Source of the DNA: Streptomyces sp. L-9-10
GTDB lineage: Bacteria; Actinomycetota; Actinomycetes; Streptomycetales; Streptomycetaceae
NCBI RefSeq assembly: GCF_004151105.1
Contig: NZ_PHRF01000168.1
Span: 62,001 to 126,000, forward strand
Direction of reading: 5' to 3'
DNA: 64,000 nt
Within the stretch, counting starts at the first letter, position 1. Every line of letters starts with the position of its first letter. Both the position numbers and the translations under genes were made by a program. The notes under the pieces were generated by a model. That model ran no database searches. It saw only the letters and a list, made by a program, of their open reading frames with translations, and was not told where the DNA came from. This document shows, piece by piece, positions 1 to 64,000 of the stretch.

Positions 1-260
1 ACGACCCGCTGTCCCGGTTCGATCCCGGTCACCCGGTCGCCGGTCCCGACCACGACGCCCGCGACATCCGTGGACGGGCAGTACGGGAGCGGCGGGGCGC
101 CGAGCGGGAAGGTGCCGAGGCGGCGCTGTACGTCGGCGTGGTCGACACCGATGGCCTCCGCGCGGACGAGCACGTCCTCGGGGCCGGGGGCGGGCGGCTC
201 GGCCTTCTCGGTCCGCAACACCCGGGACGGGCCGTACTCGTGGTGCCGGACGATACGCAC
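1..260 (-). CDS. MDR-family quinone/zinc-type oxidoreductase, N-terminal part (cut by window edge)
   Basis: Reading the minus strand from a GTG at 260, about 86 codons remain open to the window edge. The peptide begins VRIVRHHEYGPSRVLR and continues through a PPAPGPEDVLVRAEAIGVDH stretch and a STDVAGVVVGTGDRVTG stretch. These match the N-terminal GroES-like fold of medium-chain dehydrogenase/reductase proteins, in particular NADPH:quinone reductases. A purine-rich GGAAG lies just before the GTG. The cofactor-binding Rossmann half is outside the window, so zinc dependence and substrate cannot be judged. It lies downstream of, and codirectional with, the Lrp regulator gene, with about 95 bases between. 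The family call is fairly sure; the exact reaction is not. Confidence 0.7.
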   Translation of the reverse strand, partial: MRIVRHHEYGPSRVLRTEKAEPPAPGPEDVLVRAEAIGVDHADVQRRLGTFPLGAPPLPYCPSTDVAGVVVGTGDRVTGIEPGQRV

Positions 261-354
261 AGTCGCTTCCTCTTCCTCTTCCTCTTCTGTGCTTCCGGTT
301 CCGTGCTTCCGGTTCCGTGCTTCCGTTCTGTGCTTCCGGGCGGACCCGCCGGGC

Positions 355-810
355 TCACATCTCCTCGGGCAACTCCCCCACCCTGTTCTCCCACTTGGTG
401 GAGAGCACGATGGTGGTACGGGTCCGGGAGACGCCCTTCGTACCGCTCAGCCGGCCGATCGTCTTCTCCAGGCCGTCCACGTCGCTCGCGCGGACCTTGA
501 GCATGTACGAGTCGTCGCCCGCGATGAACCAGCAGTCCTCGATCTCCCCGAGGTCGCGCATCCGGCGGGCCACGTCCTCGTGGTCGGCGGCGTCGGAGAG
601 CGAGATCCCGATCAGCGCGGTGACGCCGAGGCCGAGCGAGGCCGAGTCGACCGTGGCGCGGTAGCCGGTGATGACGCCCGCCGCTTCGAGACGGTTGATG
701 CGGTCGGTGACGCTGGGCCCGGAGAGCCCGACGAGCCTGCCGAGCTCGGCGTACGAGGCTCTGCCGTTCTCTCTGAGGGCTTGGATGAGCTGCCTATCCA
801 CGGCGTCCAT
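355..810 (-). CDS. Lrp/AsnC family transcriptional regulator
   Basis: A 151-residue protein of typical Lrp/AsnC length. Residues 1-60 form the winged helix-turn-helix (MDAVDRQLIQALRENGRAS, then YAELGRLVGLSGPSVTDRIN), and the rest is the RAM effector-binding domain (GLGVTALIGISL to the C-terminal STKWENRVGELPEEM). I chose the ATG at 810 because GGAAGG lies about 10 bases upstream and the family starts with this MDAVDRQ-like segment. An ATG at 828 would add six residues. The upstream AT-rich region has a -10-like TATAAT inside a palindrome, suggesting autoregulation. It sits beside ubiX, as AsnC genes do near menaquinone genes in other streptomycetes (from memory). The ligand is unknown. Confidence 0.9.
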   Translation of the reverse strand: MDAVDRQLIQALRENGRASYAELGRLVGLSGPSVTDRINRLEAAGVITGYRATVDSASLGLGVTALIGISLSDAADHEDVARRMRDLGEIEDCWFIAGDDSYMLKVRASDVDGLEKTIGRLSGTKGVSRTRTTIVLSTKWENRVGELPEEM

Positions 811-845
811 ATGCCTGAAGCCTTCCATTATTCAGCAATCCCACA

Positions 846-863
846 AGATTATATATAGAATCT
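846..863 (-). promoter_or_regulatory. AT-rich palindrome with -10-like TATAAT upstream of the Lrp gene
   Basis: AGATT at 846-850 is mirrored by AATCT at 859-863 around an A/T-only centre, very unusual in this GC-rich window. On the minus strand it contains TATAAT (848-853), about 40 bases before the chosen Lrp start. Lrp/AsnC proteins bind AT-rich palindromes and often repress themselves, so a combined -10 box and operator is likely. No convincing -35 at 17-18 bases was found. Confidence 0.45.
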
Positions 864-952
864 AAGGCATGCAGGGCTCAAGCCCTACGAATATTCGATT
901 CGGCGGCCTGTCCTCGTCCCGGTCGATAGTCGGCCCAGTCGGCCCAGTCGGC

Positions 953-1669
953 CTAGTCGTCACCGCGAGCGCCGCCCAGCTCCCCCTCCCAACGGCGGTA
1001 CAGCCGGTGCGGCACCCCTGCCGCGTCCAGGACCCGCCCGGCGACGAAGTCCACCAGCTCCTGGATATGCGTCGCCCCCGCGTAGAACGCCGGAGAGGCG
1101 GGCAGCACCACGGCGCCCGCCTCGTCCAGGGTCACCAGATGTCTCAGCGTCTGGCCGTTGAGCGGCGTCTCCCGTAGGGCGACCACCAGCGTCCGCCGCT
1201 CCTTCAGAGTCACGCTCGCCGCGCGCTGGAGCAGGTCCTTCGAGAGTCCGAGCGCCACCCCGGCCACACTCGCCGTGGACGCGGGCACGATCAGCATCCC
1301 CTTCACCGGGTACGAGCCCGAGGAGGGCCCGGCCGCCAGATCTCCGGCCGGCCAGTGCCGTACGTCGTCCGCGCCCGGGTCCCGGCTCAGCCTCACGTCG
1401 AAGGTGTCCGGCTTGCCGTCCGCGCCGCGCGCCAGCCAGGTGCGCAGATCGTCCCGCCAGCGCGCGTCCCTGAAGGCGATGCCCGTCTCGTCGAGCAGGG
1501 TGAGCCGTGACGCCCGGCTGACCACGAGATCGACGCTCTCGCCCGCGTCCAGCAGCCCCCGCAGCACGGCCGCGGCGTACGGCGTCCCCGACGCTCCCGA
1601 GACGCCGACGACCCAGGGCCGCCGGGGCTGTCGCGGGCTGTGCTGGTCTTCGTACGATCCGGGTTTCAC
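953..1669 (-). CDS. ubiX: UbiX-like flavin prenyltransferase (menaquinone pathway)
   Basis: The protein has the UbiX/Pad1 fold: the FMN-binding start WVVGVSGASGTPYAAAVLRG, the middle MLIVPASTASVAGVALGLSKDL and the C-terminal LVVALRETPLN followed by TLDEAGAVVLPASPAFY. UbiX proteins attach a prenyl group to FMN, making the prenyl-FMN cofactor used by UbiD decarboxylases; a UbiD gene lies at 3377-4828. I prefer the GTG at 1669, because the extra residues from an ATG at 1729 do not look like family sequence. The insert around residues 80-110 (ARGADGKPDTFDVRLSRDPG) is typical of actinobacterial members. With mqnP and ubiD it forms the late menaquinone (futalosine route) set, although the rhomboid gene is interposed on the other strand. 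Confidence 0.9.
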   Translation of the reverse strand: MKPGSYEDQHSPRQPRRPWVVGVSGASGTPYAAAVLRGLLDAGESVDLVVSRASRLTLLDETGIAFRDARWRDDLRTWLARGADGKPDTFDVRLSRDPGADDVRHWPAGDLAAGPSSGSYPVKGMLIVPASTASVAGVALGLSKDLLQRAASVTLKERRTLVVALRETPLNGQTLRHLVTLDEAGAVVLPASPAFYAGATHIQELVDFVAGRVLDAAGVPHRLYRRWEGELGGARGDD

Positions 1670-1780
1670 GGATCCGAGCCTATCCGGCGGGCCGGGGCAG
1701 GAACCGATGACCGTACCCCGGACGTTCACGGGGCACAGAACCTCGGGAACGCGGACGAGCAGTGACCAGAGGGGGCCCCG

Positions 1781-2407
1781 ATGCCGTATCCGACCGCCCG
1801 ACCGCCCGCGGGCCCGACCGCGCGGAGCCGGACCTCACGGATGAAGCCGGCCGCGGCCGTCATGATCGGCTGGGTCGCGCTGCTCTGGGTGCTCGAAGCG
1901 GTGAACGGCCCGACCGGCTCGCTCAGTACGTACGGACTGAGCCCGCGTGACGTCGGTGAGCTGCGCGATGTGATCCCGATGGCCTTCCTGCACCACGGCT
2001 ACGACCATCTCGTGTCCAACTCCGTGCCGCTGCTGATCCTCGGCTTCCTCGCCGCGCTGACCGGCCTGCGCCGGTTCGCCGCCGTCGTACTCACGATCAT
2101 GGTGGTCGGCGGCCTGGGCGTCTGGCTCACCGCCGCCGACCACACGGTCACGGCGGGCGCCTCCGGGGTGGTCTTCGGGCTGCTCGGCTATCTGCTGGTG
2201 CGGGGCTTCGTCGACCGCAACGCGGTGGACATCGTGACCGGTCTGCTGGTCCTCGCGTTCTACGGCTCGGCCCTGTGGGGCGTCCTGCCGACCAACTCGG
2301 CCGTCAGCTGGCAGGGCCATCTCTTCGGACTGATCGGCGGGGTGCTGGCCGCGTTCATGTTCCGCAGGCAGCCCCCGCTGAACGAGCGGATAACGGCCCG
2401 GGGCTGA
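1781..2407 (+). CDS. Rhomboid family intramembrane serine protease
   Basis: A 208-residue membrane protein with about six predicted transmembrane segments after a basic N-terminal tail. Rhomboid signatures are clear: HHGYDHLVSNS (conserved His and Asn in helix 2), the nucleophile motif GASGVVFGLLGY (Ser of GxSG in helix 4), and the catalytic histidine in WQGHLFGLIGG (helix 6). Rhomboids cleave transmembrane substrates inside the bilayer. A GAGGGGG stretch precedes the ATG. The gene runs opposite to the flanking menaquinone genes, is divergent from ubiX, and ends about 70 bases from the convergent mqnP. Substrates are unknown. Confidence 0.92.
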   Translation: MPYPTARPPAGPTARSRTSRMKPAAAVMIGWVALLWVLEAVNGPTGSLSTYGLSPRDVGELRDVIPMAFLHHGYDHLVSNSVPLLILGFLAALTGLRRFAAVVLTIMVVGGLGVWLTAADHTVTAGASGVVFGLLGYLLVRGFVDRNAVDIVTGLLVLAFYGSALWGVLPTNSAVSWQGHLFGLIGGVLAAFMFRRQPPLNERITARG

Positions 2408-2477
2408 GCGCGAGGGCGCGGAACACCGGCCGTACGAGAACGTCCCAGGAGCAGCAGTCCCCGGACACCGGCCCGCC

Positions 2478-3380
2478 CTACAGCGTCAGGCCCCGCACCA
2501 CGAGATCCAGCAGCGCGGCCACGAAAAGGGCTATCCCGATGAAGCCGTTCACGCTGAAGAACGCGCGGTTCAGCCGCGACAGATCGTCCGGCTTCACGAT
2601 GGTGTGCTCGTACAGGAACGCCCCGGCGACGACGGCCAGCCCGGTCCAGAAGAACGCTCCGGCGTCCGTGGCCAGCGCGTACCAGACCAGCAGCGCCACG
2701 GTCACGGCATGGCAGGCCCGCGCCCCGTACAGCGCCGCCGGGATGCCGAAGCGCGCCGGTACGGACAGCACGCCGTGCGCGCGGTCCGCCTGGACGTCCT
2801 GGCAGGCGAAGATCAGGTCGAAGCCGCCGATCCAGATACCGACCGCCAGCCCGAGGATCACCGCGTCCCACGACCAGCTGCCGGTGACCGCGAGCCAGGC
2901 GCCGACCGGGCCTATGGCCTGGGCGAGGCCGAGGATGGCGTGCGGGAAGTTGGTGAACCTCTTCCCGTACGGATAGACGACCATCGGGATCACGGCGATG
3001 GGCGCGAGGGCGAGACAGAGCGGATTGAGCGCCGCCGCGGCCCCGAGGAAGACGACGACGGCCACGAGCGCGCCCGTCCACGCGGAGCGCACCGAGACCG
3101 CGCCCGTCACCAGTTCGCGCCCCGCCGTCCGCGGATTGCGCGCGTCGATCTCGCGGTCGATGATCCGGTTGCAGGCCATCGCGAACGTACGGAGCCCGAC
3201 CATCGCGATGGTGACCAGCAGCAGACGGACCCAGTGGACGTTCCCGTCCAGCTGGAACATCGCGGTCAGCGCGGCGATATACGCGAACGGCAGCGCGAAG
3301 ACCGAGTGCTCGATCATCACCAGCCGCAGAAAAGCCCTGGTCCTGCCCGGCTGCGGTACCGCCGCCGCTGCGCTCGTCAC
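2478..3380 (-). CDS. mqnP: Menaquinone biosynthesis prenyltransferase MqnP (UbiA superfamily)
   Basis: A 300-residue polytopic UbiA-type prenyltransferase. The two aspartate-rich motifs that bind Mg-prenyl diphosphate are visible: NRIIDREIDARNPRTAGR near residue 70 and DVQADRAHG near residue 190, with YPYGKRF between. It should prenylate the aromatic menaquinone precursor at the membrane before UbiD-type decarboxylation. The start is a GTG at 3380 whose last two bases overlap the ubiD stop (GTGA), so the two genes are translationally coupled. Upstream frame extension is antisense-like, so an earlier start is unlikely. Assignment to the futalosine route rests on the UbiD-UbiX-UbiA neighbourhood known from Streptomyces. 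Confidence 0.92.
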   Translation of the reverse strand: MTSAAAAVPQPGRTRAFLRLVMIEHSVFALPFAYIAALTAMFQLDGNVHWVRLLLVTIAMVGLRTFAMACNRIIDREIDARNPRTAGRELVTGAVSVRSAWTGALVAVVVFLGAAAALNPLCLALAPIAVIPMVVYPYGKRFTNFPHAILGLAQAIGPVGAWLAVTGSWSWDAVILGLAVGIWIGGFDLIFACQDVQADRAHGVLSVPARFGIPAALYGARACHAVTVALLVWYALATDAGAFFWTGLAVVAGAFLYEHTIVKPDDLSRLNRAFFSVNGFIGIALFVAALLDLVVRGLTL

Positions 3381-4828
3381 AGCCCGTACTCCCTCCACCG
3401 GCGGTCGACTTTCGCCGCCGTCTCCGGGTCGGACTCGACCATCTCCGGCCAGCCGCCGTCCCGGGTGTACCCCTCCTCGGGGAGCTTCCTCGTCGCGTCG
3501 ATTCCCGCCTTGCCACCCCAGAACTGCTGGTAGGAGGAGTGGTCGAGATGGTCGACCGGGCCCTCGACGACGGTGAGGTCCCGCGCGTAGTCGGTGTTGC
3601 CCAGCGCCCGCCAGGACACCTCGTGCAGATCGTGCACATCGCAGTCCGCGTCGACGACCACGATCAGTTTGGTCAGCGACATCATGTGCGCGCCCCAGAT
3701 CGCGTGCATCACCTTCTGGGCGTGCTTGGGGTACTTCTTGTCGATCGAGACGATCGCGCAGTTGTGGAAGCCGCCCGACTCGGGGAGGTGGTAGTCCACG
3801 ATGTCCGGCACGATGATCTTCAGCAGCGGCAGGAAGAACCGTTCCGTCGCACGCCCCAGCGGCCCGTCCTCCGTCGGCGGCCTGCCTACCACGATCGACT
3901 GGAGCAGCGGCCTCTTCCGCATCGTCACGCAGTCGATGGTGAGCGCCGGGAACGGCTCCTGCGGGGTGTAGAAACCGGTGTGGTCGCCGAACGGGCCCTC
4001 GGGCAGCATCGTGCCCGGTTCGAGCCAACCCTCGATGACGACCTCGGCGTTGGCGGGCACCTGGAGCGGGACGGTCTTGCAGTCGACCATCTCGATGCGC
4101 CGGCCCTGGACGAAGCCCGCGAAGAGGTACTCGTCGATGTCACCGGGCAGCGGGGCGGTCGAGGCGTACGTCACGGCGGGCGGACAGCCGAACGCGATCG
4201 CGACGGGCAGCCGTTCACCGCGCTTGGCGGCCACCTGGTAGTGGTTGCGGCTGTCCTTGTGGATCTGCCAGTGCATCCCGATGGTGCGCCGGTCATGGCG
4301 CTGGAGCCGGTAGAGACCGAGGTTGCGGACGCCGGTCTCGGGGTGCTTGGTGTGGGTGAGACCGAGGTTGAAGAAGGAGCCGCCGTCCTCGGGCCAGGTG
4401 AACAGCGCGGGCAGCTGGTCCAGATCGACGTCGTCGCCGGTGAGGACCACTTCCTGGACGGGCGCGTCCTTGATCTTCTTCGGCGGTACGTGCGCCACGG
4501 AGCTGAGCTTCCCGAACGCCTCGCGCACCCCGATGAAGCCCTGCGGCAGTTCGGGCTTGAGCAGCCCGCCGATCTTGTCGCTGATATCGCTGTACGCCTT
4601 GAGCCCCAGCGCTTTCAGCAGCCGGCGGTCCGTCCCGTACACGTTCATGGCGAGAGGCATCGCCGAGCCGCGGACGTTCTCGAAGAGCAGCGCGGGCCCG
4701 CCCGCCTTGTTCACCCGGTCGACGATCTCCCCGACCTCCAGGTACGGATCGACTTCGGCCTTGATGCGCTTGAGGTCGCCCTCGCGCTCCAGCGCCCGGA
4801 GCAGCGAGCGGAGATCGTCGTAAGCCAT
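3377..4828 (-). CDS. UbiD family decarboxylase (menaquinone biosynthesis)
   Basis: A 483-residue UbiD-family protein, beginning MAYDDLRSLLRALEREGDLK. Family regions include ALLFENVRGS, PELPQGFIGVREAFGK, the prenyl-FMN/Mn region RRTIGMHWQIHKDSRNHY, EVVIEGWLEPG followed by EGPFGDHTGFYT (the conserved E-x2-R/D catalytic area) and SIVVGRPPTEDGPLG. UbiD enzymes decarboxylate aromatic acids with prenyl-FMN made by UbiX, encoded about 1.7 kb downstream on the same strand. In Streptomyces the counterpart acts in futalosine-route menaquinone synthesis. The stop overlaps the mqnP start. It is divergent from the PLDc_N gene, with about 240 bases between. Confidence 0.93.
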   Translation of the reverse strand: MAYDDLRSLLRALEREGDLKRIKAEVDPYLEVGEIVDRVNKAGGPALLFENVRGSAMPLAMNVYGTDRRLLKALGLKAYSDISDKIGGLLKPELPQGFIGVREAFGKLSSVAHVPPKKIKDAPVQEVVLTGDDVDLDQLPALFTWPEDGGSFFNLGLTHTKHPETGVRNLGLYRLQRHDRRTIGMHWQIHKDSRNHYQVAAKRGERLPVAIAFGCPPAVTYASTAPLPGDIDEYLFAGFVQGRRIEMVDCKTVPLQVPANAEVVIEGWLEPGTMLPEGPFGDHTGFYTPQEPFPALTIDCVTMRKRPLLQSIVVGRPPTEDGPLGRATERFFLPLLKIIVPDIVDYHLPESGGFHNCAIVSIDKKYPKHAQKVMHAIWGAHMMSLTKLIVVVDADCDVHDLHEVSWRALGNTDYARDLTVVEGPVDHLDHSSYQQFWGGKAGIDATRKLPEEGYTRDGGWPEMVESDPETAAKVDRRWREYGL

Positions 4829-5024
4829 GCGCTCCAGTGTGTCATCCTCCCCGGCGCGGTCCGCCGGGGGCTTACCGACCGGACGGGGCCTACGTACCGA
4901 CGTACCGACAAGACCTGCGTGCGGCGAGAAGACCCCTGTGCCGCGAGAAGACCGCTTGACCGTCCGGGACCGGGTCTGATCGGTTACTCGTTACCCTGGT
5001 GCTGTCAGGGGGCCGCTGACCCGG

Positions 5025-5060
5025 TCTCGATCTCCGCCAAAATCTCGATCTCCACTAAAA
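5025..5060 (+). repeat. Two 18-base direct repeats just upstream of the PLDc_N gene
   Basis: TCTCGATCTCCGCCAAAA at 5025-5042 is followed at once by TCTCGATCTCCACTAAAA at 5043-5060, differing at two positions. The second copy ends next to the AGGGGA ribosome-binding site of the gene starting at 5071. It lies in the probable leader or promoter of that gene; the exact 18-base phase could be an operator or a chance duplication. Confidence 0.6.
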
Positions 5061-5070
5061 AGGGGACTCC

Positions 5071-5496
5071 ATGCTTCGGGTGCTGATGATTCTGGTGCCG
5101 TTGGCTCTCAGCATCTATGCCTTCATCGACTGCATCACCACCGATGAGAAGGAGATCCGGTACCTCCCCAAGCCCATCTGGGCGATTCTGGTGCTGCTTT
5201 TCCCTCTGGTCGGCTCCATCTCGTGGCTGATCGTGGGCCGGGAGCGGACGACGGCGGTGCGCCGTGGAGGCGGCTGGGTGGCGCCCGACGACAACCCGGA
5301 GTTCCTCAACTCCCTCAAGGACGAGAAGAACGTCAAGGACGTCAAGGACGTGAAAGACGCCAAGGACGTGGGGGGAAGCGACGAGGACTCCGCTCATCTC
5401 GCGCAGTGGGAAGCGGATCTGAGGCGCCGCGAGGAGGAGATCGAGCGGCGTGAGAAGGGCGGCGGCAGCGCGGACGACACCCCGCCGAAGCCCTGA
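5071..5496 (+). CDS. PLDc_N domain membrane protein with charged C-terminal tail
   Basis: A 141-residue protein. Residues 1-60 contain two membrane helices in the PLD-nuclease N-terminal arrangement ([20 protein letters not shown], then [27 protein letters not shown]), a small module common in actinobacteria and not itself a nuclease. The remainder is cytoplasmic and highly charged: a short Lys-Asp repeat ([14 protein letters not shown], about residues 91-104) and a Glu/Arg-rich coiled-coil-like end ([16 protein letters not shown]). AGGGGA lies about 7 bases before the ATG. The function of such proteins is not established; a membrane anchor or scaffold is only a guess. Confidence 0.85.
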
Positions 5497-5544
5497 CAGC
5501 CGCCCCTTCGGACGGACATACACCCATCAGACATACGCACATAC

Positions 5545-5586
5545 AGGGGCGCCCCACGCGGAGTCAATACTGCGGAGGGCGCCTCT
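5545..5586. terminator. Inverted repeat between convergent genes (probable bidirectional terminator)
   Basis: AGGGGCGCCC at 5545-5554 pairs with GGGCGCCTCT at 5577-5586 (nine of ten positions) across a 22-base loop. It sits between the ends of the PLDc_N gene (5496) and ccsB (5668), which converge. There is no T-run, as usual in this group. Confidence 0.5.
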
Positions 5587-5667
5587 TGATGTATCCGGTG
5601 TACGCGGGATGCACCCGGCGTACGGGAGTTGTGTTCGGTGCCCTGGAGATGCACCGGTGTACGCGAG

Positions 5668-6759
5668 TTACACCCCCGCGTACGAGTGCTTGCCCGTGAC
5701 GAAGATGTTCACGCCGTAGTAGTTGAAGAGCCAGCAGCCGAAGGCGACCAGCGCCAGGTAGGCGGCCTTGCGGCCCTTCCAGCCTGCGGTGGCGCGGGCG
5801 TGCAGGTAACAGGCGTACGCGACCCAGGTGATGAAGGACCAGACCTCCTTGGGGTCCCAGCCCCAGTAACGGCCCCAGGCGTCGCCGGCCCAGATCGCGC
5901 CCGCGATGATCGTGAACGTCCAGAGCGGGAAGACCGCCGCGTTGACGCGGTACGCGAACTTGTCGAGCGACGCCGAGGCCGGCAGCCGCTCCATCACCGA
6001 GGTGGCGAAGGAGCCGGGCTTGAGGCCGGCGGCGAGCTTCGACTCGTACCGCTCACGGAAGAGATAGAGCAGCGTGGCGACCGCGCCGACATAGAAGACC
6101 GCGCCGCAGAAGATCGCCGTGGAGACATGGATCCAGAGCCAGTACGAGTGCAGCGCCGGAACCAGCTGGTCGCTGGCGGTGTACAGGACGGTGACCGCGA
6201 GCCCGAGATCGAGGAGGACCACGGTGACGAGCGGCAGTCCCATCCAGCGGACGTTCTTCCTCAGCGCCAGGAGCGCGAGATAGACACCGACGACCACGGT
6301 GGTGAAGGTGATGTTGAACTCGTACATGTTGCCCCACGGCGCCCGCTGCACGGACAGCGCGCGGGTGACCACCCCGGCCGCCTCGATGCCCCAGGCGAGG
6401 ACCGTGAGGGAGATGGCGATCCGGCCGTACAGATCGCCCTGCGCGTCACCGCCGGCCGCGCCGGGGCCGTCGGGCAGGTCGCGGGTGCCGCTCGCGGAGC
6501 GGGTGATGACCTCGGGCCGCTCCAGGACGGCCGTGGAACCGCCTTCCCGCGCGGACCGTACCGTCACCGGCGCCGCCGCGGACTTCCGGTCGCCGCCGGT
6601 CAGCGCGGCGGCGGTCCTGGCGACCTTGCTGCGGCTGCCGAACAGCCACTCGGCCATGTACGCGAAGAAGGCCAGCAGGTAGACGGCCATGGCCGAATAG
6701 ATCAGCACATTGCTGGTCTGTGCCAGGCTCTCATTGGTTGCTGTGGCGGCGAGATTCAC
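5668..6759 (-). CDS. ccsB: System II cytochrome c biogenesis protein CcsB (CcsA/ResC family haem handler)
   Basis: A 363-residue polytopic membrane protein. The signature tryptophan-rich haem-binding loop is present near the C-terminus (AWGRYWGWDPKEVWSFITWV), as are conserved external histidines such as SYWLWIHVSTAIFCGAVFY and the C-terminal NYYGVNIFVTGKHSYAG. With ResB it forms the cytochrome c synthase that exports haem and attaches it to apocytochrome CXXCH motifs outside the membrane. Its ATG overlaps the resB stop by four bases, so the subunits are translationally coupled. An insert after the first helix (about residues 45-95, Ala/Gly/Arg-rich) is typical of actinobacterial forms. Confidence 0.95.
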   Translation of the reverse strand: MNLAATATNESLAQTSNVLIYSAMAVYLLAFFAYMAEWLFGSRSKVARTAAALTGGDRKSAAAPVTVRSAREGGSTAVLERPEVITRSASGTRDLPDGPGAAGGDAQGDLYGRIAISLTVLAWGIEAAGVVTRALSVQRAPWGNMYEFNITFTTVVVGVYLALLALRKNVRWMGLPLVTVVLLDLGLAVTVLYTASDQLVPALHSYWLWIHVSTAIFCGAVFYVGAVATLLYLFRERYESKLAAGLKPGSFATSVMERLPASASLDKFAYRVNAAVFPLWTFTIIAGAIWAGDAWGRYWGWDPKEVWSFITWVAYACYLHARATAGWKGRKAAYLALVAFGCWLFNYYGVNIFVTGKHSYAGV

Positions 6760-8525
6760 TTCTCAGCCCCTTCAACAGTCTTTTCTGCGGGATCAGGCGC
6801 GCTGGGCGCCTCTGAATGGAGGGTGCCGGCCAGTTCGGCCAGTTCCTCGGGGAGCTTGGCGGACTCGCTGCGGCCGAGTCCCGCCATCTCGACGACGGTG
6901 ACGCCGTCGGCGCCCCGTACCGCCCGGACCCAGACCCGGCGCCGCTGGATGAAGAGCGAGCCGGCCAGCCCCGCGATGGCGGCGATCGCACCGGCGAGGG
7001 CCCAGGAATCACCGGGCTGATGCGTGATCTGGAAGCTCGCCCACTCCTTGACCTCCTTCTCGAAGGTGATGGAGCCGGCGCCGTCGGGCAGCGTGAGCGA
7101 GTCGCCCGGCAGCAGGGTCTTCTTCAGGACATCGCCCTTGGCGTCCTTGAACGCCTTCATCTTGTCGGTGTTCAGCTGGTACACGTTCTGCGGCAGCCCG
7201 GAGTCGACACCGAGACTGCCGCGGTACGCGCCGATGTTGAGCACCGGGAAATCGAGCGCGGGGAACCGGGAGAACATCTGCCCGGAGCCCTTACCGCCGT
7301 ACGTCGGCACGAAGAACGCGGCGAAGCCCAGCTGGTCCTTCTTGCCGTTCTTGTCGCGGTAGCCGTCCATGACCTTGATGGCGCCGGTGGACGAGACGTT
7401 GTTGTCGATCGGCAGCAGCGGGACCGCGCCCCGGAAGACCTCCTTGCCGCGGCCGTCCTTGACGGAGACGACGGGGGCGTATCCGTGGGCGATGAGGTAG
7501 ACCTTCGAGCCGTCGACGTCGAGGGGCTTGTTGACCTCGATGACGGCCTTCTTCTCCGGGCCGGTCGGATCGGTGGTGTAGCGGACGTCGGCCTTGAAGG
7601 TCCGGGGGGTGCCCAGCTGCGGCCCGCTGCGCTCGTACGTTCCCGTGAACGCGTCCAGGGTGAAGCTGAACGGCGCCAGCTCGTCCGTGTCGAAGAGAGA
7701 GCCGGACTTGAAGTCGTCGTACTGGGTGAGGGTGTTGGAGAAGCCGTCGCCCTCGACGATCAGCTTGCCGCCCTCGGACTTGAGGAGCTGCCCGCTCGCG
7801 AAGGCCACCAGCAGCACGATCAGCGCGATGTGGAAGGCGAGATTGCCCGCCTCACGGAGATAGCCCTTCTCCGCGGCGACCGCGTCCCCGACCGTATGGG
7901 CCCGGAAGCGGCGCTTCTTGAGGATCGCGAGCGCGGCCTCGCGGGCGGCCTCGGGCTCGGCGGTGGTGCGCCACGTCGCGTACGCGGGCATCCGGTCGAG
8001 GCGCTTGGGCGCGCCAGGCGGCCGGCCGCGCAGCTGGCCGACGAACTGCCAGGTGCGCGGGACGATACAGCCGATGAGGGAGATGAACAGCAGGATGTAG
8101 ATCGCGGAGAACCACACCGAGCTGTAGACGTGGAAGAGCTGGAGGCTGTCGTAGATCGGCGCGAGCGTCTCGTGCCGCTCCTTGAAGTCCTGCACCTTCA
8201 CTTCGTCGATGCCGGTCTGCGGGATCAGCGAGCCGGGGATGGAGCCGAGGGAGAGCAGGAAGAGGAGGATCAGCGCGACGCGCATGGAGGTGAGCTGGCG
8301 CCAGAACCAGCGGAGCCAGCCGACGATCCCGAGGGTGGGGCCGCCGATGACGGTGTCCTCGCGCTCCTCGCGGGGGGCGGTGGAGAGGGTGGACCCGGCC
8401 TCGCCGAGTTCGCGCGCGTCGCGGGCCTCGGAGGCGGCGTTCGCCGCGTCCACCGCCGCCTGCTCGGCGGTGGGGTTGTCGGTCCCGGCCTCGGTCGGGG
8501 TGTCGTTCATGGACGCCTTGCTCAT
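6756..8525 (-). CDS. resB: Cytochrome c biogenesis protein ResB
   Basis: A 589-residue ResB/Ccs1 protein. An acidic, Ala-rich cytoplasmic tail (residues 1-70) precedes paired membrane helices (SMRVALILLFLLSLGSIPGS and VWFSAIYILLFISLIGCIVP). A third helix (NLAFHIALIVLLVAFASGQ) leads into a large extracytoplasmic domain (about residues 230-510), and a final helix follows (WALAGAIAAIAGLAGSLFI). Conserved features include IPGSLIPQ and the histidine in NLAFHIALI. It partners CcsB in haem ligation. It starts five bases after the ccdA stop and overlaps ccsB by four bases, giving one operon tlpA-ccdA-resB-ccsB. Confidence 0.95.
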   Translation of the reverse strand: MSKASMNDTPTEAGTDNPTAEQAAVDAANAASEARDARELGEAGSTLSTAPREEREDTVIGGPTLGIVGWLRWFWRQLTSMRVALILLFLLSLGSIPGSLIPQTGIDEVKVQDFKERHETLAPIYDSLQLFHVYSSVWFSAIYILLFISLIGCIVPRTWQFVGQLRGRPPGAPKRLDRMPAYATWRTTAEPEAAREAALAILKKRRFRAHTVGDAVAAEKGYLREAGNLAFHIALIVLLVAFASGQLLKSEGGKLIVEGDGFSNTLTQYDDFKSGSLFDTDELAPFSFTLDAFTGTYERSGPQLGTPRTFKADVRYTTDPTGPEKKAVIEVNKPLDVDGSKVYLIAHGYAPVVSVKDGRGKEVFRGAVPLLPIDNNVSSTGAIKVMDGYRDKNGKKDQLGFAAFFVPTYGGKGSGQMFSRFPALDFPVLNIGAYRGSLGVDSGLPQNVYQLNTDKMKAFKDAKGDVLKKTLLPGDSLTLPDGAGSITFEKEVKEWASFQITHQPGDSWALAGAIAAIAGLAGSLFIQRRRVWVRAVRGADGVTVVEMAGLGRSESAKLPEELAELAGTLHSEAPSAPDPAEKTVEGAEK

Positions 8526-8529
8526 GGAA

Positions 8530-9294
8530 CTAGATCCCCACCGTGAAGCCGTTGGTCCAGGTCTGCATGGACTGCACGAGGCTGTCCCACGCGCCGGTCA
8601 GCAGCGCCAGACCCGTCAGGATCATCATCGCGCCGCCGATGCGCATCACCCATACGTAATGGCGCTTGATCCAGCCGAACGCCCCGAGCGCCTTGCGGAA
8701 CGCCACCGCCGCGAGCACGAACGGCAGCCCGAGACCGAGGCAGTACGCGACGGTCAGTATGGCCCCCCGGCCGGCGCTCGCCTGCTCGAACGCGAGGGCG
8801 TTCACCGCGGAGATGGTCGGCCCGAGGCAGGGCGTCCAGCCGATCCCGAAGAGGGCGCCGAGCAGCGGTGCGCCCGCCAGGCCGGTCACCGGGCGCTTGT
8901 GGAAGCGGAATTCGCGCTGGGTGAGCCAGGGCATCATCCCCATGAAGAACACGCCCATGAGGATCATCAGGACGCCGAGCACCTTGGAGAGGATCGCGCG
9001 GTGCTCCTGGAGCGTCTCGCCGGCGAAGCCGAACAGGGCCCCGCCCGAGACGAAGACCGCGGTGAAGCCGATGACGAAGAGCGAGGCTCCGGCGACCATC
9101 CGGCCGCGTCTGGCGTCCGCCAGATCGGTCCCGCTGACGCCGGTGACATACGACAGATAGCCGGGCACGAGCGGCAGCACGCACGGCGAGAAGAAGGAGA
9201 TGAGCCCGCCCAGCAGGGCGATCGGCAGCGCGACCAGCAGCGCTCCGCTGTAGACCGTCTCATTCATGCCGGGGACCGCGGCGAGAACCTGCAC
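8530..9294 (-). CDS. ccdA: CcdA-type thiol-disulfide membrane transporter for cytochrome c maturation
   Basis: A 254-residue protein with six or more membrane helices. The two redox cysteines of the CcdA/DsbD transmembrane family lie in the expected motifs, SFFSPCVLPLVPGYLSYVTG and GIGWTPCLGPTISAVNALA. CcdA passes reducing equivalents from cytoplasmic thioredoxin to the outer-face thioredoxin-like protein, keeping apocytochrome haem-binding cysteines reduced. The ATG at 9294 lies four bases after the tlpA stop; an internal ATG at 9267 (MNETVYSGALL) is an equally plausible start. Position and partners support the cytochrome c role rather than general DsbD function. Confidence 0.95.
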   Translation of the reverse strand: MQVLAAVPGMNETVYSGALLVALPIALLGGLISFFSPCVLPLVPGYLSYVTGVSGTDLADARRGRMVAGASLFVIGFTAVFVSGGALFGFAGETLQEHRAILSKVLGVLMILMGVFFMGMMPWLTQREFRFHKRPVTGLAGAPLLGALFGIGWTPCLGPTISAVNALAFEQASAGRGAILTVAYCLGLGLPFVLAAVAFRKALGAFGWIKRHYVWVMRIGGAMMILTGLALLTGAWDSLVQSMQTWTNGFTVGI

Positions 9295-9298
9295 GGGA

Positions 9299-9919
9299 TC
9301 ACTTCTCCGCGATCAGCGGGTCGATCATCTTGCGCAGCTTCTCCGCGTCGAGCGCCATCAGCGCGCGGGCCGCGATCTTCCCGTCCCGGTCGAGCACGAT
9401 CGTGGAGGGGATGGACTGCGGGTTGAGACTTCCCCGGGGGAAGCCGTTGACGATGAGCTTGCCCGTCGGGTCGTACAGACTCGGGTAGGGGACGCCGTAG
9501 TCCTTCTCGAACGCGAGCGCCGGGCCCTTGTTGGCGTCCCGGGTGTTGATCCCGACGAACGCCACGCCCTTCGACTCGGTCTCCTTGGCGACCTTCGCGA
9601 AGTGCGGGGCCTCGGCCCGGCAGGGCGGGCACCACGAGCCCCATACGTTCATCACGACGATCTTGCCCTTGAGGTCGGCGACGTCGAGCCGCTCGCCCTC
9701 CAGGGTCTCGCCCGCGAGCCGGTTGGCGGGTTTACGGTCGGCTGCCGCCACGGTGGAGATGCCACCCGTGTTCGTGACGAAGTTGGTGTCACCGCCGCCG
9801 CCGGACTTGCCGCCGCCCCCGCAGGCCGAGAGCGTCAGGGCCGCCACGCCGACGACAACCGGCGGGAGGGCGCGGAATCGTCGCTCGGAGCGGCGTCGGG
9901 GAGCGCGGCCTGAGTTCAT
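9299..9919 (-). CDS. TlpA/ResA-like thioredoxin-fold lipoprotein
   Basis: A 206-residue protein. A basic N-terminus (RAPRRRSERRFR) leads into a hydrophobic segment ending in the lipobox LSAC, with Cys33 the expected lipidation site, and then a Gly/Ser linker. The thioredoxin-like domain carries VVMNVWGSWCPPCRAEAPHF, so the CxxC pair is WCPPC near residues 96-100; the cis-Pro region NPQSIPSTIVLDRDG follows. It likely reduces apocytochrome c cysteines outside the membrane with electrons from CcdA, the next gene. Upstream lies a 13-base tandem repeat and then a deacetylase-like gene on the same strand. The native ribosome-binding site is weak, so the start is less certain. Confidence 0.92.
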   Translation of the reverse strand: MNSGRAPRRRSERRFRALPPVVVGVAALTLSACGGGGKSGGGGDTNFVTNTGGISTVAAADRKPANRLAGETLEGERLDVADLKGKIVVMNVWGSWCPPCRAEAPHFAKVAKETESKGVAFVGINTRDANKGPALAFEKDYGVPYPSLYDPTGKLIVNGFPRGSLNPQSIPSTIVLDRDGKIAARALMALDAEKLRKMIDPLIAEK

Positions 9920-10034
9920 GTGAAAAGTTTCGCATGGGCGATTCAGGGATCTTGCGCACCCCCCTGGCTGCCCGTAAAGCCCGTTGTAAAGAGCCGTGTA
10001 CGGACAACAGCCGGGGGTCTGCGCGACGGTCCGC

Positions 10035-10086
10035 TCAGGCCGTCTTCTCAGGCCGTCTTCTCAGGCCGTCTTCTCAGGCCGTCTTC
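10035..10086. repeat. Four perfect 13-base tandem repeats
   Basis: The unit TCAGGCCGTCTTC is repeated four times without change at 10035-10047, 10048-10060, 10061-10073 and 10074-10086, followed by degenerate remnants to about 10120. It fills the gap between the deacetylase-like gene end (10124) and the tlpA start (9919). No gene is seen in it. Confidence 0.9.
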
Positions 10087-10123
10087 TCCGCCTTGTCCGC
10101 CTTCTCAGGCGGCCTTCTCATGC

Positions 10124-11371
10124 TCATGCCTTGAAGAATGCGTTCCAGCCGCCGGCGGGGGCCTGGCCGACCTCCAATGTGCGGAGCTTGTCGAGTACGG
10201 CGGGGTCCTGGACATCGAGCCAGTCGGTGAACTGCCGGAACGAGACGAGCCGTACGTCCTTCTTGCCCGCCATCCCCTTCAGCGCCTCCTCCACGGCGTC
10301 CATATAGATCCCGCCGTTCCACTGCTCGAAGTGGTTGCCGATGAAGAACGGCGCGCGATTCGATTCGTAGGCGCGGTTGAAACCGCCGAGATACGCCTCG
10401 GTGGCCTGCCTGCGCCAGTCCGCGTAACGCGAGGTCATGCCGTTCGTCGAATTCTTCGACTGATTCGCCAGAATGTTGTAGTCCATGGAAAGGACCTCGA
10501 AGCTGTGCCCGGGGAACGGGACTTGCTGGAGCGGGAAATCCCAGATCCCCATCTTCTTGTCCGGCCACCGCTGGGTACCGCCGGGCGAACTCGCGTCGTA
10601 CCGCCAGCCCAGCTTCTCCGCCGTCGGCAGCAGATTCTCCTGGCCGAGCAGACAGGGCGTACGGCTGCCGATCAGTTCCTTGCGGTAGTCGAAGGGCAGC
10701 GGGTCGAGATCGGTCCAGCCGCTGTTCGTACGCCACTCGGTGACGAAGGACACAGCCTGGTCGATCTCGCTGCGCCACTGCTGCGGGGTCCAGTCGCCGA
10801 CGGAGCCGGAGCCGGCGCAGAAGTGCCCGTTGAAGTGCGTACCGATCTCATGACCGTCCAGCCATGCCTGGCGGACGTTCTTGAGGGTGTCCTTGATATG
10901 GCCGTCGGTGAGATAGCCGATGTCGGAGGCGCCGACGGGGTTGTTCGGCGGGCGGTAGAGCGTCTTCTTCGACTCGGGCAGCAGATAGAGGCCGGAGAGG
11001 AAGAAGGTCATCGCCGCGTCGTGGTTCTTGGCGAGTTCCAGGAAGCGCGGGAAGAGACCGTTGCCGACCTCGCCGGCTCCGTCCCAGGAGAAGACCACGA
11101 ACTGCGGCGGGGTCTGGCCGGGCTCCAGGGGGACCGGGGCGGCCGGCTGGTGCGGCTGCTTTCCCGTGTCGGAAGTGGAACCGTCCCCTATGAGCCGGGC
11201 CTCTTTGGCGAGGGGGCGCGCACTGCCCGTCGCGCCTCCGCTCCCGCCGCCCTTGCCCACGTCCGTGTGCCGGACCGAACCGCTCTCGCCGGTGGAGCAG
11301 CCCGCGATCCCGATCGCGGCAGCCGCTCCGATTCCCGCTCCGAGCAGACTCCTTCGGCTGATGTCGCGCAT
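10124..11371 (-). CDS. Exported lipoprotein with polysaccharide-deacetylase-like domain
   Basis: A 415-residue protein. The N-terminus has a Tat-type twin-arginine motif (ISRRSLLGAG) and a lipobox IAGC with Cys25, so a Tat-exported lipoprotein is expected. After a Ser/Gly linker, residues from about 85 resemble the NodB/polysaccharide deacetylase fold: PQFVVFSWDGAGE, then AAMTFFLSGLYLLP, then GHEIGTHFNGHFCAG (the HxxxH-like metal site), RTPCLLGQENLLP and YNILANQS. Substrate could be a cell-wall glycan, but several motif 1 residues differ from active deacetylases (DGAGE rather than DDG), so activity is uncertain. It lies between the cytochrome c operon and the phosphatase-hemL pair on the same strand. 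Confidence 0.8.
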   Translation of the reverse strand: MRDISRRSLLGAGIGAAAAIGIAGCSTGESGSVRHTDVGKGGGSGGATGSARPLAKEARLIGDGSTSDTGKQPHQPAAPVPLEPGQTPPQFVVFSWDGAGEVGNGLFPRFLELAKNHDAAMTFFLSGLYLLPESKKTLYRPPNNPVGASDIGYLTDGHIKDTLKNVRQAWLDGHEIGTHFNGHFCAGSGSVGDWTPQQWRSEIDQAVSFVTEWRTNSGWTDLDPLPFDYRKELIGSRTPCLLGQENLLPTAEKLGWRYDASSPGGTQRWPDKKMGIWDFPLQQVPFPGHSFEVLSMDYNILANQSKNSTNGMTSRYADWRRQATEAYLGGFNRAYESNRAPFFIGNHFEQWNGGIYMDAVEEALKGMAGKKDVRLVSFRQFTDWLDVQDPAVLDKLRTLEVGQAPAGGWNAFFKA

Positions 11372-11471
11372 ACCGTTCCCATCCGCGCTCGTCTGGTGCG
11401 TATGCCGCTCGTAAAAGTCTTACAAGCGGCAACACGAGAGATGAGTGAGCGAACAGGGAGGTTCCTGTAAT

Positions 11472-11517
11472 TGTCATATCTTTACCGATCTTCACTGATG
11501 TATCGGTAGATATGACA
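11472..11517. terminator. Long AT-rich inverted repeat (terminator or operator)
   Basis: TGTCATATCTTTACCGAT at 11472-11489 pairs with ATCGGTAGATATGACA at 11502-11517; the arms match except for a two-base bulge, around a 12-base loop. It lies about 100 bases after the phosphatase stop and 100 bases before the deacetylase-like start. Its AT content is well above the surroundings, so it could be a terminator for the hemL-phosphatase unit or a regulator site for the next gene. Confidence 0.6.
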
Positions 11518-11548
11518 GAAAGTGATCAGCGGATCGCGAGCGCGCACT

Positions 11549-11604
11549 GGTTCACGGGCGTGCGCCGGTTCACGAGCGACCGCCGGTTCACGAGCGAGCG
11601 CGCC
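11549..11604. repeat. Three imperfect 18-20 base tandem repeats downstream of the phosphatase gene
   Basis: Units beginning GGTTCACG occur at 11549-11566, 11567-11584 and 11585-11604 (for example GGTTCACGAGCGACCGCC). The tract lies just after the 3' end of the phosphatase gene (11618) on the minus strand and appears non-coding. Confidence 0.75.
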
Positions 11605-11617
11605 GGCTCCTGCGCGT

Positions 11618-12301
11618 TCAGGCGCCGAAGGCTTTGGCACCACCCTTGACCGGCCGGGCGCCGGCGAGAAGGTGGGCCGGGACGAGATCACGGGCGGGCT
11701 CGGAGTAGCCGACGGAGACGATCTTGTCGCCCTGATAGGTGAAGCTGGTCAGGGACGCGAGCGTGCACTGCCGACGGCGCGGGTCGTGCCACAGCCGGCG
11801 CCGCTCGACGAAGCTCCGCACGATCCAGATCGGCAGCTGATGGCTGACGCAGACCGCCTCGTGCCCGCGGGCCGCGTCGCGCGCGCCGCTCAGCGCGCCC
11901 ATCATCCGTACGACCTGCTCGATGTACGGCTCGCCCCAGGACGGCCGGAACGGGTTGGTGAGATACCGCCAGTTCCCGGGCCTGCGCAGCGCGCCGTCAC
12001 CGACCCCGAAGGCCTTGCCCTCGAAGACGTTCGCGGCCTCGATCAGCCGGTCATCGGTGTCGAGGGTCAGCCCGTGGCTCTTGGCGACGGGCGCCGCGGT
12101 CTCCTGTGCGCGCTCCAGGGGGGAGGCGACGACGTAGGCGATGTCACGGTCCGCGAGGTACTCGGCGACCCGGTCGGCCATCTGCCTGCCCAGCTCGGAG
12201 AGGTGGTAGCCGGGGCGCCGGCCGTAGAGGACACCGTCCGGATTGTGCACTTCGCCGTGGCGCACGAGATGGACGACGGTGATCTCTTCGCTCGTGCTCA
12301 T
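11618..12301 (-). CDS. Histidine phosphatase superfamily protein
   Basis: A 227-residue member of the phosphoglycerate mutase-like branch. The catalytic RHG motif is in [20 protein letters not shown]. The second arginine region is [15 protein letters not shown], the glutamate region [14 protein letters not shown], and the second histidine [12 protein letters not shown]. These enzymes hydrolyse phosphomonoesters through a phosphohistidine; substrate is not evident. Its ATG overlaps the hemL stop by four bases, so it is co-translated with hemL, but a role in tetrapyrrole synthesis is only inferred from position. The long C-terminal tail is Arg/Ala-rich. Confidence 0.9.
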
Positions 12302-13680
12302 GCGGCGTTCTCCGGGTCGGTGGGCTCGGGGGCACTGGCCTCGGCGGCGCCGGCCCCGGCGCCTGTGGGCTCAGGGGCGGTCGCTTCGGCGGCGGCGCGG
12401 GCGGCGGCCGGCAGCGCGGCGGCGATCCGCTCGATCGCGCGCTCGTCGTGGGCTGTGGAGACGAACCAGGACTCGAAGGAGGACGGCGGCAGATAGACGC
12501 CGTCGGCCAGCAGCGAGTGGAAGAAGGGCGTGAAGCGGAACGACTCCTGCTTCTTGGCGCCCTCGTAGTCGTGGACCTCGTCGGCCGTGAAGAAGACGGA
12601 GAACATGTTGCTCGCCGTCTGTACGCGGTGGGCGACGCCCTCCTTGCCGAGCGCCTCCGTCACCAGCCCCTGGATCTGCCGCGAGACGGCGTCGATCTTC
12701 GCGTACGCCGCGTCATCGAGCAGCCGCAGCTGCGCGAGGCCCGCGGCGGTGGCGACCGGGTTCCCGGAGAGCGTGCCCGCCTGGTAGACGGGGCCCGCGG
12801 GGGCGAGCCGCCCCATGACATCGGCGCGCCCGCCGAACGCGGCGGCCGGGAACCCGCCGCCCATGACCTTGCCGAAGGTCATCAGATCGGGCACGACACC
12901 GTCGACGCCGTACCAGCCGGCCTTCGACGTACGGAACCCGGTCATCACCTCGTCGGAGATGTAGAGCGCGCCATCGGCGGCGCAGATCTCCTTGAGACCC
13001 GCGTTGAACCCGTCCCGGGGCGGTACGACGCCCATGTTGCCGGGCGACGCCTCGGTGATCACACAGGCGATCTCCCCGGGGTACGCGGCGAACGCACCGC
13101 GCACGGCATCGAGATCGTTGTACGGCAGGACGATGGTGTCCCCGGCCTGCGCGCCGGTCACCCCGGGGGTGTCGGGCAGCCCGAGGGTCGCGACCCCGGA
13201 GCCCGCCGCGGCGAGCAGCGCGTCGACATGCCCGTGGTAGCAGCCGGCGAACTTCACGACCTTGGCGCGCCCGGTGAAACCGCGGGCGAGCCGGATGGCG
13301 GACATGGTCGCCTCGGTCCCGGACGACACGAGCCGCACCTGCTCGACGGGGCCGATCCGGGCCACGATCTCCTCGGCGAGCGCCACCTCGCCCTCACCGG
13401 GCGTACCGAAGGACGTACCGCGGGCGACCGCGGCCTGGACCGCTTCGATGACCTCCGGGTGGGAATGACCGAGAATCATCGGCCCCCAAGAACATACGAG
13501 GTCGACATATTCACGACCGTCCGCATCGATGAGGTATGGACCGTTACCGGACACCATGAACCGGGGCGTACCGCCCACCGCGCGGAAGGCACGGACGGGA
13601 GAGTTCACGCCGCCGGGCGTCACGAGGGCCGCACGGTCGAAAAGCGTCTGCGAAACTGGGGCGTCATAGGGGAAGCTCAC
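12298..13680 (-). CDS. hemL: Glutamate-1-semialdehyde 2,1-aminomutase HemL
   Basis: A PLP enzyme of class III aminotransferase fold that converts glutamate-1-semialdehyde to 5-aminolevulinate, the first tetrapyrrole precursor, feeding haem and the cobalamin pathway further along this window. Visible motifs are [49 protein letters not shown], the cofactor Lys in [17 protein letters not shown], and [16 protein letters not shown] favour the GTG at 13680 ([17 protein letters not shown]); an ATG at 13689 would add three residues. The C-terminal tail of about 40 residues is Ala/Pro/Glu-rich and not part of the fold. It is coupled to the phosphatase gene by a four-base overlap. Confidence 0.95.
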
Positions 13681-13943
13681 GGAATCCATGGTGTCAGAGG
13701 CTCGGACGTTCTTGCGGACAGGTGTTTCACCGGACGTTCGTGGGGGAGGTCACTGTCACGATGATCGGGTTGCGCGGCCATGGCTGCGAGTGGTCGGGTG
13801 GAGATATGCATCGCGGTGGCGGACTGGGCGAGGGAACCGACGACCTCGGTCCCGAGCCTGCCCGGCGTGGAAAGCATCGACGGCGCGAACGTGAGGCGCG
13901 GGAGCAACCGCCGACAACGCCGGAAAGCAGGAGTGGTGGCCGG

Positions 13944-14381
13944 GTGGGGGTGACCTACAAATACTTCGGCGCGCCCGACGGAGCCACGGCCGCACGTGTG
14001 CCCATTTCCATGCGCCCGGAGGAGCTGGGCGGCGACGAGCTCGGCATGGGCGGCATGTTCACGAAGATCAAGCCGGAGACGATAGCGGCGATGGTCCTCA
14101 CGGGCATTCAGGGCATGCCCCTGTACAAAGTGCCGCCGCTTGAACTGGTCGTGCTGCATCCCGATTACGCGGTGGTCAAACTCCCGATGACGGTGGTGGA
14201 CCCGCTGCGCGGTATCGGCGAGGAATCCGTGGGCGCGGCGGCCTTCATCTGGTCGACGGTCCCGGACAGGGGCGGCCCGAGGGACGCGTACAACGTCTAC
14301 CAACTGCTGCACGAATGGCAGGACTTCAGCCATCGGCTGCACGAGGCGGGGCATCAGCCGTATTGCCTGGTGTGGCCCTGA
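13944..14381 (+). CDS. Conserved hypothetical protein, 145 residues
   Basis: I chose the GTG at 13944 because AGGAG ends about 10 bases before it; a second GTG at 13950 is possible. The frame is open further upstream, but that part is Arg/Gly-rich and does not look like protein. The protein begins VGVTYKYFGAPDGATAARVP and is soluble, with no signal peptide or membrane helix. It has a methionine-glycine-rich stretch (LGMGGMFTKIKPETIAAM) and ends in a His/Tyr/Trp-rich segment (EWQDFSHRLHEAGHQPYCLV). It reads as well-conserved actinobacterial sequence, but I do not recognise a named family. It is divergent from hemL and convergent with the flavoprotein gene. Confidence 0.75.
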   Translation: MGVTYKYFGAPDGATAARVPISMRPEELGGDELGMGGMFTKIKPETIAAMVLTGIQGMPLYKVPPLELVVLHPDYAVVKLPMTVVDPLRGIGEESVGAAAFIWSTVPDRGGPRDAYNVYQLLHEWQDFSHRLHEAGHQPYCLVWP

Positions 14382-14458
14382 GCCGAGGTTTCGCTGCGTG
14401 AGGGCGAGGTCCGCGGACCCCGTTCGCGAAGCCGCGTGGCCGAGGTGAGCCGCAGGGG

Positions 14459-15004
14459 TCAGCGCTGCGCCGAGATCGCCGGAGCGAGGAGTTCCAGCGC
14501 CTCCTCCCAGCGGAATCGGTCCGCGCCTCCCTCCGCCTTCGGGCGATGGGGGCGGTACGACCCCATCAGGACACCCATCTCCCGCAGTTGCTCCAGGCTT
14601 CGGGAGTACGCGGGGTGAGAGGCCATGGCCGCGTTCACGTACGGGAGGACCGCGGTCGGGATGCCCAGTCCGTACGCCTCGCACAGAATTCCCAGGGCGA
14701 GGGTGTCGGCGATCCCGGCGGCCCACTTGTTGATCGTGTTGAAGGTGGCCGGCGCGACCGCGATGGCGTCCGGGGGCGGCAGCGGGCGAGGATCGCCGGG
14801 TGAGCGCCAGGCCGAGCGGATGGGGTGGCCGGTCTGAGCCTCAAGGGCCGCCGCGTCGATGAAACCCAGGCCCTGCGGGGTGGCGATGACGCCGACGTCC
14901 CAATTCGCCTCTTGGGCAGCCGTGATCAGGTCGGCGACGTCGCCGGCGATGCCGGCCGCGCACACGACGACGTACAGGAACGGCTTCTTCGGCTGCTCGC
15001 TCAT
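14459..15004 (-). CDS. Flavoprotein (HFCD / phosphopantothenoylcysteine decarboxylase-like)
   Basis: A 181-residue single-domain protein of the homo-oligomeric flavin-containing Cys decarboxylase fold. Motifs are the N-terminal FLYVVVCAAGIAGDVADLI, the substrate/flavin loop AIAVAPATFNTINKWAAGIA, and PYVNAAMASHPAYSRSLEQL, which stands where CoaBC and epidermin-type EpiD enzymes carry the PxMNxxMW clamp. It lacks the CoaB synthetase half, so it is not the housekeeping CoaBC. The reaction is unknown. It lies about 5 kb from the lanthipeptide locus, too far and with unrelated genes between to infer a role in aminovinyl-cysteine formation. Confidence 0.8.
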   Translation of the reverse strand: MSEQPKKPFLYVVVCAAGIAGDVADLITAAQEANWDVGVIATPQGLGFIDAAALEAQTGHPIRSAWRSPGDPRPLPPPDAIAVAPATFNTINKWAAGIADTLALGILCEAYGLGIPTAVLPYVNAAMASHPAYSRSLEQLREMGVLMGSYRPHRPKAEGGADRFRWEEALELLAPAISAQR

Positions 15005-15296
15005 CGGCGCGCCCGCGCCCCGGCGGCGACAGCGCGCTCTCCCGTGGTCATGCCCCCGACCCTAACGGCCGGGAGGGCAACGGCGGTTACGAGACCCGTC
15101 GGCACGGAAGACGTGAGGCGTCCCCGCAGAGTTCATCCAACAGTGCGGCGGGCGCCACTTTTCGCAGGTAGGAGGGGGTGCGCGGCTCTCGGAGTGGGCC
15201 CCTCAAGTGGGCCCGGGGACCCTGCGTTTGGGCCCGGACCCATCCTTACGCTGCTCTCGCTCGGGGGATCGGGGACGGCGTGGGCGAGGAGAACTG

Positions 15297-16997
15297 ATGA
15301 CGGGCGCCGACAGGTTGCGAAGATGGCACCGGCACAACCACGGGCTGGTCGACAGAGCGCGTCGCGACCGGGGGCAGAGCGGGGCCGAGTACGCGGCGAT
15401 GGTCGGGGTGGTGTCCCTGGTCGTGGCGGGGATCGTCGGTCTGAGCGTGCCCGCCGACGAGGCGACCGGGCTGAAGAGCGCGGTGTGCCGAATCCTTCAC
15501 CCGCTGAGCGGGGCCGAAGCGTGCTCCTCCGGCGACTACGCGGGCGACGGCGACGGTAACGGCGGCGACGGGGGCGACACCGGTGGAGGCGGCGGGCCCG
15601 GCGATCCCTTCGTGCCCAACGGCGACCCGTTCGAGCCCGCGCGGTGTCTGCTGTCCCAGGACCAGACCAAGACCACCGTGGTCATCCAGATCCTCTTCAT
15701 CAAGATCAGCAGCTCGGAGACGGTCAAGCTCCAGCAGTGGTCGGACGGCACCGTCACCCTGGAGCGCGTGACCGAGGTCGGCGGCGGGGTCACGGCGAGC
15801 ATCTCCGCCGGCATCCCGGGCCTGAAGGACTGGGGCGGCAGCGCCAAGCTCAGCGGCACCTACCTGGCGGGCAGCGGCAGCGGCGGGCAGTGGCTCTTCA
15901 ACGGGAACAAGAGCGGCGATCCCCAGGCGGACCTGGCGGCCAACCTCGAGGACGCCCAGCAGTTCACCGAGTACCTCAAGGCGCAGGACAAGTGCAACAG
16001 CAGGCCCGCCGGTCCGCGCTCCTCCGAGCTGGGGATGATCTGCGGCTACCACGCCGGCAAGAAGAAGCCCGACCTCGAACCGGAGAAGGCGCCCGACGTC
16101 GACATCACCAAGACCTCCACCGAGGCGTCCGGCAACGTGAGCTTCGGCGGGAAGTTCAAGAGCAACGGCAAGGGCGGCAAGGACGCGGGGAAGAGCGACG
16201 GCCCCAAGGACCTCGGCAAGATCTCCGGCGAAGTGCTCAACGGCACCATGACCGAGGACGTCGTGGTCATGCGCACCAACACCGGTGTCAACGCCGGGAA
16301 GATCACCTTCATCTACACCTTCACCGTCAAGGGCTCGGCGGGCGCGGGCGGCGTCGCCACGGGCGAGAGGATGCAGCAGGTCGCGGTCACCTACGACGCG
16401 GCGGCCTATGACGAGGAGGAGAAGAACGACGACCCGCACCACCCGGAGAAGCTGGTCATCACCACCAGCCAGGAAGCCGGGGGCGGCGGCGGCGTCAAGG
16501 TCGAGGGGGGCGCCAACGCCGGTCCCGTCACGATCGATGTCGGCGGTGGCGGCGGTTCCACCGAGTCGCGGATACACACCGAGACGGCGGAGCTCATCCT
16601 CGACAACGACGCCGACAGCACCGCCGTCGAGGACTGGCTGCGCGGGCGCGGCGACGACCCCGCCAGCAACCCGCTGCCCTCCCCTTCCGACGCCGCCGAA
16701 GTACCGGATTCGGACGCCGGCCCGCTCGAACACCTCCTGCACGACAAGGGAAAGCTCAGCCGGCTCGACTACAAGGCCAACACCGACTGGTGGAACGCCT
16801 CGCTCGGCATCGGCTTCGGCATCTCCGCCGGACAGTTCTCCCTCGGCTTCAAACTCTTCGGCATCGACATCACCCACGAGGAGAAGAACCAGACGATCAC
16901 CGGCGACCCCACGTACGCCACCGGCCCCAAGAACGGCGGCGCCCGGCCCTGGGTCGAGTGGAAGAACTGCACCAGGACCAAGCCCATCCCCACCTGA
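15297..16997 (+). CDS. Large surface/exported protein with a Flp-type prepilin N-terminus
   Basis: A 566-residue protein; the ATG at 15297 has GAGGAGA about 6 bases upstream. Residues about 20-50 read DRGQSGAEYAAMVGVVSLVV: a glycine, then Glu at +5 and Tyr at +6, followed by a hydrophobic helix. This is the Flp/Tad prepilin processing pattern (G then xxxxEY). After an Asp/Gly linker comes a long Gly- and Lys-rich extracellular region with beta-like segments (VKLQQWSDGTVTLERVTEVG) and two Gly-rich inserts, ending with a Trp-containing domain (WWNASLGIGFGISAGQFSLG). It is far longer than true Flp pilins (about 60 residues), and no tad genes are nearby. Function is unknown; a surface-anchored structural or adhesive protein is inferred. 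Confidence 0.75.
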   Translation: MTGADRLRRWHRHNHGLVDRARRDRGQSGAEYAAMVGVVSLVVAGIVGLSVPADEATGLKSAVCRILHPLSGAEACSSGDYAGDGDGNGGDGGDTGGGGGPGDPFVPNGDPFEPARCLLSQDQTKTTVVIQILFIKISSSETVKLQQWSDGTVTLERVTEVGGGVTASISAGIPGLKDWGGSAKLSGTYLAGSGSGGQWLFNGNKSGDPQADLAANLEDAQQFTEYLKAQDKCNSRPAGPRSSELGMICGYHAGKKKPDLEPEKAPDVDITKTSTEASGNVSFGGKFKSNGKGGKDAGKSDGPKDLGKISGEVLNGTMTEDVVVMRTNTGVNAGKITFIYTFTVKGSAGAGGVATGERMQQVAVTYDAAAYDEEEKNDDPHHPEKLVITTSQEAGGGGGVKVEGGANAGPVTIDVGGGGGSTESRIHTETAELILDNDADSTAVEDWLRGRGDDPASNPLPSPSDAAEVPDSDAGPLEHLLHDKGKLSRLDYKANTDWWNASLGIGFGISAGQFSLGFKLFGIDITHEEKNQTITGDPTYATGPKNGGARPWVEWKNCTRTKPIPT

Positions 16998-17050
16998 CGG
17001 ACGGGCCGGATGAGGACGCGCGCCGCCCCGCCCCGGCCCCCTCCGGCCCG

Positions 17051-17079
17051 CCAACCGCGTGGCTGAAAGGCGCGGTTGG
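17051..17079 (+). terminator. Hairpin after the pilin-like gene
   Basis: CCAACCGCG at 17051-17059 pairs perfectly with CGCGGTTGG at 17071-17079 around an 11-base loop, 54 bases after the stop at 16997 and before the sensor kinase start. No T-run follows. Confidence 0.55.
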
Positions 17080-17108
17080 ACGCCCCGGGCGGATGACGGA
17101 GATTAGCC

Positions 17109-18377
17109 TTGCTCTCCGTGACGGAGGAGTGGCGGACGCGATTACGCGGAGGCGCGTGTGGGCTGTTGGTCGCCGCCACACTCGTGGTGGCGGTCGCCAC
17201 CACCGCGTCGGCCAAGCCGCTGATCAGCGGCGCCGGGGCGGCCTCCGTCATCGCGGCGCTGGTCCTGACCGTCTGGAGTCCTGGACGGAACGGGGTGCTG
17301 ACGGTCGTCAGCGTCGGCACCGCGGCGCTCTCCCTGCTCGTCACTCTCGTCTATCAGGGCCCGGCACGCACGGTCGCGGCGAACTGGTGGACCGCGGAGA
17401 CGCTGGCCCTGATGACGATCCTCGCCGCCGCGGTACGGCGCTCACGCCCCCGTGCGGCCCTCGCGCTCGCGGCGGTGCTCTCCGTGGCGATCGCCGCCTC
17501 GCCGTTGCGGATCACGTTGAACATCGTCCCGCCGGCCAGTTCCGACGAGACCATACAGCTCTGTCTGTTGTGGGCCATTCTCGCCATGGTGTCGAGCGGG
17601 GTCGGCGTCTATCTGCGCAATCTGGACGCGCGCGGCCGGGCCGCGGTGGCGGCCGAGCGCCGTACCCAGAGGCTCAGCCTCGCGCGCAATCTGCATGACT
17701 ACGCCGCGCATGACGTCACGGCGGTGGTCGTACTTGCCGAGGCGGCCCAGGTGATGGCCAAGGAGGATCTGGAGAAGGCTCTGGAACTGCTCCCGGAGAT
17801 CACGGCGGCCGGGGCGCAGGCCCTCAAGGCCATGGATCACACCGTACAACTGCTCGCCGAACCCCAGCCGAGGGAGGAGCCGGGCGAGTCCGTCGGGTAC
17901 GGGATGGGCGCCACGCCGCTCCCGGGCCCGAGGCCGCGCCGGGACCTGAGTGAACTCGAGCTGCTGACCGAGCGGTTCAACCGGACCGGATCGCCCTTGG
18001 TCGTCCTCGACCTGGCCGAGGGTGCTCTGGACGGAGTGGACCCGGATGTCAGCTCCGTCGGCTACCGCGTGATCGTGGAGGCCCTGACCAATGTGCGCCG
18101 GCACGCGGGCTCCGCCTCCCATGTCCTGATCGCCGTGCGCCGGGTCGAGCGGCCTTCCGGCCCCGGGCTGCGTATCCGCGTCACCGACGACGCTCCTCAC
18201 CCCGAGCCCGGCCCCGGACTGCGCGACCGCGCTCCGCGCTCCGGCGGGCTGGGCATCGCCGGCCTGACCGACCAGGTCCGCGCGCTCGGCGGTGAACTGA
18301 CCGCGGCACCTCATCGGCCCGCCGGATGGCGTGTCAGCGCCCTGCTGCCGCTCCGGACGGGGCCTGAACGACCGTAA
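17109..18377 (+). CDS. Sensor histidine kinase, NarL-partner type (HisKA_3)
   Basis: A 422-residue membrane histidine kinase. About four or five N-terminal membrane helices (residues 12-170) lead to the dimerisation helix with the phospho-acceptor His in RLSLARNLHDYAAHDVTAVV. The ATPase domain has the N-box-like YRVIVEALTNVRRHAG and the G-box GGLGIAGLTDQVRALGGEL. The DHp sequence deviates from the usual ELHDxxAHxL pattern (NLHDYAAHD), but the His-Asp pair is kept. A TTG at 17109 has GGAG at the right spacing; a GTG at 17118 is the alternative. No response regulator is adjacent; the nearest NarL-type regulator is at 20429-21076 on the other strand. The signal sensed is unknown. Confidence 0.85.
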   Translation: MLSVTEEWRTRLRGGACGLLVAATLVVAVATTASAKPLISGAGAASVIAALVLTVWSPGRNGVLTVVSVGTAALSLLVTLVYQGPARTVAANWWTAETLALMTILAAAVRRSRPRAALALAAVLSVAIAASPLRITLNIVPPASSDETIQLCLLWAILAMVSSGVGVYLRNLDARGRAAVAAERRTQRLSLARNLHDYAAHDVTAVVVLAEAAQVMAKEDLEKALELLPEITAAGAQALKAMDHTVQLLAEPQPREEPGESVGYGMGATPLPGPRPRRDLSELELLTERFNRTGSPLVVLDLAEGALDGVDPDVSSVGYRVIVEALTNVRRHAGSASHVLIAVRRVERPSGPGLRIRVTDDAPHPEPGPGLRDRAPRSGGLGIAGLTDQVRALGGELTAAPHRPAGWRVSALLPLRTGPERP

Positions 18378-18380
18378 CCG

Positions 18381-18416
18381 CCCGCCGGTATCTGCCATTT
18401 GGCAGATACCGGCGGG
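18381..18416. terminator. Perfect 16-bp hairpin with 4-base loop after the sensor kinase gene
   Basis: CCCGCCGGTATCTGCC at 18381-18396 is followed by ATTT and its exact complement GGCAGATACCGGCGGG at 18401-18416. It starts four bases after the kinase stop and ends 18-27 bases before the next gene's possible starts. It is most simply a factor-independent terminator. Its position also lets it act as an operator or a leader hairpin affecting translation of the downstream gene, which lacks a good ribosome-binding site. Confidence 0.75.
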
Positions 18417-18433
18417 CCCCCGGCCCTGCAAGC

Positions 18434-19225
18434 ATGATCGGCATGTCTGAGCGCACGGGGGGACGAATCGTTTTGGCGCTGGCCGTAGCGTTCGCCGCCG
18501 TCGCGCTGGTGCCCACCTATGCCTTGGACGACCTGGACACCGATCCCCGAAGCGGGGAGCGGGAGTTCGACTTCGCCGGCCCACGCCTCGCGGTGATCGT
18601 CAGCTCCGGCAGCCAGGTGGGCCTGGAACCCGGCCGCGGGACGGTCCTCACCGTCGTCCGTCACCTGACCGGCACGGCCGCCAAGGACGGTCACGCGGAA
18701 TGGCGGCTGGAGGGCGACACGCTGCGGCTGTCCGCCAAGTGCAGCGGTGTAATGATCAATTGCAGTGGCAGGTTCGTCGTGAGGGTCCCGCCCGGCGTCG
18801 ACACCTCGGTCGACGCGGCGAGCGATATCGATGTCACGGCCAAGGGGATGCGCCACGCGCTTCGGATCACCACCCGGCGCGGTGACATCAGGCTGGAGGG
18901 AACCGCGGGGGCCCTGTGGCTCAGTTCGCGGAGCGGGCGTATCGACGTACTGGACGCGGCGTCCCCGACGGTCGACGTCCGAAACCGGAACGCACCCATC
19001 ACACTCGGCTTCGCCGTGGCACCGCGGAGCGTGACGGCCGCCTCCGAGGTCGGTGACATCACCGTGGTCCTGCCACGAACCGACGCGGAATATGGAATCG
19101 ATATCAAGGCGCGGGTCCGCGAGGTCGACGGAATCGCCCTCTCCGAATCCCCGCCCCACGCCCGTCACATATCGGCACGAACCAGGGACGGTGCTGTACG
19201 TGTACAGCGCCTTGGAGACCGGTAG
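18434..19225 (+). CDS. DUF4097-like exported beta-repeat protein
   Basis: A 263-residue protein starting at ATG 18434 or 18443; neither has a good ribosome-binding site. A hydrophobic N-terminal segment (IVLALAVAFAAVALVPTYAL) acts as signal or anchor. The rest is a repeating beta pattern (FVVRVPPGVDTSVDAASDID, then ITTRRGDIRLEGTAGALWLSS, then SVTAASEVGDITVVLP), typical of DUF4097/adhesin-like single-stranded beta-helix proteins. Such proteins often sit beside two-component genes, and here it follows a sensor kinase. Molecular function is not known. Confidence 0.75.
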   Translation: MIGMSERTGGRIVLALAVAFAAVALVPTYALDDLDTDPRSGEREFDFAGPRLAVIVSSGSQVGLEPGRGTVLTVVRHLTGTAAKDGHAEWRLEGDTLRLSAKCSGVMINCSGRFVVRVPPGVDTSVDAASDIDVTAKGMRHALRITTRRGDIRLEGTAGALWLSSRSGRIDVLDAASPTVDVRNRNAPITLGFAVAPRSVTAASEVGDITVVLPRTDAEYGIDIKARVREVDGIALSESPPHARHISARTRDGAVRVQRLGDR

Positions 19226-19300
19226 CCGGCGACGCCATCACAGGAACAGAGCAGAGGAAGCAGTGGAGACACGGGTATCTCACCCTTGCCGATTCTTGTC

Positions 19301-19313
19301 ATTGGGAGCCAAT
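19301..19313 (+). promoter_or_regulatory. Small inverted repeat covering the ribosome-binding site of the next gene
   Basis: ATTGG-GAG-CCAAT is a 5-bp palindrome whose centre includes the GGGAG Shine-Dalgarno of the gene starting at 19318. It could be an operator for the encoded winged-helix protein or a weak hairpin masking the ribosome-binding site. Confidence 0.35.
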
Positions 19314-19317
19314 TTTC

Positions 19318-20298
19318 ATGCAACGAATCATTCTGTCCGCCAACGATCTGGCTCGTGTCAAGATCGCCGAATCGATCTCTCCGGCCGTGGAAGCGATATT
19401 CGCCGTGGATGCGCTCAGGGACGCGGAAGGCGAGTACTTCAGAGCCTGGCGCGGGAAGGTGTGGCGGAACATGGTGCGCCCGGACGCGCGCATGGAACGC
19501 GTGATGCGTCTGACCCGTGTGCGCGGCGGCTCCCGCGAGGTCTGGGGCGCGTGGTCGGGCAGCCATGATCCGGAGGCAGGTCATTCCGGCGACGGGGTGC
19601 TGGCCCCCGGACATGTCGTCCCGGCGGTACAGGATCTCTGCCACCTCGCGGTGATGCCCAGTTGGAGCCGGGTCCGGCTCCACCTGGACACCATTCGGGC
19701 GGAGTGCCGGGAGATCATGAGCGGCGATGGTCTCCAGGCCCTTTTCGAGCGTCTCGATCCTGGCATCCGATGGAACGCGCCGGTCCTGGAGATCGAAGGA
19801 CATGGGCAGCCGCAGAAACTGAAGCCCCGCGGCGCCGGCCTGGTCCTGTTGCCGTCGCTGTTCGCGCAGAGTACGGCCATCGTGCTGCCGGCCGCCGTAC
19901 CGGGCGAGGAACGCGCTCCTGTGCTGGTGTTCCCCGCCCTTCCGTACCCCGTGAAGGGCCATCTCCTGGACGAGGAACCGATCGCCCCGCCGGTCGGCCG
20001 CCGCTCGCCGGAGAATCTCGCGGCGTTGCTGGGACGCACCCGGGCCGCAGCGCTGCGCGCGTTGCGCGAGGACTGTACCAACGGCGAACTCGCCGAGAAA
20101 CTGGGTGTCTCCACGGCCGCGGTGAGCCAGCACACGGCGGTGCTGCGGGGGGCCGGACTCATCTCCACGCATCGGCGCAGCAGCCGCGTCGTCCATACCG
20201 TCACCCCGCTAGGGCATCTCCTCCTGGGCGGGGAGAGCACGCTTCGCGGACCGGGCCCGCAGATTCCGCCCCGCGCCCGGCACTCGACTTCCGTATGA
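19318..20298 (+). CDS. Winged helix-turn-helix (ArsR-like) transcriptional regulator with large N-terminal domain
   Basis: A 326-residue protein. Residues about 240-305 form an ArsR-type winged helix: GRTRAAALRALREDCTNGEL, then AEKLGVSTAAVSQHTAVLRG, then AGLISTHRRSSRVVHTVTPLG. The N-terminal 230 residues (MQRIILSANDLARVKIAESI onward) are of the kind found in many streptomycete one-component regulators of this layout and may sense a ligand; no metal-binding cysteine pair is visible. GGGAG is correctly spaced from the ATG at 19318. It lies between the DUF4097-like gene and the convergent response regulator, close to the lanthipeptide genes. Target genes are not known. Confidence 0.85.
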   Translation: MQRIILSANDLARVKIAESISPAVEAIFAVDALRDAEGEYFRAWRGKVWRNMVRPDARMERVMRLTRVRGGSREVWGAWSGSHDPEAGHSGDGVLAPGHVVPAVQDLCHLAVMPSWSRVRLHLDTIRAECREIMSGDGLQALFERLDPGIRWNAPVLEIEGHGQPQKLKPRGAGLVLLPSLFAQSTAIVLPAAVPGEERAPVLVFPALPYPVKGHLLDEEPIAPPVGRRSPENLAALLGRTRAAALRALREDCTNGELAEKLGVSTAAVSQHTAVLRGAGLISTHRRSSRVVHTVTPLGHLLLGGESTLRGPGPQIPPRARHSTSV

Positions 20299-20428
20299 CG
20301 GGCAGCCTCCGCTTCTCGTCCGGCGCGAGGGTCCACAACGTGTGCCATGCACCCCATCGTGCCCAGCCGGGGAGCTGAGCGGTATCGGCCGTTCGGTAGA
20401 TCGTGCGGCCCTCTCGCGTCATCCGGAT

Positions 20429-21076
20429 TCACAGCTCCCGCATCAGTCCCGACTCCCAGACCCATGCCGCGATTCCCACCCGGTTGCCCACCGCCAATTT
20501 GCGCTGAAGGTTGGCCAGATGCGTCTTGACCGTGCCGGCGGAGATGAACAACTCGGCACCGATGTCGGAATTGGTCATTCCATCCGCGACGAGCCGCGCG
20601 ATCTCCTCCTCACGGGCCGTCAGGGGCGCGGTGGGGCGCCGTACGTGCTTGCGCGGTGCTCTGAGCCGGCTCAGGAGTCGCGTGGTCACTTCCGGGCTGA
20701 TCATGGAGTCGCCCGCCGCCGCCGCGCGTACCGCCTCCACGAGCACGCCGGACCGGGAGCGCTTCAGCAGGAAGCCGCAAGCCCCCTCGCGGAGAGCCGT
20801 GAGGACGTAATCGTCGAGGTCGAAGGTGGTCACGACGACCACGCGCACGGACGGGGCGCTCCCGACGACCTTCCGGGTCAGCTCCAGGCCGTCCATCCCG
20901 GGCATGCGGACATCGGCGAGCAGTACATCGGGGGCCAGGGCATGGACCGCCTTCAGCGCGTCGATGCCATTGTCCGCCTCGGCAACGACCCGCATATCCG
21001 GCTGCGCTTCGAAGATCCGGCGAAATCCCATACGGATACTGGCCTGGTCGTCCGCGATCACAAGACGTGTCGTCAT
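20429..21076 (-). CDS. NarL/FixJ-family response regulator, divergent from lanKC
   Basis: The protein (ATG at 21076, alternative 21085) has a receiver domain with the acidic pair in LVIADDQASIRMGF, the phospho-acceptor Asp in VLLADVRMPGMDGLEL and the conserved Lys in GFLLKRSRSG. The C-terminal LuxR-type helix-turn-helix reads LTAREEEIARLVADGMTNSD, then IGAELFISAGTVKTHLANLQ. It is transcribed away from lanKC with about 185 bases between. By analogy with the SapB locus, where the NarL-type RamR activates lanthipeptide genes, it probably controls this cluster. The sensor kinase at 17109-18377 is the nearest possible partner, but the pairing is inference. Confidence 0.9.
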   Translation of the reverse strand: MTTRLVIADDQASIRMGFRRIFEAQPDMRVVAEADNGIDALKAVHALAPDVLLADVRMPGMDGLELTRKVVGSAPSVRVVVVTTFDLDDYVLTALREGACGFLLKRSRSGVLVEAVRAAAAGDSMISPEVTTRLLSRLRAPRKHVRRPTAPLTAREEEIARLVADGMTNSDIGAELFISAGTVKTHLANLQRKLAVGNRVGIAAWVWESGLMREL

Positions 21077-21203
21077 ACGGATCATGCTGCCATGACTTTC
21101 CGCCGGAGGGCAGCTGTCCGGTTAAGCATGGCCTTAAAACTGTTGCCCCTCGAATCCCTCCTCTGGAAGCTTGAGTGCATCGACGAGGGCAAGCGCTTCC
21201 TCG

Positions 21204-21231
21204 AAGGAAATTCCTTTCCCTGGAATTTTCC
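21204..21231 (+). promoter_or_regulatory. Two GGAA/TTCC palindromes upstream of lanKC (candidate regulator sites)
   Basis: AAGGAA-A-TTCCTT (21204-21216) is a perfect palindrome. Sixteen bases further, centre to centre, GGAA-TT-TTCC (21222-21231) is a second one. Both lie 32-60 bases before the lanKC start and within the region shared with the divergent response regulator. Tandem related palindromes of this spacing suit a dimeric NarL-type regulator. No experimental motif is known to me for this protein. Confidence 0.45.
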
Positions 21232-21262
21232 GACAGAGCGCCCGCGGACAGGGGGAGTTGAA

Positions 21263-23875
21263 ATGGATCCGAGGTACGAGGCATACGTCATCGCCGATTC
21301 CACGTGGTACGAGCCGCTCGACCGCTGCGACGACTCCGCATCTCGCTTCGCGCTCTCCGCAGGGGAACTTCCCGCGGGCTGGCACCGGGAGCACCAGGGG
21401 GTCTGGGAGTTCCTCAGGCCCGCCGACTCCCCGGCGCTTCCCGAGCAGGGCTGGAAGATACACATCAGCGCGACCCCCGACAGCGCGGAGAAGACGGTCG
21501 GAGCGGCCTGGGAGATCTGCCAACGGCTCGGTCTCCCCTGGAAGTTCCTGCGCAGCCGACGCGTCGTCGCAGCGATGAACACCAAGTACGCGAACAGGGC
21601 CGCCAGCGGCAAGGCCGTCACCGTCTATCCGCGGACCCCCGACGAGCTCCGGGAAGCCGTCACGGAACTCGACGCGGCCCTGAGCGGCCATCCCGGTCCG
21701 TATGTGCTGTCCGACTACCGCTGGAACGACGGACCCGTATCTCTGCGGTACGGAGCCTTCACTCTCATGTGGTGCGAACTCCGTGACGGGACCCGGGTAC
21801 CGGCGCTCCGCCATCCCCAAGGGCACGCGGTACAGGACCCACGGCGGCCCGTATTCACCGTGCCCGAATGGGCGGAGATCCCGGACTTCCTGGCCGATCG
21901 GTTCGCCACCGCCACCACGCAAGGGGGCGACGCGACCGTCGGCGGCTATCGGGTAATCAAGGCGCTGCATTTCTCCAATGGCGGAGGCGTCTATCTCGCC
22001 GAGGACGAGCAGGGCGAAAAAGTGGTCCTCAAGGAGGCACGGCCGCACGCCGGACTGGACGCGCACGGCGTGGACGCGGTGCACCGCCTTCATATCGAGC
22101 GGGATATTCTCGAAAAGACCGCGCAGCTGCCTTTCATGCCCCGCCTCCTGGATTCTTTCACCTCGTGGGAACATCACTATCTGGCGATGGAGTACATCGA
22201 AGGCGAGACGTTCAGCGCCTGGCTGGGCCGCGACTATCCGCTGACTCTTCATCGTCCCGGGGACCGCGCGCGCGCCGACTTCGCCGCACTCGCCGTCGAT
22301 CTGCTGGATCAGGTCGGGACATGTCTGAGCACGCTCCACGAGGCCGGGATCGCCTTCGGTGACCTGCACCACCGCAACATCCTGATCCGTCCCGACCGGA
22401 CCGTGGCGCTCGTGGACTGCGAGCTGGCGGTCCCGGTGGACAGCGAACGGACCGCCGGCCTCGGGGCGCCCGGCTTCATGGACGCCTCGATCACCAGGGC
22501 ACGCGACGCGGACCTGTTCGCCCTGGGGTGCTGCCAGCTCGCCACCCTCGCTCCGCTGACCGTACTGACGGTACGCAATCCGGAAGCCGTCCGAACCCTG
22601 GTCGAGCTCGCCGCCACCGCCTTCCCGACACTGCCCGCCGGGTTCATCGACCGGATGACGGAACACCTCGCGCTGTCGGCCGCGCTGCGTCCCCATCTCC
22701 CTCCCGTGGACGCCCGGTCAGCGGCCGGCGGGGAGCCGGCCGACGGGAATCGGGCCGACGGGAATCGAGCCGACGGGAATGCCGACGGGGAGCGGGCCGA
22801 CGCCGAGGCCGCGTCCCCGCCCCTGTCCCCGCCCTCCTCCGGTGAGCTGCTGAGGGGCCTGGTCCGTTCCGCGACCGTCGACCGGACGGACCGGCTGTTC
22901 CCCTGCGATGTCAGCGGATACCGGCCGGGCGCGGCACTGGGACTCGCGTACGGAGCTCCGGGGGTGCTGCTCGCCCAGTTGAGCGCGGACACGGAACCGG
23001 CACCCGAGCATGTGGAATGGCTGCTCCAAGCCGTACGGCGAGCCCCCGCCGACACTCCCCCGGGCCTCTATGACGGGTTGTCGGGCGCCACCTGGCTGCT
23101 GCATCGCCTCGGCCATCCGGACGTCGCGAACGCCGTCGACCGCATCCTGGCCGGTCCGCTGCCCGCCTCGCCCGGCCTGTTCTGCGGGCTGTCCGGAATC
23201 GCGCACCTCCTGCTCGACGTCGGCGCGCGGACCGAGGCTCTCGCTCTGGCGAGCCGGGTTCGTGAACAGATCGGCAGAGCGGGGGCGTTGGACCGTCCCG
23301 GTCTCATGCACGGCTGGTCCGGCCCAGCGGTTCTCCTCGCCCGCTGTGCCGAGGAGACAGGGGACGCCGAGTGGGCCGAGGCGGCGGTGAGCGCGGTGCG
23401 GTGCGATCTGAGACATGGCCGCACGATGGACGGAATGCTTCAGATGCATAGTTCGAACCGGTTGCTCCCCTATCTCGCCGAGGGCTCGGCGGGGGTGGCT
23501 TTCGCCGCCATGGCACTCCCCGAAGCGCAGGCGGAGGCCGTGGGAGCGGACGACATCGTGACCGGCGCGGCACGGGCCGGTGCGGTACGAGTCGTCATCC
23601 AGGGCGGCCTGTTCAGCGGCCGGGCCGGACTGGCCTACTTCCTCTCGCACGCCGCGGCGCGGGCGCCCCGCTGGGCCGGGGAAGCGGACGAGCAGCTGAC
23701 CTGGCTGTCCCTGCACCTGGCTCGTCACGGCGACAGCCTGGTCCTCCACGGTGACCAACTGATGCGCCTCTCCACGGACCTGGCCACCGGCTCCGCCGGC
23801 GCGCTGCTCGCGCTGGAAGCCGCCAAGAACCCCGGTCGCCGTCTGCTCCCCGGTGCCCATCCCACATATGGGTGA
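21263..23875 (+). CDS. Class III lanthipeptide synthetase LanKC
   Basis: An 870-residue three-domain synthetase. Start ATG 21263 has GGGGGAG upstream and gives the family opening MDPRYEAYVIADSTWYEPLD. Residues 1-220 are the phosphoSer/Thr lyase region. About 225-480 form a Ser/Thr kinase: Gly-rich FSNGGGVYLAE, Lys near 257 in VVLKEARP, catalytic GDLHHRNILI (Asp near 367) and metal Asp near 385 in VDCELAV. About 535-870 form the LanC-like cyclase (LMHGWSGPAVLLARC, then SSNRLLPYLAEGSAGVAF). The cyclase lacks the CHG zinc ligands, which separates class III from class IV. The linker holds a 15-base DNA repeat (ADGNRADGN). It should phosphorylate, eliminate and cyclise Ser/Cys residues of the two precursors just downstream. 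Confidence 0.93.
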   Translation: MDPRYEAYVIADSTWYEPLDRCDDSASRFALSAGELPAGWHREHQGVWEFLRPADSPALPEQGWKIHISATPDSAEKTVGAAWEICQRLGLPWKFLRSRRVVAAMNTKYANRAASGKAVTVYPRTPDELREAVTELDAALSGHPGPYVLSDYRWNDGPVSLRYGAFTLMWCELRDGTRVPALRHPQGHAVQDPRRPVFTVPEWAEIPDFLADRFATATTQGGDATVGGYRVIKALHFSNGGGVYLAEDEQGEKVVLKEARPHAGLDAHGVDAVHRLHIERDILEKTAQLPFMPRLLDSFTSWEHHYLAMEYIEGETFSAWLGRDYPLTLHRPGDRARADFAALAVDLLDQVGTCLSTLHEAGIAFGDLHHRNILIRPDRTVALVDCELAVPVDSERTAGLGAPGFMDASITRARDADLFALGCCQLATLAPLTVLTVRNPEAVRTLVELAATAFPTLPAGFIDRMTEHLALSAALRPHLPPVDARSAAGGEPADGNRADGNRADGNADGERADAEAASPPLSPPSSGELLRGLVRSATVDRTDRLFPCDVSGYRPGAALGLAYGAPGVLLAQLSADTEPAPEHVEWLLQAVRRAPADTPPGLYDGLSGATWLLHRLGHPDVANAVDRILAGPLPASPGLFCGLSGIAHLLLDVGARTEALALASRVREQIGRAGALDRPGLMHGWSGPAVLLARCAEETGDAEWAEAAVSAVRCDLRHGRTMDGMLQMHSSNRLLPYLAEGSAGVAFAAMALPEAQAEAVGADDIVTGAARAGAVRVVIQGGLFSGRAGLAYFLSHAAARAPRWAGEADEQLTWLSLHLARHGDSLVLHGDQLMRLSTDLATGSAGALLALEAAKNPGRRLLPGAHPTYG

Positions 23876-23938
23876 CCACCGGCCGCGACAGCGGTGCCGG
23901 CCCACAGCCCCTACCAGTCTTGAGAGGAGGTGACTTCC

Positions 23939-24028
23939 ATGCTGAACATTCTCGCCCTTCAGGAGCTCGACGAGGAGACCATCGTCGACGCCCCCATCAG
24001 CACCATCAGCCTCGGTGGCTGCCACTGA
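23939..24028 (+). CDS. Class III lanthipeptide precursor 1
   Basis: A 29-residue peptide with a near-perfect ribosome-binding site (GAGGAGGTGA) before the ATG. The leader MLNILALQELDEETIVDAP carries the ILALQ helix that class III synthetases recognise (variant of the I/L-L-x-L-Q box) followed by an acidic stretch. The predicted core after the single proline at position 19 is ISTISLGGCH. Ser21, Ser24 and Cys28 have the S-x2-S-x3-C spacing known to give labionin or lanthionine rings. It starts 64 bases after the lanKC stop and is 82 bases before precursor 2. Ring type and leader site need mass spectrometry. Confidence 0.92.
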   Translation: MLNILALQELDEETIVDAPISTISLGGCH

Positions 24029-24109
24029 CCCCGTCGGCCCGGTGTTCCCGGGTCCGCAGCGGTCGGCATCGCGTAACCCGGCACATGAAATGAGAGGAGG
24101 TGACCACCC

Positions 24110-24199
24110 ATGGTGAACATTCTCGCCCTTCAGGAGCTCGACGAGGAGACCGTCGTCGACGCGCCCGTCAGCACCGTCAGCATCGTCGCGTGCAGCTGA
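24110..24199 (+). CDS. Class III lanthipeptide precursor 2
   Basis: A 29-residue paralogue of precursor 1, 171 bases downstream start to start, with the same GAGAGGAGGTGA ribosome-binding site. The leader differs at two positions (Leu2 to Val, Ile15 to Val). The core after Pro19 is VSTVSIVACS, again with S-x2-S-x3-C (Ser21, Ser24, Cys28) and with changed residues elsewhere. Conserved leader and ring positions with substituted filler residues indicate tandem duplication and selection for modifiable products. A strong hairpin follows 40 bases after its stop. Confidence 0.92.
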   Translation: MVNILALQELDEETVVDAPVSTVSIVACS

Positions 24200-24238
24200 C
24201 GCGGCCTGATGACGCACACCACCCGCACCACGAGGTGA

Positions 24239-24275
24239 GTCCGGGGAGGCCACGATCTAGGTGGCCTCCCCGGAC
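24239..24275 (+). terminator. 15-bp hairpin between the precursor genes and the export genes
   Basis: GTCCGGGGAGGCCAC at 24239-24253 pairs perfectly with GTGGCCTCCCCGGAC at 24261-24275 around the loop GATCTAG; TTCC and a modest T-content follow. As in other lanthipeptide operons, a terminator or attenuator after the precursor genes would leave precursor mRNA in excess over transporter mRNA by partial read-through. Confidence 0.8.
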
Positions 24276-24315
24276 TTCCTCAGCTTATTCTCCCCGCCAG
24301 GGAGGGCAGGAACAC

Positions 24316-26271
24316 GTGTCCTTGACGTCCCGAAAGCCACCGTCTCCCATCGGCCCCACCACCACCCGCCGACTCTTCCTCTCCGAGATCCGCGCCTACC
24401 CGGCCCGGGTGGCCGGCGCCGCGCTGGCCTGCGCCGTGACGGCGGCCGGGGTCGGCGCCTGTGTGCTGCTGCTCGTCGGTGCGAGCAGACCCGACTTTCC
24501 CGAGAACTCCCCGGCCGCCGCCGCCGCGCTCGACGCCCAGAACGTGCTGTCGCTGCTGCTGTCGATGCTGCTCATGTGCGCGGTGGTGGTGACCGGTTCC
24601 ACCGTCTCGCTGTGGACCGGGCAGCGCCTGGGGCAGTTCGCCGTTCTGCGGGCGCTGGGGGTGACGGCGGGGCATCTGCGGCGCATGGTCGCCACCGATG
24701 TGGCGCGGCTGGCCGTCCTCTCCGCCGCCGTGGGGGCCGCGCTGGGGATGGTGCCGCTGGCGCGGCTCGGGCGCGGAGCGCTCGTGGAGCGCGAGCTGTT
24801 TCCCGCGAGTGCCGGGCTGCCCGGTGGTGATCAGATCTGGGCGACCGGGATCGGGGTCTGTCTCGCCACCGGCGCCGTCGCCGTACTGGCGGCTCTGGCG
24901 AGTGTGCTCGCGGCCGGCCGGGTCAGCGCGATGGATCTGCTGAAGGATCCGGAGCTTCCCGCGGCCCCGACGGCCCGCAGCCGGGCCCGGCTGCTCACCG
25001 GGCTGGCCATGGCGGGCCTTCTCTGTCTTCCCCTGCTGTTCGTCATGGCCTTCATGGACCTCCCCGGGACCATACGGGCGGCCGTCGCGCCGGGCCTGGC
25101 CCTGATGGTCATCCCCACGCTCGCGGTGCTCGCGCCCTGGGCCGTCCCTCCGCTGACCTGGCCGGTACGGATGGCGCTGCGCGTGCTGGACCGGCGCGTC
25201 GGCCGTATCGCCGCGGCCGGAATGCGGGCGGCCCCCGCGCGCACCACAGCCGTCGCGGTCCCCGTGCTGCTGGCGGTGGGCGTCGCGGTCTGTCTGCTCG
25301 GCGCGGGAGCCACCATGGGCCAGGCGATCCAGCGTCAGACGGAGGACGGGTTACGGGCCGACGGGGTGGTCACGGCGGAACCCGGAAGCCGTCTCCCCGT
25401 CACCGCCGTGTCCCCCGCGGGGGTTTCCGCGACCCCGCTCATCGCCACGGAGGTCACCCCGCCGCCCACCGGCTTCGACGACCGGCCGGGGCCTGCGCGG
25501 GCGTGGGGAGCCGACGGCCCGTCGCTGGCGAAGGTCCTGGACCTCGGTGTGCGGCAGGGCCGTCTGGCCGACCTCAAGGAGGGCACGTTCGCCGCCGGAG
25601 CGACGCAGGCCGAGGGACATCACTGGAGGCCGGGCCAGCGGGTCCGGCTCGCACTCGCCGACGGCACCGCCCGGACGCTGACCCTCGCCGCCGTCTACGA
25701 ACGCGACCTGGCCTTCCCCGAGTTCGTAATCCCCCGCTCCACCGCCCTGGCGCACACGGCGTCCCCGTACGCCGAGCGGATCCTGCTGACCGGGGCCGTG
25801 GCCTCGTGGCCGGTGGAGGACGGCCGGCAGGTGGCGTCCCGGGCCGCGTACCTCGACGGCCTCGACCCCCGCGATCCGGCGGACGATCTCGCCGTCCGGC
25901 TGATCGTCGCCGTGGTCTCGGGATACGCGCTGCTGGCCGCGGCCAACACCTGCGCGCTCGCCCAGCGCGACCGGCACTCCCAGCGCGCCCATCTGCGCGC
26001 GATGGGCCTGGGCCGGTTCCAGCTGCTGCGCTGTGTGCTGTACGAGGTCCTGGGGGCGGCGGTGGTCGGTGTCGCCCTGGCCGCCGTCACCGCGCTGGCC
26101 TGTCTGGTCCCGTTGGCCGCGACCCTGAGCGCCGGGGCGCTGCCGGCCTTCGACGTGCCCTGGACGGTGGGCGTCCTGGTGGCCTCGGTCGCGGCGGTCG
26201 CCGCGCCCTCGGCGATGGCGTCGCATCCGTTGTCCGGTATCCAGCGGCAGTTCGCGAGGAGGACGACATGA
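24316..26271 (+). CDS. ABC transporter permease, FtsX type (lanthipeptide locus)
   Basis: The frame is open from 24100, but the upstream part overlaps precursor 2. I chose the GTG at 24316 (VSLTSRKPPSPIG), preceded by GGAGGGCAGG, giving 651 residues. The protein has two FtsX-like membrane halves: an N-terminal helix and three helices around residues 80-220, further helices in the middle (MAGLLCLPLLFVMAFMDLPG), an extracytoplasmic domain (about 350-510) and three final helices. This layout matches MacB-like permeases that export peptides or lipids with a separate ATPase. The partner ATPase is the last gene of the cluster (29633-30418). Export or self-protection against the lanthipeptide is inferred from context. 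Confidence 0.85.
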   Translation: MSLTSRKPPSPIGPTTTRRLFLSEIRAYPARVAGAALACAVTAAGVGACVLLLVGASRPDFPENSPAAAAALDAQNVLSLLLSMLLMCAVVVTGSTVSLWTGQRLGQFAVLRALGVTAGHLRRMVATDVARLAVLSAAVGAALGMVPLARLGRGALVERELFPASAGLPGGDQIWATGIGVCLATGAVAVLAALASVLAAGRVSAMDLLKDPELPAAPTARSRARLLTGLAMAGLLCLPLLFVMAFMDLPGTIRAAVAPGLALMVIPTLAVLAPWAVPPLTWPVRMALRVLDRRVGRIAAAGMRAAPARTTAVAVPVLLAVGVAVCLLGAGATMGQAIQRQTEDGLRADGVVTAEPGSRLPVTAVSPAGVSATPLIATEVTPPPTGFDDRPGPARAWGADGPSLAKVLDLGVRQGRLADLKEGTFAAGATQAEGHHWRPGQRVRLALADGTARTLTLAAVYERDLAFPEFVIPRSTALAHTASPYAERILLTGAVASWPVEDGRQVASRAAYLDGLDPRDPADDLAVRLIVAVVSGYALLAAANTCALAQRDRHSQRAHLRAMGLGRFQLLRCVLYEVLGAAVVGVALAAVTALACLVPLAATLSAGALPAFDVPWTVGVLVASVAAVAAPSAMASHPLSGIQRQFARRTT

Positions 26272-26284
26272 GGAGGAGCACCCC

Positions 26285-27523
26285 ATGAGGCAGAGACTGG
26301 GCAAACCGTTCTGGCTGCTGTTCTGCGGAGAGTCCGCCTCCGCCGTGGGCACCGCCGCCTCGGTCGTCGCGCTGCCCGTGGTCTCGTACCGGGCCACCGG
26401 AGATCTCCGGCAGGCGGGACTCATCAGTACCGCCATGTCGATCGGCATCGTCGCGGCCCGCCTTCCGGCGGGGGTGCTGGCCGACCGGTACGAGCGCAGG
26501 ACGCTGCTCCTCATATGCAACCTCGTCGGCACGCTCGTCCTCGGCGCGCTGGCGGTTCTCCACGCCGTGGACGCGGTGTCGCTGCCGTCGCTCCTGGCCG
26601 GCTCCCTGCTGCTCGGAGCGGTGGGCAGCACGCTCGCGCCCGCCGAGAACGTCGCCGTGCGCAATTATGTGCGCGCGGATCTCCTGCCCAGGGCCCTGGC
26701 TCTGATCCAGAGCCGTGCGGCGGTCGCCCTGATCGCCGGGCCCCTGGCAGGCGGCGCGCTGCTCGCCGTCGAACCGGTGTGGGTGTTCGCCGCCGACGCC
26801 GGCACCTATCTGATCGCCGCCGTCTGCGCGTACTTCCTGCCCACCGGGGCCGGGCCCAGGACGCCCGCCCAGCCACCCCTGAAGGCCATGGGCGAAGGGC
26901 TGCGCTTCCTCTGGAGATCGCCTTTCCTGCGCTATGCCGCCGTGAACTCGACCGTGCTCAACCTCGTCTTCAACGGGCTGCTGATCGCCATCATCGCCTC
27001 GACCGGCGGCCATGCCGCATCGGACGTGAGCATCGGCGTGCAGACGGCCTCCCTGGGCGCCGGAGCCCTGATCGGGTCCCTGCTGGCCGACCAGACCGCC
27101 CGGCGGGTCCCGCCGGGCGTCGGCATCGCCGGCGCCACCGGTGTGGTCGCCGTGGCGCTCGTCGGTTTCGCGTCGGTCTCCAGCACCTGGGGCGCGGCGC
27201 TCCTGCTCGCTCTCGCCACGTCGGCCGGGCCGGTCATCACGGTGATCATCTCCTCGACACAGATGCGGATCACGCCACCGGAGCTCCAGGGACGGGTGCA
27301 CAGCGGAAGCGGATTCGTCTCCCAGGCGGTCGCCCCGCTGGGCCCCACGCTCGTGGGTCTCAGCACCCACGCCTTCGGACTCACCCGTACCGTGGCGGGG
27401 GCCGCCGCGGTGGTCGTCGTGCTCGCCGCCGCGGGAGCGGTCGTCACCTCCCGTCATGCCCTCGTCCCCGCCACGGCGGAGGCGACGGCGGCGATGGACT
27501 CCGTGGAGGCCAACCGTGCTTGA
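26285..27523 (+). CDS. Major facilitator superfamily transporter (lanthipeptide locus)
   Basis: A 412-residue 12-helix MFS protein of the macrolide-efflux-like branch. The signature loop between helices 2 and 3 is GVLADRYERRTLLL, and the pattern repeats in the second half (LIGSLLADQTARRVP). It starts 13 bases after the permease stop with GGAGGAG upstream, and its last eight bases overlap the GTG of the peptidase gene, so it is part of the same transcript. It probably exports the mature peptide or an intermediate. Having both an MFS and an ABC exporter in one small cluster is unusual. Confidence 0.87.
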   Translation: MRQRLGKPFWLLFCGESASAVGTAASVVALPVVSYRATGDLRQAGLISTAMSIGIVAARLPAGVLADRYERRTLLLICNLVGTLVLGALAVLHAVDAVSLPSLLAGSLLLGAVGSTLAPAENVAVRNYVRADLLPRALALIQSRAAVALIAGPLAGGALLAVEPVWVFAADAGTYLIAAVCAYFLPTGAGPRTPAQPPLKAMGEGLRFLWRSPFLRYAAVNSTVLNLVFNGLLIAIIASTGGHAASDVSIGVQTASLGAGALIGSLLADQTARRVPPGVGIAGATGVVAVALVGFASVSSTWGAALLLALATSAGPVITVIISSTQMRITPPELQGRVHSGSGFVSQAVAPLGPTLVGLSTHAFGLTRTVAGAAAVVVVLAAAGAVVTSRHALVPATAEATAAMDSVEANRA

Positions 27524-29636
27524 CGGCATTCCTGTCCCGCCCGCCCCGGACCTCACCGGCGACGGCACGGACACGGACACCGGCACCCCCACGGACCCAT
27601 ACAGGTGGCTGGAGGAGACGGACTCCCCACGCACCCTCGCCTGGCTCCACCACCAGCGGCGATTGCTGGAGCAGCGGCCGGGGCGCGCCGAGGAGACGGC
27701 GTGGGAGGAGCTGGTGACCGACATCGAGCGCGGCGCGGCCGGACGTCTGCTGACACCGCCCGCCGAAGCCGGTGGAACACTCTTCACCCACCAACTCCAC
27801 CGGTCCGGCGGAGAATCGCTGAGCGCCCGTCGGCCGGACGGCTCGCGTCATGTTCTGCTCGACCCGCAGTCGGATCCGTCCGCGGGCCGGGTCGCGGCGT
27901 GGCGGCCCGACCCTCGCGGCCGGGTGGTCGCGGTACAGCTCCACCACGACGGACGTGAGAACGGCGGCGCGCACCTTCTCTCCGCCGACGGCACCCGACC
28001 GCCGGAGTATCTGCCCGACGCGTCACCGCACCCCGCGCTGGCGTTCCACGGCGACCTGCTCCTGTACAGCGGCGGTACGCGCACGGAGCACACGCTGCGG
28101 ACACGCCGTCTCCTGGACGGAACGACCGGGAGCGTCGCGCTGCCCGTCACCGGCCCCGTACGGCTGTCCCTCCACCACGGCCACGGCGGACACCTCCTGC
28201 TGCGCACCCGGAATCCGGACGGTTCGTCACCGCTCTGGTGGTGCACGCGGTGGGACGGCCGGAGCGCCCCGGACTGGCAGCCCCTGCCGTTCGACGACCT
28301 CCCGGTCACCGCGTTCGCACTCGGTCCGGACAGCTGCTACGTCGCCGCGGGTGGGCTCTACGTACTGGATCTCGGTGCTGTCGCCCGTGGTACCGCCACG
28401 CGGCCGGTCCCTCTAGGGGACGGCCCGGAGGACGCGAACACGCCCGGAGCCGATGCCACGACGAGCGTCCGCGCGCTGCGTGTCCTGGGCCCGGAAGCAG
28501 CACCGCGGCTGGCCGTTCTCCGGCAGACAGGCACCGTCCGGCACCTGGAGTTCCGGCCGGCACGCGGTACGGCGGCCGACGGTACGGGCCTGCACGAGCA
28601 GGACGGCCGCAGATCGGCCGCCGCGCCGGACCGGACCGCCGGCGGCTTCACCTGGCACGCCCGGCTGCGCCTCGGATCCGCTTGCCATGGCCCCGACGGT
28701 GAACTGGCCGACGCGCTCTGGTTCCTCGCCGACGACCCCCGGTACGGCACGCGGGGCCACCGGATACCCAACGGCCCCCCTCTTTCCTCCTCGCCCCCGG
28801 CGTCCCCCTCACCGTCCGCCACCCGTACGTCCGCGCTGCGCGCCCTGACCGCCGTCAGCCGCGACGGGACCCCCGTGAGCGTGACCGTCTGCGACCCAGC
28901 CCAGGCCGTGGGCGGGCGCCCCGTACCCACGCTGATCACCGTCTACGGTGGCTTCGGTATCCCGTTGGAGCCCTCCTGGGATCCCATATTCGCGGCCTGG
29001 CTGGCTTCCGGAGGCCGCGTTGCCTGGGTGCACGCCCGCGGCGGCGGAGAGTTCGGCCGCGCCTGGGCGGCAGCGGGACGCGGGGCGGGCAAGAACCGGA
29101 CCGTCGACGATCTGTGCGCCGCCGCCGAAGCCGTACTGGACGCCGGGGAGGCGGCCCCCGGGCAACTCGCCGCACTCGCGGCGAGCAACGGCGGACTCGT
29201 CGTGGCGGCGGCCACGATCCGCTCACCGCACCTGTTCTCCGCCGTGGTCTGCGCCGCGCCTCTCACCGACATGGCGCGCTACCACCTGGGCGGGCTCGGG
29301 GCGCTCTGGCTGGAGGAGTACGGCGATCCCGCCGATCCCGAGGCGCTGCGCGCCCTGTTGTCGTATTCGCCCTACCACCGCGTCACCACGGGCGACGCCT
29401 ATCCCGCCACGCTCCTCGTCACCGGTGGCAACGACGAGAGGGTGCCGCCCTGGCACGCGTGGAAGCTCTGCGCCGCTCTCCAGGACGCGGGCCCGGGCCG
29501 TGCTCCCGTGCTCCTCGACCACGAGGAGAACACCGGCCACCGCGGCAGGGAAGCCACCGCCGCACGCGCGCTGAGCGCCCGTGTCCTCGCTCTCCTCTCC
29601 CTCCGTACCGGCCTGACGCCCAGGAGTCGCGCATGA
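27516..29636 (+). CDS. S9A prolyl oligopeptidase (candidate lanthipeptide leader peptidase)
   Basis: A 706-residue protein from a GTG at 27516 that overlaps the MFS stop; the family length is about 700. The N-terminus PTDPYRWLEETDSPRTLAWL is the classic POP start, followed by a beta-propeller. The C-terminal hydrolase has the nucleophile Ser in AALAASNGGLVVAAA (usual GGSNGG), Asp in TGGNDERVPPWHAWK and His in EENTGHRG. POPs cut after proline in short peptides. FlaP-type POPs are known to remove leaders in class III lanthipeptide pathways, and both precursors here have their sole proline at position 19, before the core. No signal peptide is seen, so processing would be cytoplasmic. The altered residue before the Ser motif is worth noting. 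Confidence 0.9.
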   Translation: MLDGIPVPPAPDLTGDGTDTDTGTPTDPYRWLEETDSPRTLAWLHHQRRLLEQRPGRAEETAWEELVTDIERGAAGRLLTPPAEAGGTLFTHQLHRSGGESLSARRPDGSRHVLLDPQSDPSAGRVAAWRPDPRGRVVAVQLHHDGRENGGAHLLSADGTRPPEYLPDASPHPALAFHGDLLLYSGGTRTEHTLRTRRLLDGTTGSVALPVTGPVRLSLHHGHGGHLLLRTRNPDGSSPLWWCTRWDGRSAPDWQPLPFDDLPVTAFALGPDSCYVAAGGLYVLDLGAVARGTATRPVPLGDGPEDANTPGADATTSVRALRVLGPEAAPRLAVLRQTGTVRHLEFRPARGTAADGTGLHEQDGRRSAAAPDRTAGGFTWHARLRLGSACHGPDGELADALWFLADDPRYGTRGHRIPNGPPLSSSPPASPSPSATRTSALRALTAVSRDGTPVSVTVCDPAQAVGGRPVPTLITVYGGFGIPLEPSWDPIFAAWLASGGRVAWVHARGGGEFGRAWAAAGRGAGKNRTVDDLCAAAEAVLDAGEAAPGQLAALAASNGGLVVAAATIRSPHLFSAVVCAAPLTDMARYHLGGLGALWLEEYGDPADPEALRALLSYSPYHRVTTGDAYPATLLVTGGNDERVPPWHAWKLCAALQDAGPGRAPVLLDHEENTGHRGREATAARALSARVLALLSLRTGLTPRSRA

Positions 29637-30418
29637 CCTCGCACCGTTCCCGGTTCGACGCCGTGAACCCGCCCCGTCCGCTCGTTCCCGCCGCGTCCGC
29701 GGTCGGCCTCACCAAGGTGCACGGCAGCGGACCGCAGCGGGTCACGGCGCTCGACAGCGTCACCGTCGCGTTCCACCAAGGACGCTTCACCGCCATCATG
29801 GGCCCGTCGGGCTCGGGCAAGTCCACGCTGATGCAGTGTCTGGCCGGGCTGGACACGCCTTCCTCGGGACAGGCGTGGATCGGCGACTCGGATCTCGCGG
29901 CGCTCTCCGACCGGAGCCTGACCAGGTTGCGGCGGGACAGGATCGGCTTCATCTTCCAGGCGTTTCATCTGCTGCCGACCCTGACGGTCGCGGAGAACAT
30001 CACCCTCCCGCTGGGCATCGCGGGAAAGCACCCGGACCGGCAGTGGCTGGACCAGGTGATCGCCGCTCTCGGCCTCTCCGACCGGCTCACGCACCGCCCG
30101 CCCCAACTCTCGGGGGGCCAGCAGCAACGAGTGGCCTGTGCCCGCGCCCTGGCCGGCCGACCGGAGATCATCTTCGCCGACGAGCCGACGGGGAACCTCG
30201 ACACCCGGTCGGGTGCCGAGGTGCTCGTCCTGCTCCGTTCCCTGGTCCGGCAGCTGGGCCAGACCATCGTCATGGTCACCCATGACCCTTCGGCCGCCGC
30301 CTACGCGGACCGTGTGGTGTTCCTCGCGGACGGACGCGTCGTCGACGAACTGGACGCGCCGAGCGCGGATCGCGTCCTGGACCGGATGAGGCGGTTCGAG
30401 AGGCCCTCGCCCGCTTGA
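29633..30418 (+). CDS. ABC transporter ATP-binding protein (partner of the FtsX permease)
   Basis: A 261-residue MacB/LolD-type ATPase. The ATG at 29633 overlaps the peptidase stop by four bases. Walker A is [12 protein letters not shown], the Q-loop [14 protein letters not shown], the signature [15 protein letters not shown], Walker [13 protein letters not shown] and the H-loop MVTHDPSAA. It very likely works with the permease at 24316-26271, although two genes separate them. It is the last gene of the lanthipeptide transcript, and a hairpin follows at 30511. Confidence 0.93.
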
Positions 30419-30510
30419 CGGGGACGAGAGATGAGGACGAGAGACAGGGACACGAAACAGGGGCGCGAGACAGGTCCGAGAAACGGGGACGAGACGGACG
30501 CCCGGCCGCC

Positions 30511-30536
30511 GCCCGGCCGCCGCCCGGCGGCCGGGC
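30511..30536. terminator. GC hairpin between the ABC ATPase gene and cobN (convergent)
   Basis: GCCCGGCCGCC at 30511-30521 pairs with GGCGGCCGGGC at 30526-30536 around a four-base loop. The genes on both sides end here, so it may serve both strands. The preceding 60 bases are an imperfect GA-rich repeat (GACGAGAGA/GAGACAGG variants). Confidence 0.55.
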
Positions 30537-30549
30537 CCCCGGACCGGGC

Positions 30550-33500
30550 TCAGTCCTCCCCCTCCAGCTCCCCCTCGGTCTCCAGGAACACCGCCCGCAG
30601 CGCGTCCAGCACCGCCGGGTCCGGCTTCGCCCACATCCCGCGCGACTCCGCCTCCAGCAGCCGTTCCGCGATGCCGTGCAGGGCCCAGGGGTTGGCCTCC
30701 TGGAGGAACTCGCGGTTCTCCGGGTCCAGGACGTACGTCTCCGTGAGCTTGTCGTACATCCAGTCCGCGACCACGCCCGTCGTCGCGTCGTACCCGAAGA
30801 GGTAGTCGACCGTCGCGGCCAGTTCGAAGGCGCCCTTGTAGCCGTGGCGGCGCATCGCCTCGATCCAGCGGGGGTTGACCACGCGGGCGCGGAAGACCCG
30901 TGACGTCTCCTCGACCAGCGTGCGCGTACGGACCGTCTCGGGGCGGGTCGAGTCGCCGATGTACGCCTCGGGGGCGGTGCCCTTGAGCGCGCGGACGGTG
31001 GCGACCATGCCGCCGTGGTACTGGAAGTAGTCGTCCGAGTCCGCGATGTCGTGCTCGCGGGTGTCGGTGTTCTTGGCCGCCACCGCGATGCGCTTGTACG
31101 CGGTCTCCATCTCGTCGCGCGCCGGGCGGCCGTCGAGTTCCCGGCCGTACGCGTAGCCGCCCCACACCGTGTAGACCTCGGCGAGGTCCGCGTCCGTGCG
31201 CCAGTCGCGGCTGTCGATGAGCTGGAGGATGCCCGCGCCGTACGTACCGGGCCGGGAGCCGAAGATACGGGTCGTGGCGCGGCGTTCGTCGCCGTGCTCG
31301 GCCAGGTCCGCCTGGGCGTGGGCGCGGATGAAGTTGGCGTCGGCGGGCTCCTCCAGCGAGGCCGCGAGCCGTACCGCGTCGTCCAGCAGCCCGATGGCGT
31401 GCGGGAACGCGTCACGGAAGAAGCCGCTGATGCGCAGGGTGACGTCGACGCGCGGGCGGCCGAGTTCGGTGAGCGGGATCGCCTCCAGGCCCGTCACCCG
31501 GCGCGACGCGTCGTCCCACACCGGGCGGACGCCCAGCAGCGCGAGCGCCTCCGCGATGTCGTCGCCCGAGGTGCGCATCGCGCTCGTGCCCCAGAGGGAC
31601 AGCCCGACGGAGGTCGGCCAGTCGCCGTTGTCGGTGCGGTAGCGGGTGAGGAGGGAGTCGGCGAGGGCCTGGCCGGTCTCCCAGGCGAGCCTGCTCGGTA
31701 CGGCCTTGGGGTCGACGGAGTAGAAGTTGCGGCCGGTCGGCAGGACGTTGACCAGGCCGCGCAGCGGCGACCCGGACGGGCCCGCTGGTACGAACCCGCC
31801 GCTCAGCGCGTGCACCACATGCTCGATCTCGTCGACGGTGCCCGCGAGGCGCGGAACGACCTCGCGCGCCGCGAAGCCGAGGATCGCCGCGACCCCCTCC
31901 GGGAGGCCGTCGGCCACGCCCGGCACCGCCGCCGGGTCCCAGTCCGCGTCCTCCATCGCCTGGACGAGCGCGCGGGCCCGCTCCTCCGCCTCGTCGGCGT
32001 CGGTACGGGTCGCGGCCGACTCGTCGAGCCCGAGGGCCTCGCGCAGACCGGGCAGGGAGGCCGTACCGCCCCAGATCTGCCGGGCGCGCAGGATCGCCAG
32101 GACCAGGTTGACGCGCGCGTCACCGGCCGGCGCGCCGCCGAGCACATGCAGACCGTCACGGATCTGCGCGTCCTTGACCTCGCAGAGCCAGCCGTCGACA
32201 TGGAGCAGGAAGTCGTCGAACCCGTCGTCGTCCGGCCGGTCCTGGAGCCCCAGGTCGTGGTCGAGCTTCGCCGCCTGGATCAGGGTCCAGATCTGGGCGC
32301 GGATCGCGGGCAGCTTCGCCGGGTCCATGGACGAGATCGCCGCGTACTCGTCGAGCAGCTGCTCAAGGCGGGCGATGTCGCCGTACGACTCGGCGCGCGC
32401 CATCGGCGGTACGAGATGGTCCACCAGCGTGGCGTGCACGCGCCGCTTGGCCTGCGTGCCCTCGCCCGGGTCGTTGACCAGGAACGGATAGATCAGCGGC
32501 AGGTCGCCGAGCGCGGCATCGGGGGCGCAGGCCGCCGACATTCCCGCGTTCTTGCCGGGCAGCCACTCCAGATTGCCGTGCTTGCCGAGGTGGATCATCG
32601 CGTCGGCGCCGAAGCCGCCGTCCTCGCGGGCGGCCTGGATCCAGCGGTAGGCCGCCAAGTAGTGGTGCGAGGGCGGCAGATCGGGGTCGTGGTAGATCGC
32701 GATGGGGTTCTCGCCGAAGCCGCGCGGCGGCTGGATGAGGATCAGCAGATTGCCGCGCCGCAGGGCGGCGAGCACGATGTCGCCGTCCGGGTCGCCGCCC
32801 GCGCCGGCACGGCTGCGGTCGAGGAACATCTCGCCGGGCGGCGGCCCCCAGTGCCGCTCCACCGACTCGCGCAGCCCGGCGGGGAGTTGGCCGTACCACC
32901 GCCGGTAGTCGGCGGCCGGTATGCGCACGGGGTTACGGGCGAGCTGCTCCTCGGTCAGCCACTCCTGGTCATGGCCGCCGGCCTCGATGAGGGCGTGGAT
33001 CAGCTCGTCGCCGTCACCGGACTCCAGGCCCGGTACCGGCTCCGTACCGAAGTCGTACCCCTCATTGCGCAGCCGGCGCAGCAGCGTGACGGCGCTGGCG
33101 GGGGTGTCGAGGCCGACGGCGTTGCCGATACGGGAGTGTTTGGTGGGATACGCGGAGAGGACCAGCGCGACGCGCTTCTCCGCGTTCGTACGGAACGCCA
33201 GCGTGGCATGGCGTACGGCGATCCCGGCGACGCGCGCGGCCCGCTCGGGGTCGGGTACGTACGCGGGCAGCCCGTCCTCGTCGATCTCCTTGAAGGAGAA
33301 CGGGACGGTGATCAGCCGGCCGTCGAACTCCGGTACGGCGACCTGCGAGGCGGCGTCCAGCGGCGTCAGCCCCTCGTCGCTCTCCTCCCAGGCAGCGCGG
33401 CTGCTGGTCAGGCAGAGGGCCTGGAGGATCGGTACGTCGAGCGCGGCGAGCGCGCCCGCGTCCCACGCCTCGTCGTCGCCGCCGGCCGACGCCTCGGCGG

Positions 33501-34203
33501 GCTTGGTGCCGCCCGCCGCGAGCACGGTGGTGACGATGGCGTCGGCCTCGCGCAGGGCCACCAGCAGCTCGGCCTCGGGCGCGCGCAGGGAGGAGACGTA
33601 GAGCGGGAGGGGCCGGGCGTCCGCGTCCTCGATCGCCGAGCACAGCGTCTCCACGAAAGCGGTGTTGCCGCTCATGTGGTGCGCGCGGTAGTAGAGGACG
33701 GCGACGGTCGGGGCCAACTCCCCCACCAGGTGCCCGGGACGGCCGAAGCGGGGCGGCCTGACGCGCCGGTCGAGCCGGCCCCAGGTGGGCGCGGCGGCGG
33801 GCGGCTCGAAGCCGTGGCCGGTCAGCAGGACCGTGTCGGAGAGGAACCGCGCGAGCTGGTCCAGGTTGGCCGGACCGCCGTGCGCGAGATAGGCGTGCGC
33901 CTCGGCCGCGATACCGATGGGGACGGTCGACGCCTCCATCAGCTGGGCGTCGGGGGCCTGTTCACCGGTGAGGACCACGACCGGCCGGTCGCCCGCGAGC
34001 AGCAGGTCGATCCCGTCCTGCCAGGCGCGCAGCCCGCCGAGGAGCCGTACGACCACGAGGTCGGCGCCGTCGAGCAGCGCGGGCAGTTCGTCGAGCGCGA
34101 GCCGGGCGGGGTTGGCGAAGCGGTACGGGACGGGCCCGCCCGCCGCGTTCGCCGCGCGGGCGCTCAGCAGATCGGTGTCGGACGTCGACAGGAGCAGAAG
34201 CAT
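30550..34203 (-). CDS. cobN: Cobaltochelatase subunit CobN
   Basis: A 1217-residue protein, full length for CobN/BchH-type large chelatase subunits. CobN with a CobS/CobT-like or ChlI/D-like ATPase inserts Co2+ into hydrogenobyrinic acid diamide in the aerobic cobalamin pathway. Regions recognised include VAVLYYRAHHMSGNTAFVET, ADAIVTTVLAAGGTKPAEAS, YPTKHSRIGNAVGLDTPAS, IHLGKHGNLEWLPGKNAGMS and LYHDP-type IAIYHDPDLPPSHHYLA. The ATG at 34203 lies about 50 bases downstream of a compact cobalamin riboswitch on the same strand, so expression should fall when B12 is plentiful. No ATPase subunits are in this window. Confidence 0.96.
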   Translation of the reverse strand: MLLLLSTSDTDLLSARAANAAGGPVPYRFANPARLALDELPALLDGADLVVVRLLGGLRAWQDGIDLLLAGDRPVVVLTGEQAPDAQLMEASTVPIGIAAEAHAYLAHGGPANLDQLARFLSDTVLLTGHGFEPPAAAPTWGRLDRRVRPPRFGRPGHLVGELAPTVAVLYYRAHHMSGNTAFVETLCSAIEDADARPLPLYVSSLRAPEAELLVALREADAIVTTVLAAGGTKPAEASAGGDDEAWDAGALAALDVPILQALCLTSSRAAWEESDEGLTPLDAASQVAVPEFDGRLITVPFSFKEIDEDGLPAYVPDPERAARVAGIAVRHATLAFRTNAEKRVALVLSAYPTKHSRIGNAVGLDTPASAVTLLRRLRNEGYDFGTEPVPGLESGDGDELIHALIEAGGHDQEWLTEEQLARNPVRIPAADYRRWYGQLPAGLRESVERHWGPPPGEMFLDRSRAGAGGDPDGDIVLAALRRGNLLILIQPPRGFGENPIAIYHDPDLPPSHHYLAAYRWIQAAREDGGFGADAMIHLGKHGNLEWLPGKNAGMSAACAPDAALGDLPLIYPFLVNDPGEGTQAKRRVHATLVDHLVPPMARAESYGDIARLEQLLDEYAAISSMDPAKLPAIRAQIWTLIQAAKLDHDLGLQDRPDDDGFDDFLLHVDGWLCEVKDAQIRDGLHVLGGAPAGDARVNLVLAILRARQIWGGTASLPGLREALGLDESAATRTDADEAEERARALVQAMEDADWDPAAVPGVADGLPEGVAAILGFAAREVVPRLAGTVDEIEHVVHALSGGFVPAGPSGSPLRGLVNVLPTGRNFYSVDPKAVPSRLAWETGQALADSLLTRYRTDNGDWPTSVGLSLWGTSAMRTSGDDIAEALALLGVRPVWDDASRRVTGLEAIPLTELGRPRVDVTLRISGFFRDAFPHAIGLLDDAVRLAASLEEPADANFIRAHAQADLAEHGDERRATTRIFGSRPGTYGAGILQLIDSRDWRTDADLAEVYTVWGGYAYGRELDGRPARDEMETAYKRIAVAAKNTDTREHDIADSDDYFQYHGGMVATVRALKGTAPEAYIGDSTRPETVRTRTLVEETSRVFRARVVNPRWIEAMRRHGYKGAFELAATVDYLFGYDATTGVVADWMYDKLTETYVLDPENREFLQEANPWALHGIAERLLEAESRGMWAKPDPAVLDALRAVFLETEGELEGED

Positions 34204-34251
34204 GCGGCGTCTGGCCTTCCTCGGGGTCCGCGCCCCGGGCGAGGTGTGGAG

Positions 34252-34346
34252 GACGGCGGGAGTTCCTGGCTCGTCCGGCTGCTGCCGGACTCACAGTGGC
34301 GGGACCGCGCCGGGTTCGCACCGGGCTTCCTCCCCATGACGCCGTC
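34252..34346 (-). promoter_or_regulatory. Cobalamin riboswitch upstream of cobN
   Basis: Read on the minus strand, the element opens GACGGCGTCATGGGGAGGAA, continues with CCCGGTGCGAACCCGGCGCGG, and contains the B12-box-like GCCACTG (plus-strand CAGTGGC at 34294-34300). It ends with GAGCCAGGAACTCCCGCCGTC. The 5' GACGGCG and 3' CGCCGTC form a closing P1 stem of seven pairs. The sequence is a compact form of the actinobacterial type. The rest of the 394-base gap to cobG shows no gene and presumably holds the two divergent promoters. Confidence 0.9.
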
Positions 34347-34597
34347 GCTGGCGTTGACGGGCCTGGGCAGACCCGTCGTCTGCATAGTAAGTGCTGAGGT
34401 CACGGGCGGGGGAGGGCGCCCGGAACACGGGCCGGCCGGGCCGACCGGTCCGGCCGGGGGGCAGGAGCGGCCGGATGTGGCCGGGCGGTGGCCGGATGGC
34501 GACCGGGCCGTGGCCGGGTAATGCCAGGCGCGGTGACCGAGCGGTGGCCGGAGAGGCGGCCCGGCGGCGGGAAGGGAGCGGGCGTGGGTGCGTAGGT

Positions 34598-36064
34598 ATG
34601 CTCGCCGCCATGCCGCCCACCTCGCCAACACCCGTGAACCGGGACGAAGCTCCCCCGCGGGCCGCCGTACGGGCCCCGCTGCGGGAGTCCGTACGGGCCC
34701 CGCTGCGGGAGTCCGTACGGGCCCCGCTGCGGGAGCGCGGCGACGCCTGCCCCGGCGCACTGCGGCTGCACACCGCGGACGACGGCCGGCTGGCCCGGTT
34801 GCGGCTGCCCGCCGGACTTCTGACGGTCCGTCAGGCGGAGACGCTGGCGGACGCGGCGGAGCGGCTGGGCGACGGACATCTGGACCTCACCTCCCGGGGC
34901 AATGTGCAACTGCGCGGCCTGGGCGGGAGCTGCGGCGCGGAACTGGCCGGGCTGCTGCACGAGGCCGGGCTGCTGCCCTCGGAGAGCCACGAGCGGGTAC
35001 GGAACATCGTGGCGTCACCACTGGCCGGACTCGACGAACTCCGTTCCTCCGACGTCCAGTTGTGGGCGCGCGAGCTGGACGGACTGCTGTGCGCGAGCGC
35101 GCGGGCGGCGGCGCTCTCCGGGCGGTTCCTCTTCGCGCTGGACGACGGACGCGGCGATGTGGCGGGCCTCGGCGCCGATGTGACGTTGCTCGCATGCGGG
35201 GACGGGTCGACTGTCGTACGTATCGGGGCAAACGGGTCGGGCCTGCGTGTGACCCCCGAGGACGCCCCGCGCGCGGCCCTGCTGGCGGGGGAGACGTTCC
35301 TCACGGTCGCGGAGGCGAGTGGTTCGGGGGCGTGGCGGGTACGGGAACTGCCCGCCGAGTACGGCCGGGGGCTGGAGGCGGCGGTACGGGCGGGGCTGAC
35401 GGACGCCGGGATCGGGACGGAGTACGTGGCGGAGGCGGCGGGGCCGGGGGCGGGTTCGGGCCCAGGCCCCATCCCAGGCCCCATCCCAGGCCCCGTTCCA
35501 GGCCTCGTACCGTCGCCCGACGGGACCACGGCACTCTCCGTCCACGCCCGCCTCGGCCGGCTGACCGTGGCGCCGTGGCGGCTGCTGGCGGCGGTGGCGA
35601 ACGGACCGCTGCGCGTGACCCCGTGGCGCGGAGTGATCGTGCCGGGGGTGGCTCCGGCCGCGGCCGGAGCCACCCTGGACCGGCTCCGTACGGCCGGGCT
35701 GATCACCGGCCCCGGCTCCCCCTGGCACGGCGTCGGCGCCTGCACCGGCCGGCCCGGCTGCGCGAAGGCGCTGACGGACGTACGGTCCGACGCGGCGGCG
35801 GCCGTGTCCCACGGCTCGGGCGGACTGCCCGTCCACTGGTCGGGGTGCGCACGCCGCTGCGGCCATCCGCAGGGCCGGTGGGTGGATGTGGTCGCGACGG
35901 GCGAAGGCCGCTACGACATCTCCGTACAGGGAGACGCCCCGGACACCACCTCCAACGCCACCGCCACCGCCACCGCCACCGCCACCGCCACCGCAACAGG
36001 ACCGGAACTCGCCGACGCGGTTGCGGCGGCACGCACGACCCCTTTGACGAGTTCGACGAGATGA
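34598..36064 (+). CDS. cobG: CobG-like precorrin-3B synthase (sulfite/nitrite reductase fold)
   Basis: About 488 residues from ATG 34598; ATG 34610 is the alternative. CobG hydroxylates and ring-closes precorrin-3A in the aerobic pathway using a 4Fe-4S centre. The protein has two ferredoxin-like halves ([19 protein letters not shown] in the first), and the cluster cysteines are in [13 protein letters not shown] and [12 protein letters not shown]. Odd additions are a threefold VRAPLRES repeat near the N-terminus, an Ile/Pro/Gly repeat ([13 protein letters not shown]) in the middle and an Ala-Thr repeat near the C-terminus. Its stop overlaps the cobH start (ATGA). It is divergent from cobN. Confidence 0.9.
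34667..34735 (+). repeat. 24-base tandem repeat inside cobG
   Basis: Two perfect 24-base copies (34667-34690, 34691-34714), each starting GTACGGGCCCCGCTGCGGGA, and a third that diverges at its last bases (to 34735). Being a multiple of three it keeps the frame and encodes VRAPLRES repeats. Confidence 0.95.
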
Positions 36065-36723
36065 GCGAGAAGACCACGGTGTCCACACAGCCCACAGGGT
36101 TCGAGTACGAGAAGGACGGCGCGGCGATATACCGCCAGTCCTTCGCCACGATCCGCGCCGAGGCGGACCTCACCGGGCTGCCGGCCGAGGTCTCCCAGGT
36201 CGCGGTGCGGATGATCCACGCCTGCGGCATGGTCGACCTGGTCCGCGACCTCGCCTTCAGCCCCGGTGTGGTGATCCGTGCCCGCGAGGCGCTGCGCGCG
36301 GGCGCGCCCGTGCTGTGCGATGTGGCGATGGTCGCCAGCGGGGTCACCCGCAAGCGGCTGCCCGCGGACAACGAGGTCGTCTGCACCCTCTCCGATCCGT
36401 CGGTGCCCGCTCTGGCCGCCGAACTGGGGACGACACGCAGCGCCGCCGCGCTGGAGCTGTGGCGGGACCGGATGGACGGCGCGGTGGTGGCCGTCGGCAA
36501 CGCGCCGACCGCCCTCTTCCGGCTGCTGGAGATGATCGAGGACGGCGCCCCGCGCCCGGCCGCGGTCATCGGCGTGCCGGTCGGCTTCATCGGCGCGGCC
36601 GAGTCCAAGGACGCGCTCGCCGGACACCACTCCGGCCTGGAACACCTGGTCGTACGAGGACGGCGCGGCGGCAGCGCCCTCGCCGCCGCGGCCGTCAACG
36701 CGATCGCGAGCGAGGAAGAATGA
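36061..36723 (+). CDS. cobH: Precorrin-8X methylmutase CobH
   Basis: A 220-residue CobH/CbiC protein; it moves the methyl group from C11 to C12 of precorrin-8X, giving hydrogenobyrinic acid. Key features are the start [20 protein letters not shown], the catalytic His in [40 protein letters not shown] and [16 protein letters not shown]. It is joined to cobG upstream and cobIJ downstream by four-base ATGA overlaps, so the three are co-translated. Confidence 0.96.
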
Positions 36724-38537
36724 GCGCCCGGAACACCACCGATGAGCAGGGCGCGGGAGTCCGGACGGACGCGGACTCGGACGTACGGACGGACGCGGGC
36801 TCGGGAGTCCGGACGGACGCGGACGTACGGACGGACGCGGACTCGGGCGTACGGGCGGGCGCGGACGTACGGACGGACGCGGACTCGGGCGTACGGGCGG
36901 GCGCGGACGTACGGACGGACGCGGGCTCGGGAGTCCGGACGGACGCGGGCTCGGGCGTGGGCCGGCTGTACGGGGTCGGTCTGGGGCCGGGAGACCCGTC
37001 CCTGATGACCGTACGGGCCGTACGGGTCATCGCCGAGGCCGAGGTGATCGCGTATCACAGCGCCCGCCACGGCCGGTCCATAGCCCGGTCCATAGCCGCC
37101 GAGCATCTGCGCCCCGATCACATCGAGGAGCCGCTGGTCTACCCGGTCACCACCGGGACCACCGACCACCCCGGCGGCTATCAGGGCGCGATGGACGAGT
37201 TCTACGCCGAGTCGGCCGCCCGGCTCGCCGCCCATCTGGACGCCGGGCGGACGGTCGCGGTGCTCGCGGAGGGCGATCCGCTCTTCTACGGCTCGTACAT
37301 GCACATGCACAAGCGGCTGGCCGGCCGCTATCCGACCGAGGTCATCCCCGGTGTGACGTCCGTGAGCGCGGCGGCGGCGCGGCTCGGTACCCCGCTCGTC
37401 GAGGGCGAGGAGGTGCTGACGGTCCTGCCGGGCACGCTGCCCGAGGAGGAGCTGACGGCCCGGCTGGCCTCGGCGGACTCGGCGGTGGTGATGAAGCTCG
37501 GCCGTACGTTCCCGACCGTGCGGCGGGCGGTCGAGCGGGCGGGCCGGCTGGCCGACGCGCGGTACGTCGAGCGCGCCACGATGAGCGGCGAACGCACCGG
37601 GGCGCTGGCCGACACGGATCCGGAATCGGTGCCGTACTTCGCGGTGGCGGTGCTGCCGAGCCGCGTTGCCGCGCGTGCCGTACCCGGGTCGGCGGAGGAA
37701 TCGGCGGAGGAATCGGCCGACGAGTCGACCACCGAGGCGGCTACTGACGCGACCGGCGAGGCGGCCGGTGACGTGGTGGTCGTGGGGACGGGCCCGGCCG
37801 GGCCGCTGTGGCTCACGCCCGAGACGCGCGGCGCGCTCGCCGCCGCCCAGGATCTCGTCGGCTACACCACCTATCTGGACCGTGTTCCGGTCCGCCCCGG
37901 TCAGCGGCGCCACGGCTCCGACAACAAGGTGGAGTCGGAGCGCGCGGAGTTCGCCCTCGACCTCGCCCGGCGGGGCCGGCGCGTGGCCGTGGTCTCGGGC
38001 GGCGACCCGGGGGTCTTCGCGATGGCCACGGCCGTCCTGGAGGCCGCGTCCGCCGACCCGTACCGGGACGTGCCCGTACGCGTGCTCCCGGGCGTGACCG
38101 CCGCCAACGCCGCCGCGGCCCGGGTCGGCGCGCCGCTCGGCCACGACTACGCCGTGCTCTCGCTCTCCGACCGGCTCAAGCCGTGGGAGGTCATCGCGGA
38201 GCGCCTGCACGCGGCGGCGGGCGCGGACCTGGTGCTGGCGCTGTACAACCCTGGTTCCGCCAGCCGGACCTGGCAGGTCGGCAAGGCCCGCGAACTCCTC
38301 CTGGAACACCGCGCGCCCGACACCCCCGTCGTCCTCGGCCGCGATGTGGGCGGGCCGGAGGAGAGCGTACGGATCGTGCGGCTGGCCGATCTCGATCCGG
38401 CGCAGGTCGACATGCGGACGATCCTGCTGGTCGGCTCCTCGCGGACGGTGACCGCGCGGCGGGGCGGGGACGGGGACGAAACGGTGGTGTGGACGCCGCG
38501 CCGCTATCCGGAGAGCCCGGGAAGCCCGGGAAGCTGA
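36720..38537 (+). CDS. cobIJ: CobIJ: fused precorrin-2 C20- and precorrin-3B C17-methyltransferase
   Basis: A 605-residue bifunctional enzyme. After an unusual N-terminal repeat extension (about residues 13-80, [14 protein letters not shown]-type), residues about 80-320 form CobI ([20 protein letters not shown], then [20 protein letters not shown]). Residues about 345-590 form CobJ ([20 protein letters not shown], then [20 protein letters not shown], then [20 protein letters not shown]). Both halves are SAM-dependent tetrapyrrole methylases of the aerobic cobalamin route, joined by an acidic Ser/Glu/Ala linker. The ATG overlaps the cobH stop. Its last 34 bases overlap the convergent cobK end. 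Confidence 0.95.
36757..36958 (+). repeat. Degenerate in-frame tandem repeat in cobIJ 5' region
   Basis: About 200 bases built from alternating blocks such as GTACGGACGGACGCGGACTC and GGGCGTACGGGCGGGCGCG. They encode about 67 residues of Val-Arg-Thr/Ala-(Asp/Gly)-Ala-Asp/Gly-Ser repeats before the CobI domain. Typical CobI proteins begin near the [13 protein letters not shown] segment, so this is an added extension. Confidence 0.85.
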
Positions 38538-39409
38538 GCCAGCCACTCCACCGCGTCCTCGACCGTGGCCACCGAGAACACCCCCTCGGGGACGGCCGGC
38601 CGCCGGACGACCACGACCGGTATCCCCGCCTCGCGGGCGGCCGTGAGCTTGGGCGCGGTGGCGGCGCCGCCGCTGTCCTTCGTCACCACGACGTCGACGC
38701 GATGGCGGCGCAGGATCTCCCGCTCGCCGTCGAGGGTGAACGGCCCCCGGTCCAGGAGCACTTCCGTACGGGCCGGGCACGGAGGTTCCGGGGCGTCCAC
38801 GGACCGTACGAGGAACCACACCGCGTCGAGGTGCGCGAAGGCGGCGAGCCCCATCCGCCCGGTGGTGAGGAAGACCCGCGCGCACCGCAGCGCGGCCAGC
38901 TTCCCGGCGGCCTCCGCCAGGGAGCCGACCGCGTGCCAGTCGTCACCGGCGACCGGCACCCAGGAGGGGCGGCGCAGGGAGAGGAGGGGAACATGGGTGA
39001 GCCGGGCGGCATGTGCCGCGTTGCGGCTGATGGTGTCGGCGAAGGGATGGGTGGCGTCGATGAGCGCGTCCACACGGTGCTCGCGCAGCCAGCGCGCCAG
39101 CCCCTCGGCGCCCCCGAACCCGCCGATCCGTACGTCCCCGGGCGGCGGTACGGGCCGGGCGACCCGGCCGGCGAGGGAACTGGTGACACGGAGGCGGCCG
39201 TGGCCGTGCAGGCGCTCGGCGAGCCGGCGCGACTCGGTCGTACCGCCGAGGATCAGCACATGGGCCGGGGCCGGCTTCAGGACCGGGGTCGGCTCCAGGA
39301 CCGGGGTCGGCTCCAGGACCGGGGTCGGCTTCGGGACCGGGGTCGACTCCAGGACCGGGGCCGGCTCCAGGACCGGGGTCGGCTCCAGGACCGGGGTCGG
39401 TTCACTCAT
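38504..39409 (-). CDS. cobK: Precorrin-6A reductase CobK
   Basis: A 301-residue protein from ATG 39409. The enzymatic part starts near residue 49 with AHVLILGGTTESRRLAERL (nucleotide-binding start). It continues with VDALIDATHPFADTISRNAA, RVFLTTGRMGLAAFAHLDAV and DVVVTKDSGGAATAPKLTAA, which are standard CobK/CbiJ motifs. CobK reduces precorrin-6A with NADPH. Residues about 4-45 are a Pro-Thr-Pro-Val-Leu-Glu repeat encoded by seven 18-base units, not found in usual CobK, so the true start could be later. It is transcribed opposite to cobIJ and cbiD and overlaps the cobIJ 3' end by 34 bases. Confidence 0.93.
   Translation of the reverse strand: MSEPTPVLEPTPVLEPAPVLESTPVPKPTPVLEPTPVLEPTPVLKPAPAHVLILGGTTESRRLAERLHGHGRLRVTSSLAGRVARPVPPPGDVRIGGFGGAEGLARWLREHRVDALIDATHPFADTISRNAAHAARLTHVPLLSLRRPSWVPVAGDDWHAVGSLAEAAGKLAALRCARVFLTTGRMGLAAFAHLDAVWFLVRSVDAPEPPCPARTEVLLDRGPFTLDGEREILRRHRVDVVVTKDSGGAATAPKLTAAREAGIPVVVVRRPAVPEGVFSVATVEDAVEWLAQLPGLPGLSG
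39273..39398 (-). repeat. Seven 18-base tandem repeats in cobK 5' region
   Basis: Plus-strand unit GGCTCCAGGACCGGGGTC in seven near-identical copies from 39273 to 39398. On the coding strand they encode a PTPVLE-type repeat in front of the CobK domain. Confidence 0.95.
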
Positions 39410-39442
39410 CGTCGGCGGGTCTTTCCATGACGGGGTCTTTCC

Positions 39443-40564
39443 ATGACTGACGGCGGGAAGGGCGGGCGTGCCGCCCAACTCAAGCACACCGGTCTCCGGC
39501 CGGGCTGGACGACCGGCGCGTGCGCGACGGCGGCGACGACCGCCGCGTACACGGCGCTGCTGACCGGCGAGTTCCCGGATCCGGTGACGATCACGCTGCC
39601 CAGGGGCCAGACGCCGTCCTTCGCCCTCGCCGGCGAGAGCCTGACCACCGGCGACCGGGCCATGGCGGCCGTGGTCAAGGACGCGGGCGACGACCCCGAC
39701 GTCACGCACGCCGCCCTGATCCGTACGACCGTACGGCTGCTGCCGCCGGGCGCGGGCGTCGTCTTCCGCGCGGGCCCGGGTGTGGGGACGGTCACCCGCG
39801 CCGGGCTCCCCCTGGACGTGGGCGAACCGGCGATCAACCCGGTCCCGCGCCAGCTGATGCGCGCCCATGTGGCGGAGGTGGCGGCCCGCCACGGCGGCAC
39901 GGGCGATGTGGAGATCACCGTCTCCGTCGACAACGGCGCGGAGATCGCCCGCTCCACCTGGAACCCGCGCCTGGGCATCCTGGGCGGGCTCTCCATACTC
40001 GGCACGACGGGCATCGTCGTGCCGTACTCCTGCTCCGCCTGGATCGACTCGATCAGACGCGGCGTGGACGTGGCCCGCGCGGCGGGCCGTACGCATATGG
40101 CGGGCTGTACGGGATCGACGTCCGAGAAGACGGTCCTCGCGGCCTACGACCTCCCCGAGGACGCCCTCCTGGACATGGGCGACTTCGTCGGAGCCGTACT
40201 CAAATACATCCGCCGCCACCCCGTCGACCGCCTCACCCTCTGCGGCGGCTTCGCCAAACTCTCCAAACTGGCGGCGGGCCACCTCGACCTCCACTCGGCC
40301 CGCTCCCAGGTGGACAAGACCTTCCTCTCCCGACTGGCCCTGACGGCAGGCGCGGACGCGCCACTGGCGGAGCAGGTGACAGCGGCCAACACGGGCCTGG
40401 AGGCACTCCGCCTGTGCCAGTCCCGGCACGTACCGCTGGGCGACGCGGTCGCGAGACGGGCACGCGACGAGGCACTGCGGGTGCTGCGCGGGGCGCCGGT
40501 GGAGGTGGACGTGATCTGTATCGACAGGGCGGGCACGGTGGTGGGCCGCAGCGATCCCGCGTGA
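39443..40564 (+). CDS. cbiD: Cobalt-precorrin-5B (C1)-methyltransferase CbiD
   Basis: A 373-residue CbiD protein: LRPGWTTGACATAATTAAYT at the start, DAGDDPDVTHAALIRTTV, VPRQLMRAHVAEVAARHG, LGIVVPYSCSA-type GTTGIVVPYSCSAWIDSIRR, and TLCGGFAKLSKLAAGHLDLH. CbiD is classed with the anaerobic route, but actinobacteria with the aerobic set commonly use it in place of CobF. GGGG lies 7 bases before the ATG, inside a near-perfect direct repeat of GGGTCTTTCCATGAC just upstream. It is divergent from cobK. Confidence 0.95.
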   Translation: MTDGGKGGRAAQLKHTGLRPGWTTGACATAATTAAYTALLTGEFPDPVTITLPRGQTPSFALAGESLTTGDRAMAAVVKDAGDDPDVTHAALIRTTVRLLPPGAGVVFRAGPGVGTVTRAGLPLDVGEPAINPVPRQLMRAHVAEVAARHGGTGDVEITVSVDNGAEIARSTWNPRLGILGGLSILGTTGIVVPYSCSAWIDSIRRGVDVARAAGRTHMAGCTGSTSEKTVLAAYDLPEDALLDMGDFVGAVLKYIRRHPVDRLTLCGGFAKLSKLAAGHLDLHSARSQVDKTFLSRLALTAGADAPLAEQVTAANTGLEALRLCQSRHVPLGDAVARRARDEALRVLRGAPVEVDVICIDRAGTVVGRSDPA

Positions 40565-40621
40565 CCGCGCGTGCCTCCGCGCATCGGTTGTACGTCACTC
40601 ACCGGCACCTTTTCGGCACTC

Positions 40622-40648
40622 CTCGGACCCGAATCCGCAAAGTCCGAG
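40622..40648 (+). terminator. Weak inverted repeat after cbiD
   Basis: CTCGGAC at 40622-40628 and GTCCGAG at 40642-40648 form a seven-pair stem with a 13-base loop, about 60 bases after the cbiD stop. It may end the cbiD transcript; it is short, so confidence is low. The rest of the gap to 40804 shows no other gene I can support. Confidence 0.3.
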
Positions 40649-40804
40649 CACGACGAAGGCCCCGAGCCGGACAATGCCCGGAGACAGACGCTGAGCCGAG
40701 GTGAAACCGCAGGGGTGACCGAGAGCGACACGAGAAGTACAAGGGCCGGGACATCCGGTGCGATGACGCACATGACTCATATGGCCGACGGGGGGAATTC
40801 GAGG

Positions 40805-41278
40805 ATGGCATGGGACGAGTGGGAGCACCTGAAGACCGAGGTCACCGCACGGCAGTCGACGGAGATGCGGCTGAACCAGCTGCCGCCGGGCGGCGGGGGC
40901 GGTGGCAATCAGGATCTCGTGGTGCGCCAGGACGATCTGGGCGCCGTGGGCCACGAGGCGTTCATGCTGTACGACCAGTTGGGCAAACAGGCCGACATCG
41001 CCGGCGCGGGTGCTGATGACAGCGGCTCCGGATCCACCATGCGTGCCGGAGCCGAGCTGAAGTCCCGTCACTTCGCCATGGGCTCGGAGCTGGAGAACAC
41101 AGTGAGCGTATGGACGGCCCAGGTGAAGGCGGTACGCCAGGCTTGTGCGCACATCTCCAATCACTTGGACTACTCGGCGAAGGAATACGCCAAGGAGGAC
41201 GAGGCCATCGGTGCCGTATTGCGAGACCGCGGCGGCGCGGCCGTCCCCGTCTCGCGCCTCAACGAGTACTTCACGTAG
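40805..41278 (+). CDS. Small helical ESX (type VII)-like secreted partner protein
   Basis: I chose ATG 40805 (MAWDEWEHLKTEVTARQSTE), with a GGGGGG run about 9 bases upstream; in-frame ATGs at 40763, 40772 and 40781 are possible. The protein has 157 residues, no signal peptide, a Gly-rich loop near residues 28-34 and a strongly helical second half. That half ends ISNHLDYSAKEYAKEDEAIG, which contains Y-x3-E and Y-x3-D, the C-terminal export signal pattern of type VII substrates. Immediately downstream is a WXG-motif protein. Such pairs usually form a helical heterodimer for export. No ESX core genes are in the window. Confidence 0.65.
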   Translation: MAWDEWEHLKTEVTARQSTEMRLNQLPPGGGGGGNQDLVVRQDDLGAVGHEAFMLYDQLGKQADIAGAGADDSGSGSTMRAGAELKSRHFAMGSELENTVSVWTAQVKAVRQACAHISNHLDYSAKEYAKEDEAIGAVLRDRGGAAVPVSRLNEYFT

Positions 41279-41299
41279 CCGACAGGGGGCCAGGACGAG

Positions 41300-42721
41300 A
41301 TGGACTACGACGATCTGTTACACGTCGACCTCGGCAAACTGAGCACCGCGGTGTCCGACTGGAAGACCGTGTTCCAAGACCTGGAGCGGCTTGCGGACAA
41401 CGCCCGTGACGGCATGAAGGCGGCGTCGGACGAGGCGCGCTGGCAGGGTGCCAACGCCACGGTGACCCGGGCCTTCGTGGGGAAGACGGCCAAGGAGTTC
41501 GACGACCTGCGCCGAGAGGCCAAGAGTGTGTGGAGCGTCATGAACGACGCCCACAGCGAATTGCTGGGGCTGCAGCGCCGGGCCAAGGACCTCACGGCGG
41601 AAGCGGGCAGGGCCGGGTTCCTGGTCACCCGTGGCCAGGACGGGAGAGTCAAGGTGATGGAAGCGCTGTGTACTCCGGAAGGCTCGGGCCAGAAGAAACT
41701 GGACCAGATGCAGTGGTACGCCGACACTCTCACCGACATCGTCAGCCACGCCGGCGAGATCGACGAGGCGACGTCCCGCGCGCTGCGCGCAAGCCACGGC
41801 GGCAACCCGGACAACCCCGGCCACGGTACGTACACCTCGCTCGACGAGGACATGTTCCCTCGTGCCGTCGGCCTGGCCCGGCTCGGGAACGATGCCGAGC
41901 CCGCGCAGCGGCAGGAACTGCGGCGGCTCTGGGCGTCCCTGAGCCCCGAGGCGCGGGCGCGATTGTGGTCACAGCACAAGGACGGCCTCTTGGACGCCGA
42001 CATTTTCGCGCCCCAGGTACGGCGCGTGGCCGCGGACGACGGGGCCGGCCCGTACGACGTGGAGGATCCGGGCTGGAGCGATCGCTGGATCCACGCGCAG
42101 GCCGGCATGATGACTGACGCGGGCGACTTCATCGGCAACACCGACGCTTCCCGGAACATGAACCACTATCTCGAAGGCTCCGGGGACACACTGAACCTGG
42201 ATGTCGACAGAATGCTCACCGACGACGAGACGCTGCGGCTGACGGCGGAGACGTCGGTCGCGGCCCACCAGGACAGATGGCGGCAGCAGGCCCTTGAAGC
42301 CTTTGAGCAGTCGGGTGGCAAGCCGGTGACCATCCCGGTGGAAACCCCCGCCCTCGGTTACACGCACAGCGATCGCAACTGGTACCTGGCCGTCGGCAGC
42401 GGCATGTCCAACACCACGGGCGCCGTCACGGTGGTGCCCGGCGCGGACGGCAGGCCGCAGGTGGCACTCGATTACCAGGTGAACGTGTGGGACCGGTACA
42501 ACTGGGATCCCGGGAAATCCACCCCGATCGGTCCGACCACGATCACCGACGCCGACATGGCCCGACTGCATACGACGGGCCTCGCGAGGGAGTTCGACAT
42601 GCGAGGCAGCGGTTCGACGCAACATGTCGAGCTGGGTTCCGGCCCCGCCCCATTACCCGATCCCCCGGACCCGGGACGCGATGGAGAGCGTACGGATCCG
42701 GGTCGCGAAGGAGTCCGGTGA
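41300..42721 (+). CDS. WXG-type protein with a large C-terminal domain (candidate type VII effector)
   Basis: A 473-residue protein starting 21 bases after the partner gene. Residues 1-110 are helical, with the WxG turn in DEARWQGANATVTRAF. The middle (about 130-300) is helical and acidic. The C-terminal 140 residues contain aromatic-rich conserved-looking sequence (YTHSDRNWYLAVGSGMSNTT, then VNVWDRYNWDPGKST, then ITDADMARLHTTGLAREFDM). That tail resembles modules at the ends of secreted polymorphic toxins, but I cannot name the family or the activity. The GTG of the next lipoprotein gene overlaps its stop. By layout it is a possible effector, with the lipoprotein as candidate immunity factor. 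Confidence 0.65.
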   Translation: MDYDDLLHVDLGKLSTAVSDWKTVFQDLERLADNARDGMKAASDEARWQGANATVTRAFVGKTAKEFDDLRREAKSVWSVMNDAHSELLGLQRRAKDLTAEAGRAGFLVTRGQDGRVKVMEALCTPEGSGQKKLDQMQWYADTLTDIVSHAGEIDEATSRALRASHGGNPDNPGHGTYTSLDEDMFPRAVGLARLGNDAEPAQRQELRRLWASLSPEARARLWSQHKDGLLDADIFAPQVRRVAADDGAGPYDVEDPGWSDRWIHAQAGMMTDAGDFIGNTDASRNMNHYLEGSGDTLNLDVDRMLTDDETLRLTAETSVAAHQDRWRQQALEAFEQSGGKPVTIPVETPALGYTHSDRNWYLAVGSGMSNTTGAVTVVPGADGRPQVALDYQVNVWDRYNWDPGKSTPIGPTTITDADMARLHTTGLAREFDMRGSGSTQHVELGSGPAPLPDPPDPGRDGERTDPGREGVR

Positions 42722-43233
42722 AGAAGATTCCGCCCCGCGGCGCCCTCATCCTGGGGGTGGCCGTCGTGCTCGGGTCGGCCCTGGCCTCCTGCTCGACCGC
42801 CACGACCGGCGACACCGCCGGCGCGCGCGGCCAGGTGCCCAACTGGGCCGGGGACGCGACACCGTCGAGCGTCAGCGAGCAGCTCGGCGTCGAGATCCCC
42901 GCGACGGCCACCGACCGCCGGGCCGCGTACCAGAACGGCTTTCAGGATGACGGACTGCTGCTGGCGTTCTCCCTGTCCACCTCGGAGGTCGACGCGTTCG
43001 TCACCGGGCTGGCGCCCCAGGGCGAACTGACGCGGCGGGAGAAACCGCTCCGTAAGTCCGTCAAACCCACCACGCCCTTCTCCCACTTGGGCCTCGCGGA
43101 GCCCGAGACTCTTCCCGATGTTCAGGAGGGGCAGATCTGCGCACCGTGCGAAGGCCGGCTGAACTCCCTTCAGATCGCGGTGCATCCGCTCGATGACCGG
43201 GCCAGCCGCGTCTACCTCAGGGGAGTCGGCTGA
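42718..43233 (+). CDS. Lipoprotein coupled to the WXG effector-like gene
   Basis: The GTG at 42718 overlaps the upstream stop (GTGA), so the two genes are translationally coupled. The 171-residue product begins VKKIPPRGALILGVAVVLGS and has the lipobox LASC with Cys25. The mature part contains a CxxC pair (GQICAPCEGRLNS) and no recognised enzyme motif. An exported, membrane-anchored protein made together with a secreted effector fits an immunity protein acting outside the membrane, but it could equally be an accessory secretion factor. The gene converges with the large protease-ATPase gene. Confidence 0.75.
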   Translation: MKKIPPRGALILGVAVVLGSALASCSTATTGDTAGARGQVPNWAGDATPSSVSEQLGVEIPATATDRRAAYQNGFQDDGLLLAFSLSTSEVDAFVTGLAPQGELTRREKPLRKSVKPTTPFSHLGLAEPETLPDVQEGQICAPCEGRLNSLQIAVHPLDDRASRVYLRGVG

Positions 43234-43270
43234 CCGCGCCTCCCCCGGCGCCCCGCGCCCCCTCCCCGGC

Positions 43271-46200
43271 TCAGTCCCCGCACACCGCCCCCGGCGGCAC
43301 CTCCGCCGGTACCGCGGCGCGCTCCGCGGCCGTGAGGGTGCGGCGGCCGGTCACCGCGCACAGGCCGGCGGTCCATTCCGCGGGGTCCAGGCGTACGGGG
43401 ATCGTCTGGCCCTCGTCGTCGTACAGGACCGTCGAACCGTCCGCCGAGACGGCCGGGAACGTCCCCGGGGTGGCGTTCATCGCCGTTCCGAAGTCGAAGG
43501 ACTCCACGGCGGAGCGGCGTCCGACCTCGTAGATCCGCACCTTTCCCGCGTCCGCCACCAGGAAGCGTCCCTCGCCGTCGATGAACTCGCCGGTGAACTC
43601 CCCGCCGGTGCCGCCGCCACCGGCGCCGCTCATGGGTCCGAGTTCCCTGCGGGCCGGGTCGAGTCGCCACAGCTCCCAGTCGCCGCCCCGGCGGAAGACC
43701 CCCATGTACCGGCCCGTGGCGTCGATACGGAGGCCGGTCGCGTCCTCCCCGATCTCGACCCGGAGTTCCCTCACCTCGCGCCCCTTGCGGACGTCCACGA
43801 CGTGAAGGGAGGTGTCGCCGAGCACCGCCACATGCCCTTCCCTGGGATACGGCCAGGTGACGGGGGTACCGCCGACGCTCCCCGCCAGGTCCAGTTCCGC
43901 CAGGTCGACCTGGTCGACGCGTTGCCCGCTCCTGGCGTCCCAGCGCTCGACGGTGGTGTGGACGGTGACGAGCAGATGCCGGTCGTCGGTGAACATGAAC
44001 AGCGAGGGCTCACCGATCTCCGCGGGGCTGACGACACTGACCTCGCGCAGGGACGGCACCTCCCGGATGACGATGTCCGAGTCCACCGGATCGGCGACCA
44101 ACGCGCCGTCACCGCTGACCTTCAGGCTCTCCCGCGCCCCCAGGCCCGGCCGGTCCGCCGTGGCGTCCGTCGTGAATCCCCCGGCCACCGTAATTCCCCC
44201 GGCCACGGTGTGCGTCCGTATCAGCTCCGCCTCGCGCGACTTGCTGATCGCCGTGGCACCGTCCGGTGTCAGGGCCGTACCCATGCCATCCCCGTCCGCG
44301 GAGAGGAACTCCCGCACACCGGCGGACATTCCGGTCACGGTCACGCCGGTCGGGTCATGGGCCAGGAGAGAGAACCCATCGTCCTCCCGCACCAGTTGAC
44401 CGTACGGGCGACGGCTCCCCAGAGCGGTGTCCGTCGCCCCGGCCCCCACGCGCGCCCCGATCTCGGAGACCGGTTTCCGCTCCTTCGTGTCGGCCAGCCG
44501 CATGACGTCGCCCACGAGATCGCTGACCGCGATGTACCGGCCCGTGCGGTCGATCGCCATTCTCTCCACGCAGGGACCGTCGCTCGCGAACCGGCCGGTC
44601 TCCTCGCCGTCCGCCACCCGGACCACCCGGTACAGCGCCTTCTCCGCGACGTCGGTGCCATGGCAGAAGACCACCGCGGTTCCGTCGCCGGACACTTCCA
44701 CCCCGTTCAGGTCGGACAGGACGGTGCGGGGCGGGCGGGAGCCCTCGTACGCGCGGAGTGTGTATTCCCTGCCCGCCATGGAGTCGCCGGTGTACGCCAG
44801 CACGGTGTCCGGGTCCGCCCCGAACCAGAGCGCCAGGAAATCGTGGCCCTCCGGAGGCTCGGTCCTGCGGACGACGGTGCCTCTGGCGAGATCCCAGATC
44901 ACCAGGTCGTCGCTGACGACGGCGGCCACCCGGCTCCCGTCCGGCGAGACCGCGGCCTGCCGGAGGGCCGAGCCACGGGTGGAGGCGATCGGGGCCGCGG
45001 ATATCGTCCGGCCGTTCGCCACCAGCGCGTCCGTTTCCGCGCGGACCTGGTACCAGAGCAGCTTTCCGTTGGCCGCGACGTAACCGGCGCCCTTCCCGTC
45101 CCGCGTGACCACCGGATGGACCGCTTCCGCTTCCGGCGGAAGGTGGGCCCGGCGTATCCGCCCGTCGTCGTCCCGTACGAACAGGGTGGCCCGCCCCAGC
45201 TCGGTCGTCGCCAGCACGACGCGGCCGTCCTCGCCGGCGGCGACCTCACGCACCCTGCCCGGCGTCCCCGACATCAGCCAGCGCGCCCGCCCGTACGCGA
45301 GGTAGCTCTGCAACAGGGCGTCGCGCGCCGATTCGGTGGGCGAGCGGCGGTACGCGGAGATCGCGAGCAGCGCCGACAGCGCCGGGTCGGTGGCGCGCAG
45401 GTCCGTCGAGGTCGCCGCCATGGAGCGGGAGTCCGCCTCGGCGGCGCGCTCCTCCGTGACGCCCGTCTGGTACACGAAGAGCGAGCCGAGCACCGCCGCG
45501 AGCGCCAGTACGGTACCGAGGCCGGTGAACAGCCCGCGTCTGCGCAGGGTTCTCGTCCGCGACCGGTCGCGGCCCCGGCGCAGGAAGTCGGCGTCGGCCT
45601 CGCTCAGGTCCTCGCCGCGCTCGCGCTCCCAGCGGCGCGCCGCCTCCAGGGCCGACGCGGCGGGCAGCAGATCCGGCACGCGGCCGGCGGCCTCCCAGCG
45701 TTCGCGGTCGTGCCGGAGACCTTCCCGCCAGGCGAGGAAGTCCCGGTCGCGTTCCACCCACGCGCCGAGCCGGTCCCACGCCCGGATCAGCGCCTCGTGG
45801 GCCAGTTCGACGGTCTCCCGCCGCTCGTCGTCGAGGCCGATGACCACCAGCCGTTCCCTGGCCAGCGCTCGGGCGACCGTCCACTCCGGCCCGTCCAGCT
45901 CCGCGCGGGGCACGACACGGCGCGTGGCCGCGGGGCCGCCGAGCGGCAGCCGGACCAGCCGCGTGAACAGCCGCCGCGCCGTGTCCTCGTCGGTCCCCTC
46001 CGTCCGGCCGGACCCGTCGGCCTCCCCCGCCGCGCGCCGCCATACGGCCTCGGCCCGCTCGGCCAGGGCGCCGCTGACGCCGCCGAGTTCCTCGTACGCC
46101 CGGTGGGTGAGCAGACCGCCCCGCTGCCGCTCCCACAGCTGATCGAGGGTGAACTCCAGGAGCGGCAGCACGCCGTGCGCGTCGCCGCAGTCGGCGAGAA

Positions 46201-47704
46201 TGCGCTGTTCCAGGCCGTCCGCGTACGCGACGGACGCGATCGCCCGGACCGGCAGGACCACCGCCTGCCGCACCTGTTCCGCGGACATCGCGGGCAGGAG
46301 GAGGGACTTGCCCCGCAGGGCGCGTTCCAGACCGGGCCGCGCGCTGACGGCTTCCAGGAAGTCGGCGCGGAGGGTCGACAGCACGCGCAGCCCCGACGGC
46401 GGGTGTTCGGGGAAGAGCGCGGCGACGGCCTCGGCGGCGGTCCGGGCGGCGGGGCCGTTGTCGAGGAGTTCCTCCAACTGGTCGACGACCACGACGAGAC
46501 CGCGGAGACCACCCACCCCGCGGAGACCACGCACCTCGCGAGCGCGCCGCGTGACCGCACCCGGACCTCCGCCCGGCCCTCGGCCTCCGCCTGTACCCGT
46601 ACCCGTACCCGCGCCAGCGCCCCCGTCCGTCAGCTGCGCCAGGATCTCCCCCCAGCCGTGCACGGAGAGCTCCGCCTCCACCACCCGGCTCTCCTCGCGC
46701 TGCGCGCTCCCCGTCAGGCCCGGCTGGGTGAGCCGTGTCAGCTCCATGGCGAGAGCGCCGAGCAGACCGGACGGACCGCCCGGCCGTACGACGACGACGG
46801 CGTATCCGGCCTTCCTCAGCCGGGGCACCACACCGGCCCGCACCAGCGACGACTTCCCGCAGCCCGACGGGCCGAAGACGGTGACCACCGCGTGCTCGGT
46901 GACCAGCGCGGCGACCTCGGCGCTCTCCTCGTCCCTGCCGTGGAAGACCTCGCTGTCCGCCTCCTGGAACGCCGACAGACCGCGGAACGGCGAGGGCGGC
47001 AGAACCACCTCCCGCAACGACGGTACGGCGAGCAGCAGTTCCGCGGTCGGGATGAGGAAGGCGGACGGCTGCCGGGGATCGGCGGCGACCACCATGCCGA
47101 CCACGGCACCCAGCCGCTCGTCCCACACCGGTGCTCCGCTGAAGCCCCGGCTGATCGCGTGGTTGCTGCCCGCCGCCCGCTCGAACTGGAGCCAGCCGGC
47201 TCCCTGCCGCGCCCGCAGGACGCCCGCGTGCCACACCCCGTCGTCGTGGCGGGCCGGGAAGCCGAAGGTCCGCACGGGGTGTCCCCATACGTCGTCCGCC
47301 TCGGCCATGCGCAGCGGTACGGAGCCGGGGATGGTGGACCGCAGGCGCAGTACAGCGATGTCACGGGCCCCGGACGGGCCGCCGTCGGGCCAGTACTCCA
47401 CCGCCGCCGCGACGACCACCGGACCGCCCGCCGGGCCGCCCTTCCGGCCGTCCCCCTCCCGGCTATCCCCCCGACCGCCCGCCGGGCCGTCCACGGGGCC
47501 GAGCGGCAGGTCCACCTCGACGGTCGCCCCGGGGGCCGGGCGCTCGTCCTCGTCCAGCCCGAGCGCGGAGGCGACGACATGGGCGCAGGTGACGGCCAGT
47601 TCCCCGGTCACGAGAAAGCCGACGCCGACAGCCGTACCGTCGGGATACCGGACCCTGAGCACCGCGGCGGCGAGCGGCTCGGGCGTACTCGGCATCTCGA
47701 CCAC
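43271..47704 (-). CDS. Trypsin-like protease / nSTAND1 NTPase / beta-propeller protein
   Basis: A 1477-residue multidomain protein from GTG 47704 (ATG 47695 possible). Residues 1-230 are a trypsin-like protease: His near 41 in LAVTCAHVVASA, Asp near 113 in ARDIAVL, Ser near 189 in RGFSGAPVWDE. From about 245, SPFRGLSAFQEADSEVFHGR starts an nSTAND1 NTPase with Walker A GPSGCGKSSL near 280 and Walker B VVVVDQLEELLDN. A single membrane helix lies near 721-746 (GTVLALAAVLGSLFVYQTG). The remaining 700 residues are a WD40-like propeller (AAVSPDGSRVAAVVSDDLVI), ending LDPAEWTAGLCAVTGRRTL. Such protease-STAND-sensor proteins are thought to act in stress or conflict signalling in multicellular bacteria; the trigger here is unknown. 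Confidence 0.88.
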   Translation of the reverse strand: MVEMPSTPEPLAAAVLRVRYPDGTAVGVGFLVTGELAVTCAHVVASALGLDEDERPAPGATVEVDLPLGPVDGPAGGRGDSREGDGRKGGPAGGPVVVAAAVEYWPDGGPSGARDIAVLRLRSTIPGSVPLRMAEADDVWGHPVRTFGFPARHDDGVWHAGVLRARQGAGWLQFERAAGSNHAISRGFSGAPVWDERLGAVVGMVVAADPRQPSAFLIPTAELLLAVPSLREVVLPPSPFRGLSAFQEADSEVFHGRDEESAEVAALVTEHAVVTVFGPSGCGKSSLVRAGVVPRLRKAGYAVVVVRPGGPSGLLGALAMELTRLTQPGLTGSAQREESRVVEAELSVHGWGEILAQLTDGGAGAGTGTGTGGGRGPGGGPGAVTRRAREVRGLRGVGGLRGLVVVVDQLEELLDNGPAARTAAEAVAALFPEHPPSGLRVLSTLRADFLEAVSARPGLERALRGKSLLLPAMSAEQVRQAVVLPVRAIASVAYADGLEQRILADCGDAHGVLPLLEFTLDQLWERQRGGLLTHRAYEELGGVSGALAERAEAVWRRAAGEADGSGRTEGTDEDTARRLFTRLVRLPLGGPAATRRVVPRAELDGPEWTVARALARERLVVIGLDDERRETVELAHEALIRAWDRLGAWVERDRDFLAWREGLRHDRERWEAAGRVPDLLPAASALEAARRWERERGEDLSEADADFLRRGRDRSRTRTLRRRGLFTGLGTVLALAAVLGSLFVYQTGVTEERAAEADSRSMAATSTDLRATDPALSALLAISAYRRSPTESARDALLQSYLAYGRARWLMSGTPGRVREVAAGEDGRVVLATTELGRATLFVRDDDGRIRRAHLPPEAEAVHPVVTRDGKGAGYVAANGKLLWYQVRAETDALVANGRTISAAPIASTRGSALRQAAVSPDGSRVAAVVSDDLVIWDLARGTVVRRTEPPEGHDFLALWFGADPDTVLAYTGDSMAGREYTLRAYEGSRPPRTVLSDLNGVEVSGDGTAVVFCHGTDVAEKALYRVVRVADGEETGRFASDGPCVERMAIDRTGRYIAVSDLVGDVMRLADTKERKPVSEIGARVGAGATDTALGSRRPYGQLVREDDGFSLLAHDPTGVTVTGMSAGVREFLSADGDGMGTALTPDGATAISKSREAELIRTHTVAGGITVAGGFTTDATADRPGLGARESLKVSGDGALVADPVDSDIVIREVPSLREVSVVSPAEIGEPSLFMFTDDRHLLVTVHTTVERWDARSGQRVDQVDLAELDLAGSVGGTPVTWPYPREGHVAVLGDTSLHVVDVRKGREVRELRVEIGEDATGLRIDATGRYMGVFRRGGDWELWRLDPARRELGPMSGAGGGGTGGEFTGEFIDGEGRFLVADAGKVRIYEVGRRSAVESFDFGTAMNATPGTFPAVSADGSTVLYDDEGQTIPVRLDPAEWTAGLCAVTGRRTLTAAERAAVPAEVPPGAVCGD

Positions 47705-47735
47705 GTACGCCCAACTCCCTTGTACGACTTGGCAG

Positions 47736-47754
47736 TTTATTGAGGATTTATTGA
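47736..47754 (-). promoter_or_regulatory. AT-rich direct repeat upstream of the protease-STAND gene
   Basis: TTTATTGA occurs at 47736-47743 and again at 47747-47754, exactly 11 bases apart, about one helical turn. It is 32-50 bases before the GTG at 47704, in one of the few AT-rich patches of the window, so it likely marks the promoter or a regulator site. The remaining part of the 232-base gap to cobM shows only GC-rich filler. Confidence 0.4.
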
Positions 47755-47936
47755 ATGTTCGATTGCCCTCTCAGTATGGCGCGCGGACGCATCTCACATG
47801 GAGCCCTGGGTCGAACACATGAGGAAGATGTGACATGACCGCGACAAAGAAGAACAGGACCGGGCAGGGCTGAAGCGCCTGAAGCGCCCCACAGGGCCTG
47901 AAGCTCCCGACAGGACCCGGCGGGACCCGGCAGGAC

Positions 47937-48695
47937 CTACGGCCGCGAGGTGTGCGGGCGCTCCCTGTCGGCCGAGTACAGGTGGCTGTCGCGGAACTGC
48001 TCCGCGCCCAGCGTCCGGCCGACCATGATGACCGCCGTCCGCACCACACCCGCCGCCTTCACCTGGCCGGCGATGTCGTCCAGCGTGCCGCGCAGCACCA
48101 GTTCGTCCGGGCGGCTGGCCATCGCCACCACCGCGGCCGGGCAGTCCGCCCCGTAGTGCGGCAGCAGTTCGGCCACCACCCGGTCCACATACCGCGCGGC
48201 CAGGTGCAGGACGAGCAGCGCGCCGCTCCGGCCGAGGGTCGCCAGGTCCTCGCCCTCCGGCATCGGGGTGGCGCGCTGGGCGATCCGCGTGAGGATCACC
48301 GTCTGGCCCACCGTCGGGATCGTCAGCTCACGCTTCAGCGCGGCGGCCGCCGCCGCGAACGCCGGTACGCCCGGCACCACTTCGTACGGCACGCCCGCCG
48401 CGTCCAGCCGGCGCATCTGCTCCGCGACGGCGCTGAAGACCGACGGGTCGCCGGAGTGCAGCCGGGCGACGTCGTGGCCCTCCTCGTGCGCCCGGACCAA
48501 CTCGGCCGTGATCCCGTCCAGGTCCATCTGCGCGGTGTCGACCAGGCGCGCGTCGGGCGGGCACTCGGCCAGCAGTTCGCGCGGCACGAGGCTGCCCGCG
48601 TACAGACACACCCGGCAGGCGGCCAGCCTGCGGGCGCCGCGCACCGTGATCAGATCGGCGGCGCCGGGACCGGCGCCGATGAAGTACACCGTCAT
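47937..48695 (-). CDS. cobM: Precorrin-4 C11-methyltransferase CobM
   Basis: A 252-residue SAM-dependent tetrapyrrole methylase: MTVYFIGAGPGAADLITVRG at the N-terminus, CLYAGSLVPRELLAECP, VARLHSGDPSVFSAVAEQMR, YEVVPGVPAFAAAAAALKRE and the C-terminal HLYSADRERPH. It methylates C11 of precorrin-4. GGAGAAG precedes the ATG at 48695, which overlaps the cobL stop by four bases. It is separated from the rest of the cob genes by the effector-like and protease-STAND genes. Confidence 0.95.
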   Translation of the reverse strand: MTVYFIGAGPGAADLITVRGARRLAACRVCLYAGSLVPRELLAECPPDARLVDTAQMDLDGITAELVRAHEEGHDVARLHSGDPSVFSAVAEQMRRLDAAGVPYEVVPGVPAFAAAAAALKRELTIPTVGQTVILTRIAQRATPMPEGEDLATLGRSGALLVLHLAARYVDRVVAELLPHYGADCPAAVVAMASRPDELVLRGTLDDIAGQVKAAGVVRTAVIMVGRTLGAEQFRDSHLYSADRERPHTSRP

Positions 48696-50164
48696 CGTTC
48701 TTCTCCTGCCAAGGGGAGTCCTGCCGAGGGGAGACCTGCCGACGGAAATCCCGCCGAAGGGAGTCCTGCTGAAGGGACGCCCGCTGAAGGAACTCCTGTT
48801 GTGGGGACCCGCGGAGGCCGGTCCTTCGTGACCGCCCACTGAGTGACCGGCATGGCCTGCCGCCAGCCGGTGAAACCGCCCACCGGAACGGCGTGCGCGA
48901 CCGCCAGCCGTACGAGTTCCCCGCCCAGGCGGCGGTACCACTCGGCGAGCAGCGCCTCGGACTCCAGCGTCACCGTGTTCGCGACCAGCCTGCCGCCCTC
49001 GGGCAGCGCGTCCCAGCAGCGCTCCAGCAGCCCCGGTACGGTCAGCCCGCCGCCGATGAACACCGCGTCGGGCACCGGCAGTCCGGCCAGCGCGCCGGGC
49101 GCCCCGCCGGTGACGACGCGCAGCCCGGGGACGCCGAGCGCCCGCGCGTTGCGGCCGATACGTTCCGCCCGCGCCGGATCGCGCTCGACCGAGACGGCGC
49201 GGCAGGACCGGTGCGTACGCATCCACTCGACGGCGATCGAGCCCGACCCGCCGCCGATGTCCCAGAGCAGTTCGCCGGGCGCGGGCGCGAGCGCGGCCAG
49301 GGTCGCGGCGCGCACATGCCGCTTGGTGAGCTGGCCGTCGTGCTCGTACGCGGTGTCCGGCAGGCCGGGTACGGCGCCGAGGCGCGGCGCGTCGGGCGCG
49401 CGGCGGCACTCGACCGCCACGACATTGAGCGGATCACCGGCGGGCTCGGCCCACTCCTGGGCGACGCCCTCGAATCGCCGTTCCCGTTCCCCGCCGCCGA
49501 GTTGTTCGAGGACATGCATACGGCTCGGCCCGAAACCCCGGTCCCTCAGCAGCGCCGCCACCTCGGCCGGGGTCGCCGCCCCCGCGCTGAGCACGAGCAC
49601 CCGACGGCCGTCGTACAGGGCGGCGGAGAGCCGCTCGGCGGGGCGGCCGACGAGTGTGACCACCTCCGTGTCCTCCACCGGCCAGCCGAGCCGGGCGCAC
49701 GCGTACGAGACGGACGACGGATGCGGCAGCACGCGCAGCGCCCCGGCCCGCTGGGCGTCGGCGCCGAGGGTCACGGACAGGACCTCGGACAGGGTCCGCC
49801 CGATCCCGTGGAACATCGGGTCCCCGCTCGCCAGTACGGCGACCCGTCGCCCGGCGTGGGCGGCGAGCAGCCCGGAAACGGCGGGCCGCAGCGGCGACGG
49901 CCACGGCACCCGCTCGCCCGCGCACTCCCCGGGGAGCAGGGCCAGTTGCCGGGGGCCGCCGATGAGGACGTCCGCCTCGCGCAGCGCGGCCCGCGAGCCG
50001 CCGGGCAGCCCCGCCCAGCCGTCGGCGCCGATCCCGACGACGGTCACCGGCACCGACACAGGCACCGGCACCGGCACCGGCTCCGGCCCCTGGGGCGCGG
50101 GGGACCCGGATGGCCCGGGGGACCCCGTGGGCCCTGTGGGCGCGGATGGCTGGGCGGGGCTCAC
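48692..50164 (-). CDS. cobL: Precorrin-6Y C5,15-methyltransferase (decarboxylating) CobL
   Basis: A 490-residue CbiE-CbiT fusion. The CbiE half (about residues 38-240) has VTVVGIGADGWAGLPGGSRA, VAVLASGDPMFHGIG and VSYACARLGWPVEDTEVVTL. The CbiT half (about 265-450) has LTKRHVRAATLAALAPAPGE, LLWDIGGGSGSIAVEWMR and DAVFIGGGLTVPGLLERCWD. It methylates C5 and C15 and decarboxylates the C12 acetate. Both ends carry low-complexity additions: a Pro-Val run before the first strand and six 15-base repeats encoding PSAGL-type units at the C-terminus (48714-48803). It is co-translated with cobM. Confidence 0.95.
   Translation of the reverse strand: MSPAQPSAPTGPTGSPGPSGSPAPQGPEPVPVPVPVSVPVTVVGIGADGWAGLPGGSRAALREADVLIGGPRQLALLPGECAGERVPWPSPLRPAVSGLLAAHAGRRVAVLASGDPMFHGIGRTLSEVLSVTLGADAQRAGALRVLPHPSSVSYACARLGWPVEDTEVVTLVGRPAERLSAALYDGRRVLVLSAGAATPAEVAALLRDRGFGPSRMHVLEQLGGGERERRFEGVAQEWAEPAGDPLNVVAVECRRAPDAPRLGAVPGLPDTAYEHDGQLTKRHVRAATLAALAPAPGELLWDIGGGSGSIAVEWMRTHRSCRAVSVERDPARAERIGRNARALGVPGLRVVTGGAPGALAGLPVPDAVFIGGGLTVPGLLERCWDALPEGGRLVANTVTLESEALLAEWYRRLGGELVRLAVAHAVPVGGFTGWRQAMPVTQWAVTKDRPPRVPTTGVPSAGVPSAGLPSAGFPSAGLPSAGLPLAGEER
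48714..48803 (-). repeat. Six 15-base tandem repeats at the 3' end of cobL
   Basis: Six consecutive units, plus-strand consensus GGGAGTCCTGCCGAA, from 48714 to 48803. They encode the PSAG(L/V/F) tail of CobL after the CbiT domain and end right before the cobM start. Confidence 0.9.
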
Positions 50165-50269
50165 TGCCGTACACCTCTGAACTGGGGGAAGACCGAGTCC
50201 GCACTCTACTGGCCGCCCTCCGGACGAGATGCGGGTGACCCATCCGTATGGAACCTTGAGGTGACGGCA

Positions 50270-50722
50270 ATGGCCGCGGACCGGACCGGCACCGGCCCGC
50301 GGCCCGTCTCCTCACCGAGGGAGCGCCCCATGACGGCCAAGAGGGCACTTGCTACCGGCTGGACGGTCTTCGCCGCGGTTCTCATGATCTTCGGCGGCGC
50401 GATGACGGTCCTGGCGGGCATCTCCGCCATCGCCAGGGACGACATCTTCCTGGCGACGAGGAACTACGTCTTCTCGTTCAGCCTCGTGGGCTGGGGCTGG
50501 GTCCATCTCATCATCGGCGCCATCATCTTCATCGCGGGCTGCGCGCTGTTGCGGGGCGCGGTGTGGGCGCGCGTGATCGGTGTGATCCTGGCGGGTCTCG
50601 GCGCGGTCTCGAACTTCCTCTGGATCCCGCGTTATCCGCTCTGGGCCCTCGTGCTCCTCGCCGTCGATCTCTTCATCATCTGGGCGCTGTGCGCGGGCGA
50701 CAGGCGCCGCTCCGAGAGATGA
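50270..50722 (+). CDS. Small integral membrane protein (DUF7144-like)
   Basis: A 150-residue protein with GAGGTGA about 5 bases before the ATG at 50270; an ATG at 50330 with GGGAG is an alternative start. Four membrane helices are visible: GWTVFAAVLMIFGGAMTVLA, WGWVHLIIGAIIFIAGCALL, ARVIGVILAGLGAVSNFLWI and WALVLLAVDLFIIWALCA. The pattern matches a family of four-helix actinobacterial membrane proteins with no assigned role. It is divergent from cobL and convergent with the TetR gene. Confidence 0.8.
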   Translation: MAADRTGTGPRPVSSPRERPMTAKRALATGWTVFAAVLMIFGGAMTVLAGISAIARDDIFLATRNYVFSFSLVGWGWVHLIIGAIIFIAGCALLRGAVWARVIGVILAGLGAVSNFLWIPRYPLWALVLLAVDLFIIWALCAGDRRRSER

Positions 50723-50783
50723 GTCCGAGGACGGTTCACGGGCCCGGATCCTCACGCCCCTCCGGGCTCGGCGGATCCTCACG

Positions 50784-51452
50784 TCACGGGCCCGGAGGGG
50801 CGATGCCCGCCAGCAGTGCCCGTACCGTCTCCCGCGCGAAATCCGCCTCGCTCTCCGGACGCAGCGTGCCCTCCGGGGGATCCGGGGCGAAGAACAGGTC
50901 CAGAAAGGCCCGGTGGAAGCAGGCGCCGACGAGGAGCAGCGCCGCCGCGTCCGGGTCGATGTCCGGGGAGACCCGGCCCAGTTCCTGTTCCGCCGCGAGA
51001 TACCCGGCCACGGACCGGCTCACCTCGTGCGGCCCCGAGCCGTCGAGTCCGAGCCGCTTGCGGTGGGCCGCGAGCAGGTCGGGGCTGGCGAAGAGGGACG
51101 CCGCCATCGGGAACGTACCCCGGTAGAAGAGCACCCCGACCCTGGCCACCTCCTCCAGATGAGCGGCCACCTCCCCCTCGCCCACGCGGCCCGGCAGCCG
51201 CGCCAGCGCGTCCGTGAAGCGCGGCGCGCGCTCGTGCAGGACGCTGACGAAGATCTCCTCCTTGTCGCGGAAGTGCTTGTAGAGCGCGGCTTCCGAGCAG
51301 CCCGCCTCCCTCGCGATCTCCTTGGTCGTCGTGCGCGTCAGCCCCACGGTGCCCATCAGCCGCGCGGCGGCGTCGAGGATCCGCGAGCGCGTCAGGGCGC
51401 CGCCGGTCAGGGGCGGCGCGGCCGGTTCTCGGTTCGTACCCGTACCCGTCAT
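50784..51452 (-). CDS. TetR family transcriptional regulator
   Basis: A 222-residue protein from ATG 51452. The N-terminal DNA-binding domain is standard TetR: LTRSRILDAAARLMGTVGLT, then TTTKEIAREAGCSEAALYKH, then FRDKEEIFVSVLHERAPR. The C-terminal helical part presumably binds a ligand. It is divergent from the NAD(P)-binding oxidoreductase gene, and between them lies a 22-base perfect palindrome. It most likely represses itself and that gene. Confidence 0.92.
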   Translation of the reverse strand: MTGTGTNREPAAPPLTGGALTRSRILDAAARLMGTVGLTRTTTKEIAREAGCSEAALYKHFRDKEEIFVSVLHERAPRFTDALARLPGRVGEGEVAAHLEEVARVGVLFYRGTFPMAASLFASPDLLAAHRKRLGLDGSGPHEVSRSVAGYLAAEQELGRVSPDIDPDAAALLLVGACFHRAFLDLFFAPDPPEGTLRPESEADFARETVRALLAGIAPPGP

Positions 51453-51473
51453 GCCCGCCAGCCTACTTTGACA

Positions 51474-51495
51474 AGTGGGTGAGCGCTCACCCACT
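51474..51495. promoter_or_regulatory. Perfect 22-base palindrome, probable TetR operator
   Basis: Half-site AGTGGGTGAGC (51474-51484) is followed directly by its exact complement, with centre GAGCGCTC. It is 22 bases before the TetR start on one side and 37 before the oxidoreductase start on the other. A related weaker site (AAGCGTTCACTCACC) follows at about 51504-51518. Confidence 0.8.
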
Positions 51496-51531
51496 ATGGC
51501 TGGTAAGCGTTCACTCACCCCTGGAGGGGTT

Positions 51532-52167
51532 ATGAAAATCGCTGTGCTGGGAGCCACGGGCGGCGTAGGATGGCAGCTCGTCCGCCACGCTCTCGCGGAC
51601 GGACACAAGGTTTCGGCGGCGGTACGGGACCCGGCCAAACTGAGGACGGAACACGAGAGCCTGACGGTCGTACGCGCCGACGCCCTCGACGCGGCTTCCC
51701 TGACCGAGGTGGTCGACGGGGCCGACGCGGTGCTGTCGGGGATGGGCCAGGCCGGCCGGCACGACCCGCTCAAGCCCGCGTCGGCCTCGGCGCGGGCGGC
51801 GACCGAGGCGATGGCCGCGACCGGCGTACGGCGGATCGTCGTGGTGAGCGCGGCACCGCTGAACCGCTCGGGGGCGGGTCAGCCGTGGCTGGCGCGCCGA
51901 GTGCTGCTGCCCGGGATGTGGCTGGCGCTCAAGGAGTTGTACACCGATCTCGAACTGATGGAGACGATCCTGCGGGACAGCGGGCTCGACTGGACGTCGG
52001 TACGGCCGCCCCGGCTGACGGACGCCGACGGCAGGGGCACCTACCGGCACGCCGTGGAGGCGGGCCCGGCCGCCAACGCGATCGCCCGCGCGGACGTGGC
52101 CCGCGCCATGCTGGACTTCGTCACGGACCGGGAGACGTTCGGACACGCGGTCGGCGTCAGCGACTGA
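51532..52167 (+). CDS. NAD(P)-binding oxidoreductase (atypical SDR / NmrA-like)
   Basis: A 211-residue Rossmann protein; the ATG at 51532 has GGAGGGG upstream. The dinucleotide-binding motif is MKIAVLGATGGVGWQLVRHA (GATGGVG), with a later RIVVVSAAPLNRSG and SGLDWTSVRPPRLTD, as in NAD(P)H-binding atypical SDRs that often act as redox or stress-responsive proteins. It is divergent from the TetR gene and shares its palindromic operator, so it is probably the regulated target. Substrate unknown. Confidence 0.87.
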   Translation: MKIAVLGATGGVGWQLVRHALADGHKVSAAVRDPAKLRTEHESLTVVRADALDAASLTEVVDGADAVLSGMGQAGRHDPLKPASASARAATEAMAATGVRRIVVVSAAPLNRSGAGQPWLARRVLLPGMWLALKELYTDLELMETILRDSGLDWTSVRPPRLTDADGRGTYRHAVEAGPAANAIARADVARAMLDFVTDRETFGHAVGVSD

Positions 52168-52371
52168 CGGACGAGCGGTTGAGGAACGCGCGGTTGACGG
52201 GCTGCTGGGGAACAGGCGGTTGAGGAACGGGCGGCTGGGAACGGGCGGTTGAGGAACGCGCGGCACCGGCGACGGTGACCAGCGCGACGGCCGACCGGAG
52301 ACCGGCCGACGGCGGCAGACCGGAGACCAACCGGCGGCCGACCGGAGACCAGGCCAACATCCCGCCAACGA

Positions 52372-52412
52372 CCGGGGACCGGCCCGCGCGTCACACGCGG
52401 GCCGGTCCCCGG
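52372..52412. terminator. 17-bp perfect hairpin between convergent genes
   Basis: CCGGGGACCGGCCCGCG at 52372-52388 pairs fully with 52396-52412 around a seven-base loop (CGTCACA). It lies between the oxidoreductase end and the cbtA end, which converge, and is the strongest terminator-like structure nearby. The preceding 200 bases contain degenerate repeats of GCGGTTGAGGAACG and GACCGGAGACC types and no gene. Confidence 0.8.
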
Positions 52413-52463
52413 TTCAGCCGTTGGCCGGCCGATGGTTCCGCCGATGTCGCCACGGGCGCCGCT

Positions 52464-53291
52464 TCAGCCGGCGGTACGCACCGACGCGGCAGCGCTGTCG
52501 GACGCCGCCGCCTCCGCGGCCCCCGCGGCCTGCCCCGGCCGGAGCGCCCGCTCCGCCAGCGCCCCGAAGATCAGCCCGAAGGCCGTCCACAGCAGCGCCT
52601 GTACGCCGATCGACGCCAGCCGGAATTCCCAGAGCAGGGCAGCCGGGAAAGAGGCCGCAACGGCATCGGTGTTGCCGGGCAGGACGAGACAGGCCACCAC
52701 CACGGCGACGGCGTAACCGCCACCGGCGACGACCGCCGCGTTCCAGTTGCCCAGACGCGGCGCGAGCCGTCGTCCCGCGATGACCGCGACGACGGCCAGC
52801 AGGACGCTCAGCAGGATCATCAGGAAGAACAGCGTGGTGCGCTTACCGATGGTGTCCGGGTTGCCGACCGCGGGCGGGGTCGCCGGATACTTCAGGAACG
52901 GCACCAGATAGACGGTGACGAAGGCGGCCCCGGCGAGCAGCGCCGCGGTCGCCCTCGGACCGAAGCGGCCGATCCTGCCGAGGCACCCGGCGAAGACCAG
53001 GGAGGCGATCCCGCCCAGGGCCACCCCGTATACCAGGACGCCGGTGGCCAGCCCGAAGGTCGACTGCACCGGCCGGCTGACCAGCTCTTCCTCCTCTTCC
53101 TCTGCCGCGCCTTGCTGATGGTCTTCCCCGCCGTGCTGATGCGCGGGCGCGGAGCGGGCCTCCTCCTGCGCGATGGAGTCCCGTACCGAGGGCTCACCCG
53201 CCACATAGGCCAGCACGAACGCGCAGAGTCCGGCGAGCAGGCCCGCGATCATGCCGCGGACCAGGAGGTTTCTGACGGTGGACGCGTGCAT
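52464..53291 (-). CDS. cbtA: CbtA-type cobalt transporter subunit
   Basis: A 275-residue membrane protein with about seven helices starting LVRGMIAGLLAGLCAFVLAY. A His/Glu-rich cytoplasmic or loop segment lies near residues 45-70 (APAHQHGGEDHQQG, followed by a run of glutamates), suited to metal binding. CbtA with the small CbtB is a predicted cobalt uptake system found under B12 riboswitches. The gene follows cbtB by about 20 bases, on the same strand as the riboswitch upstream. Confidence 0.9.
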   Translation of the reverse strand: MHASTVRNLLVRGMIAGLLAGLCAFVLAYVAGEPSVRDSIAQEEARSAPAHQHGGEDHQQGAAEEEEEELVSRPVQSTFGLATGVLVYGVALGGIASLVFAGCLGRIGRFGPRATAALLAGAAFVTVYLVPFLKYPATPPAVGNPDTIGKRTTLFFLMILLSVLLAVVAVIAGRRLAPRLGNWNAAVVAGGGYAVAVVVACLVLPGNTDAVAASFPAALLWEFRLASIGVQALLWTAFGLIFGALAERALRPGQAAGAAEAAASDSAAASVRTAG

Positions 53292-53312
53292 GTGCGTGAT
53301 CTCCGTCGGTCG

Positions 53313-53546
53313 TCAGTGGCAGGGGAAGCCGAGGAGATGACGGCCGTCGTGCACCCACTCGTGCACCTCCGCACCGGAGAACACCGACGTGGCGCCCTGC
53401 TCCGCGCCGACGAAGTAGAGCAGCACCAGCATCAGGGTGCCCACGAACACGGCCCACGGCAGCACCGCGCGGAGCGGGAGCGGGGTGACAGCGGTACCGG
53501 TGGCACCGGTGGACGTAACGGTCGGGGGCGCTATGGACTGAGCCAT
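53313..53546 (-). CDS. cbtB: CbtB-type cobalt transporter small subunit
   Basis: A 77-residue protein; I chose ATG 53546, with AAGGAGG 8 bases upstream, over an ATG at 53579. It has one membrane helix (LPWAVFVGTLMLVLLYFVG) and a His-rich C-terminus (VHEWVHDGRHLLGFPCH), the typical CbtB pattern for binding cobalt next to CbtA. It is the first gene after the cobalamin riboswitch. Confidence 0.92.
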   Translation of the reverse strand: MAQSIAPPTVTSTGATGTAVTPLPLRAVLPWAVFVGTLMLVLLYFVGAEQGATSVFSGAEVHEWVHDGRHLLGFPCH

Positions 53547-53593
53547 GGCACAACCTCCTTGCGGGAACTCGCGTCCCATTCAGTGGAGCTCGA

Positions 53594-53709
53594 ACGACGG
53601 CTTCCGGGTCTGACTCACCGGGGCCCCCGCCGCGCAGTACGCGGCCGGCGCCCGGCTTACAGTGGCGCGACCGTGCCGGATTCCCACCGGACTTCCGTTC
53701 CGCCGTCGT
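53594..53709 (-). promoter_or_regulatory. Cobalamin riboswitch upstream of cbtBA
   Basis: On the minus strand: ACGACGGCGGAACGGAAG, then TCCGGTGGGAATCCGGCACGG, the B12 box GCCACTG (plus-strand CAGTGGC at 53660-53666), an Ala/Gly-rich-looking variable stem, and GAGTCAGACCCGGAAGCCGTC. ACGACGGC at the 5' end and GCCGTCGT at the 3' end make an eight-pair P1. It should lower cobalt uptake when B12 is sufficient. About 50 bases separate it from the cbtB start. Confidence 0.92.
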
Positions 53710-53821
53710 GATTGCGACGTGAAGGTACCGCGATACGGCAGACCGGCCAAGGGGACCTCCTTCCCGACCCCGGTGCGGCCGACCCGGCAGGACCGAGCCA
53801 GAACCAGGCAGCGAGGACCGT

Positions 53822-54595
53822 ATGACCACCCGCCTCATGCTCATCTCACCGGCCATGAACCCGGCCCTGCGCGAGGCCCGCTTCCCGCACACCGGTGAGC
53901 CGGCCGCGACCACCGCCGGACCGGGCGCCGGAGCGGGCGGCGAACCCGTAACCGGAGCGGGCGGCGAAACGATGCCCCCACCCGGCGGCGACGCGCTGGA
54001 CGCCCTCGGACTGCGGCAGGCCGAGGCCGTACGGGAGCACTTCCCCGCCACCGCCACCGCGTACGTCTCTCCCTCCCCCCGCTGCCGTCGCACCGCCGAG
54101 GCCCTCGGCCTGGACGCGCGGTCGCTGCCCGCCCTCGCCCCTTGCGCGATGGGCCGCTGGCAGGGCAGGACCCTCGACGAAGTGGCCGCCGCGGAACCGG
54201 CCGCGCTGGCCTCCTGGCTCTCGGATCCGGCGTCCGCCCCGCACAGCGGCGAATCCCTGCTGGAGCTGCTCGCCCGCACCGCCCACTGGCTCGACACCCT
54301 CGGCGACGGCGCACCGGCCGACGGCGGCACAGGCGGGAACGGCACAGGTGGGAACGGCACAGGTGGGAACGGCACGGCCGGGAACGGCACGCCCGGGGGC
54401 GGCACGGCCGGCGGCCGCCTCATAGCCGTCGTCGAACCGGACATCGTCCGCGCCTGCGCGGTCCACGCCCTGGGCGCACCACCCGCGGCCTTCTGGCGTA
54501 TCGACGTACGCCCCCTCACCGCCACCGAACTCAGCGGACGGGCCGGCCGCTGGAACCTGCTCAGCGGCCGCCCGCTCCACAGCACGGCCCCCTGA
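53822..54595 (+). CDS. Histidine-phosphatase-fold protein lacking the catalytic residues
   Basis: A 257-residue protein of the phosphoglycerate mutase-like fold (AYVSPSPRCRRTAEALGLDA, then MGRWQGRTLDEVAAAEPAAL, then SGESLLELLARTAHWLDTLG). The first strand reads MTTRLMLISPAMNPALREAR, so RHG is replaced by SPA, and the second histidine region reads LIAVVEPDIVRACAVHALGA, with no Ser-His. The enzyme is therefore probably inactive as a phosphatase. It also carries an insert after residue 20 and six 15-base repeats encoding Gly-Asn-Gly-Thr runs (54326-54415). It is divergent from cbtBA, so a B12- or cobalt-related binding role is conceivable. Confidence 0.8.
   Translation: MTTRLMLISPAMNPALREARFPHTGEPAATTAGPGAGAGGEPVTGAGGETMPPPGGDALDALGLRQAEAVREHFPATATAYVSPSPRCRRTAEALGLDARSLPALAPCAMGRWQGRTLDEVAAAEPAALASWLSDPASAPHSGESLLELLARTAHWLDTLGDGAPADGGTGGNGTGGNGTGGNGTAGNGTPGGGTAGGRLIAVVEPDIVRACAVHALGAPPAAFWRIDVRPLTATELSGRAGRWNLLSGRPLHSTAP
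54326..54415 (+). repeat. Six 15-base tandem repeats within the degenerate phosphatase gene
   Basis: Units of GGCACAGGTGGGAAC type run from 54326 to 54415 in frame, encoding Gly-Thr-Gly-Gly-Asn repeats between the helical part and the last strand of the fold. Confidence 0.9.
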
Positions 54596-54657
54596 GACAC
54601 CCACCGCCGAAACCCGCCGGGACCCGGCACCGGTCAACGGGCCAACGCCCATTCGCC

Positions 54658-54687
54658 TTGTGAAGACTGGCGGTGTAGGTATAGGTA
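54658..54687 (+). promoter_or_regulatory. Possible promoter before the SpoIIE-type phosphatase gene
   Basis: TTGTGA at 54658-54663 and TAGGTA at 54682-54687 are 18 bases apart, a fair match to the principal sigma consensus. If used, transcription would begin close to the ATG at 54689, so either the start codon is further downstream or the transcript is nearly leaderless. Confidence 0.3.
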
Positions 54688-54688
54688 C

Positions 54689-57499
54689 ATGGCCCGACAT
54701 ATGGGTCGATCCTGGGCTCGGGCCTTGTCTGCCCGCTCCGGCCGGCGCCCACGGAGTCGGCGGCGTGAGCACCCGCGCACGGCAGGCGGGTCGCGACGAT
54801 GGATCCAGCGCCGGGCCCCGCGGTGGCCGCAGGGGTGGCGTCGTCCGTCATGGCTGAACGTCCGCACGCTCGCCGGACAGGTCTTCATCCTGCAACTGGT
54901 GATCGTGCTGCTGCTCATCGGGTCCTCGCTGGTCTCACTCCTCCTGGTGTCCCGGCACGACACCGAACAAGAGGCGCGCAACCGCTGCCTCTCCGTCGCC
55001 ACCGCGTTCGCGAACTCGCCGGGAGTCGCGCCCGCCCTGCGGGCCCCCGACCCCAGCGCGATCCTCCAGCCACGGGCCGAAGCGGTCCGCAAGGCCTCCA
55101 TGGTCGACTTCGTCGTCGTCATAAACACGAAGGGCATCCGGCTCACGCACCCCAACCCCGCGCGCATCGGGGAGCACTTCATCGGCACCATCGGCCCGTC
55201 GCTCAAGGGCCGCACCATCACCGAGACCGTCCCGGGGACCCTCGGCCCCTCCGTACGGGCGGTGACCCCCGTCAAGGACGCGAACGGGAAAGTGGCCGGA
55301 CTCGTGTCGGCCGGGATCACCATCAGCAAGGTGAACAGCCTCGCCAACCGCGAGGTCCCGATCGTCCTGGCCGCCGCCGCCGCGTCGCTCGCCCTCGCCA
55401 CCGGCGGCACGGCGCTGGTGAGCGGCCGGCTGCGCCGCCAGACCCACGGGCTGGAGCCCGTCGAGATGGCGCGTATGTACGAGCATCATGACGCGGTCCT
55501 GCATGTCGTACGCGAAGGAGTGCTCATCCTCGACGGCGACGGCCGGCTGGTGCTCGCCAACGACGAGGCGCACCGTCTCCTCGATCTGCCCCCGCGACCG
55601 GAGGGCCGCTCCGTCACCGATCTCGGCCTGGATCCGCAGATGGCCGATCTGCTGGCCTCGGGACGCGCCGCCAGCGACGAGGTGCTGGCGACCGGAGAGC
55701 GGCTGATCGCGGTGAACAACCGCTCCACGGATCGTGACGGAGGCCCGCCGGGCAGCGTGGCCACCCTCCGCGACTCCACCGAGCTGCGCGCGCTCACGGG
55801 CCGGGCGGAAGTGGCGCAGAAGCGTCTCAAGCTGCTGTACGACGCGGGCGTGGAGATCGGCACCACCCTCGATGTGACCCGGACCGCCGAGGAGCTGGCG
55901 CGGGTGGCGGTCCCGCGGTTCGCGGACTTCGTCACCGTGGACCTGGCGGAGGCCATGCTGCGCGGTGAGGACCCCGCGGGGGTCACCGCCGTCTCCGAAC
56001 TGCGCCGTACGGCCGTGGTCGGCATCCGCGACGACCACCCGCTCTACCGGCTGGGCGAGCGGTTCACGTTCCGCGCGTCCACACCCCAGGCACGGAGCCT
56101 GCGGAGCGGGCGCGGAACCGTCGAGCCCGATCTCGGCGTGTCGGCCGGCTGGCAGGCCCAGGACCCCGAGCACACCGCCCGGGTCATGGCGTACGGCATC
56201 CACTCCCTCGTCACCAGCCCGCTGCGTGCCCGGGGCGTGCTCCTCGGGGTCGTCAATTTCTGGCGTTCGGAGCGGCCGGAGCCCTTCGAGGACGAGGACG
56301 TGTCCCTCGCCGAGGAACTGGCCAACCACGCCTCGGTCTGTATCGACAACGCACGCCGCTACACCCGCGAGCACAACATGGCGGAGACGCTCCAGCGCAG
56401 CCTGCTCCCCCAGGTCCTGCCGGACCAGAACGCCCTCGACGTCGCCTACCGCTATCTGCCCGCGGAGTCGGGGGTGGGCGGCGACTGGTTCGATGTCATC
56501 CCGCTGCCCGGCGCCCGCGTGGCCCTGGTGGTGGGTGATGTCGTCGGACACGGCCTGCTCGCGGCGGCGACGATGGGCCGGCTGCGTACGGCGGTCCACA
56601 ACTTCTCGACGCTCGACCTGCCGCCCGATGAGATCCTCACCCACCTGGACGATCTGATCACCCGCATCGACCATGACGAGGGCATCGCGGGCGGCGGCGC
56701 CGTGATCACGGGCGCGACCTGCCTCTACGCGATCTACGATCCGGTCACCCGGCTGTGTTCCATGGCCCGCGCCGGCCATCCGCCGCCCGCGCTGGTCGGC
56801 ACGGACGGCAGCGTGGAGTTCCTCGATCTGCCGGCCGGGACTCCGCTGGGGCTCGGCGGGCTGCCGTTCGAGACGGTGGAGGTGCGGCTGCCCGAGCACA
56901 GCCATCTGGTGCTGTACACCGACGGGCTCATCGAGGACCGCGACCGGGAGATCGACGAAGGACTCCATCTGCTGCGCGCCGCGCTGTCCCACCCGCACCG
57001 GGACCCGGAGGAGACCTGCTCCGCGGTGCTGGAAGCACTGCTGCCCAACCGCCCGAGCGATGACATCGCGCTCATCGTCGCCCGTACCCGCGTGCTCGAA
57101 CCCGACCGGATCGCGGAGTGGGAGGTGCCCTCCCATCCCTCGGAGGTGTCCCGGCTGCGCGCCGCCGTGGCCAGGCAGCTGGCGGACTGGGGGCTGGAGG
57201 AGGTGGCGTACTCGACCGAGCTGATCCTCAGCGAGCTGATCACCAACGCCATCCGCTACGCCCTCGGCCCGGTCAAGGTGCGGCTCCTCCGCGACCGCAC
57301 CCTGATCTGCGAGGTCTCCGACTTCAGCAGCACCTCGCCGCATCTGCGGTACGCGAAGGCCACCGACGAGGGGGGCCGGGGCCTGTTCCTCGTCGCGCAG
57401 TTCACCGAACGCTGGGGCACCCGCTACACCGCGGAGGGCAAGGTCATCTGGGCCGAGCAGGCGCTGCCGTCGGACGACGGACCCGCCGCGGACAGCTGA
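54689..57499 (+). CDS. SpoIIE-type PP2C phosphatase with sensor, PAS, GAF and ATPase domains
   Basis: A 936-residue regulator. A very basic N-terminus (about 55 residues, start uncertain) precedes helix 1 (QLVIVLLLIGSSLVSLLLVS). An extracellular CitA/Cache-like sensor follows (DFVVVINTKGIRLTHPNPAR), then helix 2 (VPIVLAAAAASLALATGGTA). Next come a PAS domain (VREGVLILDGDGRLVLANDE), a GAF domain (about 385-560) and a PP2C domain (VGGDWFDVIPLPGARVALVV, then DVVGHGLLAAATMGRLR, then LVLYTDGLIEDRDREIDEGL). The end is an anti-sigma-like HATPase (LILSELITNAIRYALG, then GGRGLFLVAQFTERWG). Such proteins integrate signals to control sigma or anti-anti-sigma factors; its target is not in the window. Confidence 0.9.
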   Translation: MARHMGRSWARALSARSGRRPRSRRREHPRTAGGSRRWIQRRAPRWPQGWRRPSWLNVRTLAGQVFILQLVIVLLLIGSSLVSLLLVSRHDTEQEARNRCLSVATAFANSPGVAPALRAPDPSAILQPRAEAVRKASMVDFVVVINTKGIRLTHPNPARIGEHFIGTIGPSLKGRTITETVPGTLGPSVRAVTPVKDANGKVAGLVSAGITISKVNSLANREVPIVLAAAAASLALATGGTALVSGRLRRQTHGLEPVEMARMYEHHDAVLHVVREGVLILDGDGRLVLANDEAHRLLDLPPRPEGRSVTDLGLDPQMADLLASGRAASDEVLATGERLIAVNNRSTDRDGGPPGSVATLRDSTELRALTGRAEVAQKRLKLLYDAGVEIGTTLDVTRTAEELARVAVPRFADFVTVDLAEAMLRGEDPAGVTAVSELRRTAVVGIRDDHPLYRLGERFTFRASTPQARSLRSGRGTVEPDLGVSAGWQAQDPEHTARVMAYGIHSLVTSPLRARGVLLGVVNFWRSERPEPFEDEDVSLAEELANHASVCIDNARRYTREHNMAETLQRSLLPQVLPDQNALDVAYRYLPAESGVGGDWFDVIPLPGARVALVVGDVVGHGLLAAATMGRLRTAVHNFSTLDLPPDEILTHLDDLITRIDHDEGIAGGGAVITGATCLYAIYDPVTRLCSMARAGHPPPALVGTDGSVEFLDLPAGTPLGLGGLPFETVEVRLPEHSHLVLYTDGLIEDRDREIDEGLHLLRAALSHPHRDPEETCSAVLEALLPNRPSDDIALIVARTRVLEPDRIAEWEVPSHPSEVSRLRAAVARQLADWGLEEVAYSTELILSELITNAIRYALGPVKVRLLRDRTLICEVSDFSSTSPHLRYAKATDEGGRGLFLVAQFTERWGTRYTAEGKVIWAEQALPSDDGPAADS

Positions 57500-57500
57500 C

Positions 57501-57556
57501 CGCCGACCGCCGACCGCCGACGGCTGAAGGCTGACGGCTGACGGCTGACGGCTGAC
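57501..57556. repeat. Paired 7-base repeat tracts between convergent genes
   Basis: Three CGCCGAC units (57501-57521) are followed by five GGCTGAM-type units (57522-57556, mostly GGCTGAC). The two tracts are partly complementary, so they could fold as a loose hairpin after the SpoIIE-type gene. No gene is present. Confidence 0.7.
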
Positions 57557-57581
57557 GGCCGAGCGACGGGCCCGCAACGGG

Positions 57582-58151
57582 CTACGAGCGGCTCCAGCCC
57601 GGATCCCGTCCCGTCGCGGCGAGCAGCGCCGCGAACGGCGCCGCGTCCTCGGCCACCGCCACGGGCTCCCCGAACACCCCCATCTTCCGCGCCGTCGGAG
57701 CCAGCGCCCCGAACTCCGCCCCGAGCATCCCGACGAGCGCCGCGTCCGGCTCGTACGGCTGCCCCGTGGCCCGCGCCAGATCCCACCCGTGCACGGCGAG
57801 GTCGCCCACCACCATCGCGCCGACCGTCCTGGCCGGCATCCCCATCGCCCCCGAGGTGCCCTCCTCGGCGCCCGGCGCGCCCCAGGCCGCGATGAGCCGT
57901 ACGGTCTCGTCGGCGAACCGGTCACGCCACGCACCCGTCAGACGCTCGGGGGCGGCGCCGAAGTCGGAGTCCTCCTTCGCGGCCAGTGCCTGGAAGTTCA
58001 CGATGACCTGGAAGAGATGGTCGACGAGGGCGTGCACGTCGTACTCCGCGCACGGGGTCGGGGCGGTGAGCTGGTCGTCGGTGATGTTCCGGACGACGGC
58101 GACGGTACGGTCGGCCGCCACCTCCAGCAGCTTGCTGATCGTGTCGTTCAT
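57582..58151 (-). CDS. TIGR03086 family (DinB-like, putative metal-binding) protein
   Basis: A 189-residue protein from ATG 58151 (MNDTISKLLEVAADRTVAVV); an ATG at 58202 would add 17 non-family-like residues. Family features are LTAPTPCAEYDVHALVDHLF near residues 28-47 and VGDLAVHGWDLARATGQPYE near 130-150. Together these give the three histidines of the DinB / mycothiol-dependent maleylpyruvate-isomerase N-terminal fold. Its reaction is unknown, though the fold suggests thiol or metal chemistry. It is divergent from the AraC-like gene by about 60 bases. Confidence 0.88.
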   Translation of the reverse strand: MNDTISKLLEVAADRTVAVVRNITDDQLTAPTPCAEYDVHALVDHLFQVIVNFQALAAKEDSDFGAAPERLTGAWRDRFADETVRLIAAWGAPGAEEGTSGAMGMPARTVGAMVVGDLAVHGWDLARATGQPYEPDAALVGMLGAEFGALAPTARKMGVFGEPVAVAEDAAPFAALLAATGRDPGWSRS

Positions 58152-58213
58152 GGCCGTGATCGTAGGAATCGGCGCCCCCGGCGTCTTGAAGAAACGCGAC
58201 ATAGGATCCGTAC

Positions 58214-59173
58214 ATGGCAGGACCGCGGCGTGACACCCGGGGCATCGTCGACGCCCCCGGGCTCTTCGCGCGGGTACGGTTCCGGCGCCGCGAGCCCGCT
58301 CCGGCCCTGCGGCCGTATCTGGAGCACTACTGGCTGATCGACTGGGATCTCGAACAGCCCTACGACTCCCTTGTCGTGCCGCACCCCTCGGTCAATGTCG
58401 TCTTCCAGCGGTTCGGCCCCGGACCGGACAGCCCGGCCTTCGCCGAGGTCGCGGGCATCGGCCTGGAGCTGTTCACGCAGAAGCTGGAAGGGCGCGGCCG
58501 GGTGTGCGGGGTGCAGTTCAGGCCCGGCGGCTTCCGGCCGTTCGCACCGCGGTGGCCCGTGTCGGAGTGGACGGGGCGGCGCGTGCCGATCGCCGAGGTC
58601 ATGCCGGCGACCGACGAGGACATCGCGGCGGTGCTCGGCCCGCCCGACGCCACGGAGGACGCGCGGGTGGCCGCGCTCGACGCGTATCTGCTGGGCGTGG
58701 GCCCGCGCCGGGACCCGCGGGCGGCGCACGCCATGGCGCTCGCCGACCGGATCCGTACGGACCGCACGATCCGGCGCGTGGCCCCGCTCGCCGAGGCGGA
58801 AGGGCTGTCGGTGCGCTCGCTGCAACGGCTCTTCGCCACATATGTGGGGGTGGGTCCGAAATGGGTGATCCTGCGCTACCGCATCCACGAGGCCCTGGAG
58901 CGCGCGGAGTCCGGAGCGGGTGCGGGTGCGGGTACGGGTGCGGAGGCGGACGTGGACGTGGACTGGGCGGAGCTGGCCGCCGAACTCGGCTACAGCGATC
59001 AGGCCCATCTCGTACGGGACTTCACGGCGACGGTCGGGGTCCCGCCGACGGCGTACGCCGGCCCCCCGGACGCCGGCCCCCCGGACACCACACCCCGAGA
59101 AGTCGGCCGCCCATCAGCCGGTCCGCCGGCAGCCGGACGCCCCGATGTCAGACCCCCGCCCTACAGTGCCTGA
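58214..59173 (+). CDS. AraC family transcriptional regulator
   Basis: A 319-residue protein. The N-terminal domain (RPYLEHYWLIDWDLEQPYDS, then PHPSVNVVFQRFGPG, then VCGVQFRPGGFRPFA) is the sensor type common in actinobacterial AraC proteins. The C-terminal double helix-turn-helix is ADRIRTDRTIRRVAPLAEAE, then LSVRSLQRLFATYVGVGPKW and ELAAELGYSDQAHLVRDFTA. A 15-residue Gly/Ala/Asp-rich insert (GAGAGAGTGAEADVDVD) separates the two helix-turn-helices. The tail is Pro/Gly-rich. The GNAT gene starts in or just after its 3' end. Confidence 0.88.
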   Translation: MAGPRRDTRGIVDAPGLFARVRFRRREPAPALRPYLEHYWLIDWDLEQPYDSLVVPHPSVNVVFQRFGPGPDSPAFAEVAGIGLELFTQKLEGRGRVCGVQFRPGGFRPFAPRWPVSEWTGRRVPIAEVMPATDEDIAAVLGPPDATEDARVAALDAYLLGVGPRRDPRAAHAMALADRIRTDRTIRRVAPLAEAEGLSVRSLQRLFATYVGVGPKWVILRYRIHEALERAESGAGAGAGTGAEADVDVDWAELAAELGYSDQAHLVRDFTATVGVPPTAYAGPPDAGPPDTTPREVGRPSAGPPAAGRPDVRPPPYSA

Positions 59174-59774
59174 CATGCCTGACACGCCTGACACACAGAG
59201 CGAACCACCGGGAGTACGGCTGGATCCCTGGTCCGAGGGCGATCTCGGCCTGCTCCGCGCCATGAACGCGCCGGAGCTGATGAGCCATCTGGGCGGCCCC
59301 GAGACCGAGGAACAGCTGCTCACGCGGCACCGGCGGTACGTCGATCTGAGCGCGGACCTGACGGGCCGGGGCCGCATGTTCCGGATCGTGCTGCCGCCGT
59401 CCGGCGAGGCCGTCGGCACGATCGGGTTCTGGGAGCAGACCTGGCAGGGACAGCAGGTGTACGAGACGGGCTGGGGAGTGCTCACCGCCCACCAGGGGCG
59501 CGGCATCGCGGCGGCGGCAGCGGCGGCCGTCGTGGCGAAGGTGCGCGCCGAGCACAGGTACCGCTATCTGCACGCCTTCCCGTCCGTCGACAACCGCTCG
59601 TCGAACGCGCTGTGCCGCCGGGTGGGGTTCTCGCTCCGGGGCGAGTGCGAGGTCGAGTACCCGAAGGGGCGTCTGATGCGCGCCAACGACTGGCGGCTGG
59701 ATCTGACACCCGGCGCCGACGACCAGGAAAGTCCTGGCCCGCCCCCCGCGTCCGGTGGCATCCTGACGACGTGA
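59145..59774 (+). CDS. GNAT family N-acetyltransferase
   Basis: From ATG 59145 (overlapping the AraC 3' end) the protein has 209 residues; ATG 59175 gives 199. The fold is GNAT of the RimJ-like type: PPGVRLDPWSEGDLGLLRAM, RIVLPPSGEAVGTIGFWEQT, the acetyl-CoA loop GWGVLTAHQGRGIAAAAAAA and HAFPSVDNRSSNALCRRVGF. It should transfer an acetyl group to an amine, substrate unknown. Overlaps with genes on both sides imply co-translation; the last four bases overlap the Mut7-C gene. Confidence 0.88.
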   Translation: MSDPRPTVPDMPDTPDTQSEPPGVRLDPWSEGDLGLLRAMNAPELMSHLGGPETEEQLLTRHRRYVDLSADLTGRGRMFRIVLPPSGEAVGTIGFWEQTWQGQQVYETGWGVLTAHQGRGIAAAAAAAVVAKVRAEHRYRYLHAFPSVDNRSSNALCRRVGFSLRGECEVEYPKGRLMRANDWRLDLTPGADDQESPGPPPASGGILTT

Positions 59775-60505
59775 ACGGACCGGAGATCCAGATCGAATTC
59801 GCCCCCGGGCTGCGCCTGTTCGTTCCCGCCGAGCGGCGTCATGGACGTACGTCCCTCCTCACCGACGGCGCGTCCACGCTCGGTCACACCGTCGAATCGC
59901 TCGGCGTCCCGCTCACCGAGGCCGGGGCGCTGCTCGTGGACGGCCGTGAGGTGCCCGTCTCGCACATCCCCGCCGCGGGCGAATCCGTCGAGGTACGGGC
60001 CGTGAGCCGCCCCCAGCGGGTGCCGGGCGCTCCCCTGCGCTTCCTGCTCGACGTCCATCTCGGCACGCTCGCGCGACGGCTGCGGCTGCTCGGTATCGAC
60101 GCGGCGTACGAGAACGAGGACCTCGGCGATCCCGCCCTGGCCACCCTCTCCGCCACCGAGCGCCGGGTGATGCTGTCCCGGGACCGCGGGCTGCTGCGGC
60201 GCCGCGAGCTCTGGGCCGGGGCGTACATCTACAGCGACCGCCCCGAGGACCAGCTCCGGGACGTCCTGGAACGCTTCGCCCCCGCCCTCGCGCCCTGGAC
60301 CCGCTGTACCGCGTGCAACGGCGGCCTGGGCCCGGCCGCCAAGGAGTCCGTCCAGGAGCGGCTGGAGCACGGCACCCAGCGTTCGTACGACGTCTTCGCC
60401 CAGTGCACGGCCTGCGGCCGGGTGTACTGGCGCGGCGCGCACCACGCGAGGCTGGCGGCGATCGTCGAGGACGCGGTACGGGAATTCGGCGACGCCGCCG
60501 CATAG
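59771..60505 (+). CDS. Mut7-C RNase-like domain protein with ubiquitin-like N-terminus
   Basis: A 244-residue protein from GTG 59771, overlapping the GNAT stop (GTGA). Residues 1-85 look like a ubiquitin/ThiS-like beta-grasp module (EIQIEFAPGLRLFVPAERRH). Residues 90-240 are Mut7-C, a PIN-like domain (FLLDVHLGTLARRLRLLGID, then RRVMLSRDRGLLRRRELW), followed by a zinc-ribbon with two CxxC pairs (TRCTACNGG and AQCTACGRVYW). Mut7-C proteins are proposed RNases. An RtcB RNA ligase lies 1.8 kb downstream, which may be coincidence. Confidence 0.88.
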   Translation: MNGPEIQIEFAPGLRLFVPAERRHGRTSLLTDGASTLGHTVESLGVPLTEAGALLVDGREVPVSHIPAAGESVEVRAVSRPQRVPGAPLRFLLDVHLGTLARRLRLLGIDAAYENEDLGDPALATLSATERRVMLSRDRGLLRRRELWAGAYIYSDRPEDQLRDVLERFAPALAPWTRCTACNGGLGPAAKESVQERLEHGTQRSYDVFAQCTACGRVYWRGAHHARLAAIVEDAVREFGDAAA

Positions 60506-60611
60506 CTCCCGCGTAGCTCCCGGGGCGGCCGGAGCTCGCAGCCGAAGCACGCGGCCGGGGCCGATGCCGGAGCGGACGAGGCCGGGGCGGACGAGGCCGG
60601 AAGGCACGCGG

Positions 60612-61151
60612 TCAGAAGGCGTACGGGTCCCCGGTGGCCGGGGCCAGCACCCGGTGCCGGTGGTTCTCGGGGTTCGGGTCGCTCGCGCCGCCGTTCCAGG
60701 CGGTGTCGATCTCCACGACCGCCTCGACGGGCCGCCCCGCCGCCTTCAGGTCGAGAACGGTCTCCTGGCTCCGGCCGACCGCCCGGAGCGGCCCCGTACG
60801 GCACAGCACCACCCGGTCACCGCTCCGCAGACAGTTCGACGGCAGGCTCTGACCGGCCGCGAGAGCGACCGAGAACGTCAGCCGCACGGTCGCGTCCGCG
60901 AGCCCGGAAGGACCGTGGTTCTCGGACTCGAAGCGGACCGTCAGCTGCTGGCTCCACAGCGACACATGCCCGTGGTGCGAGAGATCGGCCTCCGGCACGA
61001 CACCACCCCGGAAACCAACGGTCCCGGCCTCGGCACCAGTCCCCGCCTCGGTCTCGGCCCCGGCCCCGACGCCAGGCCCCGCACCCGTCACCGTCACCAC
61101 CGCCGCGACGGCCGACACCGCCACCAGCCACGCCTTGCGCTTGACACCCAT
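60612..61151 (-). CDS. Secreted protein with a beta-sandwich (CARDB/DUF11-like) domain
   Basis: A 179-residue protein. The N-terminus is a signal peptide (KRKAWLVAVSAVAAVVTVTG) followed by an Ala/Gly/Glu repeat (EAGTGAEAG). The mature domain (LTVRFESENHGPSGLADATV, then RLTFSVALAAGQSLPSNCLR, with two cysteines near CLRSGDRVVLC) resembles the seven-stranded Ig-like modules of surface proteins. It has no anchoring motif. Function unknown. It converges with the Mut7-C gene and is divergent from the SDR gene. Confidence 0.75.
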   Translation of the reverse strand: MGVKRKAWLVAVSAVAAVVTVTGAGPGVGAGAETEAGTGAEAGTVGFRGGVVPEADLSHHGHVSLWSQQLTVRFESENHGPSGLADATVRLTFSVALAAGQSLPSNCLRSGDRVVLCRTGPLRAVGRSQETVLDLKAAGRPVEAVVEIDTAWNGGASDPNPENHRHRVLAPATGDPYAF

Positions 61152-61386
61152 GGCGGGAACATACCGATCATCACACCGCGAATCGGGCCACCCGTAGGCC
61201 CGGCGCGCCCCCGGTCACCCACATGACACGCGGCACCCACGCGGCGGAATCCCGCGCGCACCCCGCGGCCACCGCCCTCGCACCGCCGCGGTCCGCGCTC
61301 CGGACACCACGGGCACCCGCCCGCGCACCCTGCCTATCCTGGCCGTGTCCGACTCGATCATCGATCACACGCGCGAGGAGTACGTC

Positions 61387-62160
61387 ATGACCGCCGCGGG
61401 GACCCCCATCGCCGTCATCACCGGAGCGAGCAGCGGCATCGGCGCCGCCAGCGCACGCCAACTCGCGGCCGCCGGCTACCACGTCATCGTCACCGCCCGC
61501 CGCAAGGACCGCATCGAGGCGCTCGCCGCCGAACTGACAGCCGCCGGGCAGCACGCCACCGCGTACGCCCTCGATGTCACCGACCGCCCGGCCGTCGACG
61601 CCTTCGCCGCCGAGCTGGGCCGCTTCCCCTCCGTGAACGTCCTGATCAACAACGCCGGGGGCGCCCTGGGCGCCGACCCGGTGGCCACCGGCGACCCCGT
61701 GGACTGGCGCCGGATGTACGAGACGAACGTCCTCGGCACGCTCAACGTCACCCAGGCGCTGCTCCCCGCCCTCACCGCGAGCGGCGACGGCACGGTCCTG
61801 GTCGTCTCCTCCACCGCCGGCCACGGCACGTACGAGGGCGGCGCGGGCTATGTCGCGGCCAAGCACGGCTCCCACGTCCTCGCCGAGACCCTCCGCCTGG
61901 AGATCGTCGGCACACCGGTCCGGGTGATCGAGATCGCCCCCGGCATGGTCAGGACCGAGGAGTTCGCCACCACCCGCTTCCACGGCGACACCGAGAAGGC
62001 CGCGAAGGTCTACGCGGGCGTCGCGGAACCGCTCACGGCCGACGACGTCGCCGACACCATCACCTGGGCGGTCACCCGCCCGAGCCATGTCAACATCGAC
62101 CTCCTCGTGGTACGCCCCCGCGCCCAGGCGTCCAACTCCAAGGTCCACCGCGAGCTGTGA
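61387..62160 (+). CDS. Short-chain dehydrogenase/reductase
   Basis: A 257-residue classical SDR; ATG 61387 has GAGGAG about 6 bases upstream. The cofactor motif is AVITGASSGIGAASARQLAA, NNAG is in VLINNAGGALG, and the catalytic Ser and YxxxK are in VVSSTAGHGTYEGGAGYVAAKHGSH. It resembles YdfG-like SDRs acting on 3-hydroxy acids. Substrate unknown. It ends about 28 bases before a strong terminator hairpin. Confidence 0.92.
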   Translation: MTAAGTPIAVITGASSGIGAASARQLAAAGYHVIVTARRKDRIEALAAELTAAGQHATAYALDVTDRPAVDAFAAELGRFPSVNVLINNAGGALGADPVATGDPVDWRRMYETNVLGTLNVTQALLPALTASGDGTVLVVSSTAGHGTYEGGAGYVAAKHGSHVLAETLRLEIVGTPVRVIEIAPGMVRTEEFATTRFHGDTEKAAKVYAGVAEPLTADDVADTITWAVTRPSHVNIDLLVVRPRAQASNSKVHREL

Positions 62161-62187
62161 CCGCCCCCGGCCGGTCAGGGCCGGCAG

Positions 62188-62218
62188 TCGGCCCCCCGGC
62201 AGAGCGCCGGGGGGCCGA
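62188..62218. terminator. 13-bp hairpin between SDR and rtcB genes (convergent)
   Basis: TCGGCCCCCCGGC at 62188-62200 pairs perfectly with GCCGGGGGGCCGA at 62206-62218 around AGAGC. Genes on both sides end here. Confidence 0.8.
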
Positions 62219-62284
62219 TCACCGTTCCGGGAAGCAGGACCATGGGGACATCGGGACCGTCACGGCCGGCCGTGTCCTGGCCGC

Positions 62285-63478
62285 TCAGCCCTTCACGCAG
62301 ATGACCTGCTTCAGCTTCGCCACCACCCGCACCAGATCCCGCTGCTGCTCGATGACCTGCTCGATCGGCTTGTACGCGGCCGGGATCTCGTCCACGACTC
62401 CGGAGTCCTTGCGGCACTCCACGCCCCGCGTCTGCTCCTCCAGGTCCCGCGTCGAGAACCGGCGCTTGGCGGCGTTACGGCTCATCCTCCGGCCCGCGCC
62501 GTGCGAGGCCGAGTTGAACGACGCCTCGTTCCCCAGGCCCTTCACGATGTACGAACCCGTGCCCATGGAGCCCGGGATGATGCCGAAGTCGCCGCTGCCC
62601 GCACGGATCGCGCCCTTGCGTGTGACCAGCAGGTCCATGCCCTCGTACCGCTCCTCCGCCACATAGTTGTGGTGGCAGGAGATGACCTCGTCGAAGGTCA
62701 CCCGGGCCTTCTTGAACTCCTTGCGGACCACGTCCTGGAAGAGCCCCATCATGATCGCGCGGTTGTACTTCGCGTACTCCTGCGCCCAGAAGAGATCGTT
62801 CCGGTACGCCGCCATCTGCGGGGTGTCCGCGATGAAGACGGCCAGGTCCCGGTCGACCAGCCCCTGGTTGTGCGGCAGCCTCTGGGCCTCGCCGATGTGG
62901 TGGTCGGCCAGTTCCTTGCCGATGTTCCGCGATCCGGAGTGGAGCATCAGCCAGACCGAATCCGACTCATCCAGACAGAATTCGATGAAGTGGTTGCCCG
63001 AGCCGAGCGTTCCCATCTGCTTCGTGGCGCGTTCCTGACGGAATTTGACCGAATCGGCGACTCCGTCGAACCGCTCCCAGAAATCCGCCCACCCCGCCGT
63101 GGCGAACCCGTGCATCCGCCCCGGATCCACCGCCTCGTCGTGCATGCCGCGCCCCACCGGGATCGCCTGCTCGATCTTGGAGCGCAGCCGGGACAGGTCA
63201 CCCGGCAGATCGTTCGCCGTCAGGGACGTCTTCACCGCCGACATCCCGCACCCGATGTCCACCCCCACCGCCGCCGGGCAGACCGCACCGTGCATCGCGA
63301 TCACCGAACCGACCGTCGCGCCCTTGCCGTAGTGCACGTCCGGCATCACGGCGAGGCCCTTGATCCAGGGCAGTGTGGCGACATTCCGGAGCTGCTGCAT
63401 GGCGCCCTCTTCGACCGTCGCGGGATCCGCCCACATCCGGATCGGCACCTTCGCGCCCGGCATCTCTACATACGACAT
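62285..63478 (-). CDS. rtcB: RtcB family RNA 3'-phosphate ligase
   Basis: A 397-residue RtcB protein. Key features are GLAVMPDVHYGKGATVGSVI, the metal and active-site Cys in GVDIGCGMSAVKTSL, LGSGNHFIEFCLDESDSVWL, HSGSRNIGKELADHHI, and SASHGAGRRMSRNAAKRRFS, where GTP-linked His chemistry occurs. RtcB joins 2',3'-cyclic phosphate or 3'-phosphate RNA ends to 5'-OH ends. GAGGGG is just before the ATG at 63478. No archease gene is adjacent. Confidence 0.95.
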   Translation of the reverse strand: MSYVEMPGAKVPIRMWADPATVEEGAMQQLRNVATLPWIKGLAVMPDVHYGKGATVGSVIAMHGAVCPAAVGVDIGCGMSAVKTSLTANDLPGDLSRLRSKIEQAIPVGRGMHDEAVDPGRMHGFATAGWADFWERFDGVADSVKFRQERATKQMGTLGSGNHFIEFCLDESDSVWLMLHSGSRNIGKELADHHIGEAQRLPHNQGLVDRDLAVFIADTPQMAAYRNDLFWAQEYAKYNRAIMMGLFQDVVRKEFKKARVTFDEVISCHHNYVAEERYEGMDLLVTRKGAIRAGSGDFGIIPGSMGTGSYIVKGLGNEASFNSASHGAGRRMSRNAAKRRFSTRDLEEQTRGVECRKDSGVVDEIPAAYKPIEQVIEQQRDLVRVVAKLKQVICVKG

Positions 63479-63526
63479 AACCCCTCAATTCCCCCGAAAG
63501 TCCTATAACGCAAAAGCCGGAACCAG

Positions 63527-63546
63527 GGCCGTCAAAAGAGACGGCC
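63527..63546. other. Small hairpin in the rtcB-lipoprotein intergenic region
   Basis: GGCCGTC at 63527-63533 pairs with GACGGCC at 63540-63546 around AAAAGA. It lies upstream of rtcB on its strand and between divergent genes, so it is in a promoter or leader rather than a terminator position. Its role is unknown. Confidence 0.4.
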
Positions 63547-63664
63547 GACCAGCATCGACGGCGTCGCGTGCGATAGACATTGTGTCCATCGACCGTCATA
63601 CGGCGGCAAGCAGTTTTCGCGCGGAGCCCCGCGCGGAACCCCGTACAGAAGGGAGCCCGGGACC

Positions 63665-64000
63665 GTGCAGCCAAAGGCGCGCAAGGCGTACGTACCCGGC
63701 CTGGCGGCGCTCCTCGTGGCGGTCGTCGCCGGCTGCTCGGGGGGCGGCGGCGCGGACGGCGCCGTCACCGACACCAAGCCGGGCGGCCCCACCACCGCCA
63801 CCGCCGCCCAGCCCGGCAAATACCGCACGCTCCGCGAGCCCTGCGGCTCCGTGCCGCGCTCCATGCTCAAGGATCTGCTGCCCGGCGTCGCCTCGCTCCC
63901 CGAGGACCAGCGGGCGAAGGTGTACGAGGGCACGGCCGCTGTGACATACGACACCGACCGCCGCGTCGGGTGCGGCTGGAAGGCCGCCTCCCCCGACGCG
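63665..64000 (+). CDS. Lipoprotein (DUF3558-like), cut by window edge
   Basis: From GTG 63665, with AGAAGGGAGC upstream, 112 codons are open to the window end. The start VQPKARKAYVPGLAALLVAV leads to the lipobox VAGC, followed by a Gly-rich linker, then KYRTLREPCGSVPRSMLKDL and VGCGW. The spacing of the two mature cysteines recalls DUF3558-type actinobacterial lipoproteins. The C-terminal part is outside the window, so the family is tentative. Confidence 0.7.
   Translation, partial: MQPKARKAYVPGLAALLVAVVAGCSGGGGADGAVTDTKPGGPTTATAAQPGKYRTLREPCGSVPRSMLKDLLPGVASLPEDQRAKVYEGTAAVTYDTDRRVGCGWKAASPDA

What the first reader, a model, noticed from the sequence alone, without database searches (positions are those of the whole stretch)
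43271..47704. Protease-nSTAND-propeller protein beside the candidate effector cassette
The protein joins a complete trypsin-like triad, a STAND NTPase, a membrane helix and a long propeller. STAND proteins are established as threat sensors in bacteria, and protease-STAND fusions are enriched in multicellular actinobacteria. Its position next to a possible toxin cassette suggests an island for inter-bacterial or phage conflict.
Basis: partly seen in the sequence, partly recalled or inferred. Interest (0 to 1): 0.55.

Follow-up and report, generated by a model that had tools for sequence, protein, structure and literature searches.

The report
Membrane-anchored bacterial protease alarm protein
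A soil bacterium carries a large membrane protein that joins a cutting enzyme, an ATP-driven switch and a probably outward-facing sensor, a likely infection or damage alarm of a family usually found with a small partner gene that this copy lacks.

Summary
Window 43271-47704 (-) encodes a 1477-aa protein with a trypsin-like protease (H42/D115/S189), an nSTAND1 NTPase (Pfam 1.4e-93), one membrane helix and a long propeller. The "island" reading is not supported. The neighbouring cassette is convergent and stands alone in the three other genomes read. The two share a variable slot between cbiD and cobM, filled this way in two species. No ortholog was found in a sample of 294 other same-genus genomes; one exists in S. 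scopuliridis.

(1) 43 of 56 distinct trypsin-nSTAND1 homologs have an open Trypco1 gene beside them, the known trypsin-co-occurring partner, and 2 more a broken one; the window copy has none. (2) In 58 of 58 homolog rows with the helix, positive charge lies on the N side, and a C-terminal Cys pair is conserved. This predicts protease and switch inside, propeller outside. (3) One IMG/VR phage contig carries Trypco1 plus this protein inside its head-gene module, between inverted repeats.

Best reading: a membrane-spanning, NLR-like alarm that activates a cytosolic protease. Protease core, switch and helix are under purifying selection; the propeller evolves faster. Defence is likely but untested.

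The parts
43271..47704 (-). trypsin-nSTAND1-TM-propeller gene, 1477 aa, GTG start, own 232-bp AT-richer upstream gap
46994..47683 (-). trypsin-like (HtrA-like fold) domain, residues 8-237 (my limits); H42 at 47579-47581, D115 at 47360-47362, S189 at 47138-47140
   Evidence: Trypsin_2 E 1.3e-13; triad 57 of 57 rows; fold match AlgW/HtrA1, VIA Z 19.1 and 18.9, rmsd 2.4 and 2.4, 173 and 170 aligned
45674..46990 (-). nSTAND1 NTPase domain, residues 239-677; Walker A GPSGCGKSS at 278-286
   Evidence: PF20703 E 1.4e-93; K284 57 of 57 rows
45473..45529 (-). single membrane helix, residues 726-744, preceded by an Arg-rich stretch
43361..45304 (-). beta-propeller region, residues about 801-1448
   Evidence: weak Pfam propeller hits; VIA match of the first part to WD40 propellers; poor model
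43280..43360 (-). C-terminal conserved Cys pair, C1449 and C1475
   Evidence: Cys in 52 and 49 of 57 rows, both in 49 of 57; C1449 invariant in 47 of 47
40565..47936 (.). 7.4-kb insert in the cbiD-cobM convergent slot, which is 21 bp to 5.6 kb in 30 other genomes
40571..41278 (+). cassette gene A, weak EspC-like (T7SS) match; start uncertain; not part of the system
   Evidence: PF10824 E 0.018, below cut-off
41300..42721 (+). cassette gene B, 473 aa, WxG-like N-terminal part by eye, no Pfam family; not part of the system
42718..43233 (+). cassette gene C, lipoprotein-like by eye, start overlaps the stop of gene B; not part of the system
   Evidence: read from the ORF; conserved with gene B in G004, G019 and G020
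47937..48695 (-). cobM, upstream neighbour on the same strand (start read by eye)
   Evidence: TP_methylase E 2.6e-43
39443..40564 (+). cbiD, other edge of the slot
   Evidence: CbiD E 1.3e-87

Best explanation
It is a membrane-spanning, NLR-like alarm protein that most likely serves in anti-phage or other envelope-threat defence. Shown by sequence: a complete HtrA-like serine protease, an nSTAND1 switch, one membrane helix, a propeller region, conservation of the catalytic positions, and slower evolution of protease core and switch than of the propeller. Inferred: the N-terminal protease and ATP-dependent switch are cytosolic and the propeller is on the outer side of the membrane, held by a terminal disulphide. 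The propeller senses a ligand or damage at the envelope (for example phage adsorption or a foreign envelope protein). Sensing lets nSTAND1 bind ATP and oligomerise. Oligomerisation brings protease domains together, and they cut a cytosolic target. In most relatives the first candidate target or regulator is the adjacent Trypco1 protein. The window copy has no such neighbour, so it must act on another target or on an unlinked partner. Outcome: growth arrest or death of the infected hyphal compartment.
For: Architecture and catalytic conservation. Trypco1 beside 44 of 57 trypsin-nSTAND1 rows by ORF search; L059 and L118 are one record (identical), so 43 of 56 distinct; L137 and L140 carry a broken Trypco1 there (frameshift, in-frame stop); 11 have none. 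0 of 5 nSTAND1 rows without trypsin have one adjacent, though one, L099, has one 2.3 kb away. Trypco1 was named as the neighbour of trypsin effectors in predicted conflict systems (PMC7159879, passages). Topology: K+R before the helix exceeds K+R after it in 58 of 58 rows with a helix (means 6.7 and 2.8); the ATP-using domain must be inside; the Cys pair sits at the C-terminus, and the three homologs with no helix and no propeller (L124-L126) lack it. Mobility: 161 of 72,556 plasmid records; one phage contig with Trypco1 plus this protein in the head module, between inverted-repeat arms of 66 and 60 nt, 95%. dN/dS against S. scopuliridis: protease without residues 70-100 0.20 (0.395 with them), nSTAND 0.23, helix region 0.09, propeller 0.46-0.48; the propeller minus nSTAND difference was reached in 1 of 300 permutations. 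Working precedent: in AVAST the trypsin fused to the STAND protein cuts an upstream pro-nuclease on infection (PMC12799240, abstract, introduction and passages).
Against: No experiment. PADLOC gives only weak hits, best 1.9e-5 to a reverse-transcriptase/protease model. Only 2 of 50,697 phage records match, and only in the nSTAND part; the viral-contig scan gave 2 relatives of 37 candidate stretches. No other defence gene was found among the flanking genes scanned. The window copy lacks Trypco1. The propeller model is poor (pLDDT 45), so its shape is not established. A faster propeller can reflect relaxed constraint, not diversification. The loop at residues 70-100 of the protease also varies. 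Conserved Cys also occurs in the N half (C40 in 56 of 57 rows). Homologs with a hybrid histidine kinase in place of helix and propeller show that an outside sensor is not a rule of the family.
Confidence: 0.5

Rival explanations
1. A general envelope-stress or developmental signal transducer: the same switch and protease, but tuned to the cell's own state (cell wall damage, septation, nutrient change) and cutting a regulator, not a defence weapon.
For: The membrane-spanning layout suits envelope sensing. In three relatives a hybrid histidine kinase with receiver domain takes the place of the propeller (L124, L125, L126). Maintained under selection without Trypco1.
Against: Very patchy: DNA match in 0 of 294 other same-genus genomes. 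Plasmid and phage carriage. A core developmental gene would be conserved.
Confidence: 0.25
2. A conflict island: the protease-STAND protein and the neighbouring T7SS-like cassette work together.
For: They are adjacent in the window and in S. scopuliridis, and the cassette has weak EspC-like and WxG-like secretion features.
Against: Convergent, not an operon. The cassette stands without this gene in G004, G019 and G020 (gene A was not matched in G020). The slot holds unrelated genes in other species. No toxin domain recognised.
Confidence: 0.06
3. An orphan on the way out: without Trypco1 the protein no longer works.
For: Trypco1 is adjacent in 20 of 25 members of the well-supported clade that holds it, but not here. 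No remnant of Trypco1 in the slot. In two other homologs Trypco1 is broken.
Against: Low dN/dS on protease core, switch and helix since the split from S. scopuliridis, similar to the neighbouring cbiD (0.19); open frame in both species; nine other homologs also show no adjacent Trypco1.
Confidence: 0.12
4. A regulator of cobalamin synthesis, since it lies inside the cob cluster.
For: Position next to cobM and cbiD.
Against: The slot is nearly empty or differently filled in 30 other genomes with the facing cbiD-cobM pair; relatives read on plasmids lie in unrelated surroundings.
Confidence: 0.03

Closest known systems
nSTAND1 proteins with N-terminal peptidase, predicted counter-invader systems (Kaur et al. 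2021, PMC8195603, passages)
   Same: nSTAND1 switch with a peptidase (caspase or trypsin) among the N-terminal effectors
   Different: the passages describe FGS-lectin C-termini; here a membrane helix and propeller follow
VMAP ternary systems with trypsin and Trypco1 (Kaur et al. 2020, PMC7159879, passages)
   Same: trypsin effector; Trypco1 gene beside the trypsin in most relatives
   Different: no VMAP domain in the window protein and no MoxR or vWA gene among the neighbours scanned; the window genome has two separate loci with Trypco1, trypsin-VMAP-C and an AAA gene
AVAST type 1 (Avs1) with pro-nuclease and trypsin-STAND (Tuck et al. 2025, PMC12799240, abstract, introduction and passages)
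   Same: trypsin domain fused N-terminal to a STAND NTPase; in most relatives a small gene just upstream
   Different: partner is Trypco1, not an MBL-type nuclease; membrane helix and propeller; no Avs model matched at E 0.01
Apaf-1-like apoptosome proteins
   Same: STAND switch followed by propeller; Apaf-1 (3shf, Z 13.2, rmsd 21.6, 372 aligned, tied with many WD40 rows) is in the fold list of the propeller half
   Different: protease is fused, a membrane helix separates switch and propeller, no CARD found

Membership tests
nSTAND1 NTPase (PF20703) | match to the curated profile over its cut-off | tested here: met
   315 bits against a cut-off of 27.1, positions 1-378 of 379
Trypsin_2 peptidase (PF13365) | profile match and complete triad | tested here: met
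   52.4 bits against 27.6 for residues 1-235 scanned alone; triad 57 of 57 rows; not listed in the whole-protein scan
Trypco1-trypsin pairs | Trypco1 gene adjacent to the trypsin gene | tested here: not met
   no Trypco1 ORF at the window copy and no six-frame profile match better than E 7 in 40001-50500; a 44-aa tblastn match (6e-4) at 50531-50662 lies outside the slot and was judged chance; met in 43 of 56 distinct homologs, the window and S. scopuliridis counted in the 56
VMAP ternary system | VMAP domain with MoxR and vWA partners | tested here: not met
   no VMAP domain in the protein; neighbours scanned are cob genes, cassette and metabolic or regulatory genes
AVAST (Avs) | match to an Avs model and cytosolic recognition of phage terminase or portal (feature recalled) | tested here: inconclusive
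   no Avs model in PADLOC-DB 2.0.0 matched at E 0.01; recognition not testable here
WD40 propeller | propeller fold | tested here: inconclusive
   weak Pfam hits; VIA Z 13.6, rmsd 4.6, 232 aligned, on a model of pLDDT 45; one homolog, L192, has 14 clear WD40 repeats
Anti-phage defence system | protection in a phage challenge | not testable with these tools
   needs experiment

The most novel reading that the evidence does not exclude
A class of bacterial NLR-like receptors that work across the membrane: an extracytoplasmic, fast-evolving propeller senses an attacker outside the cell (phage at the surface, or a rival's envelope-acting weapon) and switches on a cytosolic STAND-bound protease whose usual pro-effector or regulator is Trypco1. 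The unit moves on plasmids and in a phage head module, and some lineages, like this one, have rewired the protease to an unlinked target.
Probability: 0.3. Interest if true: 0.78.

Novelty: new variant of a known kind. Interest (0 to 1): 0.48.

Why it matters
STAND immune sensors of bacteria, as far as I recall, are thought to recognise intruders inside the cell. A family that puts the sensor outside and the protease inside would be a transmembrane immune receptor, and it makes a direct test possible: topology, ligand and protease target. It also gives Trypco1, a domain known only from gene neighbourhoods in the passages I read, a concrete two-gene setting for biochemistry. The phage copy suggests use in conflicts between phages.

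Tried and rejected
Rejected: a cassette-STAND unit; dependence on the cob genes; a hidden Trypco1 remnant in the slot (the best tblastn hit, 6e-4 over 44 aa at 50531-50662, lies outside the slot on the strand opposite a predicted membrane-protein ORF, and I judged it chance); insertion repeats around the window slot (only short, imperfect matches). The Trypco1 copy on contig C28 of the same genome as trans partner: its nearest relatives are Trypco1s of L022, L110 and L021, not of L017, L016, L105, L057 or L061, so it is unlikely but not excluded. The branching of the window pair beside those five loci has no support (0.14 and 0.11) and is not used. Gene-start pattern search was uninformative. 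The propeller model (pLDDT 45) is too poor for blade counts. L107 (G049), L141 and L142 gave no nSTAND ORF and L123 (G071) only 336 aa; these were left out of the homolog counts. No known-structure homolog was found by sequence (one search gave only E 0.15 and above). Literature searches: 'nSTAND, trypsin, Streptomyces' 0 papers; 'STAND NTPase, trypsin, WD40, multicellular' 3; 'Streptomyces, NLR-like, antiphage, STAND' 0; 'trypsin-like, STAND, WD40, Actinobacteria, peptidase' 2; 'Trypco' 2; 'CU044_2847' 0; 'Streptomyces, STAND, antiphage, protease, Avs', at least 4 of 5, 21, of which 20 listed. In what I saw of four papers (passages, and for one also abstract and introduction) there was no description of the Trypco1 plus trypsin-nSTAND1-helix-propeller unit; supplements could not be read, so it may be listed there.

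Full report
CHECK OF THE OBSERVATION. The ORF at 43271-47704 (-) is 1477 aa from a GTG. Coding-type composition, a full-length relative in Streptomyces scopuliridis RB72 at 85-88% and purifying selection show that it is a real gene. Trypsin_2 is found in the first 235 residues and nSTAND1 in 239-677. The triad H42/D115/S189 and the Walker-A lysine K284 are invariant in 57 of 57 trypsin-containing rows. The protease half, modelled from seven sequences (mean pLDDT 63.7), matches HtrA/Deg proteases (AlgW, VIA Z 19.1, rmsd 2.4, 173 aligned, tied with other HtrA rows). The propeller half, modelled from two sequences, is poor (pLDDT 45). Its first part nevertheless aligns with WD40 propellers such as ODA16 (Z 13.6, rmsd 4.6, 232 aligned) and the prokaryotic Thermomonospora curvata propeller 5yzv (Z 13.2, rmsd 5.1, 213 aligned).

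HOW COMMON IT IS. With residues 1-355, 68 of 81 same-genus genomes (own included) had some match, many of them only to the P-loop part. Trypsin-nSTAND1 genes longer than 600 aa were read in 26 of the 80 other genomes (a 27th, G071, has a 336-aa fragment). This is a lower bound because I fetched 40 regions from the top of the list. The best other match was 54% identical over part of the query. With 1.2 kb of the propeller DNA, 0 of 294 other same-genus genomes matched at E 1e-30. That search scored two candidates per genome in the rows shown and is blind to relatives below roughly 75% DNA identity (my estimate). So the family is widespread and patchy, and this particular gene is known to me only here and in S. 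scopuliridis. Among plasmids, 161 of 72,556 records match and 12 cover at least 80% of the query. Among annotated phages, 2 of 50,697 records match, in the nSTAND part only.

WHERE IT SITS. A close cbiD (79% identity or more; in G061 split into pieces of 82% and 71%) was found in 31 of the 60 other genomes searched; two with only 41-43% cbiD were left out. In 30 of the 31, cbiD and cobM face each other. The gap, measured between tblastn matches, is 21-274 bp in 12 and 0.5-5.6 kb in 18. One genome (G050) is rearranged. None of the 30 slots gave a match to the STAND or cassette proteins. Judged by reading their translations, the larger gaps hold unrelated genes, such as MerR- or MarR-like regulators, an alpha/beta-hydrolase-like protein and a transporter-like protein (not searched in Pfam). 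In the window and in S. scopuliridis the gap is 7.4 and 7.8 kb and holds the cassette trio and the protease-STAND gene. The cassette occurs without the STAND gene in the 20 kb read around it in G004, G019 and G020 (gene A was not matched in G020). The slot thus looks like a tolerated landing site between two gene ends, and the neighbourhood of cassette and STAND is not a functional island. Of ten more window genes from both sides, nine match metabolic or regulatory families and one none.

THE PARTNER. Of 57 trypsin-nSTAND1 rows (window included), 44 had a Trypco1 gene (PF19493) next to them by ORF search. L059 and L118 are one record, so the distinct count is 43 of 56. A translated search found broken copies beside two more, L137 (frameshift) and L140 (in-frame stop; its STAND ORF is also short, 768 aa). 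Eleven have none by these searches; one of them, the minus-strand gene of L134, lies near a second, paired copy. Six of six 'CU044_2847 family' neighbours tested are Trypco1 by Pfam. None of 5 nSTAND1 rows without trypsin has an adjacent Trypco1; L099 has one 2.3 kb away. L015, L018 and L023 are 93-98% alike and not independent. The window protein lies in a clade of 25 (support 0.996 and 1.0 in two trees) of which 20 carry Trypco1. It has none, nor does S. scopuliridis, so the partner was most simply lost. The window genome holds three other Trypco1 genes. Two are in loci with a trypsin-VMAP-C protein and an AAA gene, which look like the published ternary conflict system (vWA genes not sought). 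One, on contig C28, has no trypsin-nSTAND1 gene in the 3 kb after it.

THE MEMBRANE LAYOUT. A hydrophobic helix lies at 726-744. In 58 of 62 homolog rows a helix is found, and in 58 of 58 the 17 residues at its start side carry more K and R than the 17 at its end side (means 6.7 and 2.8; related rows are not independent). By the positive-inside rule (established knowledge) the N side is cytosolic, which also fits the ATP need of nSTAND1. The propeller is then outside. Two Cys at the far C-terminus, C1449 and C1475, are present in 52 and 49 of 57 rows, both in 49. Four rows have no helix: L061, whose gene is split, and L124-L126, which lack the Cys pair and carry a hybrid histidine kinase with receiver domain in place of the propeller. 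This layout is inferred and not shown.

SELECTION. Between the window gene and S. scopuliridis, dN/dS is 0.20 for the protease without its variable loop (0.395 with it), 0.23 for nSTAND, 0.09 for the helix region and 0.46-0.48 for the propeller. A propeller-nSTAND difference as large as the observed 0.236 arose in 1 of 300 permutations. dS of the gene (0.20) is close to that of cbiD (0.18) and the 473-aa cassette gene (0.24), so the insert probably predates the split of the two species. Across the family the first half stays 33-51% identical to the window (S. scopuliridis set aside) and the propeller half 16-32% (55 of 57 and 47 of 49 candidate rows used, L023 and L118 dropped as near-duplicates).

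THE PHAGE COPY. An IMG/VR contig (L192) carries Trypco1 (E 6.6e-25) and a 1396-aa protein with Trypsin_2 (E 2.6e-18), nSTAND1 (E 2.7e-78) and 14 WD40 repeats, downstream of a portal gene and upstream of scaffold, decoration and major head genes. Two inverted-repeat arms (66 and 60 nt, 95%) stand on either side, about 5.4 kb apart. The WD40 region repeats at 126-bp spacing with mostly 79-91% DNA identity to the reference copy (64-66% at the two ends), which suggests recent repeat amplification. L192 was one of two relatives among 37 candidate stretches in the viral collection.

MECHANISM. The closest tested precedent is AVAST type 1, where the STAND-fused trypsin cuts an upstream pro-nuclease on infection (PMC12799240; abstract, introduction and passages seen). 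By analogy, oligomerisation of nSTAND1 would bring protease domains together, and in most relatives the nearby Trypco1 would be the first substrate or regulator. The window copy must use something else. The steps shown are the domains, their conservation, the gene pairing and the selection pattern. Ligand, topology, oligomerisation, target and outcome are inferred.

NOVELTY. nSTAND1 proteins with N-terminal peptidases and Trypco1 are each in print as predicted conflict components (PMC8195603, PMC7159879, passages). The two-gene unit with a membrane helix and an outward propeller, and its carriage in a phage head module, were not found in the searches listed under Tried and rejected. I file it as a new variant of a known kind.

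Noticed in passing
L192 4839-10444 (IMGVR_UViG_2740891844_000001): Trypco1 plus trypsin-nSTAND1-WD40 gene inserted between the portal region and the scaffold gene of a phage head module, bracketed by inverted repeats of 60-66 nt, 95%.
   Followed up: partly
L125 3361-7163; L124 5680-9485; L126 4175-8388: Trypco1 beside a trypsin-nSTAND1 protein whose C-terminal part is a histidine kinase with receiver domain (Pfam; the receiver match in L124 is just under its cut-off), without membrane helix or terminal Cys pair.
   Followed up: partly
window 40565-47936 and L175-L189: The space between the facing ends of cbiD and cobM is a variable slot: 21 bp to 5.6 kb in 30 other genomes, with unrelated cargo.
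   Followed up: yes
window 40571-43233: Three-gene cassette (weak EspC-like protein, 473-aa WxG-like protein, lipoprotein-like protein with overlapping start) that recurs in other genomes and has no recognised toxin domain.
   Followed up: partly
L101 and L102 (contigs C49 and C94 of the window genome): Two loci with Trypco1, a trypsin-VMAP-C protein and an AAA gene, resembling the published ternary conflict systems.
   Followed up: partly
L099 9651-10037 (contig C28 of the window genome): A Trypco1 gene of the nSTAND1-associated type with no trypsin-nSTAND1 gene in the following 3 kb; an nSTAND1 gene without detected trypsin ends 2.3 kb before it.
   Followed up: partly
window 48692-48800: The C-terminus of CobL ends in a run of short repeats (GVPSAG/GLPSAG type; GLTT repeat profile E 3.5e-4, just under its cut-off).
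   Followed up: no
window 36742-37005: The ORF holding the cobI/cobJ-like gene has a low-complexity stretch of TDADSGV-like repeats near its start, seen in the translation.
   Followed up: no
window 15207-16997: 596-aa ORF with coding-type composition but no Pfam match at E 0.001, next to a histidine kinase gene.
   Followed up: no
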